A stretch of DNA of 64,000 nucleotides from the NCBI RefSeq assembly GCF_000482245.1, contig NZ_AWNH01000021.1, positions 1 to 64,000 on the forward strand. Direction: 5' to 3'. The stretch is from Leptolyngbya sp. Heron Island J (lineage in GTDB: Bacteria; Cyanobacteriota; Cyanobacteriia; Phormidesmidales; Phormidesmidaceae). The stretch's first letter is position 1. Each line of letters opens with the position of its first letter. The notes under the pieces are model-generated. The model did not search any database. It was not told where the DNA came from and saw only the letters and a program-made list of their open reading frames with translations. Positions 1 to 64,000 of this stretch are shown one piece after another. The translations under genes and the position numbers were made by a program.

Positions 1-1502
1 GGGCGCATCTAGCGGTTCGGGGAGATGCAAGGTAATGCCAAAGAGTGTTGAGCGAAGAGAGCGTCAAATCGCTGATTGACCCAAGCAACTCTCAGCGCGA
101 GTAGATGATTGAGGCCCGGCTCACTCCAGCGCATCCCCACGCCTTTAAACCGTTGCTGAATCAGCCATTTACAGGCACTTTCAACCATACCAGAGCCTAT
201 CGGTAGCCCCTGGTGCTTAAACAAACGATACTGAACATGCGCTTGATGCGTCTTGAAATAGTTGTGAACTCTCTGCAGAATGGGTTTTGTTGAGGCGGCA
301 GTATTGGGTGAGCGGATAAGCCAGTGCAGCTCGTCGAGAATGCGATGTACATAGCCATGGCGCAACTGATGGCGCAGTCGCTCGAACCACATCTGTGGGG
401 TGCGTGCTGGGTTGCCATCATGATAAGCCTCAGCCGCTTGCCAGAGATGGGCAGCGGCATGATAAAAATCCAGAATGCCGGTGGCCATGTGAGCAAAGCA
501 GGTGTCGAACAATCGCCAAAAGCCCCTGGCCCCATCACTCAACCAAACCACGTGAGGCGCAGTTTCAATCCCTTGTCGAACAGCTTCTAATTGCAAGCGA
601 GGTTTGAGGCTCTCAAGATCTCCCAACACTGCTACTAATCGCCGCTGTTGCAACCGAGTGACCGATTTACCATTTCGATTGAGACGATGACTCAATCGAG
701 CAAGCAGGGCGACTTTGACCTCACGCCAGCGAGTCTTTCCTCGGGGTGTTCCTGACTGTGGTCGCAGGGGGACAGTGACCCCATCTGCCGCAATTAACAA
801 CGGCATGGCCGCCACCTCATCACTCAAAGATTCACGGGGTGGTGCGTGACCGTGCTGCCAGCGTTCAACCTCCTGCGTCCACTGCCCCATGGCTTGTTGT
901 CCATAGTGTTGTACCCACTGCCACAGACTATCATCACTGACGTGGAGTCCACTCAGTTGGGATAACAGCCAGGTGGCTAACTCAAAGGGAACAAAGACCG
1001 CTAGCAAGCAGCCCAGACGCACCAACTCTACGGATGTTTGCTGATACGCATCAATGCCCAAGGCCGTATCGAAAGGAATCGATTGACTGCCTCGGCACCC
1101 TTGAGGGCATCGCCCCACCCGTCGTCGCCAGTGCACTTGACCAACCAGCGTTAACATTTGACGCGCGGCGAAGCCTTTACTATGCAAGCGATGACCACAC
1201 ACAGAACAGGTTCCCCACGCAGTCGGGACCTGAGCTCGGTCGTTCAGCTGTTGTTCTACCAAGGTACGGGCAACATATAGCCCGATGTGCCACGCACACA
1301 AGACAATAGCGGCCAGGGTTTGACTCTTTTGAAGACGGTCGAAGAGACCTGACCAGTCTAATGGGTCAGGACACTCCTTTGAGGGAGACGCTAACATAGA
1401 AGTGAGTTTTTATGAGGGCTTGCCCAGGTTCGGGCAGCCTTTTTTCTACTTCTATTCTCGCAAATTGGGTTTACCGGTTCCCCGAACCTTCAGATGCGCC
1501 CC
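1..1502 (-). mobile_element. ISKra4-type insertion sequence, essentially complete
   Basis: The window opens with GGGCGCATCT followed by GGTTCGGGGA. The reverse complement of the same pattern ends at 1502, where the plus strand reads TCCCCGAACC then AGATGCGCCCC. These imperfect terminal inverted repeats of about 24 bp flank a single transposase gene. The left end probably starts at base 1 or one base outside the window, so the target duplication cannot be checked. The right end lies inside a small lipoprotein reading frame. Confidence 0.8.
9..1397 (-). CDS. ISKra4-family DDE transposase
   Basis: The 462-residue protein starts at ATG and fills the insertion sequence. It has an N-terminal zinc-ribbon-like part (CSVC at 64-67 and CPQGC at 97-101). 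A catalytic triad candidate follows: Asp205 in IAADGV, Asp288 in WLSDGA and Glu406 in GSGMVES. The GSGMVES...K...R pattern is typical of ISKra4 and related Mutator-like DDE transposases. The frame is uninterrupted and the length is normal for the family, so the element may be functional. The family name is from motif recognition; a database search of known insertion sequences would settle the exact group. Confidence 0.85.
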   Translation of the reverse strand: MLASPSKECPDPLDWSGLFDRLQKSQTLAAIVLCAWHIGLYVARTLVEQQLNDRAQVPTAWGTCSVCGHRLHSKGFAARQMLTLVGQVHWRRRVGRCPQGCRGSQSIPFDTALGIDAYQQTSVELVRLGCLLAVFVPFELATWLLSQLSGLHVSDDSLWQWVQHYGQQAMGQWTQEVERWQHGHAPPRESLSDEVAAMPLLIAADGVTVPLRPQSGTPRGKTRWREVKVALLARLSHRLNRNGKSVTRLQQRRLVAVLGDLESLKPRLQLEAVRQGIETAPHVVWLSDGARGFWRLFDTCFAHMATGILDFYHAAAHLWQAAEAYHDGNPARTPQMWFERLRHQLRHGYVHRILDELHWLIRSPNTAASTKPILQRVHNYFKTHQAHVQYRLFKHQGLPIGSGMVESACKWLIQQRFKGVGMRWSEPGLNHLLALRVAWVNQRFDALFAQHSLALPCISPNR

Positions 1503-1664
1503 ATTAACAATTATTTGGTGAGCTTCGGTTGTTTTCTCGCTCGTCAAAGGATGCCTATCAACATCTACTTGAGCCCGGTCAATAAACTGAGTGCATCCAG
1601 ATACCATCGGCCCCGTTGTGGCTATCATCAATGCCAGGCAAGCCATACCTTTGTGAGGCTTCAT
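1452..1664 (-). pseudogene. small lipoprotein gene, 3' end replaced by insertion sequence
   Basis: The reading frame starts at ATG 1664 with a good GGGGAG ribosome site about 8 nt upstream. It has a lipoprotein signal peptide: Lys/His at residues 2-4, a hydrophobic core, and lipobox VSGC ending at Cys24. From about residue 55 the frame runs into the terminal repeat of the insertion sequence, so its last 15 or so residues are encoded by the element. I call it a disrupted gene for a small secreted lipoprotein of unknown function. It could still make a shortened product of 70 residues. Confidence 0.5.
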
Positions 1665-1700
1665 TAAATAAGCTCCCCTTCAACACCTATCTCCATCATC

Positions 1701-1738
1701 TTAGACGACAATTATTGTGACGGGTAATTGTCGTCTAA
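1701..1738. repeat. perfect 14-bp inverted repeat upstream of lipoprotein gene
   Basis: TTAGACGACAATTA (1701-1714) is repeated as its exact reverse complement at 1725-1738 around a 10-base loop. It lies about 37 nt upstream of the lipoprotein start. It could be an operator for that gene or an RNA hairpin. There is no T-run after either arm, so an intrinsic terminator is unlikely. Confidence 0.6.
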
Positions 1739-2267
1739 TCCAACCTCTATCGTACTTCCGGTACTGGTTCCGTGCAGTAGGATAGCTAAAGAGACTGCTA
1801 TGTATACTGTTGGGGGATAATATCTGCTAGCAAACTCCCCTCACCTATGATGTTATGTTATGGTTCTATTTTCCCATCCGTATCCTGGTGGCGCGAAACG
1901 GCTATAACAGATTGGGACTGTTAGCAATAGTGCCTTCACCCCATCAATACTTGAATAAAAAGATGAGGATTACGTGTAGACGTCAAACAACTGTCAGGAT
2001 ATCGATGACATTGAGAGCAAGTCCCATGCATACCGAGTTTTCAGCAAGTCTCAGTTGAAAGTTTTTATCTGTAAGCCTTACACAATAAGGGCTTTAGGAA
2101 TATATAATTCGTAACAAATGATAGAGTGTCCTTCGGTTTTACCGTATCCCAGTCCGATTTGCGTGCGTCATAACCCTGAGCATGCCATCGGTTAGGTATC
2201 CGCTGGTTCCGTCATCACTTCCTCGTTACACTGATATCGTAGTTATTTTCTGGCCCCTTTCCTTCCA
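1739..2267. other. intergenic region without a recognised gene
   Basis: About 530 bases between the palindrome and the MscS gene. Short open frames here have no recognisable domains, no ribosome site and no coding-like composition. It presumably holds the promoter of the mechanosensitive channel gene, but I could not fix its position. Confidence 0.4.
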
Positions 2268-4199
2268 TTGCGATGTCGTCTCTCCTACGCCCTCATCACT
2301 TTTAGCAGTGTCCTGCTGCTGGCCTCTCCAGCGATTGCCCAATTGCCATCTACCTTCCAACAGTCCAACTACCCGACCGAAGTCGTCTTTGGTTGGCGTC
2401 CTAATGCTGAGTACCCCTGCGGCAGACTGGTGTGCAGTAATGTCTACCTCTATGGCTCAACGGGAATTAGTTTTAGCGTTGCAGGCCCAACTCAGGTAGC
2501 CGCTCCCGATGCTCAAACCCTAGATGTCGAGACCCGTTCTAAGCTTGTTCAGCGAAGCTTTCGGGAAGTGTTGCGCACAATTCAGCAACAGGAGGCGGTT
2601 AAGAAATCCTTGGGAACGGTTAATAGTTACTGGATTGACTTGTTTCGAGCACGAACTGAACTGCACCCGAGCACCCCCAGGGTGGAGGTGGGGTTCGAAA
2701 ATGATCAAACGGTCGTGTTTTTGCCTGCTCAGCCAGAGTATAGGCTCCAGCAGCAATCCTTAGTCACTGTTAATGAGTTTGATGCGTTACATAATGGTCA
2801 AGACAAAGAACTTCTAGCCGCAGATTGGCAAGAGAAAATTCGCAACGGCCTTAGCCATAGGCTATGGGAACAATCATTTGATCAGCAGTACCCATGGGCG
2901 AGGCCGCTGATCATGCTCACAGTCCTTCTCTTGGCTGCTCTCCTTATCGCTAGCTTTGAGCTAGGGCGTAGCTGGTTGCGTCGTCGCCAGCGTACCCTCC
3001 GCAAACGCCTCAAAGCTTCAGAAAAAGAACTCCAACAGTCAATTACGGTGACCCCTGAGTCTAGCAACCCAGAGACCACTCAGCCTCCCGCCGATCCATC
3101 GGCCCAGCAGTCGCTCCAACTTCGCTTTGATCAGGCCTTCAATCCGCTGATTGCAGTAACCGAGGCGGGTCAGTCGATGAATCAATTGTGGATCAACTTT
3201 TCTACGGGATTTCTCAAAGAACAAACTCTGCTTAAGCAACGGCTTAATCTGATGAAGTTTGTCGTGCGTTTGGTCTTTTGGTTAGAGGTGTGTACCGGCT
3301 TTGGAGCAGGTGGTGTAATTGCACGGCTATATCCGATGAGCCGACCCTATGCCCCCTATCTCTTCAGTCAGGCAATTTGGGTACCCATTATCTGGCTAGT
3401 GATGGGCCTGCTCGACACGGTGGTTGACATTGAGATTGACTATCACCTCAATCAGTGGGGTAAAGTGACCCAGCTCGATGATCCCAATTCCAGCCGGGTT
3501 GCGTTGCGCGTTAGCACCTATTCTCCTGCTCTCAAAAGTGCCACGACTATTTTTTTTATAGCCCTTGGTATTTACCTCACTATCCAGGCTCTGGGGATTA
3601 ATCCCACGGTGCTTGCTAGTGTTGGTGCGATCGCAGTTGTAGCAGCCGTTGTTTCGCGAGATGTCCTACAAGATATGCTCAATGGCGCGGTAATTCTATG
3701 GACCGACCGATTTGTCTTGGGAGATGTGATTACAATTGGCGAATATTCTGGTCTGGTCGAGCACATGAGTTTATTTACGACCCAACTTCGCGATCCTGAA
3801 GGCCGATTGATTACTATTCCAAACGGTCAAATCTCTACTATTGCAAACCTTACTAAAGACTGGTCGCGGATTGACTTCACCATCGAGATTGCCTATAACG
3901 CTGATATTAAGCAAGCCCTTGAACTCATTCGCACGGTTGCTGACACCATGTTTGCCGATCCCCGATGGCAAGACAAAATTCTAGAACCCGCTTCTGTTCT
4001 TGGTGTTGATCACATCTCCCATGCTGGTATCTTGATCCGAGTATGGATCAAAACCCAAGCTATGCAACAATGGCCCGTCGGACGAGAGTTTCGCCTGCGC
4101 CTTAAACAAGCCTTTGACAAGGCCAATATTCAGATTGGTCTGCCGCAACACAAGGTTGTGTTGGACTATGGCATAGATCCTGGTCAAGTAACCAGATAG
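2268..4199 (+). CDS. MscS-family mechanosensitive ion channel
   Basis: A 643-residue membrane protein that should open under membrane tension and release solutes during osmotic downshock. It begins with a signal peptide ending near AIAQ (residue 25) and a periplasmic domain to about residue 210. Hydrophobic segments follow near 213-233, 331-350, 366-387, 425-442 and 446-465. The last one (Gly/Ala-rich, VGAIAVVAAVVSRDV) is the pore-lining MscS TM3. The soluble beta domain with FVLGDVI and LRDPEGRLITIPNG follows. The only usable start in this frame is TTG at 2268, because a stop lies 36 nt upstream. The extended N-terminus is typical of the large periplasmic-domain MscS subclass of cyanobacteria. 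Confidence 0.88.
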   Translation: MRCRLSYALITFSSVLLLASPAIAQLPSTFQQSNYPTEVVFGWRPNAEYPCGRLVCSNVYLYGSTGISFSVAGPTQVAAPDAQTLDVETRSKLVQRSFREVLRTIQQQEAVKKSLGTVNSYWIDLFRARTELHPSTPRVEVGFENDQTVVFLPAQPEYRLQQQSLVTVNEFDALHNGQDKELLAADWQEKIRNGLSHRLWEQSFDQQYPWARPLIMLTVLLLAALLIASFELGRSWLRRRQRTLRKRLKASEKELQQSITVTPESSNPETTQPPADPSAQQSLQLRFDQAFNPLIAVTEAGQSMNQLWINFSTGFLKEQTLLKQRLNLMKFVVRLVFWLEVCTGFGAGGVIARLYPMSRPYAPYLFSQAIWVPIIWLVMGLLDTVVDIEIDYHLNQWGKVTQLDDPNSSRVALRVSTYSPALKSATTIFFIALGIYLTIQALGINPTVLASVGAIAVVAAVVSRDVLQDMLNGAVILWTDRFVLGDVITIGEYSGLVEHMSLFTTQLRDPEGRLITIPNGQISTIANLTKDWSRIDFTIEIAYNADIKQALELIRTVADTMFADPRWQDKILEPASVLGVDHISHAGILIRVWIKTQAMQQWPVGREFRLRLKQAFDKANIQIGLPQHKVVLDYGIDPGQVTR

Positions 4200-4296
4200 A
4201 CCCATGGCAATGACATAGAACAGAACAGAGAACCGCCTTGGTCTAACTATATTTATAATTCCCTAACAGCGCCATAATCCAGAATATTCCCGAATT

Positions 4297-4857
4297 ATGG
4301 CGTTTTACACTGAACGCCGCCAAATCCCCTACACCTTTCAAGTCATTGAAGACGATGGGGTGAATGCTTTTGCCACATTGGGAGGATTTGTGTACCTTAA
4401 TACAGGTTTGCTACAAACTGCAGATAATGAGGCTCAGCTAGCCAGTGTGATTGCCCACGAAATTGCCCACGTAGACCGTCGTCATGCTGTTCAACAACTG
4501 CAGCAGGCAGCGATCGCCCAGGGCATTTTGACGACAGGGGGGTTAGATCAGAGTGCAGCGATCGCACTCGGTGTAGAGTTAGCCCTACATCGCCCTAACA
4601 GCCGCACCCATGAACTGGAAGCTGATGAAGCCGGATTAGCGCTACTAACCCAGGCAGGGTATGCCCCCATTGCTGCTGTTGATTTTCTACAAAAATTACT
4701 GGACGAGCCCAACGCCACTCCTGAATTTTTGAGTACTCATCCTCATCCAGAAGCTCGCATTGATGCCCTCAATGAACGCTTAGATCCCGCAACCGCATCT
4801 ACCGGGAAAGGCTTAAACGGAGCTACCTATCGCAGGCGTATAGGTGCCTTACGGTGA
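4297..4857 (+). CDS. M48-family metalloprotease, N-terminally shortened
   Basis: A 186-residue zinc protease domain. HEIAH at 54-58 gives the two His ligands and catalytic Glu, and ELEAD at 106-110 gives the third ligand. The sequence around NAFATLGGFVYLNTGLL is typical of secreted cyanobacterial M48 proteases with TPR-free architecture. Those proteins normally carry a signal peptide and about 70 more residues before this point. Here an in-frame stop at 4264 leaves no room for them. The gene is therefore likely a 5'-truncated remnant, or it makes a cytosolic domain only. The catalytic residues are intact. Confidence 0.72.
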   Translation: MAFYTERRQIPYTFQVIEDDGVNAFATLGGFVYLNTGLLQTADNEAQLASVIAHEIAHVDRRHAVQQLQQAAIAQGILTTGGLDQSAAIALGVELALHRPNSRTHELEADEAGLALLTQAGYAPIAAVDFLQKLLDEPNATPEFLSTHPHPEARIDALNERLDPATASTGKGLNGATYRRRIGALR

Positions 4858-4912
4858 CGACAAAAGAAGAAAAATAATGAAACCGTTTTGATACGTTGAT
4901 AGAACACCTCTA

Positions 4913-4934
4913 TTTGAGGACAGTTTGAGGACAG
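4913..4934 (+). repeat. tandem 11-bp repeat
   Basis: TTTGAGGACAG occurs twice in direct tandem in the gap before the membrane glycosyltransferase gene. The 11-bp period resembles the response-regulator-like sites described further downstream, but the sequence match is weak. Function is unknown. Confidence 0.5.
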
Positions 4935-5084
4935 TAGCCCATGGCTACCAAGACTGGAAAATAAAATACCAGCGAAAGGATTCTCAATTAATTACCTGAA
5001 CTAAGTCTAGAGGCGAGTAGATTGAGCTAACTACAATTAAGCTCTCATTTGGAGCTTCTCTAAGCTCGATTAACATGCACTATC

Positions 5085-6644
5085 ATGAAAATCAAATCTT
5101 TTCTTAAACGCCATAAAATTTGGGTTTTAGGTATTCTATTAATTATTTCAATAGCAGTAAGGTTGCCTGGTCTTTTCAGCCGTGCAATCTGGTATGACGA
5201 GTCAATTACATTGCTTGAGACAGCAGGTAACGCACGACCTTCTTGGCCACAAGAGCCCACACCTGCAAGCATTGCTAAAAATCAATTCAAGGGTACTCCA
5301 ACCTTAACGCAAATTGCTGAAGACCTCCGCCAGACAGATGTTCATCCACCAGTTTACTACTGGCTGTTAGCCCTCTGGCGACGTTGGCTAGGCTTTTCTC
5401 TCGAAACATCCCGTATATTTTCACTAATCTGTTCTCTCGGCACAATATTGGCACTATATCTGTTATTAAAAGCTGGAAACATCGAGAATCCTTTTATTCC
5501 TACTCTAGTGTATGCCATATCTACAGGTGCCATTTTTTTGGGACACGAAGCGCGTGCCTATGCACTGTCTTCCCTTCTAATCGGGATGGGAGCCCTTTTT
5601 GCCTATCTGGCTAGTGAAGCAACATGCCGAAGCCAAGCTCATCTTATAGCTTACTCAACAGCGATGGCACTCTGCTGTGGCATTGCTTTTCAAACAAATT
5701 ACCTGACTCTTTTTCCCATATGCATCATACTCTTATGGTTTCTGATCAACGCTTGGTCTGCACTAAGAGTATTAGTAATTGCATTTCCATTAATTACTGT
5801 ATCGATCTCGCTGATTGGGTTTCCATCTTTCCTAGCACAACTCAGTGCTCGCCCTAATCAAGCCACAGGTTTTATTGGAATTTTCTCCGAAATAAAAAAG
5901 ATTCTTACTCTAAACGCTAAAGTGCTCTGGACTCCAATATTTACAAGTACAAGTCTGAATTTAGCTCTAGAGTTAGCTTTTATCGTAGTAGTCGTTATTC
6001 TGTTGGGGGCTAGTATCAATCAGCTCCTAAAGAACTGGTCAAAAACAAATCGGAAGCTTCTGATGCTTTTCTTAGGACTTGCTTTAGCACCATCGCTAGG
6101 ACTATTCATGATGAATATAATATCTGATAAAAACCTGGCTGCTCCTCGTTATGTGATTTTAGCTGGTCCAAGCTTAGCCGCAATCCTTACCTATGGAATT
6201 TCCAGACCTATTTCCTCTCAACTTTCTCTCACAAAGTTGCTGTTACCAATCTTATTAGGACTTCAGATGATTGGGATTAACTGGGGCTTTGAGAGGACTG
6301 TTGGCTGGTCAGGAAGCAATTGGCGCAGCTTAGCTAGTACCATTAAAGTCTCTTCTTCACCGTCCCATGTTGTGGTAGTTGGCAAAGGTGTTGGTCGTGG
6401 GGATGCAGGTACAGCCGTTTACGAACTAGATTCTGAAGCAATGGTAGTTGTTTTAGATCAAAATAGTAACCTCAGAGAACTGCAGTATAGTATTCAGAAC
6501 TATGATGATGTCTGGGTCGTTTTCTCTACTGATCGTGCTACTGCTAGTATCGAGAATGAGCTACTACGTCGCCTCGCAGAATCAGGACGTTATACAGAGG
6601 TATCTCGTCAAGAATCTGTCATTCATTTACGGACAAACTCTTGA
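5085..6644 (+). CDS. membrane glycosyltransferase-like protein (GT39/PMT_2-like)
   Basis: A 519-residue polytopic membrane protein with about ten hydrophobic segments. The N-terminal pattern is Arg-Leu-Pro-Gly...Ser-Arg-Ala-Ile-Trp-Tyr-Asp-Glu-Ser at residues 26-40, followed by a large loop with HPPVYYW. An Asp/Glu after the first transmembrane helix and HPP..Y are typical of lipid-linked-sugar glycosyltransferases of the GT39/PMT_2 (ArnT-like) group. These transfer a sugar from a polyprenyl phosphate donor to an acceptor on the outer face of the membrane. The substrate cannot be read from the sequence. The gene stands alone, with AT-rich flanks. Confidence 0.65.
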   Translation: MKIKSFLKRHKIWVLGILLIISIAVRLPGLFSRAIWYDESITLLETAGNARPSWPQEPTPASIAKNQFKGTPTLTQIAEDLRQTDVHPPVYYWLLALWRRWLGFSLETSRIFSLICSLGTILALYLLLKAGNIENPFIPTLVYAISTGAIFLGHEARAYALSSLLIGMGALFAYLASEATCRSQAHLIAYSTAMALCCGIAFQTNYLTLFPICIILLWFLINAWSALRVLVIAFPLITVSISLIGFPSFLAQLSARPNQATGFIGIFSEIKKILTLNAKVLWTPIFTSTSLNLALELAFIVVVVILLGASINQLLKNWSKTNRKLLMLFLGLALAPSLGLFMMNIISDKNLAAPRYVILAGPSLAAILTYGISRPISSQLSLTKLLLPILLGLQMIGINWGFERTVGWSGSNWRSLASTIKVSSSPSHVVVVGKGVGRGDAGTAVYELDSEAMVVVLDQNSNLRELQYSIQNYDDVWVVFSTDRATASIENELLRRLAESGRYTEVSRQESVIHLRTNS

Positions 6645-6770
6645 GCAGTCTACTGAGTCTCAGATTAACGGTTGAGTACTGGCAGAGTCTAACGCGGATG
6701 CAACTCCCCTAAACTGTAACAAAGCAAGCTAGTACGTTCCGTTGCAACAGGGGTGTTAGCTGACAATGCC

Positions 6771-7643
6771 TCACCAGTCTATTTCGTTGAATTTCCATGG
6801 TTGCTGTCTCCAGCCTAATCTTCGTTTTGCTGATGATGTATCCACTTGAGACATATGGATCTCCACAAGCTCCACGGTTTCTCGAACCAATGCTTCAAGT
6901 TGGTTGACCGCTACTGGAGGTTCCTGATGAAACAGCATTTCAAGGCGAGCAGCAAGATTTTCAGGGGCAATCTCCATTTGCTCAATAAACCTGCTCATCC
7001 GCTTGAATTGAAATGTTGAATAATGCAGACGGTTCAACCCAGATAACACACCGAGCAGGTTTTGGGCTGACTCCACCAGGATTTGATGATACCAAAGTGT
7101 CGTATCTCGCTTGGCGAACTTTTCCTGCATTCCCCAAATTGCGAAGAACTTGAGATAATGTTCAACTATCTTCTGTGCGAATTCATCTGGATAATTCGCT
7201 ACTTTGGCTTTCCATCGCTGAATGAGTGTTTCGCCGTACAGTGGGATGCCAACCAATGTTCCAGACATTGCTTTCATTAATGGAGATTGAATCTCATGCC
7301 CTGCCAATATATTTGAAATATCTTTCTCCCATTGTGCGATCGTCACATGACCAAACTGACACTCAACACCGTTCACAAGGTAACTCTCGGCAAACCCACC
7401 CTCTTTTCGATCACCCAAAATCCAGAGCCGTTCTGCACCTTGATTCTGTTGACGCGCAAGCTGTAATTCTTCCTCGGAAGGTAATTCGTCATAATAAATG
7501 CTCATATCACAATCAGAGTATTCATCACATAGCCCTTCTGCAACTGAGCCTGCAACCATTGCTGCTTTGGTTCTCGGATTAGCAATGTAATCTTTAACAT
7601 TGCGTTTTGCTAATTCGAATAAATATTGAGTTCGATCATTCAT
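6771..7643 (-). CDS. nucleotidyltransferase-domain protein
   Basis: A 290-residue protein with an N-terminal pol-beta-type nucleotidyltransferase motif: AGS at 31-33, then SDCD at 43-46 supplying two metal-binding Asp residues. The rest is a mainly helical region without a recognised motif. The layout resembles aminoglycoside adenylyltransferase-like and MNT-like proteins that transfer an AMP group to a small molecule or protein. No partner HEPN gene is adjacent, so a toxin-antitoxin role is not supported. The substrate is unknown. Confidence 0.65.
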   Translation of the reverse strand: MNDRTQYLFELAKRNVKDYIANPRTKAAMVAGSVAEGLCDEYSDCDMSIYYDELPSEEELQLARQQNQGAERLWILGDRKEGGFAESYLVNGVECQFGHVTIAQWEKDISNILAGHEIQSPLMKAMSGTLVGIPLYGETLIQRWKAKVANYPDEFAQKIVEHYLKFFAIWGMQEKFAKRDTTLWYHQILVESAQNLLGVLSGLNRLHYSTFQFKRMSRFIEQMEIAPENLAARLEMLFHQEPPVAVNQLEALVRETVELVEIHMSQVDTSSAKRRLGWRQQPWKFNEIDW

Positions 7644-7756
7644 GGATCTTCATACCTTGGATGAGGATGTATATCCATGATGCAACACTGAATTTTGCAG
7701 GTTAACGTTCCGGTTGAGCGGTTGCACACAATTTCTGCCACAACATTGACTTTCCT

Positions 7757-8653
7757 TCAGTCCGCTCCAACCGGGTTGTTATACGGTGTTATGAATCCAG
7801 GATAGATAAACGGCATTATTTTGTCTAAAGTTAGTCCCATCACTCGCGTACCATTTCCTGAATGCCACAACTGATCAATCTCGTATACTTTTTGTGTTTG
7901 TACTGCTTTAATTTGCTGCCAAGTTCTATTACTACTAAGTTGTTTAGATAAAGAGGTTTTTGACGGTGCATAGGTTTGTACAAATATGATATCTGGATCG
8001 ACTTCTAAAATCTGCTGAAGAGAGATATTCGTTAACCCAGGTTCATTATTGTGTTTCTCAGGTTCAACCCAAGGATAATGAGCAAACTGTCCAACGATAC
8101 TACCAAAGGTTCCAATATTCGTCTCAATGATAAATTTACGACTGAGATGGTTGAGGCTAGAACCACCCATAAACAGAACGGTTTTATATTCTTGAGTGGG
8201 TACGGCGGTACGATAATTTTCTAGTCGATTTTCAAACCGGGCGATCGCGGCTTCTGCTTGAGAAACGCGACCCGTTAATTGGGCAACATCTCGTAACCGT
8301 TGTAATGCAGCTTTATAACCAGTACCACCCATCAGATAAAGTGGAGCCGTATTGCCGAACAATTTACGATAAAACCGATGTGGAAATGACCAACCCAGTA
8401 TTAAATCAGGATTTAATTTACGCACGGCTTTCCAGTTTGGAAAAATCCAAGAACCAACAGGTTTAAACTGCTTGGCACGCTCTCCATAGAATTCTGGTTT
8501 GTCTGCAACTCCTTTGGTCAGATAGCCCACAGGCTCCATATCAAGTTCGAGCAAGATGTCTAAACCTGCGGCAGTTAAGCAAACAATACGCTTTGCTGTC
8601 TGAGCAAGTTTGATTTCTGCGCCAGTAAAGTCCACTACACACAATTGAGCCAT
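7757..8653 (-). CDS. FecB/BtuF-like periplasmic-binding-fold protein lacking a signal peptide
   Basis: A protein of about 298 residues with the class III periplasmic-binding fold used for iron-siderophore or cobalamin uptake. Visible signs are the N-terminal KRIVCLTAAGLDILLELDMEPVG segment, the NPDLILGW motif, the long central helix and the DPDIIFVQ motif in the second lobe. I chose ATG 8653; a TTG 21 nt upstream would add seven residues. With either start there is no signal peptide or lipobox, although the family normally works outside the cytoplasmic membrane. No permease or ATPase gene is adjacent. It may be cytosolic, or the exported N-terminus may have been lost. Confidence 0.7.
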   Translation of the reverse strand: MAQLCVVDFTGAEIKLAQTAKRIVCLTAAGLDILLELDMEPVGYLTKGVADKPEFYGERAKQFKPVGSWIFPNWKAVRKLNPDLILGWSFPHRFYRKLFGNTAPLYLMGGTGYKAALQRLRDVAQLTGRVSQAEAAIARFENRLENYRTAVPTQEYKTVLFMGGSSLNHLSRKFIIETNIGTFGSIVGQFAHYPWVEPEKHNNEPGLTNISLQQILEVDPDIIFVQTYAPSKTSLSKQLSSNRTWQQIKAVQTQKVYEIDQLWHSGNGTRVMGLTLDKIMPFIYPGFITPYNNPVGAD

Positions 8654-8793
8654 CAGAATTGACCTTTTTGTCAATTTTAGCGTTGCGTTTTGCTATTGCG
8701 ATCTTGTCAACAATCTGAGCAGTAGATTTCGACTACTAACAGTTCTCTGATAACTACCGTCTCAACAGGAAACTTGAACCGTATAACTATGCG

Positions 8794-8844
8794 TTATCCA
8801 GAAACTTTCTGGATAAATACCTCCCAGTCGGAGTTATCCAGAAA
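8794..8844. promoter_or_regulatory. three copies of an 11-bp half-site (possible operator)
   Basis: TTATCCAGAAA (8794-8804) is followed after one base by its exact reverse complement (8806-8816). The same 11-mer recurs at 8834-8844. The group lies about 140-190 bases upstream of the binding-protein start. A palindrome plus an extra half-site is typical of a dimeric repressor or activator site. The regulator is unknown; the sequence does not match a Fur or Zur box that I recognise. Confidence 0.45.
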
Positions 8845-8950
8845 GCTTTACAGTATCTTTACTGGTTCCAATAAGCTATTGAGTAACAGTTGCTGCACAT
8901 GAGTTTTGTGTAGTCATTCATATGCAACCTATGCCCCTGACTAACTTTTG

Positions 8951-9094
8951 TCAGCCAGTTAGCCTCTCAACCATTGAGTAACCCTGCATTTCGGAGCGCA
9001 ATATTTCGCGGGTCTCCGGTGAGTACTGTCCCGATCTGGCTGATAACACGGGCGTAGCCGATACCAGACTTCGGATCAGCAGAACCAGGTGCAT
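8951..9094 (-). CDS. unrecognised small open frame with strong ribosome site
   Basis: A 47-codon frame starts at ATG 9094 behind AGGAGA at a 7-nt spacing. The product would have a short hydrophobic N-terminus and the C-terminal part SGQYSPETREILRSEM. An overlapping frame in the same direction, ending at 8967 and starting near ATG 9119, encodes a different 49-residue product containing SGIGYARVISQIG. Only one of the two, or neither, is likely real. I recognise no family. This may be debris of a larger gene beside the devA remnant. Confidence 0.25.
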   Translation of the reverse strand: MHLVLLIRSLVSATPVLSARSGQYSPETREILRSEMQGYSMVERLTG

Positions 9095-9135
9095 CTTTTC
9101 TTCTCCTTTTGAACATTGATCTACTTATTCTGTTC

Positions 9136-9318
9136 TCAGGCACTATTATCCACCAGTGCCGTATCACGGGTCAGACGACCATCTTTCATGTGGACAATGG
9201 AATCGGCAATATCGAGAATGCGGATATCGTGGGTAACGAGCAAAATTGTGCAGCTTTGCTGTTTAGCTAATCGATGAAGATGGCTGTTGAAGATTTGATC
9301 GTGGAGGTGCTGCGCCAT
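9136..9318 (-). pseudogene. devA-like ABC ATPase remnant (C-terminal end only)
   Basis: The frame encodes the last 50 or so residues of a DevA-type ATPase. RLAKQQSCTILLVTHD, then ILDIADSIVHMKDGRL and RDTAL, match the C-terminus of the intact DevA at 16177-16884 almost residue for residue. The Walker A, signature and Walker B segments are missing, so it cannot act as an ATPase. The upstream promoter-like repeat at 9379-9398 is still present. This looks like the relic of a second dev-type exporter operon removed by deletion. Confidence 0.75.
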
Positions 9319-9378
9319 GATTGGTGGGGCACTCGTATCGTCTGGCTACTGAACCTTATCTACAAGTTAGAAAAAGAA

Positions 9379-9398
9379 AATGAAGGATTTGTGAGATT
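9379..9398 (-). promoter_or_regulatory. 11-bp-period direct-repeat site (devA remnant)
   Basis: On the minus strand the site reads CTCACAAATCC then TTCATT, with the two half-sites 11 bp apart. It sits about 60-80 nt upstream of the devA-like remnant. It matches the shared pattern seen at the hydrogenase, psbA and CPBP genes. The pattern suggests a binding site for an OmpR/PhoB-type response regulator; this is inference. Confidence 0.4.
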
Positions 9399-9411
9399 TC
9401 AAATTAATTCC

Positions 9412-10506
9412 TTATGCTTCGCAAATCAAAAAGACTGCTATAGCTGCCGTTGCCAACACTGCCCAAATACCTTTATGCCAATCCCACAATCGCCGTCCAT
9501 TAAAACTAAAAAATGGAAAAAACGGCATAACAATATCGAACAGGATCAACGGTTTACCCACTAAAAGCAGTATCTTTAGCCAGGCGGTAGAGAGTAAACC
9601 TAGCTGAGATATCATCCAAGCTCCCCATAGGATGAGCAACACTGGAAGAGTGCCAGCTAATGCCATCCGACCCAACTTGGGCAGCAAGTCTCGATACCGC
9701 CACTGGGTTGCTGTGGGATAAACGCTGCCGGGTATAGGGTACATTGCCCCCACAAAGACTAGAGCGATGGCTGCACTGAGCATAAATCCGGATTCCCAGG
9801 CACGAAACCGTACTGCCAACCCTTGCTGGCGTGCCATCAGCACCATGCCCAAATATCGCACACCAAACAACAGCATCACTATCGGTGGTAGTTGCCACCA
9901 CATCCATGGATTAACTGCTATGGAATCGCCCAGTCGCCACAATATCAATAGCCCAATCAGAGAGTTGGCTATAATCGTGCCCCACCACTGCAATGTGGGA
10001 CTATCTGATGACTGCGGGGCAGGACGCATCCAGATGAAATGACCTAGATCAAAATAATGAGAGAGCTTTGCCCATACAGCAAATGTTGCTAGACCATAGC
10101 GTCGAAACTGTGCCCCAGGGGACAGGATCTTAAATCCACGGGTAGAAAATAGTTTACTGGAGCTAGTATTAAAGCCCTCAACGGTAACCAGAATCTCGTC
10201 ACATCCCTGTTGCTCGAAGAAATCAAGCCCAGCCTCAACCAGACGCTGCCCCACCCCCTGGCCACGCACCTCTGGTGCTGTAAATAACCATGAAATCGAG
10301 CCTGCTTTGCGATGGTGGGGGAGGGCAAACAGTTTGAGGACAATCGCTCCCAACAGTTGACCATCTCCCTCGGCAACTAGGACGTTAGGTGTCCATGAAA
10401 AAGCCAGTTGATCGGAAAGTGCAAAAGCTCGACGCATAAGAGCATGTACACTGCGTCGCTCGTTTTCTCCCATGGGACGAATAACAACATCGAATACCTG
10501 AGCCAC
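9412..10506 (-). CDS. GNAT acetyltransferase fused to a multi-pass membrane domain
   Basis: A 364-residue protein starting at GTG behind AGGAG. Residues 1-150 form a GNAT N-acetyltransferase with the acetyl-CoA-binding motif RGQGVG at 81-86 and the later GFNTSSSKLFSTRGF segment. From about residue 185 to the end there are five or six hydrophobic segments. The last portion, around FNGRRLWDWHKGIW, recalls the C-terminal end of site-2-protease-like membrane proteins, but no HExxH is present. Its substrate may therefore be at the membrane. GNAT enzymes are usually soluble, so the fusion is notable. The function is unknown. Confidence 0.7.
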   Translation of the reverse strand: MAQVFDVVIRPMGENERRSVHALMRRAFALSDQLAFSWTPNVLVAEGDGQLLGAIVLKLFALPHHRKAGSISWLFTAPEVRGQGVGQRLVEAGLDFFEQQGCDEILVTVEGFNTSSSKLFSTRGFKILSPGAQFRRYGLATFAVWAKLSHYFDLGHFIWMRPAPQSSDSPTLQWWGTIIANSLIGLLILWRLGDSIAVNPWMWWQLPPIVMLLFGVRYLGMVLMARQQGLAVRFRAWESGFMLSAAIALVFVGAMYPIPGSVYPTATQWRYRDLLPKLGRMALAGTLPVLLILWGAWMISQLGLLSTAWLKILLLVGKPLILFDIVMPFFPFFSFNGRRLWDWHKGIWAVLATAAIAVFLICEA

Positions 10507-10572
10507 GGTGTACTTCTCCTGATCGGGGTGGTTAACGATGCCCCATCAATTGTACGCGCAGCTGTGAAATGT

Positions 10573-10590
10573 CTCACAAGTTCCTCAACT
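10573..10590 (+). promoter_or_regulatory. 11-bp-period direct-repeat site (flavodoxin-like gene)
   Basis: CTCACAAGTTC followed by CTCAACT on the plus strand, with half-sites exactly 11 bp apart. It lies about 130 nt before the flavodoxin-like gene. It is one of the best copies of the shared motif and the only clear one on the plus strand. Confidence 0.45.
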
Positions 10591-10720
10591 TTTTTGCCCA
10601 AACTTGAAAGCAAGCAATAGGATACATCTTGGTCGCCAATGATGACGGCTCATAATCCTATTGGGGGCAACGGTGACCGAAGACGAGTAGACACTTTCTG
10701 CAATCTGTGGGGGGTTTCCC

Positions 10721-12079
10721 ATGTTGAATCAAAAAATTGTTCTCCTAGATGGCTCAGGCGTAGATGATGAATCCCTGTCCCCGGTGTTAGATCTTCTGTT
10801 GAATGAGCTGCACAGTAGTGGCGCAACGGTGCAGACTTTTCCATTGAGAGACATCAAGATGGGCACCTGTATCGGCTGCTTTGGCTGCTGGGTAAAAACG
10901 CCGGGCATCTGTCTGGAGCCTGATGCAGGGCGTGATATTACTCAGGCAGTCATCCAGAGTGATCTGACCATCCTCTTTACTCCTGTTACATTTGGGGGAT
11001 ATTCATCGGAAATTAAAAAAAGTCAAGATCGCCGGATACCGCTAGTTCTTCCTGATTTTGGCATTTATCATGGTGAATTTCATCACCACCCCCGGTATTC
11101 AAAAAATCCGCGACTGGTCGGCATTGGCGTCCAGCATCAGTCGAATGACGCGGAAGCCAACCTGTTTAAGTTGCTGGTTGGGCGCAACGCCCTCAACTCT
11201 CATGCTCCCACCTATGCTGCCGACGTTGTCTTAAGTACGGATGCTCCAGAAGATGTGCGCCAGCAACTTCAATCCGTGCTGGTTAGAAATGATAATCTTC
11301 CGTCAAGTAAGGTGGTTGCCTCGCTAATGCCAGCAGTGACAGCTGGTGTTGACACGCCAACCCTGGGTGGCCCAGGTCGGGCTTTGCTGATCATTGGTAG
11401 CCCCAAGGTTAAATCCCCCAGCACTTCCGGCGTCTTGGGCGAATATGTGTTGGCGCAACTCAATCAGCGGGGTTGGGAAACCGAGTCATTAACACTCAGG
11501 AAAAACCTTTTACAGGGCGAGGGGCAAGCGGAATTCCTGGCGGCTGTGGACCGAGCTGAGCTGATACTGTTGGCTTTCCCACTGTATGTCGATTCACTCC
11601 CATTCCTGGTGATGAAGTCACTTGAGGTGATGTCTAAGCATCTCTCCACCGACCCACCGGAAAGTCCGAAACGGCTTTTTGCGATCGCTAACAATGGATT
11701 TCCCGAAGCCCATCACAATGCGCTAGCGTTAGCCATCTGTCAACGCTTTGCCATTGATACGGGGCTGATTTGGTTAGGAGGGCTGGCTATGGGAGCTGGA
11801 GAAGCTTTGTTTGGAGGTCAACCTATCAAGGGAACTGAGCGCGAGGGGCCACCAGTGGAGCATGTTATCCAGGCCCTGGATATCACCAGTGCAGCCCTGG
11901 CGGATGGGCAAATGGTTCCACCTGAAGCCGCCAAGCTGATGACAAAAACACCGATTCCCTTTATGCCCTTTAGCCTGTGGCGATGGCTGTTTATCAAATT
12001 GGCCCAACGGCACTGGCGGCAAAGTGCGGCTGAAAATCAAGTTAGCGAGAAAGAACTGTTCGCCCAACCTTATGCATAA
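10721..12079 (+). CDS. two-domain flavodoxin-like NAD(P)H-dependent oxidoreductase
   Basis: A 452-residue protein made of two flavodoxin-fold halves. The first (about 1-180) begins KIVLLDGSG and carries a Cys-rich segment, GTCIGCFGCWVKTPGIC, like the FMN reductases that end with a Cys cluster. The second (about 220-400) begins ALLIIGSPK and has the AFPLYVDSLPFLVMKSLE segment expected for FMN phosphate and dimer contacts. Most family members have a single domain near 200 residues, so this is a tandem or fused form. It is probably a cytosolic FMN-dependent quinone or nitro-type reductase. A shared regulatory repeat lies upstream. Confidence 0.7.
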   Translation: MLNQKIVLLDGSGVDDESLSPVLDLLLNELHSSGATVQTFPLRDIKMGTCIGCFGCWVKTPGICLEPDAGRDITQAVIQSDLTILFTPVTFGGYSSEIKKSQDRRIPLVLPDFGIYHGEFHHHPRYSKNPRLVGIGVQHQSNDAEANLFKLLVGRNALNSHAPTYAADVVLSTDAPEDVRQQLQSVLVRNDNLPSSKVVASLMPAVTAGVDTPTLGGPGRALLIIGSPKVKSPSTSGVLGEYVLAQLNQRGWETESLTLRKNLLQGEGQAEFLAAVDRAELILLAFPLYVDSLPFLVMKSLEVMSKHLSTDPPESPKRLFAIANNGFPEAHHNALALAICQRFAIDTGLIWLGGLAMGAGEALFGGQPIKGTEREGPPVEHVIQALDITSAALADGQMVPPEAAKLMTKTPIPFMPFSLWRWLFIKLAQRHWRQSAAENQVSEKELFAQPYA

Positions 12080-12149
12080 GTGAGGTCATGATTACTGGTG
12101 ATTTTTGATGTGAGGCATTTGATATGATGGCGTCACTCCGTTGTTCAGT

Positions 12150-12998
12150 TTAGGCTTGATCAAGCGATAGCGGTCGAGGTTGTTTTCCATCGATATCAGT
12201 AATCCCATAATCCATAGCTAATTGCGCGGCAACTAAAACCTTGCCCGACTTTTTCATGATATTTGGGGCTGATGCCAAGGCAGCAATCACTCTTCCTAAA
12301 AACTGGGGAGACTCAGAATTACTTAAATCCAGGTATTCTGCCGCTCGCATGACTCTTTCTGTTCGAACCAGCCCCGGATAAAGAGAGACCACGGCTACCT
12401 GATAAGGCTGCAAATCATGTGCCGTGTCTGCCGTTAACCGATCGGTGGCTGCTTTGGATACACCGTAGCAGACGTTGCCACTATATTTTTGCCCTGCCCA
12501 ATGTGAAATATTGACGATGAGTCCTGACTGTTGGCTGATCATTATTTTTGCTGCCAGACGACTGGCGATCCAATGGGCTCGAACTCCGGCAGCAAACATG
12601 GAATCCCACTGTGATGAGGGTTGCTCCCAGAAGGGATACTCCCAGACATATTCCCCCTTCTCGTTGAACAGGGTTTCATAACCACCCCAGACGTTATTGA
12701 CAAGGATATCAAGGCGGTTCTGATCCTGTTCAATTTGCTCAAAAACTTTCTTGACTTCACTGTCGTTTGTATGATCGCAGCGAACAGCTATGCAGATGCC
12801 GCCTTGCTGTCTGATCTCTTCTTCTGTTTGCTGAAGTGTGCCAGGAAGCCCATTCTTGCTATCTCCCTGATTCATTGTTCTTCCTGTGACATAAACGGTA
12901 GCTCCTGCTTCCGCTAGGCCAACGGCAATTCCTTTGCCGTTGCCACGGCTTGCCCCCGTCACCAGAGCAATTTTTCCTAATAGTTTGTTCGTTCTCAT
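12150..12998 (-). CDS. short-chain dehydrogenase/reductase (SDR), DHRS1-like
   Basis: A 282-residue classical SDR. It shows the NAD(P)-binding TGASRGNGKG at 14-23, the NNVWGG segment after beta strand 4, a catalytic Ser in NISHWAG, and the YGVSK pair (Tyr and Lys of YxxxK). The NNVWGGYE and GEYVWEYPFWEQ segments resemble the DHRS1-like subgroup. It should reduce a carbonyl or oxidise an alcohol with NADP(H); the substrate is unknown. The gene is transcribed alone. Its nearest regulatory repeat is about 180 nt upstream. Confidence 0.82.
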   Translation of the reverse strand: MRTNKLLGKIALVTGASRGNGKGIAVGLAEAGATVYVTGRTMNQGDSKNGLPGTLQQTEEEIRQQGGICIAVRCDHTNDSEVKKVFEQIEQDQNRLDILVNNVWGGYETLFNEKGEYVWEYPFWEQPSSQWDSMFAAGVRAHWIASRLAAKIMISQQSGLIVNISHWAGQKYSGNVCYGVSKAATDRLTADTAHDLQPYQVAVVSLYPGLVRTERVMRAAEYLDLSNSESPQFLGRVIAALASAPNIMKKSGKVLVAAQLAMDYGITDIDGKQPRPLSLDQA

Positions 12999-13058
12999 TG
13001 GTCATCTCGCATCGGAACAGACTCTCCAAAATAGTAACTGTCCCACTGATACCGTTGG

Positions 13059-13113
13059 CTGAGCGAAGTCGAAGCCAACACTCCCAGCCAGCATCCCCTT
13101 CGACTTCGCTCAG
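13059..13113. repeat. inverted interspersed repeat
   Basis: CTGAGCGAAGTCGAAG (13059-13074) is followed 23 bases later by its exact reverse complement (13098-13113). This 16-mer is a familiar dispersed repeat in cyanobacterial genomes and can fold as a hairpin at the RNA level. Confidence 0.7.
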
Positions 13114-13180
13114 GGGACGCTTACCCGAAATCAGCGCCTTCTTTCAAGTTGGCAGGCTCCTCATGTTTAAATTTGCACGC

Positions 13181-13209
13181 AAAATATGAGCAACTTGTGA
13201 GGTTATGAG
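13181..13209 (-). promoter_or_regulatory. 11-bp-period direct-repeat site (SDR gene)
   Basis: The minus strand reads CTCATAAC, then CTCACAAGTTG, then CTCATAT. The last two half-sites are 11 bp apart and the first adds a third copy 9 bp earlier. The nearest minus-strand gene is the SDR, about 180 nt downstream. Confidence 0.4.
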
Positions 13210-13378
13210 TTGAGCCTATCGTCTATAAAGCGTTTCAGACTGAACTAGAGATACGGTCACTTCTGGCTCAGGCACCGATGCTGTCGGTTCAGGAGACGGC
13301 CTGATCTCGACAAGGGCTGTGGTCGAGAAAGCTGGGGCAGCAGCCTCTCTGCGGTCTGAAGGAAAATTGTTACACCCC

Positions 13379-13430
13379 ACTGCTATGTACCAAAAACTAG
13401 ACTAGCGGTCAAGATTTTGTACATAGCAGT
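13379..13430. repeat. 12-bp perfect inverted repeat around a 28-base loop
   Basis: ACTGCTATGTAC (13379-13390) and its reverse complement (13419-13430) flank 28 bases. The first 11 bases of this arm also occur at 1794-1804. It may be the footprint of a small mobile element, but no coding capacity is present. Confidence 0.5.
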
Positions 13431-13435
13431 TACCT

Positions 13436-13570
13436 GTGACAGCAGATACGGATATCACTGCCCATATTAATGGAGAATTTGGAGCAGCCTTAGCCATCGT
13501 GGCTGTCATCATCGCTATAATTTTTTGGAAATTTCGCGCACAATTGCTCACTCAACAATTCAGCCAGTAA
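13436..13570 (+). CDS. possible 44-residue single-span membrane protein
   Basis: A GTG-started frame of 44 codons ends 12 nt before the next gene, so the two could be co-translated. The product would have a polar N-terminus with NGEFG, one hydrophobic segment of about 18 residues rich in Ala, Ile and Val, and a short polar tail with WKFRAQ. It does not match a photosystem or cytochrome small subunit that I know. No clear ribosome site precedes it, so the call is tentative. Confidence 0.35.
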   Translation: MTADTDITAHINGEFGAALAIVAVIIAIIFWKFRAQLLTQQFSQ

Positions 13571-13582
13571 TTCTTATCAGCC

Positions 13583-14659
13583 ATGATACCAAAAGACAAG
13601 GTTAACAAACGAATTTACTATTTGGATATTGCTCGTGGTTTTGCTGTATTTGGCATGTTTACCCAGCATTGCATGATTGTCCATGAAGTGTCTGGTGGCG
13701 AAGGAGACAGCTTATTAGCAAATCTCTTTGTACTCTTAGGAACGGCTCCCGCTGCTCCAGTATTTATGCTGCTGCTGGGAGCTTTTTTAATAAAATCAAA
13801 GGCAAGTACGCGCCAAAATATATGGCGGGGGATTAAGCTACTGATACTTGGGATTATTTTAAACCTACTGCGATTCACGATCCCTGTGCTCATCGCGATA
13901 TCGCTATATGGCAGGGATAACCTTAACTTAGCTGAAGGAGAGACTCTTTTAACCCTGCTATTCTCTGTTGATATTTTTCATTTAGCAGGCTTATCTCTAA
14001 TTTTCTGCACCTTGATCAAAAAAATAACTGATCAAAAAAATACGATACCTTTGCTGATTCTCACTGTACTTTTAGCTTCTCCATTCTTGTGGGGTAGGTT
14101 CGGTAGTAATCCATTTTTTGATCCTTTTTGGGGAGAGGCTAACACTGTCTATTTCCCATTTTTTCCATGGATAATTTATCCACTATTGGGCATGTATCTC
14201 AGCCGGTATTTGCTCAGTGGTGACAGGCTCAAGAGTAGCCTACGAAAAATGGGCTGGTATGGTTTTGGCCTAAGCGCTTTGGGAGTAGTTATATTTCTTT
14301 TAAGTGCTGTTGGAATTTTAGCATTTGATGTTCTTTCCCCTATAGGGGATTACTATCGAAGTGGCGCAAGCATCCATTTGTTAATGATTGGGTTCGTTTT
14401 GGTATGGTTTAGCGTTTGCCATTGGCTGGAACAAACGTTGAGCATTGAAAATCGCATCATCAAAGTGTTGATTTATTGGAGTAAAAACGTTACCGCGATA
14501 TATTTTGTGCAGTGGGTGCTTTTTGGGTGGAGTATGTTGATCCTTGATACTAATAAGCTAAATGCCGTTGGCGCAGCAATCGTTGGCTTAATCGTGCTTT
14601 TAATCACGCATTTCTCAGTGAAGCGGCCAGGGGTGAGAAAATTATTTGCGTGGGTTTAG
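13583..14659 (+). CDS. membrane acyltransferase-like protein (HGSNAT/DUF1624-like)
   Basis: A 358-residue membrane protein with ten or so hydrophobic helices. The N-terminal LDIARGFAVFGMFTQH (residues 12-27) and the later FFPWIIYPLLGMYLSR resemble the catalytic domain of heparan-alpha-glucosaminide N-acetyltransferase-like proteins (DUF1624). Those carry acetyl groups across the membrane to sugars, using a His in the first helix; here His27 could be that residue. The acceptor is unknown. It is convergent with the CPBP protease gene, whose stop lies only 4 nt away. Confidence 0.6.
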   Translation: MIPKDKVNKRIYYLDIARGFAVFGMFTQHCMIVHEVSGGEGDSLLANLFVLLGTAPAAPVFMLLLGAFLIKSKASTRQNIWRGIKLLILGIILNLLRFTIPVLIAISLYGRDNLNLAEGETLLTLLFSVDIFHLAGLSLIFCTLIKKITDQKNTIPLLILTVLLASPFLWGRFGSNPFFDPFWGEANTVYFPFFPWIIYPLLGMYLSRYLLSGDRLKSSLRKMGWYGFGLSALGVVIFLLSAVGILAFDVLSPIGDYYRSGASIHLLMIGFVLVWFSVCHWLEQTLSIENRIIKVLIYWSKNVTAIYFVQWVLFGWSMLILDTNKLNAVGAAIVGLIVLLITHFSVKRPGVRKLFAWV

Positions 14660-14663
14660 CTTT

Positions 14664-15305
14664 CTATTGAGTGAGCAGAATAGCGCCATTGGCGAGCATA
14701 TGAACGGCTATTGGTGCCAGAAGCGATCGCGAAGCCAATCGCAAGGCTGCAAAGAAAGCGCCTGCACCAACCATTAGCAATGCATGCATCATGGCAGCAG
14801 GCGGCAATGGCCAATAGGAAAGCGCCCAGTAACCCAGGTGTTCCACCCCGAACAAGAGTGAAGTCCCGATAAGCGTAACAACGCGCCCATGGCTGTTCTG
14901 GGCAAGTCTCTTGAATATTGACCACATCACACCGCGAAAGACAAGCTCTTCAGCAATAGGGCCGAAAACGATTACATCCATCACTTCAAACAGCGATCTA
15001 GCCTGCCCTGTAATCTTTGAGACAGGCTGATTCAGGATGTTGATAATGAGCAGGATAAACACAATAATGCCCATTAAATAACAGGAAATTTTCCAGAAAG
15101 ATGAAGCAGGGAACCAAGGAAAAGATCTGGTTTCCTTGTACCAAAAGAAGATGCAAAGGATAATAAGTATGCTGCTGAGCAAGCTATCATACTGCGACGA
15201 TGATCCAAGATTTCTAACCAGCCACTGTGTCGCAGACGTAATGAAGGTCAGAGCTGCTAGACCCGTAATTAGACCGAGAGAGATTAGGCTTTTCTTTCTA
15301 GCCAC
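14664..15305 (-). CDS. CPBP-family intramembrane metalloprotease
   Basis: I place the start at GTG 15305, which has TTGAGGAG 7 nt upstream. The longer frame reaching 15404 lacks this. The 213-residue product has several membrane segments and the family motifs: EE at 119-120 with Arg124 (EELVFRG), His156 in GVEHLG, and His202 with Asn206 in HMLAN. These are the expected metal-binding and catalytic residues of the CAAX-protease/bacteriocin-processing group. The target is unknown. It is the last gene of the minus-strand run that follows devA. A regulatory repeat lies about 25-45 nt upstream of the start. Confidence 0.85.
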   Translation of the reverse strand: MARKKSLISLGLITGLAALTFITSATQWLVRNLGSSSQYDSLLSSILIILCIFFWYKETRSFPWFPASSFWKISCYLMGIIVFILLIINILNQPVSKITGQARSLFEVMDVIVFGPIAEELVFRGVMWSIFKRLAQNSHGRVVTLIGTSLLFGVEHLGYWALSYWPLPPAAMMHALLMVGAGAFFAALRLASRSLLAPIAVHMLANGAILLTQ

Positions 15306-15328
15306 TCGTAAACTCCTCAAGCAGCAGC

Positions 15329-15350
15329 TTGATGAAAATTTTGTGAGAAA
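15329..15350 (-). promoter_or_regulatory. 11-bp-period direct-repeat site (CPBP gene)
   Basis: On the minus strand CTCACAAAATT is followed by TTCATCA, with half-sites 11 bp apart. It lies 25-45 nt before the chosen start of the CPBP protease. Confidence 0.45.
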
Positions 15351-15360
15351 ACTTGGTGTG

Positions 15361-15753
15361 TTAAGGACTTCTCCACAGCAGCAAATAGAACGCTGCGATC
15401 GCAAGCAGCACCGTCACATAGGAGACTACTTTATGAATAGCCGCAATCACTGTTGGTGAGGATTTGACTGCACTCAGCACGCTACCCGATGCAATCATGA
15501 CAACAAATGCCAGAACTGCCAGTGATACAATCAGCCATGCGCTCCCCCCCAATGCTGGTGTCTTGTAAATTTTGTAGATATTTACCCCAAGGAAAACCAG
15601 TATCCCAGTTGCAACCAGCTTATGCACTGTAAAAAGAGCCACACCATATGGTCTGCCGAAGTGGGTCAAATAGAAGCCGGTGCCGAAAACCAGCAGAAAT
15701 GCAACAGCTACACCGAGCATGCGCAAACCGTTTTCACTCATCGTCTTTTTCAC
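15361..15753 (-). CDS. small four-span membrane protein of unknown function
   Basis: A 130-residue protein (GTG start; an ATG four codons later is also possible) with four predicted membrane segments. Conserved-looking His residues occur at the start of helix 2 (FTVHKLVATG) and helix 4 (AAIHKVVSY). The repeated H-K pattern at two helix starts suggests an internal duplication and could bind a metal or heme, but this is a guess. The upstream membrane-protein gene ends 3 nt away, so the two are probably one transcript. Confidence 0.6.
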   Translation of the reverse strand: MKKTMSENGLRMLGVAVAFLLVFGTGFYLTHFGRPYGVALFTVHKLVATGILVFLGVNIYKIYKTPALGGSAWLIVSLAVLAFVVMIASGSVLSAVKSSPTVIAAIHKVVSYVTVLLAIAAFYLLLWRSP

Positions 15754-15755
15754 TG

Positions 15756-16100
15756 CTAAGCTTTAATCCGTGATCTGTACATCCAGTTGACTAGAAAAAG
15801 AATAGCGATCAGAAACAGGGGACCAGAAATAATCCAGCTCCCACCCCCGCTAGAAGCTAGATAGAATAACGCCAACGCAATAAATAGAATTGAGCCAATC
15901 CACTCCCATCGCCATGCAATGGCTAAGGAAATAACCACAAGGTACGTTGGCATCAGGTGTATGAGCAGGGCAAGAATTGTTTCGCCAAAGCCATATCCTT
16001 CGCTAAATACATCTAAGGCAAACAGGCTCAGAAAAATTGCGAAAAGAATACATAGCCCCCTTGGACTCCAGAAAAGAAGGCGCTTTGTGATCATATTCAT
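15756..16100 (-). CDS. small membrane protein of unknown function (DUF7670-like)
   Basis: The start is set at ATG 16100, which has AAGGAG 5 nt upstream; a longer frame to 16166 has no such signal. The 114-residue product has about four hydrophobic segments and the pattern RLLFWSPRGLCILFAIFLSLFALDVF near the N-terminus. Small cyanobacterial proteins with this pattern are common but have no known role. It lies 76 nt downstream of devA and is followed directly by another membrane protein. A regulatory repeat upstream suggests its own promoter. Confidence 0.65.
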   Translation of the reverse strand: MNMITKRLLFWSPRGLCILFAIFLSLFALDVFSEGYGFGETILALLIHLMPTYLVVISLAIAWRWEWIGSILFIALALFYLASSGGGSWIISGPLFLIAILFLVNWMYRSRIKA

Positions 16101-16140
16101 GGGTTGCTCCTTAGTCTTCAACTTAACTCTGGAACATAAA

Positions 16141-16158
16141 GATAAGGACTTTGTGAGG
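16141..16158 (-). promoter_or_regulatory. 11-bp-period direct-repeat site (small membrane protein genes)
   Basis: Minus strand CTCACAAAGTC then CTTATC, with half-sites 11 bp apart, 41-58 nt upstream of the ATG at 16100. It separates the devA gene from the following small membrane-protein genes as a likely independent promoter. Confidence 0.45.
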
Positions 16159-16176
16159 AAATCCATCGAAAACGTT

Positions 16177-16884
16177 TCATGCCTTGCTACTCATCAGCGC
16201 CGTATCTCGGGCTAGGCGACCATCTTCCATGTGGACAATGCGATCGGCAATATCCAGAACACGGGTATCGTGAGTGACCATTAGAATTGTGCAGCCCTGT
16301 TGTTTAGCCAGTCGCTGCATGATGTCAACCACATCACGGCCAGATTTACTATCGAGAGCGGCTGTGGGTTCATCGGCAAGGACAATTTTAGGTTCGCTGA
16401 CCAGGGCTCTTGCGATCGCAACTCGCTGTTTCTGCCCCCCTGACAAACTATCTGGATAGTAGCTAACCCGATCGCTCATACCAACTGCTTCCAGAATAGA
16501 ATTGGAACGGCTAATGCGATCCTCAAGTGACAAATTCTCATGCAGCCGCAGCGACATGCCCACATTTTGCTGTGCCGTCAAACAAGCCAACAAGTTATGG
16601 GCCTGAAAAATGAACCCAATCTGATTCCGCACCTGCACCAGCTGTTGTTTACTCGCCCCAAGCAACTCTTGCCCGAGGATATTAACACTGCCTTCCTGCA
16701 CAGACCGTAGCCCCGCAATCAACGTCAGCAAAGTAGTTTTGCCACTGCCAGACGGGCCGGTTAACAGGACAATCTCCCCGGCGCAGATATCTAAATCTAC
16801 ATCGAACAAAACCGGCTTACGTAACTCACCCTTGCCAAAGGCATGGTTGAGATGACGAACGGTAACAACAGGTTGAGAAAACAT
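16177..16884 (-). CDS. devA: DevA-type ABC transporter ATPase
   Basis: A 235-residue ATPase subunit. Walker A is GPSGSGKTT at 43-51, the signature is LSGGQ near 146-150, and Walker B is IVLADEPTAAL near 166-176, followed by the VTHD switch. DevA energises the DevBCA exporter, which in heterocyst formers carries glycolipids through the envelope together with TolC; homologues in other cyanobacteria export other molecules. It follows two devC genes, with a 97-nt gap. A C-terminal relic of a close paralogue lies at 9136-9318. Confidence 0.9.
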   Translation of the reverse strand: MFSQPVVTVRHLNHAFGKGELRKPVLFDVDLDICAGEIVLLTGPSGSGKTTLLTLIAGLRSVQEGSVNILGQELLGASKQQLVQVRNQIGFIFQAHNLLACLTAQQNVGMSLRLHENLSLEDRISRSNSILEAVGMSDRVSYYPDSLSGGQKQRVAIARALVSEPKIVLADEPTAALDSKSGRDVVDIMQRLAKQQGCTILMVTHDTRVLDIADRIVHMEDGRLARDTALMSSKA

Positions 16885-16981
16885 GGCTTGAAAGTGAGTT
16901 TTGAATTTTAGGCTCAGAGCTTTAAACGGTAAGTGATGAATAATGGGTGATGGACTGGAACTAAGAACTAAAAACTAAGAA

Positions 16982-18169
16982 CTAAAAGACATCTGCCGGG
17001 TCGGCAGACTGCAGTTTCCGCATAGCAATCGCAGCTGAAATCAAACACATGACCAGAGTCACCGTAAATACTTGCAAGGCAACGCCCAGTGTCATAGTTA
17101 CCGGGATTCGCGTTAGCCCTCCCAGCAGGCCATACATACCTATGGAGACGCTAAATCCAGGCACAAATCCTAAAATAGCCAGCAGGATGCCTTCTTGGAA
17201 GACAACCATCAGTAACCGCCGATCTGAATAGCCCATAGCCTTTAAAGTGGCATATTCTGCCAGGTGATCATTCACATCGGAGTAGAGAACCTGATTAACA
17301 ACCACAACTCCAACAATGAACCCCATAATGGCTCCAAAGTTGAAAATGGTTCCTGCTGGATGCTGAGAAGACCAAAAGGTGATTTCGTAGTCCACATAAT
17401 CCTGGCGAGTCATCACCTGGACTTCCTGGGGCAGTCTGTTCTGAAGTCTCGCCAGCACTGCTTGGGGATCGATGTCGGGGGCTAAAGTCAAAATACCGAC
17501 CGCAATGCCGTCCAGGCTGTCAGCACCAAACAGACGCAGATAGTTCCAATCACTGGTGATCAGGTGGCCTTTCAGGAAAAAGCTACTCCCCAGGGTAAAG
17601 AGGCCACCTACCTTAACGCGGTGTCCCGATATCTCGGTGGCAATGGTTTTGCCCTCGTCGAAGGACTCAGCAACCGGTCCAGTGGTCGGCTGAGATTTCC
17701 GATCAAATAGAACAATATTGGCCAGTTTGATGGCCTCTAGTTGCTGATTCACCTCCGGTAAAGCTAGAACCGGCTGCACTGGGTCAAAGGCAATCACCGC
17801 GACTTCAGTGACCTCCTTATCCCACGGGTTCACCCAGGTGGTCCATGCGTAATAGAGAGGGCTTGCTGATTCCACACCTTCTACGGCAGCGGCTTGATAG
17901 AGATAACGTCTGGAAAACGTTTGACCATCCCCCAGGAGATCGGTACGGTTACTGATTAAAACAACATCACCTTTTAGATTTCGATGAACCAGAGTAGCGC
18001 CGTCATACAACAGATTTTTGAATCCCAACTGCATGAAGATTAAAATATCGGCGAAGGCAATCCCCGATAGGGCAACTAATAGGCGTACTTTTTGATGGCT
18101 CAGCTGCGCCCAGCCTAGGGGCGGTTCCTGAACAAATCGCTTGAATAAAGGTTTCAGAGAAAATATCAC
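16982..18169 (-). CDS. devC: DevC-type ABC transporter permease (second copy)
   Basis: A 395-residue permease of the MacB/DevC type. One hydrophobic segment near residues 30-50 is followed by a large periplasmic domain and three more segments at about 275-380. The ends LSHQKVRLLVALSG and ADPADVF are shared with the upstream DevC at 18219-19406. The two are clearly paralogous and of the same length. Two adjacent permease genes allow either a heterodimer or a duplicated gene under divergence. Confidence 0.88.
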   Translation of the reverse strand: MIFSLKPLFKRFVQEPPLGWAQLSHQKVRLLVALSGIAFADILIFMQLGFKNLLYDGATLVHRNLKGDVVLISNRTDLLGDGQTFSRRYLYQAAAVEGVESASPLYYAWTTWVNPWDKEVTEVAVIAFDPVQPVLALPEVNQQLEAIKLANIVLFDRKSQPTTGPVAESFDEGKTIATEISGHRVKVGGLFTLGSSFFLKGHLITSDWNYLRLFGADSLDGIAVGILTLAPDIDPQAVLARLQNRLPQEVQVMTRQDYVDYEITFWSSQHPAGTIFNFGAIMGFIVGVVVVNQVLYSDVNDHLAEYATLKAMGYSDRRLLMVVFQEGILLAILGFVPGFSVSIGMYGLLGGLTRIPVTMTLGVALQVFTVTLVMCLISAAIAMRKLQSADPADVF

Positions 18170-18218
18170 GGATCATCTCCTCACCAAGACTAAATTCCGA
18201 ATGCTAAATTTGTCCTCC

Positions 18219-19406
18219 TTAAAACACATCTGCTGGATCAGCGGCACGCAGTTTTCGCATGGCAATTGCGGCTGAAATCATGCACATTGCCACCGTGGCC
18301 GTAAACACTTGCAATGTCACCCCCAACCGCATGCCAAGGGGAATCTTCGTTAAATAAGCCAGCAGCTGATACATCCCTAACGAGACGCCATAACCAGGTA
18401 AAAAACCTAATACCGCTAGAATCGCCGCTTCTTGAAAGACTACCATCAATAGTCTTCGATCCGAGTAACCCATGGCTTTAAGGGTGGCATATTCTGGCAA
18501 ATGGTCGTTAACGTCGGAATACAACACCTGATTAACAATCACGATGCCAACCACCAGGCCCATAATGGCTCCAAAATTGAAGATGACCCCCGAGGGTTGA
18601 CTCGCCCAGAAGCCGACCTCAATTTGAATAAATTCTTCAGGGGTGAGTACTTTAACCTCTTTTGGTAAACGGGTCTCAAGAGATTGTCGAACAGTTTCAA
18701 GATCGGCATTCGGTTCCAGTGTTAATGCCCCTACATTGACCGTATCGAGGCTATCTGGACCATTGAAGCGTAAATAGTTGGAATCGCTGGTAATCAGATG
18801 CCCTTCAGTAAAAATGCTACTCCCCAGGGTAAACAATCCTTCCACCTTAATGCGATGTCCTGAGAGTTCAGTGGTAACTGACTGGCCTTGATCCAGGGTC
18901 TCTGCCACAGGGCCAACTTTGGGCTGAGTTTTTCGATCAAGCAAGATGACATTGGGCAGTTTAATCTTGTCGAGCTGCTGATCGACTTCGGGTAAATCCA
19001 AGACAGGATGGGCAGGATCAAATGCGAGAACCATCACATCAGTGCTTTCGCCATCCCAGGGATTTATCCACGCACCACCACCAAAATAGAATGGCTTAGC
19101 AGAGGCCACCCCTTCAACAGCATTGGCCTGATATAGGTGACGTCGAGAGAATGTTTGCCCAAAGTACAAGGCCTCTGTACGCTGGCTCAGCAACACCAGA
19201 TCGGCACGCAGATTTTTGTGGACAAATGTGGAGCCCTCAAACAACATGCTCTGAAAGCCCAGCATTGTGAAAATCAAAATATCGGCAAAGGCCACTCCCG
19301 TTAGAGCAACCAATAAGCGTACTTTTTGATGACTCAGCTGCGCCCAGCCTAGGGGTGGTTCCTGACGTAAATGCTTGAACAATGTTGTAAAAGCAGGAGG
19401 TTTCAT
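18219..19406 (-). CDS. devC: DevC-type ABC transporter permease (first copy)
   Basis: A 395-residue permease with the same architecture as its neighbour: N-terminal helix, periplasmic domain and three C-terminal helices, ending ADPADVF. It starts 11 nt after the devB stop, so translation is probably coupled. The periplasmic halves of the two copies differ more than the membrane halves, as expected if they form a pair with different contacts to DevB. Confidence 0.88.
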   Translation of the reverse strand: MKPPAFTTLFKHLRQEPPLGWAQLSHQKVRLLVALTGVAFADILIFTMLGFQSMLFEGSTFVHKNLRADLVLLSQRTEALYFGQTFSRRHLYQANAVEGVASAKPFYFGGGAWINPWDGESTDVMVLAFDPAHPVLDLPEVDQQLDKIKLPNVILLDRKTQPKVGPVAETLDQGQSVTTELSGHRIKVEGLFTLGSSIFTEGHLITSDSNYLRFNGPDSLDTVNVGALTLEPNADLETVRQSLETRLPKEVKVLTPEEFIQIEVGFWASQPSGVIFNFGAIMGLVVGIVIVNQVLYSDVNDHLPEYATLKAMGYSDRRLLMVVFQEAAILAVLGFLPGYGVSLGMYQLLAYLTKIPLGMRLGVTLQVFTATVAMCMISAAIAMRKLRAADPADVF

Positions 19407-19417
19407 CGGCCTACCTC

Positions 19418-20608
19418 TCAGCGTTCTACATTAATTGTGATGCGTACCTGCAGATTGGTCAGACCTGCTACCTTATCGTTATCTTCTGGATCAATCCGCA
19501 CCTTCACTTCAACCACCCGCGCATCTTTATCCGCCGCTGGATCGGCATCGATCACATCTTGTTTTTTGATTTGCATGCCCACATGGTCAATGGTGCCTCG
19601 GATTTCGCCGTCAAAACCGCCATGTTCGCTAATCACGGCAGCCCGCTGCCCTGGCTGTACCAGACCCACATCGGTTTCATAGACTTCTGCGATCGCATAC
19701 ATCTGAGCAGTGCGCCCCAGTTCCACAATGCCCTGGCTGGTATTGACCTGCTCCCCCACGCGGGTGTTGATTTTCAGAATTTGGCCTGCTACCGGTACCC
19801 GCACATAGTAGTCTTCCAGTTCGGCTTTGATGCGATGGACCTGTGCGATCGCATGATCCACTTCTGCCTGGGCTGCTTGCAAGTCAACCGGACGAACTTC
19901 CTCAAGTTTGTCCAATAAAGCCTGTTCATGTCGAATCCGTTCTTGCAGAGTGGATACCGTATTTTCTAAATGGGCCTCAGCTTCACTTAAAGCCGCTTGA
20001 GTCGTTTCGAAAGTCTCCTGTCGTTCATCCAGTGCTATCGTTTCAACAGCCCCTGATTGATGTAGCTGGTGATACCGCTGATAGGTTTGTTTCGCGTGTC
20101 TGAGTTCAGCTTCAGCACTGGTAATTTCAGCCTGTCGTTCAATGGTTTCAGTACGGAGCTGGGCGTTGAGCTGATTAATCACGGCTTGTTGGGCAGCAAT
20201 GTCTGCTATCTTGGCATCCCCAGTCTCAATTTGGGCGTGTCTGGCCTGATAGATGACCACATTCTGTTGTGCCTCTGTTAATTCGGCCTGTTTTTTATCC
20301 AGTCCTTGCAAAATGGCTATTACCTCGCTAGCCTCTACCCAATCTCCTTCTTCAACAAAGAGCTGGTTCACACGACTATCCTGAGCATTCGCCACCGAAA
20401 GCTTAATCACCTCACCTTGAGGTTCCAGCCGTCCCAGGGCAGTCACTGCTTTAGCAGGAAGAATTTCGACCTGGGTATCCTGCGCCAATTTCTGCTCTTG
20501 TGCCTGAGACAGAACAAAATAGGTACCGACTGCCCCCACCAGCAGGATGGCTAGTGTACCTGTGACCCAATCCTGGGGAAATAGTTTGCGATGAAGAATA
20601 CGAGCCAT
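19418..20608 (-). CDS. devB: DevB-type membrane fusion protein
   Basis: A 396-residue HlyD-family adaptor. A hydrophobic anchor occurs near residues 16-34. A split lipoyl-like domain follows (GRLEPQGEVIKL and later RVPVAGQILKI) around a long coiled coil at about 105-260 rich in Ala, Gln and Glu. The beta-barrel part comes last. It links the DevC permease to a TolC-type outer-membrane channel. It is the first gene of devB-devC-devC-devA. The 130-base gap upstream is shared with the divergent pentapeptide gene. Confidence 0.9.
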   Translation of the reverse strand: MARILHRKLFPQDWVTGTLAILLVGAVGTYFVLSQAQEQKLAQDTQVEILPAKAVTALGRLEPQGEVIKLSVANAQDSRVNQLFVEEGDWVEASEVIAILQGLDKKQAELTEAQQNVVIYQARHAQIETGDAKIADIAAQQAVINQLNAQLRTETIERQAEITSAEAELRHAKQTYQRYHQLHQSGAVETIALDERQETFETTQAALSEAEAHLENTVSTLQERIRHEQALLDKLEEVRPVDLQAAQAEVDHAIAQVHRIKAELEDYYVRVPVAGQILKINTRVGEQVNTSQGIVELGRTAQMYAIAEVYETDVGLVQPGQRAAVISEHGGFDGEIRGTIDHVGMQIKKQDVIDADPAADKDARVVEVKVRIDPEDNDKVAGLTNLQVRITINVER

Positions 20609-20778
20609 TTTGCCAACCCTCTAATGTGGTGTTGACTTTGTTGACGGTTTAGAATCTCCACTTAGATTTTACGTTAGAGTAAATATACCTAGGGAAAAAC
20701 CTTACAAGTCTTAGCGCAATCCCCGTGATCCCTAGATGATTGACTATGCTCGAACGTCTCAGCATCGAGGAGAATTCC

Positions 20779-21321
20779 ATGGAACGGGAAGAGCTATTAC
20801 AACGCTATGCCGCTGGAGAACGAGATTTCAGCAAAGTGAATTTAAGCGGTGTCAACTTAGCTGGAACAAAACTAAGCGGCATTAATTTAATCCGCGCTAA
20901 CTTATCCCATACCCTCCTAGAAAACGCAAACTTAAGCGGAGCCTTTTTAGTGATGGCCAATCTGAGTGGGGCCAATTTACAGTGGGCCACGTTGATTGTA
21001 GCCAATTTGAGTGGGGCCAATTTAGAGCAGGCCGATCTGCGTCATGCCAATCTATGTGAAGCTGTGCTCACGGGAACTCTACAATCCCAAGTAAATCTGT
21101 CGTCAGCCAGCCTCCAAGGGGCGATCCTGGCGGGAGCGAATTTGATCCAGGCAAATTTGCAGCAGGCTGATCTCCGAGGAGCCAATCTCTACGGAGCAGA
21201 TTTGCAAAACGCAGATCTCAGTCAAGCAAAACTCACACGCACCAACTTACGGGAGGCAAACTTACAAGGAACAATTTTGCCTGAGATCCAGCTTCAGGAG
21301 ATTCCCCTGTTGGAATGCTAG
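20779..21321 (+). CDS. pentapeptide-repeat protein
   Basis: A 180-residue protein from ATG 20779, which has GAGGAG 6 nt upstream; longer starts lack this. After a short N-terminus (EELLQRYAAGERDF) nearly the whole protein consists of A(N/D)LxG-type pentapeptide repeats, which fold as a right-handed beta helix. No enzymatic domain is present. The function of such proteins in cyanobacteria is mostly unknown. The next gene encodes a paralogue with the same N-terminal pattern. Confidence 0.85.
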   Translation: MEREELLQRYAAGERDFSKVNLSGVNLAGTKLSGINLIRANLSHTLLENANLSGAFLVMANLSGANLQWATLIVANLSGANLEQADLRHANLCEAVLTGTLQSQVNLSSASLQGAILAGANLIQANLQQADLRGANLYGADLQNADLSQAKLTRTNLREANLQGTILPEIQLQEIPLLEC

Positions 21322-21360
21322 GGTTGAATATCAGGCTTGGCAAGCACTTTGGTGATGGTC

Positions 21361-22056
21361 ATGAACACAAATGATTTACTAACCCAATATGCAACTGGAG
21401 AGCGCCAGTTTCAAAAGGCTGATCTGAATGGCGTTAGTCTCTATCGAGCTGAACTAAAAGCTATTGTGCTAACAGAAGCCAACCTGATCGGAGCTAATTT
21501 CAGCGGGGCCAGTCTTAGTGGTGCCGATTTGAGCCAGGCTAACTTGATTGGCGCAAATCTCAGTGGCGCTGATCTAAGAACCGTCAATTTAAATAGCGCA
21601 ACATTAATCGGAGCTAACCTGGGTGGAGCAAAACTAGGAGCTGCAAACCTGGCTAAGATTACTTTAAATGGCGCAAATCTCAGTGCAGCAAATCTGAGTG
21701 AGGCTAATTTTAAGGCTGCCTCGTTAGCCAGAGCAAACTTAGCAGGGGCCGTCTTGAGCCATGTGAATCTCCAGGGGGCAGACCTGTCCGGCACCAACTT
21801 GAGCTATGCCAGCTTAGTCGACGCCGACTTGAGTCGAGCCAATTTAGAAGGGGCTAACTTAGTTGGCGCTAACTTAAGCAACGCCATCCTACAAAACGCA
21901 AGTTTGACTAACGCCAACCTCAGAGGAGCTAGCTTGCAAGGGAGTGACCTGAGCTTTGCTAATCTCAGCGGAGCCAATTGGCCAGAAGAGCATTGGCCAG
22001 AAGCGATCGTAAATGGAACGACTTTACCTAATAGTAAGCCAGCCTCCAGTCGTTAG
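21361..22056 (+). CDS. pentapeptide-repeat protein
   Basis: A 231-residue protein from ATG 21361; an ATG at 21355 is an alternative. The N-terminus NDLLTQYATGERQFQKADL matches the upstream paralogue. The remainder is a continuous array of about 38 pentapeptide repeats with Leu or Phe at the central position. It overlaps the convergent GlsB-like gene by four bases. The pair looks like a recent local duplication with extension of the repeat array. Confidence 0.85.
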   Translation: MNTNDLLTQYATGERQFQKADLNGVSLYRAELKAIVLTEANLIGANFSGASLSGADLSQANLIGANLSGADLRTVNLNSATLIGANLGGAKLGAANLAKITLNGANLSAANLSEANFKAASLARANLAGAVLSHVNLQGADLSGTNLSYASLVDADLSRANLEGANLVGANLSNAILQNASLTNANLRGASLQGSDLSFANLSGANWPEEHWPEAIVNGTTLPNSKPASSR

Positions 22057-22334
22057 CGTCCACGTGATGTTCGACGTAATAGGGCTATAACCAGCGTGAA
22101 GATGGTCGCCCCTATCACTGACCAGATCACCGGAAATGCCTGTCCGCCGATTTGCACGGATAAAAACTCTGGTAAGCCCAGCTCACGGGCAATAAATATA
22201 CCTATATATGCTCCAATAAACCCGGTCAGAATAGCCATCAACCAACCACCTGAGCTATATCCGGCTAATACTTGCCCGAGTCTTCCACAGATAGCAGCAA
22301 TCACCAGCAAAACCAAAAATTCAAGCAATCCCAT
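22053..22334 (-). CDS. GlsB/YeaQ/YmgE-family membrane protein
   Basis: A 93-residue protein with three hydrophobic segments and Gly-rich helices (GFIGAYIGIFIA and VIGATIFTLVIA). This is the pattern of the small stress-related 'transglycosylase-associated' membrane family; the enzyme association in that name is not established. Its stop overlaps the end of the second pentapeptide gene. Confidence 0.78.
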   Translation of the reverse strand: MGLLEFLVLLVIAAICGRLGQVLAGYSSGGWLMAILTGFIGAYIGIFIARELGLPEFLSVQIGGQAFPVIWSVIGATIFTLVIALLRRTSRGR

Positions 22335-22470
22335 TGATCTAATTTCTCTCCAGGTAAACTATGCTCAGACGATTTAGGCTTGTCTTACTAGTACCATGAG
22401 AGATTCGTATTTGGGTGGTGGGTGCCGGGTAGAAGGATACTTGATGGTCATATCAATCCCTAACTAACCG

Positions 22471-23289
22471 CTATAGGAATCCTCGTTGGACTTGCTGTTT
22501 GGCCGCTTTGAAGCGCTCTTTACACTCAGGCAGCATTAGCTTGAGCTGGCCAAAGTTATAGAATTGTGACCCCTGAGCAATCTCATGGTCCAGACTAAAA
22601 TTGAGCACCGTTTGAAAATCCCGTTCGATACAAATACTAACTGTCTGCTGAGTGATTGCATATAGGCACGAATAAACGGTTAACTCGTGCGAGACTGCCT
22701 CAACCACGGCTAAAGCGTCTTGTTCATTGGTGATGTGGGGCACTTTACGCTGAAGTGTCGTAAATCTGTCACAGATTGCGTTATTCCTGAGCGATAGAGG
22801 GAAATTGGTAATAGCGGCAAATGTGCTAGTATCCAGCTTTTGTAGGATCGTTTTCTCTTGACCTGCAATGATGCAAGTTTCACCATGGCAATCAACGATA
22901 AAGTACTGCAGTCTGACGTAAGGCTCAATATTATGGGGGATGATTTTAACTTGATCTAATATCGCCACGGCTTGTGGTGTGCTGGATGCCCGCTCTAACA
23001 CAAATCGGATGACTCCAAACTCATCTAACTGCAGCACATAGTTATTAGATGTTCTAGATGGAAAATCGTCGACATGAATACCTGTCATACCCATAAACAG
23101 TCCCTGGGAATTCATGCCCTCAAGTGGACGGTCACTGCCAAACTGCTCAATTAAGCATAGACCATGGGTGAGCAAACCGTAACAGCGGATGGGAGGTAAA
23201 AAATGAATATTGCCTCCTAGCTGAATCCAATCATAGTTACGACCGACAATGATTTCTTCATCTATTTTTCGAGAGAAAATTGAGCACAT
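22471..23289 (-). CDS. linear amide C-N hydrolase (choloylglycine hydrolase-like, Ntn fold)
   Basis: A 272-residue Ntn-hydrolase. Cys2 directly follows the initiator Met and is the expected nucleophile after Met removal. The family pattern GRNYDW at 16-21 supplies Arg and Asp of the active site, EGMNSQGL supplies an Asn, and an Asn-Phe pair follows in the ITNFPLS segment. Relatives include bile-salt hydrolases and acylases that open linear amide bonds, some acting on acyl-homoserine lactones. The natural substrate here is unknown. The protein lacks a signal peptide, so it acts in the cytosol. Confidence 0.78.
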   Translation of the reverse strand: MCSIFSRKIDEEIIVGRNYDWIQLGGNIHFLPPIRCYGLLTHGLCLIEQFGSDRPLEGMNSQGLFMGMTGIHVDDFPSRTSNNYVLQLDEFGVIRFVLERASSTPQAVAILDQVKIIPHNIEPYVRLQYFIVDCHGETCIIAGQEKTILQKLDTSTFAAITNFPLSLRNNAICDRFTTLQRKVPHITNEQDALAVVEAVSHELTVYSCLYAITQQTVSICIERDFQTVLNFSLDHEIAQGSQFYNFGQLKLMLPECKERFKAAKQQVQRGFL

Positions 23290-23408
23290 CAGCTATCTGT
23301 AGGTCACAACAAAATAGGCTATTTTCATTCGTTCTCCGACTCGCTTACGGAGACTCAGAGTGTCAAAGCTGATTAATGGACGTCCCATGGCTCTTCATGC
23401 TCTATTAT

Positions 23409-24044
23409 CTAACCACTACACCAGGCCTCATATTCTCGATCTTTAAAGGCTTCTGGATATTCCTCATCGTAATATTGCTCAGATGCAGTTTGTTCCAGAG
23501 ATTCAGCCCGTTGACGGGCGGCTTCTGCCTGGAGTGCATCAACCGCTAACCAAGCATTGAGACAGGCCCTTGACGCTGGACCTTTCTCTTGGCATACATG
23601 ACGCGCTTTCTCTGAGAGATCACGAATTTGTTCCGCTAGCAGGGTTTCTTGAGGTTGTTCAATCGCGTTGCTACGTTCCAAAATATCGGTAACAGATACA
23701 ATGCCCAACAGCTCTGATTGAATCACAGGCGCACTATGTAAATGGGCCTGAGTTAACAACCGTGCTGCATATTCCACAGCTAAATCAGGATTTAACACAA
23801 TGCAGGGTTTAGTCATTAATTCATAAACTCGCACCCAGCGAGCGTCCCGTCCAAAGGCAATTACTTTACCGACAATATCGTCGACCGTAATCACACCATA
23901 AGCATCCAGGTCGTGGCTACGTTCGACAATCAAAGCTTGCACACCCCGCTGACTCATCAGCTTAGCCGCCTCTGCGGCTGTTGCCGAGTTACGGATAGTA
24001 ACAACTTCAGGCGTCATAATATCGGCTACTCGCATCATCACCAT
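23409..24044 (-). CDS. CBS-CP12 fusion protein
   Basis: The start is placed at ATG 24044, behind GGAG and just clear of the upstream gene. The product of 211 residues has two CBS motifs (about 1-125). A CP12-like C-terminus follows, containing the Cys pair CQEKGPASRAC and the AWLAVDALQAEAARQR core. CP12 normally holds GAPDH and phosphoribulokinase together in the dark through two disulfides. Here the second Cys pair is largely lost: YYDEEYPEAFKDREYEAWC has only one Cys. CBS-CP12 fusions are known only from cyanobacteria and respond to AMP and redox state. The gene probably shares a transcript with the secreted-protein gene just upstream. It lies downstream of hypC on the same strand. Confidence 0.88.
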   Translation of the reverse strand: MVMMRVADIMTPEVVTIRNSATAAEAAKLMSQRGVQALIVERSHDLDAYGVITVDDIVGKVIAFGRDARWVRVYELMTKPCIVLNPDLAVEYAARLLTQAHLHSAPVIQSELLGIVSVTDILERSNAIEQPQETLLAEQIRDLSEKARHVCQEKGPASRACLNAWLAVDALQAEAARQRAESLEQTASEQYYDEEYPEAFKDREYEAWCSG

Positions 24045-24058
24045 GATTACTCTCTCCA

Positions 24059-24610
24059 TTACTCCAACGACCAATCACAAAGCTGCATGGGTGAGGTCAT
24101 TCGCGGACGGTCATACAGATACATAGATTGCATATTTAGCCTGGCTGTTTGGAAAATAATCCAGCGCACCTGTTCTTCAGCAACCCCCTCGCTCCGCACT
24201 AACTTCCCCTGGCTCAGAGATAAACGCTCTTCTGGATGATCCCAAATAAACGTTTCTTGCGGAATATCCTGCCAGGCATTCCCTGCCCAGCTAATCACTA
24301 ACCCCTGCCCCTCAAGCCAGTTCTCAGACAGTTGGCCGCGCAAACAAATAAAAGAGCCACTATGGGGATAACCATAGTAGCCCTCAAGCGTTGTTCCTTG
24401 TTTAAGGATATTGAGACATGCCCCCGAACCATCATGCCAATCTTGAGGAGCTGGCTCAGTACACAGCTGATAACCACCATCGTCAAGAGGGGCCAACAGC
24501 GTCTCCATGGTGGAAACCTGTGACTCAGCAGCAATCGGAGAAAGTAAGGCTAAGCCTAGCAGCCAGCTCAAGCTGATTAACTTAACTGGATCATGCCAGG
24601 TCATAGACAT
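24059..24610 (-). CDS. secreted protein of unknown function
   Basis: A 183-residue protein with an N-terminal signal peptide (hydrophobic LISLSWLLGLALLS, cleavage near residue 29). The mature part has four Cys and a segment GTTLEGYYGYPHSGSFICLRGQL. I do not recognise a domain. It lies 14 nt upstream of CBS-CP12 in the same direction, so the two are likely co-transcribed. A regulatory repeat is present just upstream. Confidence 0.6.
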   Translation of the reverse strand: MSMTWHDPVKLISLSWLLGLALLSPIAAESQVSTMETLLAPLDDGGYQLCTEPAPQDWHDGSGACLNILKQGTTLEGYYGYPHSGSFICLRGQLSENWLEGQGLVISWAGNAWQDIPQETFIWDHPEERLSLSQGKLVRSEGVAEEQVRWIIFQTARLNMQSMYLYDRPRMTSPMQLCDWSLE

Positions 24611-24645
24611 GCCTCCAACTCCTCTAGTAGTACCTTAGATAAAAA

Positions 24646-24664
24646 CCTTGGTGAACTTGTGAGG
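24646..24664 (-). promoter_or_regulatory. direct-repeat site before the secreted-protein/CBS-CP12 pair
   Basis: Minus strand CTCACAAGTTC then ACCAAGG. The first 11 bases are identical to the site at 10573; the second half-site is weaker. It is 36-54 nt upstream of the gene start at 24610. Confidence 0.35.
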
Positions 24665-24742
24665 AACCGGATTACAAGTTATCTTCGCTCTACCCCACCA
24701 GTGAGAAAGACTCTGATCGTAGACATTCGACCTATAGAAACC

Positions 24743-24973
24743 TCATGAGTGGGCTCCAATCTGTTTGAGGTAGTTTAAAGTTTGTTCAGCTTCTTGTAGA
24801 TCCAGCTTGCTAATGGCAAATCCTACATGCACTATCACATAGTCATCGACCTGCGCTTCAGGCACATAGGCCAAACTCACTTCTTTGATGACACCGCCAA
24901 AGCTGACTCGGCCCATTCGAGTGAGATTCTCGCCTTCGATGCTAATAATTTTTCCGGGTACGGCTAGACACAT
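24743..24973 (-). CDS. hypC: hydrogenase maturation chaperone HypC
   Basis: A 76-residue protein beginning MCLAVPGKI, the HypC signature, where Cys2 binds the Fe(CN)2CO unit together with HypD. GRVSFGGVIKEVSL and VHVGFAISKLD complete the family pattern. It carries the iron-cyanide group to the hydrogenase large subunit HoxH. It follows hypF by 17 nt. Its partners HypD and HypE are not in this window. Confidence 0.93.
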   Translation of the reverse strand: MCLAVPGKIISIEGENLTRMGRVSFGGVIKEVSLAYVPEAQVDDYVIVHVGFAISKLDLQEAEQTLNYLKQIGAHS

Positions 24974-24990
24974 GCTTAATCTCCTGATAA

Positions 24991-27306
24991 TTAGGCAATC
25001 TCAGCCAGGTGACGTAATGCACCGATCACCTGCCCAACGGCAATTCCGCCATCATTGGGCGGCACTCGCTGATGCCAGTAGGGGGTGAATCCGGCAAGCT
25101 CTAGATGCTGAATTGTCTGCTCGCTGAGAATTTTGTTTTGAAAGCAACCACCGGTCAGTAGGATATTGATATTGTTTGTGAGTTTTGCGATCGCACCCAC
25201 AATTTCCACCAACGTCCGATGAAACTTAGCAGCCACCACCGCCGTTGCCACCCCCTGACCATGGTCATGAACAATCTCTCGCACCATTGGTCGCCAGTCG
25301 ATAATGTGGGGTACAGTCTCTGAAAGGCCAAAGGGATAAACTCCTTGGACCGTTGTTTTAGCAGCTTCAAATTCCAGCGCCAACGCCGCCTGGCCTTCAA
25401 AACTAACAATCTGGTGTAAACCCAGAAGCGCCGCCACACCATCAAACAATCGTCCCATGCTGGAGGTCATGGGCGTATTAATCTTTTGGGCCAGCATTTG
25501 CTGTAAAACAATCCGTTGAGCCGGTGAAAATTCCCGCACGGGAGCTAAGTCATCTCGCTCAAACACCCCATCGCCATCACAGCGATACAGTAAACCTAGG
25601 GCAGAGCGTCGAGGTTCTCGGCTACACCTATCTCCCCCCAGTAGAGGAAAGGGCAACAGATGGGCAACTCGCTTAAACCCAGACGCTGTTATCTGGAGAA
25701 ATTCGCCACCCCAAACAGTTTGATCAAGGCCATACCCTGTGCCATCCCAGGCAATGCCCAACAGGGGAGCCTCCAGGGCATGCTCGGCCATACCTGCTAG
25801 AACATGGGCATAGTGATGCTGCACAGCAATCAAGGGCACCCCCCATTGCTCAGCCAGGGTGTGGGCTAATTGTGTAGAGCCGTAGTCTGGGTGCAGGTCA
25901 CAGGCAATAGCCGTCGGCTGACAGGTGTAGAGAGCCAGCAGGTCAGTCACAGTGTGTTGCAACCGTTTCAGAGTCAGTGGGGTATCTAAATCACCAATGT
26001 ACTGACTCAGCACAATGTGATCGCCCAAAGATAGGGCAATTGTGTTCTTGAGGTGGGCTCCCAGGGCTAAAATTTGAGCGTCAGACAGGTCAGGAGAAGA
26101 TAGTGGAATTACCTGGGGAGCATAGCCACGGGCATGGCGCAGTACCTGGGGTTTGCCCTGGATAAGTTGGACAACGGAGTCATCTACTGGGCGTTGGATG
26201 GGACGATTGTGGGTTAAGAAACCGTCTGCGATCGCAGCTAATCTCCCACTGGCCTGCTCATCGAGAGCAATGGGCTCACCCGATAAATTACCGCTAGTCG
26301 TCACCAGAGGAGCACCATATTGCCGCAGCAAAACATGGTGTAAAGGTGTGGTGGGCAGCATCACCCCCAGATACGGTCCTAACCTGGACTGATATGGGGC
26401 AACACCAGGGGCTAATTCTAAACTATCAATGCGTCGCGGCAACAATACTATTGGAGCCTGAGCGGAGGTTAACACCGCTGCAGCAGCCTCAGATACATCG
26501 CCATAGGAGCGCACCTGCTCCAAAGTTGAACACATCAGCGCCAGGGGTTTGTCAGGGCGGCCCTTGCCTTGGCGCAAACGCTGCACAGCCCCAGAGCTTT
26601 GAGCATTGACCAGCAGCTGGAAGCCCCCTAACCCCTTGAGCGCCACAATATCCCCCTGCCGCAGCCTGGCCAGGGCCAGCTTGAGCGGATCACCTGATTG
26701 TTGTTGTCCCTCTACCCAAAACTCTAAGTGCGGTCCACAGACAGCACAGGCATTAGGCTGAGCATGAAAACGGCGATGGGAAGGCTGGGTATATTCCGCC
26801 TGACAATCTGCACACAGGACAAAGTCTGCCATTGTTGTGTGACAGCGATCATAGGGTAAGGCCCGGATAATACTAAACCGGGGACCACAGTGGGTGCAGT
26901 TGGTAAACAGATAGTGATAACGGCGATTATCAGGGGAAAGAACATCCTGTAAGCACTCAGCACAGGTGGCCAGGTCGGGCAAAATATGAGCCTTAGCCCC
27001 ATGACCAACGGTCTCAGAAGGCCAGATTTGAAACTCCTTTAGGCCCTGCGGCGGCAGGTTTTGCCGGGCTAGCGCTTGAATCACTGCATGGGGTGGCAAA
27101 TCCTGTTGAAGTCTCTGAGAAAACTCCTGTAGTACCTTGTCAGGCCCCTCTACTTCAATCACAACTCCCTGGGCAGTATTCTTGACACCGCCTGCCAACC
27201 CCAATTCTGTTGCCAACTGATACACAAACGGACGAAAGCCCACCCCCTGCACAACGCCTCGTACAGTCAGACGATTTCGACATAGAGGAGAGATTACCGG
27301 CATCAT
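24991..27306 (-). CDS. hypF: carbamoyltransferase HypF
   Basis: A 771-residue protein of normal length. It has an acylphosphatase domain (about 1-95, with VVQGVGFRPFV) and four CxxC zinc ligand pairs at 115-118, 137-140, 165-168 and 187-190. A YrdC/Sua5-like domain follows (about 205-380), then a Kae1-like carbamoyltransferase domain with HHYAHVLAGMAEH and GGCFQN. HypF activates carbamoyl phosphate and passes the carbamoyl group to HypE, which makes the cyanide ligand of the [NiFe] site. It lies between the adenosine-specific kinase and hypC. Confidence 0.95.
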   Translation of the reverse strand: MMPVISPLCRNRLTVRGVVQGVGFRPFVYQLATELGLAGGVKNTAQGVVIEVEGPDKVLQEFSQRLQQDLPPHAVIQALARQNLPPQGLKEFQIWPSETVGHGAKAHILPDLATCAECLQDVLSPDNRRYHYLFTNCTHCGPRFSIIRALPYDRCHTTMADFVLCADCQAEYTQPSHRRFHAQPNACAVCGPHLEFWVEGQQQSGDPLKLALARLRQGDIVALKGLGGFQLLVNAQSSGAVQRLRQGKGRPDKPLALMCSTLEQVRSYGDVSEAAAAVLTSAQAPIVLLPRRIDSLELAPGVAPYQSRLGPYLGVMLPTTPLHHVLLRQYGAPLVTTSGNLSGEPIALDEQASGRLAAIADGFLTHNRPIQRPVDDSVVQLIQGKPQVLRHARGYAPQVIPLSSPDLSDAQILALGAHLKNTIALSLGDHIVLSQYIGDLDTPLTLKRLQHTVTDLLALYTCQPTAIACDLHPDYGSTQLAHTLAEQWGVPLIAVQHHYAHVLAGMAEHALEAPLLGIAWDGTGYGLDQTVWGGEFLQITASGFKRVAHLLPFPLLGGDRCSREPRRSALGLLYRCDGDGVFERDDLAPVREFSPAQRIVLQQMLAQKINTPMTSSMGRLFDGVAALLGLHQIVSFEGQAALALEFEAAKTTVQGVYPFGLSETVPHIIDWRPMVREIVHDHGQGVATAVVAAKFHRTLVEIVGAIAKLTNNINILLTGGCFQNKILSEQTIQHLELAGFTPYWHQRVPPNDGGIAVGQVIGALRHLAEIA

Positions 27307-27409
27307 GATTGCTCAAAACTCACGCTTGGCTGAGCACACTCTCAGCTGAGGTGTTTTCTTGGTCTCAATGATCGCGGGCACACTGTGCTAAACAGCATCA
27401 AAGACAGCA

Positions 27410-27892
27410 TCAAAGTTTGTAACCAATTAGTCGCAGGAATTGTTGACGCTCGGCCACATCCTGCAGCCCCTCTACGCCCTTGGGGGGAAACCCATCAATG
27501 ACACCCAAAATGCCACGACCCTGGTCACTGTTGGCAATCACCACCTGGACCGGATTGGCGGTGGCGCAATAAATGCGACAGACTTCTGGACACTGTTTAA
27601 TGGCATTGAGCACATTGACCGGAAATCCTTGCTGCATCATAATCACAAAACTATGCCCCGCACCAACCGCCTTAGCATTTTCAATCGCGGCTGTTTGTAG
27701 GGGCTCATCATTCCCAGCTGCACGAATCAAACAAGGACCAGAGGCTTCACAAAATGCCAGCCCAAACTTGACCTGGGCAGAGGCATTGACCATTACTTCG
27801 TAGAGATCTTCTACGGTTTTAATAAAATGGCTCTGCCCCAAAATCAAGTTGCTATCGCCAGGCAATGTTAAATCAACCAGCTGTAGTTCCAT
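27410..27892 (-). CDS. adenosine-specific kinase family protein
   Basis: The start is ATG 27892, with GAGG 8 nt upstream. The frame can be extended to 27979, but that would overlap the psbA gene. The 160-residue protein matches the adenosine-specific kinase family (PF04008): MELQLVDL start, GLAFCEASG, GNDEPLQ, GAGHSFVIMM and GRGILGVIDG. The archaeal prototype phosphorylates adenosine to AMP; the role in cyanobacteria is unproven. It begins 10 nt after the psbA stop and is therefore almost certainly in the same transcript. A hydrogenase role is not known for the family. Confidence 0.82.
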   Translation of the reverse strand: MELQLVDLTLPGDSNLILGQSHFIKTVEDLYEVMVNASAQVKFGLAFCEASGPCLIRAAGNDEPLQTAAIENAKAVGAGHSFVIMMQQGFPVNVLNAIKQCPEVCRIYCATANPVQVVIANSDQGRGILGVIDGFPPKGVEGLQDVAERQQFLRLIGYKL

Positions 27893-27902
27893 CGAAAATA
27901 CC

Positions 27903-28994
27903 TCATACACCAGGTACGACTTCAGGCAACGGCATGATGGCATCACCACTCGCCAAAACCAATGGGAAATGGTGTGCATTGGGAGAGTGCATCACTTGAA
28001 TTCCCAAAGTAGCCCGGTTAATAATATCAGCGTTGGTAGCAATCACTCGTCCCTGACTATCGAGAATCGATTGGTTAAAGTTAAATCCATTGAGGTTAAA
28101 GGCCATGGTGGCTATCCCCAAGGCAGCAAACCAAATACCAATGGTCGGGAGGGCTGCCATCATAAAGTGAAATGCGCGATGATTTTGACTGCCAAACCAG
28201 GGAATTAGCAGTCGCCCTAGGAAACCATAGTGGCCAGCCAGATAGTTGTAAGTAGGCTGTTGTTGACCAAATTTATAACCGAGGGCGGCAGATTCAGTTT
28301 CTGATGTGGTGCGAATCAGACTAGAGGTGACTAGCGAACCATGTAGGGCAGCCAACAGGGCTCCACCAAATATGCCAGCCACACCTAACATATGCAGCGG
28401 GTGCATCAAAATGTTGTGATCGGCTTGGAAGGCCAACATAAAGTGGAATGTGCCGGAAATACCTAAGGGTAAGCCTTCAGAAAAACTGCCTTGACCAATC
28501 GGATAGATCAACAGCACACTGGTGGCGGCACTGACAGGAGCAGAGAAGGCGATCGCAATCCAGGGCCGAGTGCCGATCCGATATCCCAATTCCCACTGTC
28601 GCCCCAAATAGCACCAGATACCAATTAAAAAGTGAAACACAATTAGCTGGTAAGGACCACCGTTATACAACCATTCAGCAACAGATGTGGCCTGCCATAA
28701 CGGATAGAAGTGGAGGCCAATAGCTGCTGATGTTGGCACAACCGCCGCAGAAATAATATTGTTACCGGCCAGCAGAGAGCCAAATATCGGTTCTCGAATG
28801 CCATCGATATCCACCGGGGGAGCCGCCACAAAGGCCAGGACAAAGCAGATGATCGCCACCAGTAAAGTGGGGATCATTAACACACCAAACCAGCCAATAT
28901 AAATACGATTTTGGGTACTCGTAATCCAGTCGTTAAATCGCTCCCACGGACTTTGGGGATATAAGCGGGAACGACCATGGAGTAGGGCGCTCAT
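27903..28994 (-). CDS. psbA: photosystem II D1 variant ('rogue/sentinel' type) inside the hydrogenase region
   Basis: The start is ATG 28994 with AGGAGG 5 nt upstream, giving 363 residues; a TTG seven codons earlier has no such signal. The protein aligns with D1 over its whole length. In standard D1 numbering it keeps Tyr161 (TyrZ), His190, His198, His215, His272, His332, His337 and Ala344. It changes cluster ligands or second-sphere residues: D170E (SFSEG), E189D (QADHN), E333S, D342V and E329Q. It also changes Y147F, S264G at the QB site and W317N, and has one extra residue after Phe255. A C-terminal extension of about 15 residues remains. Loss of Glu333 and Asp342 should prevent a normal Mn4CaO5 cluster. 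The gene lies between hypB and an adenosine-specific kinase gene. Confidence 0.93.
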
Positions 28995-29055
28995 ACAATC
29001 CTCCTGCTCAAGCAAACAAGCATTAGAAGTATTCGATTATGAGTCTATAAAACGA

Positions 29056-29073
29056 CTTTGAGGAAGTTATGAC
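29056..29073 (-). promoter_or_regulatory. 11-bp-period direct-repeat site (psbA variant)
   Basis: Minus strand GTCATAACTTC then CTCAAAG, half-sites 11 bp apart, 62-79 nt upstream of the psbA start and within the 156-base gap after hypB. It suggests that the D1 variant has its own promoter within the hydrogenase region. Confidence 0.45.
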
Positions 29074-29150
29074 GATTCCAGGTGGGCCAATACTCCCCCC
29101 ACTCTTGCCCCAGTCAGCGTCCCCAAGATACAGAAAACAATGGCCAAGGG

Positions 29151-29882
29151 TTACACCAATACCTTCGCCACATGCTGGGAAAGAGCCTGGTTTAGATAGG
29201 CATAAAAACTGGTCAACCCTTCACCAGTTGTTGCCGACAGCTCAAAAATTATGGCCTGAGGTGCGATTAAACGCAAATAGCTTACTGCTTCTTCGCGATT
29301 AAACCCAACTACATCAGCAATATCAGTTTTAGTAATCACAACAACATGGGCAGACTTAAACATGGTGGGATACTTCAGCGGCTTGTCTTCTCCTTCAGTC
29401 ACAGACATCAGCACGATCCGTAAATCTTCCCCCAGGTCGTAGACCGCAGGACAGATCAAATTACCGACATTTTCAATAATCAGTAAATTAAGGTGATCCA
29501 AGTCCAGCTGTTGCGCTGCCTTACCAACACTTTCAGCCTCCAGATGACAGAGATTGCCGGTATTGATCTGGATCACTGGCTGCTCTGTTTGACGCAGTCT
29601 TTCAGCATCCCGATCGGTGGCCAGGTCGCCCACAATCACACCGGGTCGTACTGTTTTCTGGGGGCGATATAGGGGATCAGCGCCAGCAATTAAATCACAG
29701 TCATGCAGCACCCGCTGGATCAGCGTTGTTTTGCCAGCTCCTGGTGATGACAAGATGTTCAAAACCAACAGATGCTGAAACAAAACGCGATTATGTTCCG
29801 CATAGTGATCGTTTTTGTCTAACACATTCTGATGTAGAGATAACGTCTGTCGTGGGCTTTGACAGCCACAATGTCCACACAT
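29151..29882 (-). CDS. hypB: nickel-insertion GTPase HypB
   Basis: From ATG 29882 (AGGAGG upstream; a TTG two codons earlier is also possible) the protein has 243 residues. It begins with the nickel site CGHCGC, has the P-loop SPGAGKTT at 46-53, and the G3/G4 motifs ENVGN and TKTD. HypB with HypA loads nickel into HoxH. The His-rich stretch seen in many HypB proteins is absent. hypA ends 13 nt upstream. Confidence 0.94.
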
Positions 29883-29895
29883 AGCCAACTACCTC

Positions 29896-30237
29896 CTAGG
29901 AAATCTCTAAGGATGCCAGCTCCAAAGCTCTCCCCTGGCGAATGTCCGCACTCAACTGATGACAATGCGGACATTCATATACCCAGCCTGAGGGTTGAAA
30001 CAGATGTTGGCATGACGAGCAGTAGCACCTCACGGGTACTGATATGGTCTCCAACTCAGCCTTTTCCGCTAGCGTACCGCTACTCACCACCGTAAAGGCA
30101 AATGCTAGCGCCTCTGGATCTACGCCTGACAACTCGCCTACATGGAGCTGGAGACGATGAATTTGCCGAGCCCCCTGAGCATGAGCATGATCTAAGGCTA
30201 CGGCCAAAGCAGCCTGCATTAGACCGATTTCATGCAT
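29896..30237 (-). CDS. hypA: nickel chaperone HypA
   Basis: A 113-residue protein starting MHEIGL, where His2 and Glu3 bind nickel. Two CxxC pairs (CSSC and CPHC) form the zinc site. It delivers nickel to HoxH with HypB. Its start overlaps the end of the upstream protease gene by 8 bases, which indicates coupled translation. Confidence 0.94.
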   Translation of the reverse strand: MHEIGLMQAALAVALDHAHAQGARQIHRLQLHVGELSGVDPEALAFAFTVVSSGTLAEKAELETISVPVRCYCSSCQHLFQPSGWVYECPHCHQLSADIRQGRALELASLEIS

Positions 30238-30748
30238 AGATGGGGCTGCGATAGGTCACCAAGAATTGCTCAATCGACCTCAAGGCGCGATCGCATCCCT
30301 GTCGTGCAAACGACGAAAGTTCGCCTCTCAAATCACAGGATTCAACCGGAATTTGCAACAACCAGGCTTGAGGATGACGGTTATAAAGACGCTGGGTGAG
30401 ATTAAGCAGAGCCAGCGGATCATAGCTATGGGCAGCAAATGCCATAGAAGACGGCTGCTCATCATAGATCGTTATCGGGTCGATCTGTACTGTCCGAATA
30501 GCCTTCTGACCACAGGCATCAACAAACATGACATAGTTTGCCTTTGCTAATTCGGCTGTCAGTTCCGGGGTGAGTTGGGAAACCGCCAGAGATTTAACTG
30601 CAGGCAAGTTCCAATCGGCAACAACCATGGCTACCCAAGGGCCAACGGCGTCATCACCACAGAGTTCATTACCATAACCAATCACTAAAAAATCATATTC
30701 AAGCACCGTTGATGTCTGAGTCGATGGAAGCATAGGACCTGTCCCCAT
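30230..30748 (-). CDS. hoxW: hydrogenase maturation endopeptidase HoxW
   Basis: A 172-residue peptidase of the HybD/HycI fold. The segment GYGNELCGDDAVG holds the first acidic nickel ligand, and VDACG and AAHS follow as expected for the second acidic and His positions. It removes the C-terminal tail of HoxH after nickel insertion. ATG 30748 is used; ATG 30733 is possible. It lies just downstream of hoxH and overlaps hypA. A second member of the family is encoded at 34356-34853. Confidence 0.88.
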   Translation of the reverse strand: MGTGPMLPSTQTSTVLEYDFLVIGYGNELCGDDAVGPWVAMVVADWNLPAVKSLAVSQLTPELTAELAKANYVMFVDACGQKAIRTVQIDPITIYDEQPSSMAFAAHSYDPLALLNLTQRLYNRHPQAWLLQIPVESCDLRGELSSFARQGCDRALRSIEQFLVTYRSPIYA

Positions 30749-30780
30749 ATAAGCTGCTCTACCCAGATACTACTCAAACG

Positions 30781-30799
30781 ATATGAGGATTTTATGAGG
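30781..30799 (-). promoter_or_regulatory. 11-bp-period direct-repeat site (hoxW-hypA-hypB)
   Basis: Minus strand CTCATAAAATC then CTCATAT, two near-identical half-sites exactly 11 bp apart. It sits in the 53-base gap between hoxH and hoxW, about 33-51 nt upstream of hoxW. Confidence 0.5.
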
Positions 30800-30801
30800 T
30801 A

Positions 30802-32238
30802 TTAACGACAACACTCATCCAGGACTTGACCATCGGCACTAATCAACTGTATGTGCAACGGCATCATGCCAGCCCTATGGGTAGAACAGCTAAGACAGGG
30901 GTCAAACGCGCGAATTCCGGCTTCAATGCGATTCAACATGGGCTCTGGAATATTTGGACCGTGGATGTAGTGACGCGCAATCTGGGCAACAGTACGATTC
31001 ATGGCCAGATTGTTCTGTCCCGTAGCAATAATCAGGTTGACATAGGTGAGTAAACCCGTCTTATCAATTTTGTAATGGTGAAGGAGAGTGCCCCTCGGGG
31101 CTTCCCCCACCCCCACCGCTTCAAGTTGATTGACATCAGCCCTGGCTCTAAGATGATCGCTCTGTAGATCTGGATCATCCAGGGCCATCTCAATCCGTTC
31201 AATACAGGTGAGAATTTCAATCAGTCGCGCATAGTGATAGAAAAAGGAACTGTTGCTCATCTGCCGGAAGTTGGGCAGTTCAGCTTCAGCCAGGGGAGTG
31301 CCGATGCGATCGCAAATATTCAATCTTGCCAACGGACCTACCCGATAAAGCCCATTCTCTAAACGGCAGTGCTGCGTCTGATCAGGATAGCCCAATGGCT
31401 TATAGTAAGGTGACTTTAGGTAGGAATCTGGCTGAACCGCCTCGCCAATAAAGTCCTGGTAATTAGCAGGATTTAGCCGATCGGCAATAATATTGCCACC
31501 GCTATCGACCACTCGCAAACAGCCATCATAATGCTCCCAGGTGCCGTCAGGACCGACTAAGCCTATAAACAAACTAGAAAAGTTACCAAAGATATGGGCT
31601 TCTTCTTGCAAGCCTGCCAGCAGTTGTTTAAATAAGGTAAGCGTTTCTAAAATCGTTTTCTTAGCCTCAGGCAGTTGTTGACGAATCTGCTCTCGTCCAA
31701 CCAGTGACAGACTACTCCTGACCCCGCCAGGCACAGCCCAAGCCGGATGAATTTTGCGTCCTCCCAATTGTTCAATCACGGCTTGACCAAACTGACGTAG
31801 TCGAATGCCGCCTCGAGCCAGCTCCGGTTCAGCCGCCATTACGCCAAACACATTCCGCTGGCTCGGATCGCTTTCCCAGCCCAGCAACAGATCTGGACTA
31901 CTCAGGTGAAAAAAGCTCAAGGCATGGGACTGAATAATCTGGGCTAAATTCATTAACCGTCGTAGCTTCTCCGCCGCCGGGGGAATTTGTACGGCCAAGA
32001 GACGATCACCGGCTTTAACCGATGCCAATAGATGGCTAATTGGACAAATTCCACAGATGCGGGCTGTAATACCCGGCATTTCCCAAAAGGGACGGCCCTC
32101 ACAAAATTTCTCAAACCCGCGAAACTCAGTCACATGAAACCGAGCATCGGCTACTTCTCCCTGGTCGTCCAGATAAATCGAGATTTTGGCATGGCCCTCA
32201 ATTCGGGTAACCGGATTAATGATAATTCGTTTATTCAC
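30802..32238 (-). CDS. hoxH: [NiFe]-hydrogenase large subunit HoxH
   Basis: A 478-residue catalytic subunit with a GTG start. [10 protein letters not shown] at 60-69 gives Cys62 and Cys65, and DPCLSCSTH at 446-454 gives Cys448 and Cys451; these four Cys hold the Ni-Fe centre. About 24 residues follow His454 and form the tail removed by the HoxW peptidase. The enzyme is the hydrogenase half of the soluble bidirectional Hox complex, which exchanges electrons between H2/H+ and NAD(P)H or ferredoxin. No intervening genes separate it from hoxY except a 138-base gap. Confidence 0.96.
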
Positions 32239-32376
32239 CGCACCTACGTTTCCTTTCTATGGTGGCTCTACCTGACTAAGCAATAAGGATTCAATTAGGT
32301 CTTATCTTTTGCCCTACAGGCGTTCCATAGAACGCCTCTGCAGACAACATTTTTGGATCTTATAAATCCTGATCCC

Positions 32377-32925
32377 TTAGCCAAATCTAATCAGTTCAGG
32401 GCCTGTCAGATGAGGTTGTTTCCCTTGTAGTAAGGGTTCTAAAACCGCTCGAATACGATCAGCATTGGGAGGACAGCCAGGCAAATAACAATCTACCGGC
32501 ACTACCTGGTGAACGGGCATTACCTGGTTTAGCAAGGCAGGGACCAGCTCTCCTTGAGGTATCTGAGGCTGAACATCAACGTCTAAATAAGCACGATTGA
32601 GAACAGAGTCAGCGGACTCGGATGCACCCAATACGTTACGCATCGCCGTGACATTGCCTGTAATCGCACAGTCACCAAAGGAGATGATGAATTTGGTGCG
32701 ATCGCGAACTTGATAAATCATGTTTAGATGGTCTTGATTTGCGATCGCACCCTCCACTAACGCCACATCCACACCCTCGGGATAGGTCTTAATATTTGCC
32801 AACGGGCTGTAGACCAGATCCACCTGGCTGGCAAGATCAAACAGCCACTCATCCAGGTCAAGAAACGACATATGACAGCCGGAACATCCCCCCAACCAAA
32901 CTGTTGCCAACCTTATTTTTGTCAT
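32377..32925 (-). CDS. hoxY: [NiFe]-hydrogenase small subunit HoxY
   Basis: A 182-residue subunit starting behind AAGGAAG. The proximal [4Fe-4S] cluster ligands are in GGCSGCHMSF (Cys14 and Cys17), GDCAITGN and PGCPPNADRI. It transfers electrons from the HoxH active site to HoxU. It begins 12 nt after hoxU and lies upstream of hoxH, the standard order. Confidence 0.95.
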   Translation of the reverse strand: MTKIRLATVWLGGCSGCHMSFLDLDEWLFDLASQVDLVYSPLANIKTYPEGVDVALVEGAIANQDHLNMIYQVRDRTKFIISFGDCAITGNVTAMRNVLGASESADSVLNRAYLDVDVQPQIPQGELVPALLNQVMPVHQVVPVDCYLPGCPPNADRIRAVLEPLLQGKQPHLTGPELIRFG

Positions 32926-32937
32926 TGTCTATCTTCC

Positions 32938-33654
32938 TTACCTGACCCACTGTTGCTGCTGACGAGCGGTTGTAATAAAGCTAAGCTGTTCTCGATCATG
33001 TTGCATTTCTCCAACTGTTGAGCCCCGATGAAATAAGGCTCCTGTCGGACAAGCGTTTACACACTTACCACAGGACGTACAGCTACTAGCCTCACCCCAA
33101 GGTTGGTTTAAATCGCTAATCACATGGGAGGTATGACCTCGCCCAGCCATATCCCACGTATGGGCACCTTCCACCTGATCACAGACTCGGATGCAGCGTG
33201 TACAGAGCACACAGCGATTGTGATCCAGCCCAAACCGGGCGTGGGAAATATCCACATCACGGTTTGGAAACTGATAGGTGAGACCAACATGATCAATCCC
33301 CATTGCCACCGCTAGATTCTGCAATTCACAATGGCCATTAGAAACACATACAGCACAGACATGATTGCCCTCAGCCATGAGTAGCTCCACGATAGTGCGG
33401 CGATAGTGTTGCAATCGCTCAGAATTTGTTTGCACCACCATCCCTTCTTGCACTTTTGTTACACAGGCAGGCAATAGCTTAGCAGCTCCCTCCACCTCCA
33501 CTAAACAAAGACGGCAGGCACCGACAGCAGATAAGCCATCCAAATAACAAAGGGTAGGAATCGCGATCGCTGCATTGCTAGCCGCGTCCAGGATAGTTTC
33601 TCCCTCACGGGCACTAATCAGCTGCTGATCAATGGTTAGGGTTTTGACAGACAT
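32938..33654 (-). CDS. hoxU: diaphorase subunit HoxU
   Basis: A 238-residue iron-sulfur protein of the NuoG N-terminal type. It has a plant-type [2Fe-2S] domain with [10 protein letters not shown], then [16 protein letters not shown]. Two C-terminal 4Fe-4S motifs follow: [13 protein letters not shown] and [14 protein letters not shown]. It wires HoxF to HoxY. The 700-base gap upstream, instead of the usual close packing, contains repeats and a possible inserted element. Confidence 0.95.
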
Positions 33655-33873
33655 GAGAGGCTAGCCTTAAAAGACTGATGTTAGATTCTAGATGTTGGTT
33701 TTAGATATGAGAGACGGGGCATAAGGCGTATGCACGAGAATAAAATCCCAATCAGGATCTGTTAAGCAATTTCCTCCCCTTGCGTTGGCGAAGCCTGCCC
33801 TTTGGGCTTAGGGGAGGTGCCGTAGGCGGAGGGGTCTTCGGTCGTTAGCGCTAGTTATCCAGACCCCTCCCTG

Positions 33874-34087
33874 ACGGTTCCCCTTACGAAGGCTACCGTG
33901 TACACACAAGTCAAGTAATGACTCAAGATATCGAGCCCTCATCCCCCACCCCCTTCTCCCTGGGGGAGAAGGGGAGCTAGTCTCAAAGTCCTTCTCCCCC
34001 AGGGAGAAGGATTTAGGATGAGGGCTAATGCAGGGCATGGAGCTGATTTCCAGTAGATCTCCTAGATCTGTGTACACGGTTCCCCTT
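33874..34087. repeat. MITE-like inverted-repeat element
   Basis: CCGTGTACAC (33896-33905) and its reverse complement (34070-34079) are outer arms. Inside lies a longer inverted repeat built from AGCCCTCATCC and CCTTCTCCCTGGGGGAGAAG. The second arm is followed by ATTTAGGATGAGGGCT, a common cyanobacterial dispersed repeat. ACGGTTCCCCTT stands as a 12-bp direct repeat at 33874 and 34076, which could be a target duplication or an older repeat. No coding capacity is seen. Confidence 0.6.
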
Positions 34088-34187
34088 CGTAAGAGTAACC
34101 AGATATCGCCAAGCCTTACAGCGGTATCTTATTTTCATGCGCATCCCTAAGAAGCGTTTACTTTGAACTTCAGATTACTTTGAAAAG

Positions 34188-34204
34188 TTGAGAATCTTAT
34201 GAAG
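34188..34204 (-). promoter_or_regulatory. 11-bp-period direct-repeat site upstream of hoxU
   Basis: Minus strand TTCATAAGATT then CTCAA, half-sites 11 bp apart. No gene starts within 150 bases; the next minus-strand gene is hoxU, 534 bases away across the MITE-like element. It may be the original hoxUYH promoter, displaced by the insertion. Confidence 0.35.
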
Positions 34205-34355
34205 AATTCCCGAACGTAACCGGCTCTTTCCTCGCTCATACTTAGGCTCTCGCCCTTAAATCATGCCCCTGTTACCCCATCACTCATCCCTCCATCGACA
34301 GCCTCAACCTGGGACTTTATTTTTATGCAATCCCCTCATCCAAACACCCCAGAGC

Positions 34356-34853
34356 TTAGACGGCTGAGTTCATTAATGAAGTAATTGTCTGTAATGCTTG
34401 GGTTAACCCCTTCTCTGCTAGATCTGATAAGGAATGGCCAATGGCAAAATCCTGAGCCGGAACTTCAATCAACCAAGCTTTTGGAAAATGGCCATAGACA
34501 GATTGGGTCAGTGCTAACAATGAACAAGGACTGCAGGAATGGCCAAAGCCAGGTAATGTAGTGCCTGTAGTTTCTGTGCCGCAGGCATTTAGCGGTTTAA
34601 CTTGCACCGTGTCGGTAGTGTTGAATTTACAGGCATCCACAAAAATGGCGACATCTGCCCTGGCCAGTTTACTAGAGAGTTCTGGAGTAAGATACTTAAC
34701 TGAATAAGCGTCAAGGTTAGGCGTTTTTAATTCCTGAAGTTGAGCAACTATTTTTTGGCCAATAGCATCATCACCCTTGTTGGGATTACCGTATCCGACC
34801 ACCAAGAAGGTAGGGCTAGCTTCTGAGGAAAAGCTGTGGGTAGCATTTTCCAT
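34356..34853 (-). CDS. second hydrogenase maturation endopeptidase (HoxW-like)
   Basis: A 165-residue protein with GAGG 8 nt before the ATG. GYGNPNKGDDAIG at 20-32 gives the acidic nickel ligand, VDACK the second acidic position, and GFGHSCSP the His. It is a paralogue of the HoxW at 30230-30748. It lies between hoxF and hoxU, where many cyanobacteria have an unrelated small gene. It may process HoxH redundantly or a second hydrogenase encoded elsewhere. Confidence 0.82.
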   Translation of the reverse strand: MENATHSFSSEASPTFLVVGYGNPNKGDDAIGQKIVAQLQELKTPNLDAYSVKYLTPELSSKLARADVAIFVDACKFNTTDTVQVKPLNACGTETTGTTLPGFGHSCSPCSLLALTQSVYGHFPKAWLIEVPAQDFAIGHSLSDLAEKGLTQALQTITSLMNSAV

Positions 34854-35033
34854 AGTATTTTCCTCTCATTTCACTAGTGTGTTGTTCATTGCCATTTGGT
34901 TCATAGCCAGGAATAGAAACGCCTATATACATTTTAGAGGCGATCTGATGAGACTCGATAGGGCTTTAACTAAATGTTGAGGACAAACTGTTGCGGTAAG
35001 TAAAATACCAGTAAGTAAATGGACAAAACTATC

Positions 35034-35060
35034 TATCCATCCACCCATCCACCCATCCAC
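35034..35060 (+). repeat. 8-bp tandem microsatellite
   Basis: ATCCACCC repeated about three times in the gap between hoxF and the hoxW-like gene. Too short to assign a function. Confidence 0.6.
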
Positions 35061-35125
35061 AGTCCTCTACCAGGCAGACCTTAGGTAAGGTTGTCGGAAC
35101 CAAGAGAAGCCTCTCCCTAAGCTTA

Positions 35126-36727
35126 TTACCCCTCCAATGCCTCCAAATACTCCTCCCGAAAATAGCGCAGCGTACTCAAAACCGAATTCGGAGCAGCTTG
35201 CCCCAACCCACACAAACTGGTGTGTTTGACCACATCACATAGCATCTCCAGCTGCGCTAAATCGGCGGCTGTTGCCCGGTGTTCTTTGAACTTAGTTAAC
35301 AGCTGGTAGAGTTGCACGGTCCCTGCTCGACAGGGGATACACTTGCCACAGGACTCATCCATACAAAACTGCATAAAAAACTGGGCCACATCCACCATAT
35401 GGGTATGCTCATCCATCACAATCATGCCGCCTGAGCCCATAATCGATCCCAGTTTTTTGAGCGATTCAAAATCTACAGAGGTGTCAAATGCAGATGCTGG
35501 GATACAGCCCCCTGAAGGACCACCCGTTTGTACAGCCTTAATCTGAGCCCCATTGGGGGCACCCTGCCCCATCGTTTCCACAATCTCTCCTAGGGAAATT
35601 CCCATGGGTACTTCGATTAATCCGGCATTTTGTACCTTGCCCGTGAGAGAGAAAACTTTAGTGCCTTTGCTCTGTTCGGTACCAATGGAGGCAAACCAAT
35701 CAGCTCCATTGCGGATAATAGGAGCAATATTGGCAAAGGTTTCTACGTTGTTGATTAATGTGGGACAGCCCCACAGTCCTGACTCAGCCGGATAGGGAGG
35801 ACGGGGTCTAGGAATCCCGCGTTTGCCTTCAATGGAGGCCATTAAGGCGGTTTCTTCACCGCAGACAAAGGCTCCGGCTCCGATGCGTAAATCTACACGA
35901 AAATCAAAAGGAGAGTCAAAAATTTGACTGCCAAGCAAACCATGGCGTTTGGCCTGGCGGATGGCAGTTTGCAAATGGTTAATGGCCAGGGGATACTCTC
36001 CCCGCACGTAGATATAGCCCTGATTGGCTCCGACAGCATAGGCTGCGATCGCAAGTCCTTCCAATACCCGATGGGGATCGCTCTCCAATACACTGCGATC
36101 CATATAAGCCCCCGGATCGCCCTCATCCGCGTTACACACCACGTACTTCTGCCCCGGTGGCATTTTCGCCACTGTGGCCCACTTTAATCCAGTCGGATAG
36201 CCTGCCCCACCTCGCCCCCGTAGACCACTGCGGGTAATCTCATCGACTACCATTTCCGGCGACATCTCGCGTAAACAGTGATGCAGTGCTTTGTAGCCTG
36301 ATGCCGCAATATAGTCCTCAATCTTTTCTGGATCAATACGACCGCTATTTTCCAACACAATCCGCTGCTGCCGAGTAAAAAATGGATTATCCATCGGCTG
36401 GGTCTTTAGGGCAGCAATATCTGGATGAGACGATTGCGCCAGCACCGCCACTACAGCAGCAGACTGTTCTGGTGTCACCTGCCCATAGAGCACGTCAGCA
36501 GCACCGTCAGAGTCGACTCGTACCAACGGCCCCTGACTGCATAACCCCATACAGCCCACCCCCGACACTTGTACCTGGTCTGTTAACCCCTGAGCAACTA
36601 CCGCAGCTTCCAGCTGTTCTCTAACCGCCGCACTATTAGCCGAAAGACAGCCACCAACAGTACAGCAACAAATGCGATACTTTTTTTGAACAGCTACAGA
36701 CGATCGCTGTAATTCATCAAAAGTCAT
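35126..36727 (-). CDS. hoxF: diaphorase subunit HoxF
   Basis: The start is ATG 36727, which overlaps the hoxE stop as ATGA. The product of 533 residues has an N-terminal thioredoxin-like [2Fe-2S] domain (Cys-rich ICCCTVGGC and GVGCMGLC). The NuoF-like part has the NADH/FMN-binding [10 protein letters not shown] and [12 protein letters not shown]. The C-terminal 4Fe-4S motif is [12 protein letters not shown] with a later CGLGQ. It oxidises or reduces NAD(P)H for the hydrogenase module. Confidence 0.96.
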
Positions 36728-37233
36728 GGCCTGGATGCAGATAGACAACTCTTCAGACGCTGCGTCACGCGCTCTAACGTTTGATGCCCCTCTAGTTGCT
36801 CATCAAACACCACAGTCGGAGCAATACCGCAGGCCCCCAAACAACGTGCTGTCATCAGCGATAGCTGACCGTCAGCTGTAGTCTCACCCGCTTTAATCCC
36901 CGTTGCATTTTCCAAACAGCTGAGCAACTGCGCCGCCTGTTTCACATAACAAGCTGTTCCCAAACAGACAACACAGCTATGTATCCCTTTGGGGGCCAAT
37001 GAGAAGAAGTGATAAAAGGTTGCCACCCCATAGACCCGACTGGGTGGCAACTTCAGCCGTTGGGCAATATGCAATAACAAGTTTGTGTCTAGATAGCCAA
37101 ATAGTTTCTGGGCCCGATGCAACACCTCAATCAGCGCGTCAGGGCGATACTGATGTTGTTTCATAGTTGCCTCTAACAGGCGGAGTCGCCTGTCATTAGC
37201 TGGGGAAGTCTGAACCGTAGCCCTAGAAGTCAT
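36724..37233 (-). CDS. hoxE: diaphorase subunit HoxE
   Basis: A 169-residue NuoE-like protein with a [2Fe-2S] cluster bound by [10 protein letters not shown] and CLGACGIAP. It caps the HoxFU diaphorase. It is first in the minus-strand hox series and is divergent from the alpha/beta-hydrolase gene, sharing a 184-base promoter region. Confidence 0.95.
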
Positions 37234-37289
37234 GACTTTTCTAGTATTACCTCCCTAGTCACCTTGCCACTGTCATTTATCTTGCCAAT

Positions 37290-37307
37290 TATTGGTATAA
37301 ACCAATA
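37290..37307. promoter_or_regulatory. palindrome in the hoxE promoter region
   Basis: TATTGGT-ATAA-ACCAATA: two 7-bp arms around a 4-base centre, 57 bases upstream of hoxE. It is next to the direct-repeat site at 37309-37325 and could bind a second regulator. I do not recognise it as a LexA or NtcA site. Confidence 0.4.
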
Positions 37308-37308
37308 G

Positions 37309-37325
37309 TTTGAGGAATTTATGAG
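37309..37325 (-). promoter_or_regulatory. 11-bp-period direct-repeat site (hoxE)
   Basis: Minus strand CTCATAAATTC then CTCAAA, half-sites 11 bp apart, about 76-92 nt upstream of hoxE. Nearly identical to the site before hoxW-hypA (30781-30799). Confidence 0.5.
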
Positions 37326-37417
37326 GATTGAGCACCACCTACCGGTTTTAACTCTATGGAGCTTAACCTAGCTCTTCTCTTGGTATAGCCTTTAAGCAAA
37401 TTCATCAGTGTTCGACT

Positions 37418-38305
37418 ATGCCCTCTGCTTTTGACATTACCACCGAGTTTATTCAGGCGAATGGCCTCACCTTTGAAGTCGACACCTGTGGTGGGGGGCC
37501 AAAACTAGCGCTTTGTCTCCACGGATTTCCCGAAAGTTCTTACTCATGGCGGTATCAGCTGCCACTGCTGGCAGATCTTGGTTATCGGGTGTGGGCTCCC
37601 AACCTACGGGGCTATGGTCGCTCCAGTCGTCCTCAGGAGGTGAGAGCGTACGATTTAGATTGCTTGGTGGAGGATGTAGCCGCGCTCATTGATATCAGCG
37701 GTGCCACTGCGACCATGTTAGTAGCCCACGATTGGGGTGGAGCCATTGCCTGGATGTTTGCCTTGCAAAAGGTGCGCCCTCTAGAACGATTGATCATCAT
37801 GAATTTGCCCCATCCGCTGCTGTTCTATCGAGGTGCCCGCAAGTTTCCTCAATATCTCAAATCTTGGTATATCCTCTATTTTCAGATTCCCTGGTTACCG
37901 GAATGGATGCTGGGGTTGAACAAGGCTCAGCTCCTGGGGTCAATCCTGCAGGCCAGTGCCATAGACAAAAGTTGCTTTTCCCAGGATGTGCTCCAGGTGT
38001 ATCGCCTCAATGCCCAACAAACTGGTGCCCTCACCGCTATGCTCAATTACTACCGGGCCAATTTTTATCGTTTTTTTAAACCTCTCTCGCCAGAATTGCA
38101 GACGCTTTTAGCAACCCCTCTGGAGCTCCCCACTTTGATGATTTGGGGAGAAGAAGATGTCGCCCTCAGCAAGTTTTTGACCTACGGCACAGCAGAGCTG
38201 GTGACAGATTTCACCCTTCACTACTTGCCCGGTGTCTCCCACTGGGTGCAACAGGAAGCACCGGAACAGGTGAATGATTTGATCCAAAATTGGCTAGCCA
38301 GGTGA
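37418..38305 (+). CDS. alpha/beta hydrolase, epoxide-hydrolase-like
   Basis: A 295-residue cytosolic enzyme. HGFPESSYSWR near 34-44 forms the oxyanion region, AHDWGG near 104-109 carries the nucleophilic Asp, and GVSHWVQQEAP carries the catalytic His. An Asp nucleophile in this context points to epoxide hydrolases or haloalkane dehalogenases rather than esterases. It converges with the FAD-monooxygenase gene with a 12-base overlap of ends. The natural substrate is unknown. Confidence 0.82.
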   Translation: MPSAFDITTEFIQANGLTFEVDTCGGGPKLALCLHGFPESSYSWRYQLPLLADLGYRVWAPNLRGYGRSSRPQEVRAYDLDCLVEDVAALIDISGATATMLVAHDWGGAIAWMFALQKVRPLERLIIMNLPHPLLFYRGARKFPQYLKSWYILYFQIPWLPEWMLGLNKAQLLGSILQASAIDKSCFSQDVLQVYRLNAQQTGALTAMLNYYRANFYRFFKPLSPELQTLLATPLELPTLMIWGEEDVALSKFLTYGTAELVTDFTLHYLPGVSHWVQQEAPEQVNDLIQNWLAR

Positions 38306-39613
38306 CTGGGCCAGGGCTTTCCATAGGGTGCGGGGGTGAAACAAAACGCTGGGTGATTTTGCCATATGGGCCACCTGGAGAAAATCATCGTAGATTTTTA
38401 TATCAGCATTGGCGGCCTGTACCACCCGATCAAAATAGCCTTGAGTTTTTCGCGTTAACCAGTCGGGCCGATCCCCAGTTGTCATCTTCCAGCGAAAATC
38501 TTCTCCGGTGGCCATCATCCAGGGCATTTCTATGACTTTGGCCAACTTGCGCTGAAACTGGAGTGAGAATTTACTGTTTAAACTCTCTTTGGTAGAAGAG
38601 TCATCTAAACAGTCTCCCAACAGGATAGCGCCCAGACTGGCAACGGTCATGCCCTGGCCATAGCTGGGGTTAAAGGCACACACTGCATCCCCCAGGGTGA
38701 CCAGTCCGGCGGGCATTGTCTTAAGTTTTTCGTAGTGACGCAGGCAGTTGGCGGTGTTGCGGTAGCAGTAGATCGGCGACAGGGGCTGAGCTCGCTGGAT
38801 GGCATGGTAAATAGAGGGGTCTCGCAGGCTCTTGGCGAATTCTAGGAATTCGTCTTCTTGGTTGCTGGGATAATCTTTTTCAAAGCCGCTGAGGGTAATC
38901 ACACAGCGATTGCCTTCCACGGGGTAAACCACACCACCTCGGCGAGTTGTACCTGGCTTACTGGCAATGATCACCCCCTCAATGGCATCCTCTGGAGCAT
39001 ACTCATACCAGCGAGAGGCATAGCCTAAAAATGAGTTAACCGCTGAGGTTTCAACGGGGCCATAGCCCAGCTCCATTAGCCATTCTGGTAGTTGGGAGCG
39101 GCGACCGGAGGCGTCCACCACCAGGTCTGCCTGCAGGGTGGTGGGACCGTTGACTTTATGATCAATCACGACTCCGGTGATCCGATCGCGATCGCGAATC
39201 AGAGATTGGGCACAGGTCTGAGCTTTGAGGCTAAAGCCTGATCGCTGTAGTAGCTGCTGCCGCAGGTACCATTCCAGCAGCAAACGGCTGCAAATCAGAC
39301 CCTTCAGGTTAGATTTGTGCTGGGGCATCCAGGCCCACATGGTGAGAAATTTCCAGTCGTTGGTCCAGTCGAGCAGTTGGGCCCCCTGAGCAATCAGGTC
39401 GTCAGTCAGGTTGGGAAACAGCGACTCTACCAGGTGGTAGCCCTGAAGGAGGAGGGCGTGAACGTGCTGGGCTTGGGGGACACCGGGCCGCACTTCAGGG
39501 CCATCGGGAAGCTGATCCCGTTCGAGGAGGATGACATGGTCGTAGTGGTCGAGAAGGACTCGGGCGGTGAGCAGACCGGCAATGCTGCCGCCGATGACGA
39601 TGGCCTGGGACAT
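38294..39613 (-). CDS. FAD-dependent monooxygenase
   Basis: A 439-residue flavoprotein. The N-terminal GGSIAG (Rossmann motif) binds ADP-FAD, VVDASGRRS is the mid-domain DG-like motif, and GDAVCAFNPSYGQGM binds the FAD ribityl chain. This is the class A (PHBH-type) oxygenase pattern, with relatives acting on aromatic, polyprenyl or tryptophan-derived substrates. No signal or membrane helix is seen. It and the adjacent epoxide-hydrolase-like enzyme could form a two-step pathway (epoxidation then ring opening), which is inference. Confidence 0.82.
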   Translation of the reverse strand: MSQAIVIGGSIAGLLTARVLLDHYDHVILLERDQLPDGPEVRPGVPQAQHVHALLLQGYHLVESLFPNLTDDLIAQGAQLLDWTNDWKFLTMWAWMPQHKSNLKGLICSRLLLEWYLRQQLLQRSGFSLKAQTCAQSLIRDRDRITGVVIDHKVNGPTTLQADLVVDASGRRSQLPEWLMELGYGPVETSAVNSFLGYASRWYEYAPEDAIEGVIIASKPGTTRRGGVVYPVEGNRCVITLSGFEKDYPSNQEDEFLEFAKSLRDPSIYHAIQRAQPLSPIYCYRNTANCLRHYEKLKTMPAGLVTLGDAVCAFNPSYGQGMTVASLGAILLGDCLDDSSTKESLNSKFSLQFQRKLAKVIEMPWMMATGEDFRWKMTTGDRPDWLTRKTQGYFDRVVQAANADIKIYDDFLQVAHMAKSPSVLFHPRTLWKALAQSPG

Positions 39614-40042
39614 GGTAGGAAGAATTCGATTGAACAGTAGGAAGTGTAGGAATTGTCAGGGTTACTCTGAGGGTAGAGCGAATACTCACTATCTACCAGG
39701 TTGGCTAAGGAAACTACACCGTCACCTGCCTCGATTTAGGATGGACCGCAAGGATACAGAGATAATGCTTGCCATGGCTAAGTTTGACGGTTCGAGACTG
39801 TCCTCACCAACCGTCCTCACCAACCCTTCACCTGCAATGAAATTCCCCGCCATCATCACCCCAAACTGCCATGTACCATCCTGGGGCTTGCCGCTGTATA
39901 GCCCCCATAGGGCAAGCCCCCTGACCGCATGACGATCAGGGGGCTATCGGCTGCATGGAGTGACGTCAGATCATCCTGCTCTAGTTTTTTGGTGCGATCG
40001 CACTTTTACCATCAACAACAGCCATTCAGCTCCAGCCTCTAG
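39614..40042. other. intergenic region with hairpins
   Basis: About 430 bases without a gene, between the FAD-monooxygenase start and the Wzc stop. Near the right end, AGCCCCCTGA (39919-39928) and its reverse complement (39940-39949) form a stem around an 11-base loop. A second pair, GGCTTGCC/GGCAAGCC, lies just before it. These may terminate Wzc transcription, but no T-run follows. Confidence 0.5.
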
Positions 40043-42208
40043 TTAGCGTTCTCGCACAGCAATACCAAAGACATTCACATTAGCAATTCGCAGTTGATCC
40101 ATCGCCTGGTCAAGCAGATTTTGCTTAAGCTGGCCAGGACTGGTGACAATCAACATACCATCGGCTTGCTCGGTAATTAGATAAGCATCCGATTGCCCCA
40201 GTAGTGACGGTGCATCAAACACAACTAAATCAAATTTGGTTTTGAGCTGTTGAATCAGCTTCTGCACGCGCTTAGTTGTTAAAATATGACCGGCATCATG
40301 ACCTTTTGTACCGGCACAGAGAACCTTAAGCCCATCAATTGGCTCATGTAAAAACGTATTTTTAGTGATGGCGTTGGCATCACTCAAGGCCAGGTCCGTT
40401 AAACCAGCATCGTTAGGCAGCTTGAGATAGCTATGAATCTTAGGATCGCGCAGATTAGTATCCACCAACAGTACTCGTTGTCCCATGAGAGCTGCCGCTT
40501 CCGCCAGATGAATAGCCGCGATTGATTTACCCTCATTATCCATGACAGAGCTAACCACTACCGATGTTAATGGCTGATCGGCACTGCTCAGTCTCAGGTT
40601 AGTGTAGAGTGAGCGAAATGCCTCCATAAACGGATCTTCCGCATAGGTAGCTGCGCCATTCTCCAAGGGTGAGCCTGTAGTATCGGCAGCTGTTTTCGAG
40701 GTCTTACTGGTTGCCAATTGTAAGGCCTGCATCGGTGCAAAAACATCTCGCTCGACAGATTGAGGGGCGGGGATTTTGCCTAAAATGGGTAGCTGCATCG
40801 CCCGTTGAATATCTTTGTCTGAATAAAGCACCCCCGTTGACTTATCGAGTAGTAGCGCCAGCACTGAGCCCATTAAGAGACCCAATATCCCACCCAATAG
40901 TAAGTTTTGAGTTAAACTCACAGGCGTGACCCTAGACTGCGTTGGCGGTGTCACAATTTCCCAAGGAATTTCTCGCTGGGCTGAATCGATTTCTAAGGCT
41001 GCTTGTTTTGCTAAAAACTGATTTAAGTTTTCCGTAGCAATTTCTAGCTCTCGCTGAATCTCCACATAGTCTCGTGAGATTCCTGCCAGGTCGTCAACAT
41101 CAGAACTGAGTCCCTGTAGAGCGCCATTCAAGGAGCGTTCTTGCGCCTCTAACTCCTGCATTTGACTAATTAGATCGCGCTGAGATTGCGCGCCCTGTTG
41201 TTCTAGCAAGGTCAGCAAATTTTGTCGTTGCTCCTTGAGCACCTCCATATCTGGACTATTGTCAAGATAGAGTGTCGACGCCTGAGCAATTTGAGTATCT
41301 AGCTCTAGCAAACTATCCAGTAATGCCTGATATCTTGGATTTTGTGCTAAAGCAGACGATGATGCTTGCTCTTGAGGCCCACTCAGTTGAGAGCGCAGGT
41401 TCTCATAATTAGCTCGATTTTGCTCTAGAGAGATTTGTAGATCAAGCTGTTGCTTTGAGAAGGTATCCACTTGTCCAGATAGCTGAGAACCACGAGAATC
41501 AGGATCAATAATGTTATGGGTTAATCGTAGTGATTCTAGCTGATCTTGCAAAGAATCCACCTTGTTCGCTAAATCAGGTAGCTTTTGCTCAACAAATTCA
41601 ATGGCCCGACGAATATCAGCCTGTTTAGATTCAAGGCTAAATGCTAAATACGCCTGGGATGCCAGCTCTAAAATAGACTGCACCATTTGGGGATCGCCAT
41701 CTTGCATTGACACCCGAATAATATTGGAATTATTACCCAGCTGGTTGACTCGTAGTCGGCTAGATAACACCTGGTAGCACGGATCATAGGTCACTTCCGA
41801 AGCATTCGAGTCAGGCGCTACCCCAGGGCAATAATTAGGATAACTCTCTCTAATCCCTTCAATGACTGGTCGCAAAACCTTAGGGCCTACTAAAATTTTG
41901 AGTAGGTCACTATCAACAGCCACCTGATCTTGAGTGGTGAGGGTTTCTGGAACATTGGCGATCACCTCAGTTTCAGTACTTTGCGCTTGTACCAAAAGTT
42001 CAAAGCTACCGTCGTAAACAGGTTTTTCGGAAAGGACTCTGGTGGCGGCAAGTCCCATGGTAGCCACTGTAACACCAGTTATCACCCACCATTTTCGCTG
42101 TAGTATTTTAACTAAGGCAACAAAATTGAGTCCGCCTTCGTCTTCGGAAATCGAACGTTCCGGGCCTGTCCAAGATGATGATGATGAGGGGAGGGTATCA
42201 GCTCTCAT
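40043..42208 (-). CDS. Wzc-like polysaccharide co-polymerase/tyrosine kinase, atypical P-loop
   Basis: A 721-residue inner-membrane protein. The N-terminal Wzz domain has helices near 40-58 and 440-460 around a long periplasmic coiled coil. A BY-kinase domain follows. The Walker A position reads MDNEGKSI instead of the usual PGEGKST; the Gly-Lys-Ser is kept but the preceding Pro is lost. Walker A' VLLVDTNLRDP and Walker B LVVFDAP are present. It ends AVRER with no Tyr-rich tail. It controls chain length and export of a surface polysaccharide together with the Wza-like protein encoded just upstream. Confidence 0.83.
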   Translation of the reverse strand: MRADTLPSSSSSWTGPERSISEDEGGLNFVALVKILQRKWWVITGVTVATMGLAATRVLSEKPVYDGSFELLVQAQSTETEVIANVPETLTTQDQVAVDSDLLKILVGPKVLRPVIEGIRESYPNYCPGVAPDSNASEVTYDPCYQVLSSRLRVNQLGNNSNIIRVSMQDGDPQMVQSILELASQAYLAFSLESKQADIRRAIEFVEQKLPDLANKVDSLQDQLESLRLTHNIIDPDSRGSQLSGQVDTFSKQQLDLQISLEQNRANYENLRSQLSGPQEQASSSALAQNPRYQALLDSLLELDTQIAQASTLYLDNSPDMEVLKEQRQNLLTLLEQQGAQSQRDLISQMQELEAQERSLNGALQGLSSDVDDLAGISRDYVEIQRELEIATENLNQFLAKQAALEIDSAQREIPWEIVTPPTQSRVTPVSLTQNLLLGGILGLLMGSVLALLLDKSTGVLYSDKDIQRAMQLPILGKIPAPQSVERDVFAPMQALQLATSKTSKTAADTTGSPLENGAATYAEDPFMEAFRSLYTNLRLSSADQPLTSVVVSSVMDNEGKSIAAIHLAEAAALMGQRVLLVDTNLRDPKIHSYLKLPNDAGLTDLALSDANAITKNTFLHEPIDGLKVLCAGTKGHDAGHILTTKRVQKLIQQLKTKFDLVVFDAPSLLGQSDAYLITEQADGMLIVTSPGQLKQNLLDQAMDQLRIANVNVFGIAVRER

Positions 42209-42281
42209 AGGTAGAGGATATGTAATAGATGTGAATAATTAAAGGCTGGAATGGAAAACCTGAGTTTTGAGAAATCTCCGC

Positions 42282-43763
42282 CTAATCAAATATATTCAGA
42301 AACCTCAGGGGAGAGAAAACGTTAGTGATCACTTGCCCAACTGGACTAAGAATAGAACCGATCTCATCACTAATACGAGCGAGCGCCGATGGATTGACAA
42401 TGATGACATCGTTATTTTGCAGCAGGGGATTATTGTCATCATTAATGCCCTGAGCAAAGTCAACAGGAATTGTTCTTCGATTGACGGTACCATCAGGACT
42501 GAGTCGAATCAGCTCAGCCTCACTTTCTTTTGCACGATTGTTAAAGCCACCAACGGCCAGGATCGCCTGACTAAGGGATGTATTAGGTGGCAACTCAATT
42601 ACCCCTGAGCGGGATACTTCACCGACAACGTTAACGCGGATAGCATTAGGGGAAAAGCTAGCGGATGCTACTGTAGGCACTTCCGACGGGTCTAATGCCG
42701 TTGCAATTGGAACAAAAATAGTATCGTTGGCCTGTAGAACAACATCTTGATAGACATCACCGGCTTCTAGTAACTGCCACAGGTCTACATCAATAACTTG
42801 TGAGCCACCGGAGCGAGTGGGGCGAACAATCTGTACTTGGCGAATATCAGCTCTGGGTTTAATACCGCCGGCTACCTGCAAAGCCCTTGTAACTGTAGTT
42901 GGGGTGCTAGAGTTAGCGGATGCACCAGGAACACCTGCATCTCGAGTAGTGGCTACCCCTCCTTGCAGTGTGTACGGACCAGGTCGATACACCTCACCAA
43001 TAACCGCCACATTGATCGGCTGACTGACGCTAGCGGCAAAACTGGAATCCGCCAAAAGTGAAGCTTCTTCTAAAGAAATTGTCCCCGTGGGAATAAAGAT
43101 TGAATCACCATCTCGTAGAGAGATATCATACTGGGAATTACCCGTTTCCAGAAGCTGCCAGAGATCAACAGTAAAGGTTTGAGTGTTGCCATTTCGTCCG
43201 GAGCGTTCAATCTGCACTTGGCGAATATCGGCAACTTGGGTGACCCCGCCAGCCATTTCCAGTAGCTGAGTTAATCGGGGTGACTGGGTGCCAGTTTGAG
43301 TGAGGGTGTAAGCCCCAGGAGTATTGATCTCACCGGAAATACCAATTTGCAACGGACGTCGGTTGAGCAGGCTCAGGGTAACCAATGGACGTTTTAAGTA
43401 TTGACCGTACTGACTGGACAACAATTCTGTAGTTTCTTCTATGGAAAGCCCCGCTACATTGACGGGGCCAATCAGCGGCAAATTCAAGGTGCCGTCCACT
43501 AGAACTTCGCTCTCGCCACTGTATTGCGGCACCTGGAAAATCTCAACACGAACAACATCACCAGCTCCCAGGGTATAGGCTGTTTCAGCCGGTGGGGCAA
43601 CGATGCTTCTAGTCGGGCTAGTCGTGGGGGTAGCCCGACTGGGATTTTGCTCTGGTAAGGATGGTAGCTGTTGGGCTTTTGCTGCGGAAGAGGAGATACC
43701 CATTGCACATAGGGCAATACAAACTAGGGCTAATTTGGGCTGAGACAGGCGACTGTTTAACAT
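42282..43763 (-). CDS. Wza-like polysaccharide export protein with repeated SLBB domains
   Basis: From ATG 43763 the product has about 493 residues and a signal peptide ending near AKAQQ; a longer frame to 43832 adds an unlikely leader. A polysaccharide export domain (YTLGAGDVVRVEIFQVPQ) is followed by three SLBB beta-grasp repeats. Two of them share the block ADIRQVQI..R...VDLWQLLE and are obvious duplicates. It forms the outer-membrane passage for the polysaccharide whose length is set by the Wzc-like protein. The gene precedes wzc by 73 nt. Confidence 0.85.
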   Translation of the reverse strand: MLNSRLSQPKLALVCIALCAMGISSSAAKAQQLPSLPEQNPSRATPTTSPTRSIVAPPAETAYTLGAGDVVRVEIFQVPQYSGESEVLVDGTLNLPLIGPVNVAGLSIEETTELLSSQYGQYLKRPLVTLSLLNRRPLQIGISGEINTPGAYTLTQTGTQSPRLTQLLEMAGGVTQVADIRQVQIERSGRNGNTQTFTVDLWQLLETGNSQYDISLRDGDSIFIPTGTISLEEASLLADSSFAASVSQPINVAVIGEVYRPGPYTLQGGVATTRDAGVPGASANSSTPTTVTRALQVAGGIKPRADIRQVQIVRPTRSGGSQVIDVDLWQLLEAGDVYQDVVLQANDTIFVPIATALDPSEVPTVASASFSPNAIRVNVVGEVSRSGVIELPPNTSLSQAILAVGGFNNRAKESEAELIRLSPDGTVNRRTIPVDFAQGINDDNNPLLQNNDVIIVNPSALARISDEIGSILSPVGQVITNVFSPLRFLNIFD

Positions 43764-44837
43764 AGGTATCAAGCAGATTGCAATGTGAGAAGTTAGAACA
43801 CAAGCTTCGAACACACTGTAGTAAGGCCACACACTGTAAGCCTCTAGGGGTGTATCAGTTTTCTGGGCTACCCCCTGCCAATCCGTTTAATTTTTAAATC
43901 CGTTTGAATTAATTTTATAGATTTGTTTGAGGATAGCCGCTTACAATGCCTGATATGCAAAGCATGGCTATTCCATAGGCCCATACGCCCATAAATGCAT
44001 AGATATATAGGATCTGTAGTGATAACGGCCCTCTTAGGCGCTCAAGATAGGTTTGTCAGGTCTCTCTGTGCAGCTTAAATAGGTTCTCACACCTGATGCT
44101 GACAAATGACTTTTTTTTGTCTATACTGGCTGCAAAGCGAGGGTGTTCATGAAAGAAAAATGTGTGTTCATAAAGTAATCATGAAGTGTAGATTACTTTC
44201 CTGTTGAGTCAACTGTGATTTCAATCATATATCGACGACTGCAGACAAGGTATTTTGTTGATACATAATGTAAGGTAATCCGAGCGGTATATCTTTGTCA
44301 CCTACCCATATCTATCGCGGCTAGAAAGTCTACCAATACGTTTCAGGGTCTTTGAGTTTTATCTTGTTAACATCAGCGACTTACAGATAATTCTCCTGAG
44401 GTTACTACCAGCCATTGAATAGAGAGTTGTTCCGTATATTACTTATTTCAAGCTCAAGTATAGTGCTATACGGAATACAGGGTTTTCTGCTACCAAGAAA
44501 GGTTTTGCGTAAGTCTTACATCTTAAAACAGACTTACCTAGACAAATAAACGCTTGGAGTTATGGTGTCTTGAAAAACTCCGCCAAACTCCGCCAATCTT
44601 ACACCCAAGGCAACGGTGAATTTTATGACAAGTAAGTGTTCTAACAAAAATCACTGGCAACGAACCTATTCAGCTAATTCGATTCAGCCGATGTACCAAC
44701 AGTAGTGCAGACCTGCTGAGTCTGGATTTAAAGCGACAAGCTGATCAAAGAATCTTCATAGGTTTATGCGATTTTTGTGAGCACATTTTAGACAGAAGTC
44801 TTTTGTACCCGCCCTCAACAAAATTCGAGAATTCATT
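43764..44837. other. 1.07-kb gene-free region
   Basis: AT-rich DNA between the divergent Wza-like gene and the WecG/TagA gene. I found no coding frame or RNA gene. Small repeats are present: AACTCCGCC twice in tandem near 44576, and TTCATAAAGTA followed by ATCATGAA near 44168. It probably contains long 5' leaders and promoters of the two polysaccharide units. Confidence 0.4.
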
Positions 44838-45707
44838 ATGCTGTATTCGACTACTAAGTCTAGTCTTACTGGCCTTTGGCAGAAAAGCGCAAAAAAGCTG
44901 GAAACACAAAACGTAATTGGTTTTCCGGTTACAGCAGAATCATTTGATGCCCAAATTGATACGATGCTGAGCTGGGCGCATCAGCGACTCAGTAAGGTCG
45001 TATGTGTTGCGAACGTTCACATGCTGGTTGAAGCAAAGTGCAGTGCAGGTTTTGCACGGGTATTGCACAGAGCAGACATGCTAACACCGGATGGCATGCC
45101 TTTGGTGTGGGTTACCAGTCGACTCAGAAAACGTAAGCAAGATCGGGTTGCAGGCATGGACATCATGCTAAGCCTATGTAAGAAAGCCTCTAAGGAAAAT
45201 ATCAGTGTCTTTTTCCTAGGATCAACTCCCGACGTGTTGTGGAACATGGAACAACATCTAAGGAAGGAGTTTCCTGAATTAAAAATTGCTGGTCTAGAAT
45301 CTCCTCCTTTTCGTCCGTTGACAATTGAAGAGGATGCTGCATTAGTTCAACGCATCAATGACAGCGGAGCCAACATGGTGTTGGTGTCCCTCGGTTGCCC
45401 TAAGCAGGAATGGTGGATGCATACTCATAAGAACCGTGTAAAGGCCGTTATGGTTGGTTTGGGGGGTGTCTTCCCAATTTATGCTGGTGAGAAGAAATGG
45501 GCTCCGGTCTGGGTTCAGAAAAGTGGCTTTGAATGGTTGTATCGCTTATTGCAAGAACCAGGACGACTGTGGCAGCGCTATGCCAGAACAATCCCTGTAT
45601 TTTTATGGCTTGCGTTTAAGCAATTGGTGAAGGTGAAGTTGGGCTTAGAGCCTAGATTCACTCGGCCTAATGCAACTGTTGCTGTGCTCTATCGTGGCAG
45701 ACAGTAG
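44838..45707 (+). CDS. WecG/TagA/CpsF-family glycosyltransferase
   Basis: A 289-residue enzyme of the WecG/TagA family (PF03808). Diagnostic segments are VCVANVHMLVEA, LTPDGMPLVW, RVAGMDIM, FFLGS and VSLGCPKQEWWM. Family members add an N-acetylmannosamine-type sugar to a lipid-linked precursor at an early step. It opens the plus-strand half of the exopolysaccharide locus. The C-terminal Arg/Leu-rich tail should bind the membrane. Confidence 0.85.
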   Translation: MLYSTTKSSLTGLWQKSAKKLETQNVIGFPVTAESFDAQIDTMLSWAHQRLSKVVCVANVHMLVEAKCSAGFARVLHRADMLTPDGMPLVWVTSRLRKRKQDRVAGMDIMLSLCKKASKENISVFFLGSTPDVLWNMEQHLRKEFPELKIAGLESPPFRPLTIEEDAALVQRINDSGANMVLVSLGCPKQEWWMHTHKNRVKAVMVGLGGVFPIYAGEKKWAPVWVQKSGFEWLYRLLQEPGRLWQRYARTIPVFLWLAFKQLVKVKLGLEPRFTRPNATVAVLYRGRQ

Positions 45708-45840
45708 CCTAAGAACTGAGTTTTGGGGATGATTCAAAAGCAGCTGAACAGCATGGCCTTCTGCAACTCGTGGAGGGGCGTGCTGTTAGCGGAAACGACA
45801 TTTTTGCCTGAGCCTGAGCCCTAAGGATGCTTAAATTATC

Positions 45841-45890
45841 CGGATTTTCTGACCTTTCCCGAAAAATGCTCGTTTTTAGGGAAGCTATAG
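45841..45890. repeat. imperfect hairpin between polysaccharide genes
   Basis: TTCCCGAAAAA and TTTTTAGGGAA form an 11-bp stem with one mismatch around TGCTCG, in the 261-base gap before the ABC exporter gene. It may be a weak terminator or attenuator. Confidence 0.4.
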
Positions 45891-45968
45891 GAAAGGGCAA
45901 CTGCAGGTATTCAGGTTAACGTTTGTGAGTTGTAAGCTTCTTGCTAAGTACAGTTATATGTTTGCCGT

Positions 45969-47819
45969 ATGAAAATAAAGCTGCCTGGTGCGCTTCGTAC
46001 ATTAGTCAAAACAACTCAATTCTGGAAAGAAAATCATCTCATTCTTCGAGAATTTAGATATTTTCCCAGGCTTGTAGTTTTGGCACTTTCTTTTGCCTTG
46101 ATTGCAGCTGCCTTTGAAGGTATGACAGTTGGATTCATCGCTTCTTTTTTGCAAGGGCTAACCAATCCAAATGAGCCACCGATTCAAACTGGTATTCTGT
46201 GGTTTGATACTATTTTCCTAGCTACTCAAGCATCTGCAACGGAAAGGATTTATCGGCTTTCTGGGTTACTGTTAGTTGGTGTTTGGTTACGAGCAGTTTT
46301 TGACTATTTGAGTGAAGTTTACTCTAAAAAGTCTGCCTTAAAACTAGTCGATCATTTACGGCGTCGCATCTTTGATCAACTAGAGAGTTTAAGGTTAAGT
46401 TTCTACTCTACAGTCAGCCCTGGGGCACTGATTAGCACCATTAGAGGTGAAGTTAACCAGGTTCAGCAAGCGTTCAACATTCTTTCAGTATCGATCGTCC
46501 ATGGCTCTAAGGTATTGGCTTACCTGATAGCAATGTTGGTTCTCTCTTGGCAGTTGTTTTTAATATCAGCTCTGGTATTTGGACTCATGTCTGTGGGGCT
46601 GACGTCTTTGACGGCCAGGGTCAGGGAAGCAAGCTTTGCCATTCCCAAGGCGAATAATGCCTTTACTGCTAGCGCTCTGTCGTTTATTAATGGAATTCGC
46701 ACTGTCCATGCATCCGGAACCCAGGAGTTTGAACGTCAGCGTTACTATAAGGCTGCCAATAATGTCTATCAGGCCCAGCTTTCGGTAATCAGACTTTCGG
46801 CTTTGGTCAGACCTTTAATTGAGGGGTTGGGTGTCACGTTACTCGTGGGTATGGTGATTGTCTCTTATACTCTCTTAATTTCTACGGGGCGACTGAAAGC
46901 AGCTGAGTTGTTGACCTTCTTATTTGTGCTGATTCGCACAACGCCATTGGTATCGGCTTTGAATGGGACCAGAGTTGGGTTTATCTCTTCTCAAGGTGCG
47001 TTGAATTCTGTGACAGAATTGCTGAGACGTGATGATAAGCCCTACTTTAAGGATGGACGTCAGGGATTTCAAGGGTTACAGCGCTCAATTGATTTTATCT
47101 CAGTTGATTTTTCCTATAATCCTGGGGAGCCTATATTACATGACATTACTCTATCGATTAAACGGGGTGAGACCACGGCATTAGTGGGTACTTCAGGTGC
47201 TGGTAAAACAACGCTGGCGGATTTAATCCCGCGTTTTTATGATGTCACACGCGGTCAGATACTGGTTGACGGTGTTAATTTGAACGAGCTTAAAATCAAT
47301 TCGCTGCGACAGCGGATGGCGATTGTTAGTCAGGACACCTTTATCTTTAATACAACAGTCGGTGAGAACATTCTATACGGTGTAGAAAATGCTAGCAGGG
47401 CTGATATGATCGAAGCGGCTAAATCCGCCAATGCCTTGGAGTTTATTGAAAATTTGCCGGATGGGTTTGATACTCAGCTAGGAGAAAGAGGGATTCGGCT
47501 CTCTGGGGGACAACGTCAACGAATTGCGATCGCACGGGCACTACTACAAGATCCGGAAATCTTGATTCTAGATGAAGCCACCAGCGCGCTGGATTCATTG
47601 ACGGAAAAGCTGATTCAGGAATCTCTGGAAAAGCTCTCGAAGGGACGAACAGTGATTGCGATCGCGCATCGACTTTCAACCATTGCCAATGCCGATAAAG
47701 TCGTCGTCCTCGAAAAGGGTCGGATTGTAGAACAAGGTAAATATCAGGAACTGCTCAATGAACAAGGCAAGCTGTGGAAATACCATCAAATCCAGTTTGA
47801 AGTAGGACAAAAAAGTTAA
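45969..47819 (+). CDS. ABC exporter, MsbA/HepA-like half-transporter
   Basis: A 616-residue protein with a six-helix membrane domain (about 35-340) fused to an ATPase. Walker A is GTSGAGKTT near 407-415, the signature LSGGQRQR near 510, Walker B ILILDEATSALD near 532, and an H-loop IAHRLST. Exporters of this kind flip lipid-linked sugars or polysaccharide; HepA of heterocyst formers is a close functional parallel. No Wzx flippase is encoded in the window, so this protein may do that job here. Confidence 0.85.
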   Translation: MKIKLPGALRTLVKTTQFWKENHLILREFRYFPRLVVLALSFALIAAAFEGMTVGFIASFLQGLTNPNEPPIQTGILWFDTIFLATQASATERIYRLSGLLLVGVWLRAVFDYLSEVYSKKSALKLVDHLRRRIFDQLESLRLSFYSTVSPGALISTIRGEVNQVQQAFNILSVSIVHGSKVLAYLIAMLVLSWQLFLISALVFGLMSVGLTSLTARVREASFAIPKANNAFTASALSFINGIRTVHASGTQEFERQRYYKAANNVYQAQLSVIRLSALVRPLIEGLGVTLLVGMVIVSYTLLISTGRLKAAELLTFLFVLIRTTPLVSALNGTRVGFISSQGALNSVTELLRRDDKPYFKDGRQGFQGLQRSIDFISVDFSYNPGEPILHDITLSIKRGETTALVGTSGAGKTTLADLIPRFYDVTRGQILVDGVNLNELKINSLRQRMAIVSQDTFIFNTTVGENILYGVENASRADMIEAAKSANALEFIENLPDGFDTQLGERGIRLSGGQRQRIAIARALLQDPEILILDEATSALDSLTEKLIQESLEKLSKGRTVIAIAHRLSTIANADKVVVLEKGRIVEQGKYQELLNEQGKLWKYHQIQFEVGQKS

Positions 47820-47862
47820 CGCTTGTTCAAGTCGACATCGTACACTCTTCCTGAAAGCACCT

Positions 47863-48732
47863 ATGAAACTTTATTACTATCAAAAAACCTGTGGCAACTT
47901 TGGAGATGACCTGAATCTCTGGCTTTGGAAAAATCTTTTTCCAGATGCATTCGATGAGGATGACAAAAAGGTTTTCTTTGGCATTGGCACAATTATCAAT
48001 GACCGTATTTATGATCGAGCTCCTAATGCAGATAGGATTATCATCTTTAGCTCAGGTGTTGGTTATGGCAAAACGCCCCTACAGAACTTACCAACAATCA
48101 ACGATCGTTGGAAAGTATATTGCCTGAGAGGCCCACTATCAGCGCATGCCCTTGGCGTCTCACCTGATCTGGCCATTACCGATGGCGCAGTATTAATTAG
48201 AAGACTCTTTAAGCCTCAGACTAAAATCGAAAAGAAACAGAAATTCGCTTACATGCCCCACGTTGATCAAGCTGTTAAACATGGGGAGATATGGCAAAAG
48301 ATTTGTCAGCAAGCAGGCTACGGATATATTGATCCACGCTGGACAAGAGAAGAGGTCTTAAATGCTCTCTGTCAAACAGAAACCTTGATCACTGAAGCGA
48401 TGCATGGAGCTATTGTTGCAGACGCACTCCGTGTACCGTGGATACCCGTGAAAACCAGTTCCAGTATTTTTGAATTTAAGTGGTGGGATTGGTGTAAGTC
48501 TCTTGACCTGGAGTATACGCCACGTCAAATGAGTGAGCTACCCAGTAGAAAAAGTGTACCATCCAAAATCAAGAAATTCATAATTAGCAAAAAAATAGTA
48601 AAGGAGCTCAAAGACATCGCGGAAAGTTCAGCACCTATTTTAAGCAACGAAGTGAAGATTGAACAGTTAACAACCAGACTTGAAGAAAAAGTCGAGAGCT
48701 TTAGAAAAGATATGTTTGCTGGGAGTTTCTAG
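47863..48732 (+). CDS. polysaccharide pyruvyltransferase-family protein
   Basis: A 289-residue protein beginning KLYYYQKTCGNFGDDLNLWLW. The NFGDDLN segment, GIGTIIN, CLRGPLSAHALG and TEAMHGAIVADAL match the PS_pyruv_trans family (PF04230). It should add a pyruvyl ketal to a sugar of the polymer, creating negative charge. The last 60 residues are Lys/Glu-rich and outside the conserved domain. It follows the ABC exporter by 43 nt. Confidence 0.82.
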   Translation: MKLYYYQKTCGNFGDDLNLWLWKNLFPDAFDEDDKKVFFGIGTIINDRIYDRAPNADRIIIFSSGVGYGKTPLQNLPTINDRWKVYCLRGPLSAHALGVSPDLAITDGAVLIRRLFKPQTKIEKKQKFAYMPHVDQAVKHGEIWQKICQQAGYGYIDPRWTREEVLNALCQTETLITEAMHGAIVADALRVPWIPVKTSSSIFEFKWWDWCKSLDLEYTPRQMSELPSRKSVPSKIKKFIISKKIVKELKDIAESSAPILSNEVKIEQLTTRLEEKVESFRKDMFAGSF

Positions 48733-48790
48733 GACGATTTCACTCAATAGGATAGATGAATACAAACTGAGCGTATATCACCTGTTCTTT

Positions 48791-48812
48791 GCTGAAACTC
48801 ATAAGTTTCAGC
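48791..48812. terminator. perfect 9-bp hairpin after the pyruvyltransferase-like gene
   Basis: GCTGAAACT-CATA-AGTTTCAGC, 58 bases after the stop. There is no T-run, so termination would be weak; it may instead protect the mRNA end. Confidence 0.4.
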
Positions 48813-48965
48813 ACGATGACTACAGAAATCGTTGCTGATTTAGAGGATGAACCAATCGGTTAGAAACGCCATACAGCGACATCTTTAAGACAAAACATAG
48901 TTGGGATCAGCAACGTCTACAGATTTAGCACACCAAACTATCCCTAGTATCTGAATCTAGATGAA

Positions 48966-49958
48966 ATGAGTATGAAAGTTGTCTCTAGATCAACCGATCA
49001 GATTCTCCCAGATGTATCAGTCGTCATTCCCACCTACAATCGCATCTCAATGCTTAAGGAGGCTATAGCGACAGTATTGAATCAAACATTTGCTGGCAAT
49101 ACTGAAATCATCGTTATAGACGACAACTCAAAAGACGGCACCCCTAAAACTATTCAAGAGCAATACCCAGATATTTATCTGATTGCATGTTCTGAAAACC
49201 ACGGGCCTGCTGCTGCACGTAACCAAGGAATTAGGGCAGCCAAGGGACGGTATATCGCCTTTTTAGATTCAGATGATTTGTGGGAGTCAGACTATCTCCA
49301 AACTCAAATTGATGCCCTAGACCAACAATCGGCGACTCAAGCAAACTGTTTTTCTGTGAGTGATGTCTGGCTATGGAAAACAGAAAAAGATATTCGTATC
49401 CATTGTAAGCAAGGAAAACATCCAGACTTTAGTTCTTTCCTACATCATCTATTAGCGGCTGGAAGTTTTATCCATACTCCTTCAGCGGCTGTCTTCCCTC
49501 GACAGGCTTTTGATCGGCAAGATTTATTCAATGAATCATTAAGATTTGCCGAGGACACCGACCTGTATATTCGGCTGATCATCGATGGTTATCAGCCAAT
49601 CTTTACCCGTAAGCCACTGGTGACCCGGCGTAAGCATGGTCAGGGGCAGGCGATTGAATTTAAGAATATCGATAGAAGGATACAAAATCGAATCAACATA
49701 CTTCAACAGTATTATCCAGCCATCAAGGGCGATCAAATTGACATTTCTCTAGAGGAAATCAGAGCGCAAATATACAGCCAGTTTGCTACCCAGTGTTACC
49801 GCAGCCAGCACTTTCTCAAGTGGGCATCGCTGCTGCAAACATCAGCCGACTATACATCTTGGCAGGCTGTATGGCCCAGGATAAAACATGATATTGGGTT
49901 TACTACTAGGAGATTATCCAGTTTTTTACAAAAGTGGAGAACTATAAAATCAGTATGA
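48966..49958 (+). CDS. GT2-family glycosyltransferase
   Basis: A 330-residue enzyme with the GT-A fold: VVIPTYNR at 19-26, IVIDDNS at 50-56 and the metal-binding FLDSDDLW. It transfers a sugar from a nucleotide donor to the growing repeat unit; the donor and linkage cannot be inferred. The stop overlaps the next start as ATGA. Confidence 0.85.
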   Translation: MSMKVVSRSTDQILPDVSVVIPTYNRISMLKEAIATVLNQTFAGNTEIIVIDDNSKDGTPKTIQEQYPDIYLIACSENHGPAAARNQGIRAAKGRYIAFLDSDDLWESDYLQTQIDALDQQSATQANCFSVSDVWLWKTEKDIRIHCKQGKHPDFSSFLHHLLAAGSFIHTPSAAVFPRQAFDRQDLFNESLRFAEDTDLYIRLIIDGYQPIFTRKPLVTRRKHGQGQAIEFKNIDRRIQNRINILQQYYPAIKGDQIDISLEEIRAQIYSQFATQCYRSQHFLKWASLLQTSADYTSWQAVWPRIKHDIGFTTRRLSSFLQKWRTIKSV

Positions 49959-50848
49959 AAGACACTCTGACACCTCACCCTTTTGTCACTGTTATTATCC
50001 CTGTCTACAACGACTCTAAGCGTCTGCAGCAATGTCTGAATCGACTACAAAATCAAACCTACTCCCAAGCCTGCTATGAGGTGATTGTTATTGATAATAA
50101 CTCAACAGAAGACTTAAAGCCTATTGTCGATCAATTTGCTCAAGCCAAATATCTAGTTGAAAAAAAACCTGGTTCCTACAGTGCTCGTAACACGGGGTTG
50201 GCGATTGCCAAGGGTGAAATTTTAGGGTTCACTGATTCAGACTGTGTTCCGGCCTTTGACTGGATTGAAAAAGGGGCTGATCACATTCTCAAGCATCCAG
50301 GCTGTGGCTTGGTTGCAGGCAAGATTGATTTTCTCTTTCAGCAGTCTGAAAACCCTAAGCCCACCGAACTGTTTGATAGCCTGTACTTTCTCCAGCAGGA
50401 AAAATATGTAAAAGAAGGTCACTTTGCTGCTACCGCTAACCTCTTCACTACTCCAGCAATCTTTAGCAGTGTAGGGCTATTTGATGATTCTCTGAAATCT
50501 GGTGGCGATCGCGAGTGGGGAAAACGGGTTTATGCCGCAGGTTACAAACAAATTTACGCAGCTGACGTCAAAATTTCCCACCCAACGCGAACCAGCTTTG
50601 AAGAAATAAATAAAAAGCTCTGTCGAGTTTACAAAGGTGGCTTCTACATCAACAAAAAATCAGAAACACCACTCCTAGAGTTTTTAAAAGAAATCATAGT
50701 TGACGTTAAACCTCCCGCCAGATATCTATTCAAAACTCTCGAAGAGCGTGGCGTTAGAGATATTAATAAACGCATAACAGTGATTTTTCTCTACATGCGG
50801 CTGAAGTTATCTAAAGCTTTTACTGAACTAAAGTTGTATTTTCAATGA
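49955..50848 (+). CDS. GT2-family glycosyltransferase
   Basis: The start is ATG 49955, overlapping the previous stop. The 297-residue protein has VIIPVYNDS, IVIDNNS and FTDSDCVPAFDW with a later SGGDREWGKRV. The next gene is a close paralogue with the same segments. Such pairs often act in succession on one polymer. Confidence 0.85.
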   Translation: MKDTLTPHPFVTVIIPVYNDSKRLQQCLNRLQNQTYSQACYEVIVIDNNSTEDLKPIVDQFAQAKYLVEKKPGSYSARNTGLAIAKGEILGFTDSDCVPAFDWIEKGADHILKHPGCGLVAGKIDFLFQQSENPKPTELFDSLYFLQQEKYVKEGHFAATANLFTTPAIFSSVGLFDDSLKSGGDREWGKRVYAAGYKQIYAADVKISHPTRTSFEEINKKLCRVYKGGFYINKKSETPLLEFLKEIIVDVKPPARYLFKTLEERGVRDINKRITVIFLYMRLKLSKAFTELKLYFQ

Positions 50849-50910
50849 TACCAGCGCTAATAGTTCATCATTTTTACTAAAGGGTATAGCTAGACACCTT
50901 AGAGTTACCA

Positions 50911-51837
50911 ATGAATTCTATGACTGTTGACCTCAATCAAACTCCATTTGTTTCTGTTATTATTCCTGTCTACAACAGTAATAAGCTTTTGCAAGTTTGC
51001 TTAACTGCTCTCTCTCAGCAAACCTATCCTCGGGATTGCTATGAGGTCATTGTCGTTGATAATAACTCACAGGAAAATGTCAGCGATGTGGTCAATTGCT
51101 TTGAGCAAGTCACACTGGTCCACGAATCACAACCTGGCTCATACATTGCCCGCAATAAAGGCTTATCAGTTGCCAAAGGCACAATTATCGCCTTTACAGA
51201 TGCCGACTGCGTTCCTACGCCAACATGGTTAAAAAATGGAGTATCCGCTCTGCTAAGCGAATCCAACGTTGGTTTAGTCGCTGGTCATATCGATCTGTTT
51301 GCTAAAGATGATAACAATCCCAATCCCTTTGAACTATATGAAATGCTCGCCTTAGGATTTCCACAGGACCAGTTTATCGCAGATGGTCACTTTGGGGTGA
51401 CAGCTAACCTATTCACATTTAGCCATATCATCAAATCTGTCGGAAACTTTGATAGCACGCTGAAATCTGGGGGAGATAAGCAATGGGGTCAACGTGTTTA
51501 CCAGGCAGGCTATCGTCAGCTGTATGCAAAAGAGGCCATCGTCAAACACCCCACTAGAACTACCTGGGAAGAGCTGAATAAACGCGGCACTCGCATCATT
51601 GGTGGTAACTACGATGTCATTAAAGCGACCAAAAAAAGCAAAATTGCCTTGTTAGTTGACTTTTTCGCGTTTCTCAAACCACCGCTCAGATTTTTTCTCC
51701 GAACTTGGGGTGATAAGAGGTTGCACAATAATCGTCAAAAGCTCCAATTCACTACTGTGATGTTGCGTCTCAGATGGGCAGCTATCAAAGAGAGAGCACG
51801 GCTGCAGTTTGGGGGTGGTATATCTGAGCGCAGTTAG
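50911..51837 (+). CDS. GT2-family glycosyltransferase, paralogue of the preceding gene
   Basis: A 308-residue enzyme with VIIPVYNSN, VVVDNNS, FTDADCVPTPTW and SGGDKQWGQRV. The shared pattern along the whole length with the 49955 gene indicates local duplication. The gene is preceded by a 62-base gap. Confidence 0.85.
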   Translation: MNSMTVDLNQTPFVSVIIPVYNSNKLLQVCLTALSQQTYPRDCYEVIVVDNNSQENVSDVVNCFEQVTLVHESQPGSYIARNKGLSVAKGTIIAFTDADCVPTPTWLKNGVSALLSESNVGLVAGHIDLFAKDDNNPNPFELYEMLALGFPQDQFIADGHFGVTANLFTFSHIIKSVGNFDSTLKSGGDKQWGQRVYQAGYRQLYAKEAIVKHPTRTTWEELNKRGTRIIGGNYDVIKATKKSKIALLVDFFAFLKPPLRFFLRTWGDKRLHNNRQKLQFTTVMLRLRWAAIKERARLQFGGGISERS

Positions 51838-51914
51838 CTGGCTATGCATACTTGACACATTCAATTTTCTAAAAATAGTTCTAGGGATTACATTTTTCTG
51901 AGGTCGATACTGTA

Positions 51915-52880
51915 ATGAAACAAGAATTACCTTTAGTCAGTATTGTCATCAACAACTATAACTACGGTGCCTTTGTTGGCCAGGCAATTGAGAGTGCTCT
52001 CAATCAAAGCTACAAAAACGTTGAGGTGGTTGTGGTTGATGATGGTTCAACCGATTACTCACGGGAAATTATCAGCAGCTACGGCGATCAGATCATTGCT
52101 GTATTTCAGGACAATGGGGGGCAAGCAGCAGCATTTAATGCTGGCTTTGCCAAAAGCAGTGGCGATATTATCTGTTTACTCGATGCCGATGACCTCGTGT
52201 TGAAAAATCGAGCAGAGCAGGTTGCCAGCCTGTGGCTCAAACATCCAGAAATCGATTGGTTTTTCCATGAGTCAGCCCCTGTGGACGCGTCCGATATTAA
52301 CCAGACAACACTGAAGGATGTTCATGCCAAACATGCTAAAGATCTGACAGCTATCAACTTTGAAATAATTGATTTCAAAGCTAACTTACGTAATGCAGAA
52401 CTGCCCTACTTTGCGCCTTCCACCTCTAATCTTTGTTTCTCTCGATCACTGCTAGAGAAATGTTTTCCATTACCAGAGGTCAAGGGATTTTCCGGGTTAG
52501 CCATTTGTGATTTCTATCTCAGAATAGTGGCCACCTGGTTAGGCAATGGCATTAAGTCTGAAGATTACCTGGGTGTGTTTAGACTACATGCCAACAACCT
52601 ATACACGACTCAAACGGTAACCAAAAAACAAAAAACTGATTGCGAAATACTATTATTCACAGCTTACTATCTACTGCTGAACTATCCGCAGCTTGCCAAG
52701 CTCAGCAAAAAATTATTAGCCAAGACCATTTGCCTACACCGCCATGTGAGGGAGGAGAGTTTTAATTATAGTGAAATCATTGAGAAATGTAGCTTTAGCT
52801 TTCCCTACTTAGAACGGCTAGAGATATATTTCAAGGCCATGCTCTACTCCATCAAGCTAAGGTTTTCAAAACTCATTTAG
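51915..52880 (+). CDS. GT2-family glycosyltransferase
   Basis: A 321-residue enzyme with IVINNYNYG, VVVDDGSTD and LLDADDLVL. The C-terminal half differs from the neighbouring GT2 genes. The N-terminal domain is nearly the same as that of the following bifunctional protein (IINNYNY, DDGSTD, SYGDQI), which suggests another local duplication. Confidence 0.85.
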   Translation: MKQELPLVSIVINNYNYGAFVGQAIESALNQSYKNVEVVVVDDGSTDYSREIISSYGDQIIAVFQDNGGQAAAFNAGFAKSSGDIICLLDADDLVLKNRAEQVASLWLKHPEIDWFFHESAPVDASDINQTTLKDVHAKHAKDLTAINFEIIDFKANLRNAELPYFAPSTSNLCFSRSLLEKCFPLPEVKGFSGLAICDFYLRIVATWLGNGIKSEDYLGVFRLHANNLYTTQTVTKKQKTDCEILLFTAYYLLLNYPQLAKLSKKLLAKTICLHRHVREESFNYSEIIEKCSFSFPYLERLEIYFKAMLYSIKLRFSKLI

Positions 52881-52958
52881 CGTCACCTCCTGGAGTTTTT
52901 ATCTTCCTGGCAGCTGATAGTTTGTGTAGAAACTGTCGATATCACAATTACTCGTATC

Positions 52959-55214
52959 ATGCAAAAGCCTCTTTTTATCAGCATCATTATTAACAACTAC
53001 AATTACGAGCGCTTTCTGTCTAAAGCAATTGATAGTGCTCTCGCCCAAACTTATCCCCATGTAGAGGTAATTGTTGTTGATGACGGCTCTACGGACAGTT
53101 CTCGCGATATTATCGCCAGCTATGGAGAACAGATTCTACCGCTCCTGCAGCCCAATGGCAAACAAGGCGCTGCCTTTAATAATGGATTTGCCCATAGTAA
53201 AGGTGATGTCATCATTTTCTTAGATGCTGATGATTATTTGCATCCCCAGGCGACGCAACGGATTGCTGAAGCATGGCGTCCTGGCATTGCCAAAATTCAT
53301 TACCAGCTTTCTGTCGTTGATAGCGATGATCATCCTCAAGGCTTTTCCTTTCCTCAGGGAGGGGTACTGGAACAGGGGCACTTACAAGAGAAAATCCTCC
53401 AGACCAGTGCGTACTGTGGCGTGCCTACCAGTGGGAATGCTCTGAGTCGTCAGGCTATGGAACAGGTTTTTCCCATCCCGGCTGAATTTACGACTACGTC
53501 AGATGATTATCTTTCAGTTTTAATTCCCCTGTATGGCGAAGTGGTGGCCATTGATGAGGACTTGGGAGCCTATCGCATTCACGGTAACAATCAGTGGGCC
53601 CTGGTTGAGTTAAGCAGCAGTCGGTTTCGTCGATTTGTTGCCCATGATTTACAACGGTGTGCTTTGCTGAAAGAAAAAGGCCCTGCTCTGGGCTACAGTG
53701 TACCTGATAATTTAGAGGTCCGTAGGGTTGGCTCAGTCTGGTCACGCATGGTGTCCTTACGGTTAGAGCCTGAGCAGCATCCAGTGCCCGACGACCGTGC
53801 TTGGATGCTGGCCATTTTAGGCATCAAGGCTCTGTGGTTTTATTCAAGTGAATCGCTGCTCAAGCGAGTTGCGTTTAGTCTCTGGTTTATCTGGGTGAGT
53901 CTAGTGCCGCTACCCCTAGCGAAACCAGCCATTAACTGGCTGTTTATGCCTAATCAACGACCAAATCCGCTTAACTTTGTCATGGGCAAGTTCCGTAATC
54001 TGAGAAAGGGGTCTGAAGCAGTGTCTAGTTCTTCTGAAAAGCCTGAGCAATTGCGAGTCTTATTTGTTACCCATACCTATGTTGTCGGTGTCAATCAAGG
54101 TAAGCTTGCCGCCATAGCCAATCGAGCCACAGTGGGACTGTTGAGCCCTAGCACCTGGAGGTCTTCAGGATGGGGGCGGTTGTTAAAGCTAGAAACTCCT
54201 TATTCTGAAATTGCTGTATTTCCCGGAAATATTGCATTTTCTGGACGAGGTGGGGCCTATCTGTTTAACCCCTTCCGGATTTGGCAAGTCATTCGGCAGT
54301 TCAAACCCGATATCTTACAGGTTGAAGAAGAAGTCTTCTCTCTATGCACCTTGCAGCTAGCCATTTTCTCACGTCTTTTTGGCATCCCTTTAGTGACCTT
54401 TGGCTGGGAAAACATGGATCGTTCCTTATCTCGGCCTCGCCGCTGGGTACGTGACTTTGTGCTGAAAACCGCTAAAGTCACACTGGCAGGTAACCGAGAG
54501 GGTGGTGAGCTTTTAAAGCAGTGGAACTACCAAGGGATTATTGAAGTGATGCCTCAAATGGGAGTCGATGAAACGTTCTTTACACCAGACCTGATCGATC
54601 ATTCTAGAGAGGAGATTAACATTGGATTTTTAGGTCGCATTGTTCCGGAAAAAGGCATCGACCTCATGCTCAAGGCTGCCCATCAACTTAAGCAGCAGAA
54701 TCTGAGATTTAAAGTGACTATTTGTGGCTCAGGTCCGGCTCAAGCTGAGCTAGAGCAGATGGCTAATCAGCTAGATGTTGAACAGTACATTGATTGGCAG
54801 GGAGCGGTGACCCATGAACAGGTGCCTGCAGAAATGGCTAAGTTCGATGTGTTGGTGCTGCCCTCTCGTAGTGTAGAGACTTGGAAAGAACAGTTTGGTC
54901 ATGTGCTGATCGAATCGATGGTCATGGGCATTCCAACGGTTGGCTCAACCTGTGGTGAGATTCCCAATGTAATTAATAATCCGAATTTAGTCTTTGAGGA
55001 AGACGATGCCGATGGTTTAGCTGCTATCCTGTCTCGGTTAATTCTGGATGAGGATTTTCGGCAGTCAATGGGTAGTTATTGTTTAGAGCGGGCTCAACAA
55101 AATTATACCCATGATCAAATTGCTCAGCGGCTCATGGCACTCTGGCAAACTGTGCTGAAATCGCCACCTGTGCCTGCCATCCCTGTGTCGGCCTCTACAA
55201 CTTTGGAAGTATAA
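52959..55214 (+). CDS. bifunctional GT2-GT4 glycosyltransferase
   Basis: A 751-residue fusion. Residues 1-250 form a GT2 domain with IIINNYNYER, VVDDGSTDSS and FLDADDYL. From about 360 to the end is a GT4 (GT-B) enzyme with a later NIGFLGRIVPEKGID and the E-x7-E-like segment GHVLIESMVMGIPTVGS. A hydrophobic helix near 300-325 separates them. It probably adds two successive sugars. Fusion of the two fold classes is uncommon but known. Confidence 0.85.
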   Translation: MQKPLFISIIINNYNYERFLSKAIDSALAQTYPHVEVIVVDDGSTDSSRDIIASYGEQILPLLQPNGKQGAAFNNGFAHSKGDVIIFLDADDYLHPQATQRIAEAWRPGIAKIHYQLSVVDSDDHPQGFSFPQGGVLEQGHLQEKILQTSAYCGVPTSGNALSRQAMEQVFPIPAEFTTTSDDYLSVLIPLYGEVVAIDEDLGAYRIHGNNQWALVELSSSRFRRFVAHDLQRCALLKEKGPALGYSVPDNLEVRRVGSVWSRMVSLRLEPEQHPVPDDRAWMLAILGIKALWFYSSESLLKRVAFSLWFIWVSLVPLPLAKPAINWLFMPNQRPNPLNFVMGKFRNLRKGSEAVSSSSEKPEQLRVLFVTHTYVVGVNQGKLAAIANRATVGLLSPSTWRSSGWGRLLKLETPYSEIAVFPGNIAFSGRGGAYLFNPFRIWQVIRQFKPDILQVEEEVFSLCTLQLAIFSRLFGIPLVTFGWENMDRSLSRPRRWVRDFVLKTAKVTLAGNREGGELLKQWNYQGIIEVMPQMGVDETFFTPDLIDHSREEINIGFLGRIVPEKGIDLMLKAAHQLKQQNLRFKVTICGSGPAQAELEQMANQLDVEQYIDWQGAVTHEQVPAEMAKFDVLVLPSRSVETWKEQFGHVLIESMVMGIPTVGSTCGEIPNVINNPNLVFEEDDADGLAAILSRLILDEDFRQSMGSYCLERAQQNYTHDQIAQRLMALWQTVLKSPPVPAIPVSASTTLEV

Positions 55215-55217
55215 ATT

Positions 55218-56360
55218 ATGAAAATTGCTATACTGCGCCGCTCTCCAGGGATTGCATACAGCATGGATGTGTATGCCGATGCTTTGGTTGAGGGTCTTAA
55301 AACAGTTCGTCCAACTTGGGAAATTATTGAAGCATTCCCCCAAAATCCGGCAAAGGGTAATCGCACCAACTCACTGGTGAAAGGTATTCAAAAATATCAT
55401 CAGAGGTATTGGCAATATCCCAGACAGTTGAAAACCTGTGGGGCTGATGTTTTTCATGTGATCGACCATAGCGATGGCTATTTGGTTAACTGGCTCAAGC
55501 AAAGTAGCGCCCCAGTGGTAGTTACCTGCCACGATTTGATTAACCTGATTCATCCGGAACTATTTCGCGATCGCGCCAGATTTCCCTGGCTCAGTTTAGC
55601 CACCTGGAAGTACTCATTACAGAGCATGTGTAATGCCCACCGCATCATCTCAGTGTCCGACCATACGGCGAAGGACATGGTGAATTACCTGCAGGTAAAT
55701 CCTACCCAGATTCAGACAGTGCCCAATGGGGTGGACGCTGTTTTTCAAGCTCAGAACGCTCAAGTAGAGCAGGATTTTCGTAAACTCTCAAATCTGTCTG
55801 AAAAAACCTGCTGTCTATTAAACGTTGGTTCTAACAACCCAAGGAAAAATATCATTACGATCCTCAAGGTTGTCCATGAGCTCAAGGAGCAGAACTTTCC
55901 AGTACATTTTTGGAAAGCCGGAGACGACTTTACAGACGACCAAAAGCAGTTTATCGCGGAACATCAATTAGACACGTGTATATCTTATTTAGGTAAACCT
56001 GATAAAGAAACATTGATCCAGATTTATAATTCAGCTGATGTGCTCGTTGCCCCCTCTACCTATGAAGGATTTGGCATCACCGTAATCGAAGCAATGGCCT
56101 GTGGCCTGCCGGTAATCGCCTCAAATGTCACCTCATTACCAGAAGTTGTTGAGGATGCAGCGATTCTTGTAGACCCTTTGGATACTCAAGGAATTACTGA
56201 ATCAGTCAAGCAAATTTTCACAGATTCAGCTATTAAAAATCAGCTGATTGAGAAGGGAGCCAAAAGAGCCAGGCACTTTAATTGGCACAGTAGCGCTGAG
56301 CAAATTGCACAGATATATGAATCATTGTTAGATAGCACTTCAGAACAATTAGCTGCTTAA
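55218..56360 (+). CDS. GT4-family glycosyltransferase
   Basis: A 380-residue GT-B enzyme starting 3 nt after the preceding stop. Motifs: HVIDHSD in the N-terminal domain, VSDHTAKDM, the [11 protein letters not shown] donor-site loop and the [21 protein letters not shown]-x7-E segment. It acts in the cytosol on the lipid-linked repeat unit. Confidence 0.86.
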
Positions 56361-56376
56361 TTTTAGGGAAGAAACT

Positions 56377-57258
56377 ATGAGCTATCAACTCAAAAATGTT
56401 CTAGGTTTACACGCTAGAGATGCCGGTTTTCTAACGAGAAGTCTGATCTCTAAAACCCTCTCAGGAAATCGTCCTAAAAATTTTGTTATTTGTAATTCAT
56501 ATCCCAAAAGTGGAACCCATTTACTCTATCAGATTCTTTATTCTACTCCTGGTCTAAAGCAGTGGGACGACATTATTTCTGTTCAAGCCCTGTGTGGCAT
56601 TATGAACACGCCTAACCATATTCGGTGGAAACTAGGATCGGCTCCAGACCAATCGATTGTACGTTCTCACTTGATGTACTCACAGCAGATTTTAGATATT
56701 TTTAGTGAACATCACTGCAAGCTGTTATTTATCTATCGAGACTTGAGAGATGTGGCTGTATCCCATGCTCGTTGGATCACCAAGGAAGAGCAGATATTTT
56801 TACATGATATCTATCAACAAGAACCCGGCTTTGACGAACAGCTAATGAATTCTATTGTCGGTGTGCCCGTGGGCACCCCCTTTAGTTCTAATCTTTCACA
56901 ACCCAACATTGCTCAAGACTTTTCACGCTGGCATGGTTGGCTACAGCATCCAGACACGCTATCCATTAAATTTGAGGATTTAGTAGGAGAGCGTGGCGGC
57001 GGTTGTGAAGATAAACGGCTGCATATTGTCGAGCAAATCATGGATCATCTGCAGGTCAAAATGTCCGCTGAGGAGATCAAGACTAAATTTGGTTCCTATG
57101 GGATGAATCCAGAAGAGTCTCATACCTTCAAAAAAGGAGGTAAAGGCTCAATTGGGGGATGGAAGAAATACTTTAACGATGACCATAAAGCGGAGTTCAA
57201 AAAAATTGCTGGCAATTTTCTAATTGAACTTGGCTACGAAACAAGCCTTGATTGGTAA
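56377..57258 (+). CDS. PAPS-dependent sulfotransferase
   Basis: A 293-residue sulfotransferase. The 5'-phosphosulfate loop is YPKSGT at 42-47, the 3'-phosphate site is RDLRDVAVSH at 121-130, and GSIGGWK at 257-263 is the third PAPS-binding segment. It should transfer a sulfate from PAPS to a sugar hydroxyl. Its place between glycosyltransferases implies that the exopolysaccharide is sulfated, as with known cyanobacterial sulfated polymers. Confidence 0.86.
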   Translation: MSYQLKNVLGLHARDAGFLTRSLISKTLSGNRPKNFVICNSYPKSGTHLLYQILYSTPGLKQWDDIISVQALCGIMNTPNHIRWKLGSAPDQSIVRSHLMYSQQILDIFSEHHCKLLFIYRDLRDVAVSHARWITKEEQIFLHDIYQQEPGFDEQLMNSIVGVPVGTPFSSNLSQPNIAQDFSRWHGWLQHPDTLSIKFEDLVGERGGGCEDKRLHIVEQIMDHLQVKMSAEEIKTKFGSYGMNPEESHTFKKGGKGSIGGWKKYFNDDHKAEFKKIAGNFLIELGYETSLDW

Positions 57259-57308
57259 CAACATATTCCCAAGATTAGTTGCAGGTTAACCTTAAAACTC
57301 CATAAAAG

Positions 57309-58550
57309 ATGAAAGTACTGATTTCTGCATACTCATGTGAACCCGGTCGAGGATCAGAGCGCGGCGTTGGTTGGAATGTCGCCCGTGAAGTTGCCAAACA
57401 CCACGAGGTCTGGGTTTTGACTCGCCCTGATGAAAGCAAGGAAGCGATTGAAGCGGAACTAGCAGCCAATCCGATCCCAAACTTACACTTTGTCTATTTC
57501 ACCTTGCCATTTTGGCAAGACAGCATGTCTTGGGGACAGTCCGGTGCCATGCAGATTCATTACTATCTCTGGCAAATCCAGGCTTACTTTGTCGCTCGAC
57601 GTTTGCATAAAGAAATTGGGTTTGACCTAACCCATCACGTTACTTTTGTAAAATATTCTGCACCTAGTTTGCTGTCACTATTGCCCATTCCCTTTGTCTG
57701 GGGACCTGTGGGTGGCGGAGAATCTGCACCTCCCAAATTTTGGCAAGACTTTAGTTTACGTGCTCGTCTCTACGAATGGGCACGGGATTTTGTGCGCAAT
57801 GTTGGCCAGCGTGATCCGCTGGTCGGTTTAACCATTCGCAACAGCAGTATAGTCCGTGCCACCACCGATGATACCGCTAAACGGCTTTATCGCATGGGCG
57901 CAACTGATGTGCAGATTGTCCCGGAAGTTGGTCTCTTAGATGAAGAAATCGAGGAGTTAAACCAATCTCCGCTACCCTCATCCCAGCCGGTGAGATTTAT
58001 TAGCATGGGTCGTCTTTTGCACTGGAAAGGATTTCATTTAGGTATTCGCGCATTTGCCGAAGCCAAGCTACCCGATGCAGAATTTTGGGTTGTTGGTGAT
58101 GGTCCAGAACTGGATAATCTTAAGCGTCTAGCCGCAGAGTGCGGCGTCGCCGAGCAGGTTAAGTTTTGGGGTCGGCTACCCCGTGAAGAAACATTGGAAA
58201 GACTAGGAGAAAGTCATGCCTTAGTCCACCCCAGCCTGCACGATTCTGGTGGCTGGGTTTGCATTGAAGCAATGGCCTCAGGTCGGCCTGTGATTTGTCT
58301 AGATCTGGGTGGACCCGCTATTCAGGTGACAGAACATACCGGCTTTAAGATTGCAGCTCATGATCCTGACCAGAGCGTACGCGACATGGCAGCCGTGATG
58401 CAAAAGCTAGCTGTTAACCCTGAACTCCGTGTGCAGATGGGGAAAGCGGGTCGTCAACTGGTGGATGAGAACTTTAGCTGGACAGCTGTGGGCAAACAGC
58501 TGAACGAAGTATACCAGTCGACATCCACTAAGATCCCGGTTGCTGTATAG
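57309..58550 (+). CDS. GT4-family glycosyltransferase
   Basis: A 413-residue GT-B enzyme. The N-terminal segment SAYSCEPGRGSERGVGWN is typical of a subgroup of polysaccharide glycosyltransferases. The donor-site SMGRLLHWKG and the HPSLHDSGGWVCIEAMASGRPVI segment follow. It follows the sulfotransferase by 50 nt. Confidence 0.86.
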   Translation: MKVLISAYSCEPGRGSERGVGWNVAREVAKHHEVWVLTRPDESKEAIEAELAANPIPNLHFVYFTLPFWQDSMSWGQSGAMQIHYYLWQIQAYFVARRLHKEIGFDLTHHVTFVKYSAPSLLSLLPIPFVWGPVGGGESAPPKFWQDFSLRARLYEWARDFVRNVGQRDPLVGLTIRNSSIVRATTDDTAKRLYRMGATDVQIVPEVGLLDEEIEELNQSPLPSSQPVRFISMGRLLHWKGFHLGIRAFAEAKLPDAEFWVVGDGPELDNLKRLAAECGVAEQVKFWGRLPREETLERLGESHALVHPSLHDSGGWVCIEAMASGRPVICLDLGGPAIQVTEHTGFKIAAHDPDQSVRDMAAVMQKLAVNPELRVQMGKAGRQLVDENFSWTAVGKQLNEVYQSTSTKIPVAV

Positions 58551-58573
58551 GTGTTGGAGAGAGCTGTTGCACT

Positions 58574-59707
58574 ATGCATGTACTGATTCCAGCCTTACAT
58601 CGCCCGGTTAAGCCTACGGGAGTCTGCAGACATGCTGTAAATCTGGCCCAGTGTCTGGCAGACCATGACAAGATCCAGCGGGTTACCCTACTAATTGGGA
58701 GCTGGCAGCGTGAGTATTTTGAGCAGGCCTTTAATCTCAATTCAGCCAAGATTGAGCTAGTTGATGTTGAGATTAAAAATAGTTCGATTTCTCGAAATCT
58801 GTGGTTTTTGTTTGGGTTACCTAAACTAGCTCAGCAGCTGCAGCCTGACATCATTCATATGTCATTTCCCTTTCCATTTATTCGTCAATGGTTTACAGGA
58901 AAGGTCGTAGCGACTATCCACGATTTGTATCCCTATGAGTGTCCCGACAATTTCGGCTATCCACAGGTGTGGTTTAATCAGCTTTTTCTACAGCAGTGTA
59001 TTCACAGCAGCGATGGGTTGATTAATGTCTCTAACTGTACGTTAGAGTCACTCAAAGCCTATTTCCCGAAGGCTAAAACTGCCAAGCAAGCGGCTGTTGT
59101 TTACAATGTCGTAGAATTTTCGGATGTTGACTCCTATCGCCCCCATCAGTTGAAGCATCAGCTTTCTGCCCCCTTCCTGATGACGGTTGCCCAGCATCGT
59201 AAAAATAAAAACCTGAATCTGTTGATTGAGGCCTATGGTCAACTTCTGAATCATGACAAACTGCCAGAGAATAGCAAACTATTACTAGTTGGCAGTGCGG
59301 GGCCTGAAACAGAGGCGCTAAAAGCACTGGTTCAGGCTCTTAAGCTGGAAGAAAATGTACATTTCCTATCTGGACTGGCTGATGAAGAACTGAGGTGGCT
59401 CTATGAGCATGCCTCCCTGTTTGTGATTCCGTCGTCCACGGAGGGATTTTGTTTACCCCTGGTGGAAGCCGTGACGTTTGGTTGCCCAGCTGTCTGCTCA
59501 GATATTCCTATTTTTCGGGAAGTGGGATCATCGCAATGTCGTTATTTTTCATTAGATCAAATGGCGGCAGAAAATCTTGCCCAAGCAATGGTGGCTGAGT
59601 TATCCCATACATCCCGTCAGGACAATTTTGTCGATCATCGGTTCTCTAGACAGGAAATTTCTGGGCAGTTGCTAGATTTCTATATCTCTCTAGCCCACGC
59701 TAACTGA
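58574..59707 (+). CDS. GT4-family glycosyltransferase
   Basis: A 377-residue GT-B enzyme with HDLYPYE, the TVAQHRKNKN donor-site loop and EGFCLPLVEAVTFGCPAVCSD. It starts 23 nt after the previous stop and 17 nt before the polymerase-like gene, so the three are probably one operon. Confidence 0.86.
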   Translation: MHVLIPALHRPVKPTGVCRHAVNLAQCLADHDKIQRVTLLIGSWQREYFEQAFNLNSAKIELVDVEIKNSSISRNLWFLFGLPKLAQQLQPDIIHMSFPFPFIRQWFTGKVVATIHDLYPYECPDNFGYPQVWFNQLFLQQCIHSSDGLINVSNCTLESLKAYFPKAKTAKQAAVVYNVVEFSDVDSYRPHQLKHQLSAPFLMTVAQHRKNKNLNLLIEAYGQLLNHDKLPENSKLLLVGSAGPETEALKALVQALKLEENVHFLSGLADEELRWLYEHASLFVIPSSTEGFCLPLVEAVTFGCPAVCSDIPIFREVGSSQCRYFSLDQMAAENLAQAMVAELSHTSRQDNFVDHRFSRQEISGQLLDFYISLAHAN

Positions 59708-59724
59708 GAATTTGGACATTCCTC

Positions 59725-61119
59725 ATGCAAAGCCGACTAGCTGTTTTGGAAAGAGATAAAGCCGAGCAAGATCACGATAAGATCCGGAATTCAAATTTAA
59801 TTTTATTTGGCTTTGCATCTGCATTTTTTCCACGTCTCTTGGATACCCTTGGCGCACCAGCAATTATTAACTTTGTGCATTTTGGGATCATCCCTCTGGC
59901 TGTTTCTATCACACTTTTTACGACAAAAGCGCGTGATCAAAAACGGATTCAAACTGTTTGGCAATTATTGACAGGCATGGCAATTTTCTTGATTGTCATG
60001 CTTGCTAGTTCCATATTAAATGGTGCAGGTATTGTGAATATCAGCCTGCAGTTTATGTTCCAGGCTGAACCGTTTATGCTCCTGGCGGCTATGATTGCCA
60101 TGCCCCTGTCGGGTAAGCAGCTGGAGCGGTTTAAATATTGGGTATTGGGGTTTGCCCTGTTTAATTTATTGCTTGCGATCGCACAGTCCATCCTACTCCC
60201 CCTGGGAATTTATCCCAAACCCACTGGAGGCACCCTAGAGGATAACATCGGTGGCGTTTTTGGCGGCGGTGGCGGTAGTGCAGCCAACTATATCTCCTGC
60301 ACGGTCTCGTTTTACTTTAGTGTTTACTTTTTCAATCAGTTTAAGAATCTTGCTCTCTGGATGCGCGTACTGCCTTTAGTCAGTGCTATCTATCAAATTC
60401 AAGCCTCTGACTCCAAGCAAGTCTTTTTAGCATTAGCTGCGGGTTGGGGACTATTAGCAATCACTAAAGTTGAAAGACCTGTCAGACTGCTCGTTTATGT
60501 CACTATTTTTGTTGTATTTGTTGTTGCCTTTAGCTGGGCCCTCCTCAATGTAGAGGCGGAAATTCTAAGACCCTATCAAAACTGGATTGATCGCCCAATT
60601 TGGGGTTGGGATGGCCTGGCAATCCGCACTAAGCTGGCTGCTTTTCGCATTATTCCCACCCATTTTGAGTCCCCACTCAACTGGTTCTTAGGACTGGGGC
60701 CTGGGCATACGGTGACTCGCTTAGGTGGCTGGGTAATGAGAGACTATGCGAGTCTTTTAGGTCCCCTCGGTGCCACAATTCACCCATCATCAGCGGAAGT
60801 GTTTGCAGTTGTTCGCAACACATATCTCGCCCAGGAATCCACCATTTATTTCCCCCTATTCACCTGGGCCGGTATCTGGGGAGATGTCGGCATAGTTGGC
60901 ATCTGTGCTTACTTGTTTATTTGTTTCATCATCTGGCACAACGTCTGTGTTGATGACTTTGGCAAATTTATGCTGCTGTCAACAGCTGTATTTGGCTGTA
61001 TTTTGACACAAATGGAAGAACCGGGTCATATGCTCACGGTTGTTTGTATACTCGCCATCCGCTGGCAGGAAAATCGTGAAAAACAACTGGCTCGCTTTAG
61101 CATGCTGCGAACACCGTAG
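59725..61119 (+). CDS. O-antigen ligase/polymerase-like membrane protein (Wzy-like)
   Basis: A 464-residue integral membrane protein with ten or more helices and a large external loop (about 285-385) containing GLGPGH and HPSSAE. This layout fits Wzy polymerases and WaaL ligases, which cannot be told apart by sequence alone. In this cluster a polymerase that joins lipid-linked repeat units is the better guess. It is the last gene of the plus-strand polysaccharide series. Confidence 0.72.
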   Translation: MQSRLAVLERDKAEQDHDKIRNSNLILFGFASAFFPRLLDTLGAPAIINFVHFGIIPLAVSITLFTTKARDQKRIQTVWQLLTGMAIFLIVMLASSILNGAGIVNISLQFMFQAEPFMLLAAMIAMPLSGKQLERFKYWVLGFALFNLLLAIAQSILLPLGIYPKPTGGTLEDNIGGVFGGGGGSAANYISCTVSFYFSVYFFNQFKNLALWMRVLPLVSAIYQIQASDSKQVFLALAAGWGLLAITKVERPVRLLVYVTIFVVFVVAFSWALLNVEAEILRPYQNWIDRPIWGWDGLAIRTKLAAFRIIPTHFESPLNWFLGLGPGHTVTRLGGWVMRDYASLLGPLGATIHPSSAEVFAVVRNTYLAQESTIYFPLFTWAGIWGDVGIVGICAYLFICFIIWHNVCVDDFGKFMLLSTAVFGCILTQMEEPGHMLTVVCILAIRWQENREKQLARFSMLRTP

Positions 61120-61161
61120 CTACAGGACAGACAGGTAGTCAGAGCGAATTGAAAGGAACTT

Positions 61162-61212
61162 AGTCCCCCCAGAACTTAGGCAAACTAGGGTTGTCTAAGT
61201 TCTGGGGGGACT
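61162..61212. terminator. 18-bp perfect hairpin between wzy-like and zur genes
   Basis: AGTCCCCCCAGAACTTAG (61162-61179) and its exact reverse complement (61195-61212) enclose 15 bases. It lies between two convergent genes and probably stops transcription from both sides. No T-run follows, so the hairpin could instead be a small dispersed repeat. Confidence 0.6.
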
Positions 61213-61254
61213 GGACATAGTACTTATCTTCAAAAGTGAGGTATGTGCAGCCTT

Positions 61255-61644
61255 TCATGCACCTTGAATGGCGCAGGGTTTGCAGAGACCAAAGAATTCA
61301 AGGGTGTGATAGTAGATTGTGAACGAGCCTGAGTGCTGGAGCGGAAACTCTAACCCCTTTAACGGGCAGGCATCAAGGGGAAAAGACTGCCCACAATGCA
61401 GACAGGTCATGTAGTGATGATCCTGTTCCACCGCATTGTAAAGTGTCTCGCCTGCCAGCGTTACTCGATGCTGCACCCATCCCAGTCGTTTGAGAGCATC
61501 AAGGGCTCGGTAGACCGTTGCCAACCCAATTGGCTGATGTTTTTGCATGAGCGCATAGAGCGCCTGAGCTGAAATGGGCTGATGCTGCTGACGCAGTATC
61601 TGGAGTATGGCTGTTTGGGCGGGAGTGCAATGAGCCTGAGTCAT
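61255..61644 (-). CDS. zur: zinc uptake regulator Zur (Fur family)
   Basis: A 129-residue Fur-family repressor. An N-terminal winged helix has GLATVYRALDAL. The C-terminal dimerisation domain has CLHCG and CKPCA, the structural Zn site, and HHYMTC. Divergent transcription from znuABC around a zinc box identifies it as Zur rather than Fur or PerR. With zinc bound it should repress the uptake operon. Confidence 0.9.
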   Translation of the reverse strand: MTQAHCTPAQTAILQILRQQHQPISAQALYALMQKHQPIGLATVYRALDALKRLGWVQHRVTLAGETLYNAVEQDHHYMTCLHCGQSFPLDACPLKGLEFPLQHSGSFTIYYHTLEFFGLCKPCAIQGA

Positions 61645-61704
61645 GGAAATTTTAAGGATTGCGATCGGGGCAATTTTAAAAAACTGATGTAGAATATTCC
61701 GGAA

Positions 61705-61719
61705 TGATAATCATTATCA
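61705..61719. promoter_or_regulatory. Zur box
   Basis: TGATAATCATTATCA is a perfect 7-1-7 palindrome between zur and znuA. It matches the cyanobacterial zinc-box pattern and should be the shared operator of both genes. Confidence 0.88.
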
Positions 61720-61770
61720 TGCCAATTCCATCTTATGTCATCCACATCGATAGCGAGAGGGAAAGTAGCT

Positions 61771-62964
61771 ATGTCTGGACTGAATTTTCAGCAGGCGTCT
61801 CACCGCCGGGTACAGCAGTTTTCGATTATGGCGTTAGGGGCAATCGTCACCCTGGGCAGCTGTACAGCTCCTCCTACGACCACTAGCGAAGCAGACCCTG
61901 CGGAGGCCGTTGTCGCTGAAGACTCATTACAAGTGGTCACCACGTTTTTACCGATTACCCAATTCACCACAGCCGTAGTAGGCGATCGCGCTGAGGTGGT
62001 TCAGTTGCTACCGACCAATGTGGGTCCCCATGACTTTCAGGCCAAACCCAGTGATGTTCAGGCGGTCGCCAATGCAGATATTTTGGTGAAAAATGGTCTG
62101 GAGATGGAGTTCTTTTTAGATGACATGATCGAGAATGCGGAAAATTCAGATCTGGTCACGATTGACTCCAGTGAAGATATTGTTGCTCTAGCCAGCGATG
62201 GTGGCCACGATCATGGCGAAGAACATGGCCATAGTGAGAAAGAAGGTCATGACCATGGAGACCATGACCACGCTGAAGGAGGTCATGACCATGGCGAAGA
62301 AGACCATGACCATGCTGAAGGGGGCCACGACCATGGGGAAGAAGAGCACCATGCAGAAGGAGGCCATGACCATGGTCATGTTCATGGAGAATTTGATCCC
62401 CATATCTGGCTAGACCCCAAGCGAGCCATTGAACAGGTGGAAAATATTCGCGATGGTTTAATTGCTGCCGATCCAGAGGGAGAGGCTGAATACACGGCCA
62501 ACGCGGCGGCCTTTATTACTGAGTTGCAGGCATTAGATGCCGACATTACTGAAATGTTGTCCCCCTTTGCCGGACAGACATTCGTAGTGTTTCATGACTT
62601 CGCCGCCTACTTTGCCGAGAGCTATGGAATGGAATCTGAGGTTCTGGTGGGTCTGCCCGAAGAAAATCCATCTCCAGACGATGTGAAGCGGGTAATGGAA
62701 ACCGTGCAGGCAGAGGGGCTAAAAACCATCATGACTGAACCTCAAGCAGGAGAGGCTTCTTTTAAGGCGATCGCGCAAGATCTTGCCATTGGCGTGAGTG
62801 AGTTTGACCCCCTTGAAGTGGGTACACAAGATGCGATACAGCCTGACTACTACTTGACAACCATGCGCCAGAATGCTGAGAATCTGGCAGATAGCTTTGG
62901 GGCATCCACACAATCCTGGTATCCGTTCTTAGTACCTCAACCGATGGCCGCCATTGATTGGTAG
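61771..62964 (+). CDS. znuA: zinc-binding lipoprotein ZnuA
   Basis: The start is placed at ATG 61771, behind GAGAGGG; ATG 61735 is only 15 bases from the zinc box and less likely. The product of 397 residues has a lipobox LGSC, zinc ligands in GPHDFQ and HIWLDP, and the C-terminal SEFDP. Residues about 142-207 are a His/Asp/Glu-rich loop made of tandem HDHGEE/HAEGG units. The loop probably collects zinc. ZnuA passes zinc to ZnuBC at the membrane. Confidence 0.92.
   Translation: MSGLNFQQASHRRVQQFSIMALGAIVTLGSCTAPPTTTSEADPAEAVVAEDSLQVVTTFLPITQFTTAVVGDRAEVVQLLPTNVGPHDFQAKPSDVQAVANADILVKNGLEMEFFLDDMIENAENSDLVTIDSSEDIVALASDGGHDHGEEHGHSEKEGHDHGDHDHAEGGHDHGEEDHDHAEGGHDHGEEEHHAEGGHDHGHVHGEFDPHIWLDPKRAIEQVENIRDGLIAADPEGEAEYTANAAAFITELQALDADITEMLSPFAGQTFVVFHDFAAYFAESYGMESEVLVGLPEENPSPDDVKRVMETVQAEGLKTIMTEPQAGEASFKAIAQDLAIGVSEFDPLEVGTQDAIQPDYYLTTMRQNAENLADSFGASTQSWYPFLVPQPMAAIDW
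62205..62385 (+). repeat. minisatellite inside znuA encoding the His-rich loop
   Basis: Imperfect tandem copies of a unit like GGCCATGACCATGG with GAAGAA spacers. The copy number probably varies by slippage and changes the length of the metal loop without shifting the frame. Confidence 0.6.
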
Positions 62965-63006
62965 CTTTAGTATAAAGGATGATTTTGTGGGATCGGGAGA
63001 GAACAG

Positions 63007-63771
63007 TTGAGCGATCCAGTTTTAGTCGTCAACGAGTTAACGGTTTACCGAGAGACCTATGCGGCCGTTCAGAATGTATCGTTTACAGTGCCAGCTGGCA
63101 TGGATACCGCGATTGTGGGTCCCAACGGAGCCGGAAAGAGCACCCTGATCCAAGCTGTACTAGGGATTTTACCGCATCGGTCGGGGGAGGTGTTTGTCTT
63201 GGGGCAGCCCCTCTCCCCCAAAGGTCATCTGTCAGCGGCGGTACGACAACAGATTGCCTATCTGCCTCAAAATTTTCTGTTTGATCGCCGCATTCCCATT
63301 ACCGTTAGGGAATTGGTAGGGCTGGGTTGGGATCGGCTAGGTCTGCAATTCCCCTGGACCGGTGGACGGGCACGCCGCCATGCAGTGCAGCAGGCATTGA
63401 CCCAGGTAGATGCCTGGTACTTGCGTCACAAGCTTGTGAGTACGCTGTCGGGGGGAGAGCTCAAGCGGGTACTGCTGGCCTATTGTTTGGTACGTCCTCG
63501 CCGTCTGCTAATTCTGGATGAGGCCCCAGCTGGATTAGATGTGCGCAGCGAATCAGAGTTTTATCGATTGCTGCACCAGCTCAAAAAAGAACAGGGATGG
63601 GCTATTCTGCAGGTTTCTCACGATTTAGATATGGTGCGTCGCAGCTGCGATCGCGTTCTCTGTATAAATCGTGCCTTGCTCTGTCAGGGACCTCCAGACA
63701 ATTCTCTCACCCCAGAAAATCTTTCCCTGGCCTATGGCTCCGAGTTTGTTCGCTACCACCATTCTTGTTAG
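63007..63771 (+). CDS. znuC: zinc ABC transporter ATPase ZnuC
   Basis: A 254-residue ATPase with a TTG start behind GGGAGA. Walker A is GPNGAGKST near 38-46, the signature LSGGELKR near 151-158, Walker B LLILDEAPAGLD, and the SHDLDM switch. It begins 43 nt after znuA and powers zinc uptake. Confidence 0.93.
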   Translation: MSDPVLVVNELTVYRETYAAVQNVSFTVPAGMDTAIVGPNGAGKSTLIQAVLGILPHRSGEVFVLGQPLSPKGHLSAAVRQQIAYLPQNFLFDRRIPITVRELVGLGWDRLGLQFPWTGGRARRHAVQQALTQVDAWYLRHKLVSTLSGGELKRVLLAYCLVRPRRLLILDEAPAGLDVRSESEFYRLLHQLKKEQGWAILQVSHDLDMVRRSCDRVLCINRALLCQGPPDNSLTPENLSLAYGSEFVRYHHSC

Positions 63772-63779
63772 TTTTTGCC

Positions 63780-64000
63780 ATGACGATCCAGGCTGAATTT
63801 ATCCGGGTAATTGAACTGTTTCAATTGCCCTTTATGCATCGGGCACTCATGGGTAGTGTGCTGACTGGATTCATGGGTGGCTTAATGGGTAGCTTTACCG
63901 TTCTTCGACAGCTTTCTTTTTTTAGTGATACCCTGGGGCACTCAGCTCTATTGGGTATCAGCATTGGATTTTTACTGGGTCTTGATCCTGGTTGGGTGTT
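63780..64000 (+). CDS. znuB: zinc ABC transporter permease ZnuB (5' part)
   Basis: ATG 63780 opens a frame that runs off the window. The 73 visible residues include a leading amphipathic segment, then the first membrane helix GSVLTGFMGGLMGSFTVLRQLSFFSDTLGHSALLG, which is the ABC-3 permease hallmark. It starts 9 nt after znuC. Confidence 0.9.
   Translation, partial: MTIQAEFIRVIELFQLPFMHRALMGSVLTGFMGGLMGSFTVLRQLSFFSDTLGHSALLGISIGFLLGLDPGWV

Follow-up and report, generated by a model that had tools for sequence, protein, structure and literature searches.

A rogue D1 gene within the hox-hyp operon of Leptolyngbya sp. Heron Island J and the upstream element it shares with hydrogenase genes

Introduction

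Why should a gene for the D1 protein of photosystem II lie among the genes of a bidirectional hydrogenase? The question is raised by a locus of the cyanobacterium Leptolyngbya sp. Heron Island J, analyzed here within a stretch of 64,000 nucleotides (positions 1 to 64,000 of contig NZ_AWNH01000021.1, assembly GCF_000482245.1) that we call the window. Seven ligands of the manganese cluster are supplied by D1 (PMC4773611), and the psbA gene in question, which stands within a run of hox and hyp genes, encodes a D1 altered at several of them.

An Intact Gene for a Rogue D1

The gene is located as follows.

27903..28994, minus strand: rogue (group 2) psbA, encoding a D1 without E333 and D342, recognized from its open reading frame, a profile match, alignment and trees

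The reading frame runs uninterrupted from an ATG at 28994 to a stop at 27903 and encodes 363 amino acids; the plus frame across the same positions contains stops, so the coding strand is the minus strand. In a profile search the product matched TIGR01151 (psbA) with 601 bits against a cut-off of 596. Substitutions were read by aligning the protein to solved structures and to the D1 proteins encoded elsewhere in its genome. In D1 numbering they include D170E, E189D, E333S, D342V and S264G, exactly the five listed in a preliminary description made from the sequence alone, which had named no strand; TyrZ and the chlorophyll and iron histidines, which that description had given as kept, are likewise intact (Y161, H118, H190, H198, H215, H272), as are H332, H337 and A344. 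Three manganese ligands are therefore unchanged (H332, H337, A344), two are replaced acid for acid (D170E, E189D), and two are gone (E333S, D342V). Compared with the canonical copies of its own genome, the protein also carries N87A, Y147F, N181H, E329Q, R334P and N338H, and the C-terminal LDLA reads LVLA with A344 retained; loss of the LDLA processing motif is described as a feature of rogue or sentinel D1 (PMC9640542). Comparison with the gene of genome G182 indicates purifying selection (dN/dS 0.056), dS being saturated in the comparison with that of G308. The window gene is thus an intact, selected gene for a group 2 (rogue/sentinel) D1.

Phylogeny agrees with the likeness to the rogue class proposed earlier. 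One side of a starred branch (100) holds 88 rogue rows including the window gene, apart from normal D1, and the window D1 groups with the G308 and G182 genes of its own family (starred, 96); the rogue set is defined here by residues and tree, published group 2 reference sequences such as Cyanothece PsbA4 standing outside the rows of the tree. A second tree, to which ChlF-like and far-red D1 rows were added and which is unrooted, the intended D2 outgroup not having been found, resolves ChlF-like, standard and rogue D1 as distinct sets, with the window D1 in the rogue set (21 rows; starred, 98). ChlF or super-rogue D1 (group 1) is also a D1 paralogue without manganese ligands (PMC4773611), but the ChlF-like rows, so named from their pairing with an 80% D1, form a separate starred branch (100) that does not include the window D1. 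Standard D1 (groups 3 and 4) has the complete set of manganese ligands, which the window D1, having lost E333 and D342, does not. The microaerobic D1' of group 3 resembles it as a low-oxygen isoform but keeps all of these ligands (PMC4773611). Closest in character is the rogue or sentinel D1 typified by PsbA4 of Cyanothece ATCC 51142 (group 2), in which E333 and D342 are likewise absent and TyrZ and the pigment ligands are kept.

The preliminary description had set this protein apart from a full loss of ligands by its acids at positions 170 and 189, a distinction that does not hold. Among 87 distinct rogue rows of the alignment, position 170 is acidic in 85 (Asp in 47, Glu in 38) and position 189 in 61 (Asp in 51, Glu in 10), and group 2 D1 is published as bearing either E170 or D170 (PMC4773611). 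Since both acids are common in the class, the window D1 is a typical rogue D1 and not a milder form, and D170E with E189D is ruled out as the mark of an unusual one. E333 is found in none of the 87 rows and D342 in none (one row being gapped there), against 21 of 21 canonical rows for each, and position 264 is Ala in 60 rogue rows and Gly in 23. The protein class is already known; what is new is the genomic context.

Two peculiarities were seen elsewhere in the class. Six rogue psbA genes of family f5 (L054, L055, L058, L059, L062, L065) have Ser for His at position 198, followed by Trp (HPxSWLGV); residue 198 binds the PD1 chlorophyll, and the special pair of a reaction centre built with these proteins is perhaps altered. 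At position 272, where His binds the non-haem iron, six of the 87 rogue rows have Tyr and one has Asn, which could reflect an alignment shift.

The same genome (G000) contains a second rogue D1 gene (G000:C14:58697-59728), six full-length canonical-type D1 genes and fragments at contig ends. The second rogue gene (L007/L074) belongs to another subclade, shared with genomes G162 and G347 of the same genus, many members of which adjoin genes for rhodanese, ArsR, a PetC-type Rieske protein and an SQR-like flavoprotein (a weak match, under the NCBIfam cut-off), and also arsenic genes. The neighbour analysis drew on 88 rogue loci, L134 being a duplicate of L082, and six canonical loci were left out of it. 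Proximity of psbA variants of groups 2 and 3 to sqr has been published (PMC5061849), and such sulfide islands, with sqr, rhodanese and petC beside Acaryochloris psbA1 (PMC5295598), resemble the window locus in placing a rogue psbA among genes that serve an anaerobic mode; the window psbA differs from them in subclade and in neighbours. Within G000:C14:47646-59728 (L004, L007, L074), a divergent standard D1 lies about 10 kb from the second rogue D1, which is itself near the SQR-like gene. A canonical-type D1 on another contig (L001, G000:C53:11169-12083) has about five extra residues, an altered QB loop and Glu at the S264 position.

A Rogue psbA Inside an Older Operon

The genes surrounding psbA, from the last to the first in the direction of transcription, are these.

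23409..24074, minus strand: CBS-CP12 fusion protein, also present in f32 hox clusters
24059..24610, minus strand: protein without a Pfam match; a homologue follows psbA-adoK in G182
24743..24973, minus strand: hypC-like reading frame of 76 amino acids, named from position and start motif
24991..27306, minus strand: hypF (TIGR00143, 796 bits)
27410..27892, minus strand: adoK, adenosine-specific kinase family (PF04008, 252 bits), an older member of the hyp operon
29151..29888, minus strand: hypB (TIGR00073, 253 bits)
29896..30237, minus strand: hypA (TIGR00100, 118 bits)
30230..30748, minus strand: hoxW-type hydrogenase maturation protease (TIGR00072, 61.5 bits; subtype from position)
30802..32238, minus strand: hoxH, large subunit (NCBIfam models below cut-offs; named from order and similarity)
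32377..32925, minus strand: hoxY (PF01058; named from order)
32938..33654, minus strand: hoxU (PF13510 and others; named from order)
34356..34853, minus strand: second hydrogenase-protease-like gene (TIGR00072, 56.8 bits)
35126..36748, minus strand: hoxF (NuoF-family matches below cut-off; named from order)
36724..37233, minus strand: hoxE (PF01257; named from order)

The order on the minus strand is thus hoxE, hoxF, the protease-like gene, hoxU, hoxY, hoxH, hoxW, hypA, hypB, rogue psbA, adoK, hypF and hypC, the hox subunits being named by order and similarity, with several curated cut-offs not reached. All the neighbours named in the preliminary description were found: hypB upstream, the kinase gene (PF04008) downstream, and hypF and the hypC-like frame in line behind it. 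A gap of 156 bp separates hypB from psbA, 10 bp separate psbA from adoK, and 103 bp adoK from hypF. In the hypB-psbA gap no consensus sigma-70 promoter or terminator was found on the minus strand; the hits there lie on the plus strand, at the level of shuffled sequence. A search of the locus for the inverted repeats of a mobile element found none.

The rogue psbA is not a conserved member of this operon. The order hoxH-hoxW-hypA-hypB-adoK-hypF occurs without it in G162, G347, G303 and G028, the first two being of the same genus as the window genome, with hoxH 90% and 89% identical. The contiguous hypB-adoK-hypF of these relatives identifies adoK as an older hyp-operon gene and means that the rogue psbA stands inside an older operon. 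The psbA-adoK pair recurs in G308 and G182 with no hyp genes in the stretch examined; either the pair arose in such an operon and later parted from it, or it moved from one lineage to another.

Two of the accompanying genes deserve mention in their own right. A gene of the PF04008 family regularly adjoins hypB or hypF (window 27410-27892; L213, L214, L215, L217, L223). The CBS-CP12 fusion (window 23409-24074; L085, L086, L093, L111, L121, L125, L128, L129) is found in or near hox clusters in two families, often behind the CTCA element described below, and in L093 beside a rogue psbA without hox; a link to Calvin-cycle control is possible.

Recurrent Linkage of Rogue psbA and hox

The hox and hyp proteins of the window served as queries against the regions flanking rogue psbA genes. 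This check of genomic neighbours, which the preliminary description had called for, revealed nine further loci in which hox adjoins a rogue psbA, all in family f32. In two of them (G381, G475) psbA lies immediately 5' of hoxE on the same strand, and in the other seven (G401, G582, G485, G500, G497, G496, G505) it lies between a protease gene and hoxH, on the strand opposite to hox.

Of the 37 f32 genomes that have both genes, 10, representing 5 of 19 genera, carry a rogue psbA no more than 20 kb from hoxH; in nine of the ten the distance is within 7 kb, and in G444 it is 19 kb. None of the 143 other D1 copies in the same f32 genomes (fragments included, six ChlF-like copies left out) is within 20 kb of hoxH, the closest being at about 31 kb (Fisher p 4.6e-8, relatedness of the genomes ignored). 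Among named canonical psbA loci, one of 65 (L197) has hox within about 10 kb. The two genes also tend to occur together: in f32, hoxH is present in 37 of 51 genomes with a rogue psbA versus 63 of 166 without, and in a sample of the class in 20 of 32 rogue genomes versus 106 of 356 others, kinship being ignored in both comparisons. Of the 20 genomes of the class sample that have both genes, two (the window genome and G381) have them linked, and in the window's own family the window alone has a rogue psbA near hox. The class search scored at most five candidates in each of 388 genomes and may miss rogue genes, cut-offs of 1e-174 in two D1 searches may miss divergent ones, and contig ends hide linkage.

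The hox-linked rogue genes do not form one lineage. A single clade was rejected by the AU test (p 1.7e-9), and, given the starred branches of the tree, the hox-linked label must have changed at least three times. Our literature search, with most subscription journals outside its scope, found no report of hox-psbA linkage or of the element described next; the word "psbA" is absent from the text of PMC3858816.

A Shared Upstream Element

Rogue psbA genes share with hox genes an element in which two CTCA units stand 11 bp apart and which reads CTCAYAANTTCCTCAAANTNTT, with a TA step behind it. It was first met, post hoc, when a blastn comparison of hypB-adoK gaps matched a short piece of the window to G303; a MAFFT alignment of the upstream regions of four rogue psbA genes was mostly unalignable. 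Copies within the operon region are as follows.

24642..24663, minus strand: weak copy before 24059-24610 and the CBS-CP12 gene, 3 mismatches
29052..29073, minus strand: copy upstream of the rogue psbA, beginning 79 bp before the ATG, 2 mismatches to the consensus
30777..30798, minus strand: weaker copy before hoxW, 2-3 mismatches depending on the version of the consensus
37304..37325, minus strand: copy before hoxE, 0 mismatches

The psbA of the window thus probably has a putative promoter element of its own. The hypB-adoK gap of G303 and G028 also holds the element, which was not found in that gap of the same-genus G162 and G347. Elsewhere in the window, copies were observed at 10573-10594 (plus strand), before a gene of the FMN-reductase family (10721), and at 13180-13201 (minus strand), before an SDR-like gene (12998); in L257 a gene like the former likewise lies behind an element site.

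Allowing at most 4 mismatches in 500-bp upstream regions, we found the element before 31 of 75 rogue psbA genes versus 0 of 84 canonical ones, one canonical upstream reaching 4 mismatches on the other strand; many of the 31 come from close relatives, those of the window, G308, G182 and G389 belonging to another family, and the 500-bp limit misses the G381 site, 519 bp upstream. The other 44 rogue upstreams are without it, among them that of the second, sulfide-island rogue psbA of the window genome (7 mismatches at best).

When whole regions were scored at no more than 2 mismatches, the element was present in 9 of 9 hox-linked regions, in 12 of 20 unlinked hox regions (counting L229, from G444, where hoxH is 19 kb from the rogue psbA) and in 22 of 40 other f32 rogue regions. 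The corresponding figures are 1 of 11 for SQR-type regions, 0 of 6 for f5 and 0 of 64 for canonical regions, a control from which L197, with hox nearby, was left out; a single site with 3 mismatches was seen in each of two canonical loci. The tie between element, hox and rogue psbA therefore extends to loci where the genes are unlinked.

In whole genomes, sites for the element outnumber those for the reversed pattern, 35 to 0 in the window genome, 10 to 1 in G505 and 52 to 0 in G381, where at least 16 of the 52, ending in CTCAAACTTTC, appear to belong to a single repeat family. Six of the ten sites in G505 fall between 4.089 and 4.115 Mb, around hox and the rogue psbA. In G381 an interspersed sequence that includes the element-like string CTCACAAATTCCTCAAACTTTC was also seen, in at least 16 copies.

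Genes Behind the Element

In the window genome, 31 of 35 sites are followed by a same-strand reading frame of at least 70 amino acids that starts within 500 bp. A Pfam scan was made of 20 hand-chosen frames behind the element, 11 from the window genome, 7 from G381 and 2 from G505, and three of them matched no family. Those of the window genome encode PEP synthase, Usp, HSP20, chaperonin, DJ-1, CBS, PRC, phosphoribosyltransferase and FMN reductase proteins; those of G381 encode pyruvate formate-lyase, a radical-SAM protein, PEP synthase, Usp, HSP20, S30AE and HlyD; and G505 contributes a Usp protein. The set resembles an anaerobic or dormancy regulon. Direct repeats of 11 bp suit response regulators of the OmpR type, and the element may be the site of a single low-oxygen regulator.

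An Anoxia Programme and Its Alternatives

Rogue psbA4 and psbA1 are reported to rise in dark or microoxic conditions (PMC4320622, PMC5295598), and expression of rogue D1 under dark or microoxic conditions is recorded elsewhere (PMC9640542). We think it rather probable, judging from the genomes, that the window psbA belongs to an anoxia or fermentation regulon that makes hydrogenase while replacing the water-splitting D1. In darkness or anoxia, a candidate regulator acting on the element would raise hydrogenase, fermentation and stress proteins together with the rogue D1. The rogue D1 would enter and fill photosystem II, where it could not hold a normal Mn4CaO5 cluster, and its purpose may be protective: when light returned, no oxygen would be made where hydrogenase and other oxygen-sensitive enzymes work.

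The preliminary description had envisaged one low-oxygen transcript set. As a single programme this fits the co-directional hox-hyp run, the recurrent linkage and the tie to the element where the genes are unlinked; as a single transcript it is not general. Seven f32 loci have psbA on the strand opposite to hox, and the window psbA probably has its own promoter element, so that co-regulation is better supported than co-transcription.

Which enzyme is protected bears on the first alternative, the classical sentinel role, in which photosystem II is silenced mainly for nitrogenase and the place in a hydrogenase operon is secondary. The window genome has nifD (G000:C73), and the nifD cut-off is passed by 33 of the 41 rogue genomes scanned, so the oxygen-sensitive client may be nitrogenase; rogue D1 expression has been reported to accompany nitrogen fixation (PMC4320622, PMC4477158, PMC11304991). 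The remaining eight fall below the cut-off, however, six of them without any match, and both the linkage and the shared element speak for hox and fermentation genes; we regard nitrogenase as the main client as unlikely.

Similarly improbable, in our estimate, is a D1 at work in anoxic photochemistry with sulfide, Mn(II) or a reduced carrier as an alternative donor, feeding plastoquinone and hydrogenase. Such a role would suit a protein that retains TyrZ, H190, acidic residues at 170 and 189 and all the histidines that bind pigment and iron; Mn(II) oxidation is possible in D170E mutants (PMC4773611), sulfide oxidation has been proposed for rogue PsbA (PMC4477158), and one rogue subclade sits in sulfide-type islands. 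Yet the QB residue S264 is changed, the hox-linked type has no known donor, and the window gene is outside a sulfide island. That psbA landed in the operon by chance, its linkage being without function, is very unlikely: rogue D1 genes are said to transfer often (PMC11304991) and most are not near hox, but the linkage recurs with different gene orders against none of the other D1 copies, a single clade is rejected, the element is shared, the gene is under purifying selection, and it lies on the same strand as adoK at a 10-bp spacing.

Taking the anoxia regulon a step further, we see about an even chance that the rogue D1 belongs to the core of a cyanobacterial anoxia or dormancy regulon not described before, which is marked by the two CTCA units and jointly controls stress proteins and fermentation enzymes along with the bidirectional hydrogenase, and that one cell may hold two rogue D1s, for hydrogen and for sulfide modes. 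The absence of the element from the sulfide-island copy of the same genome distinguishes the two genes.

Significance

The published ties of rogue D1, in the sources cited here, are to night, nitrogen fixation and sqr; the window gene stands instead inside a hox-hyp operon, behind an element that it shares with hox. Arguments about the role of rogue D1 have so far drawn on its expression at night and on nitrogen fixation, and linkage to hox together with a promoter-like element offers a testable alternative, in which the same control that switches photosystem II to an oxygen-silent state also makes hydrogenase and fermentation enzymes. If this is true, the element would provide a cis-acting sequence through which a cyanobacterial low-oxygen regulator could be found, and these organisms would provide a natural model for light-driven hydrogen production without oxygen.
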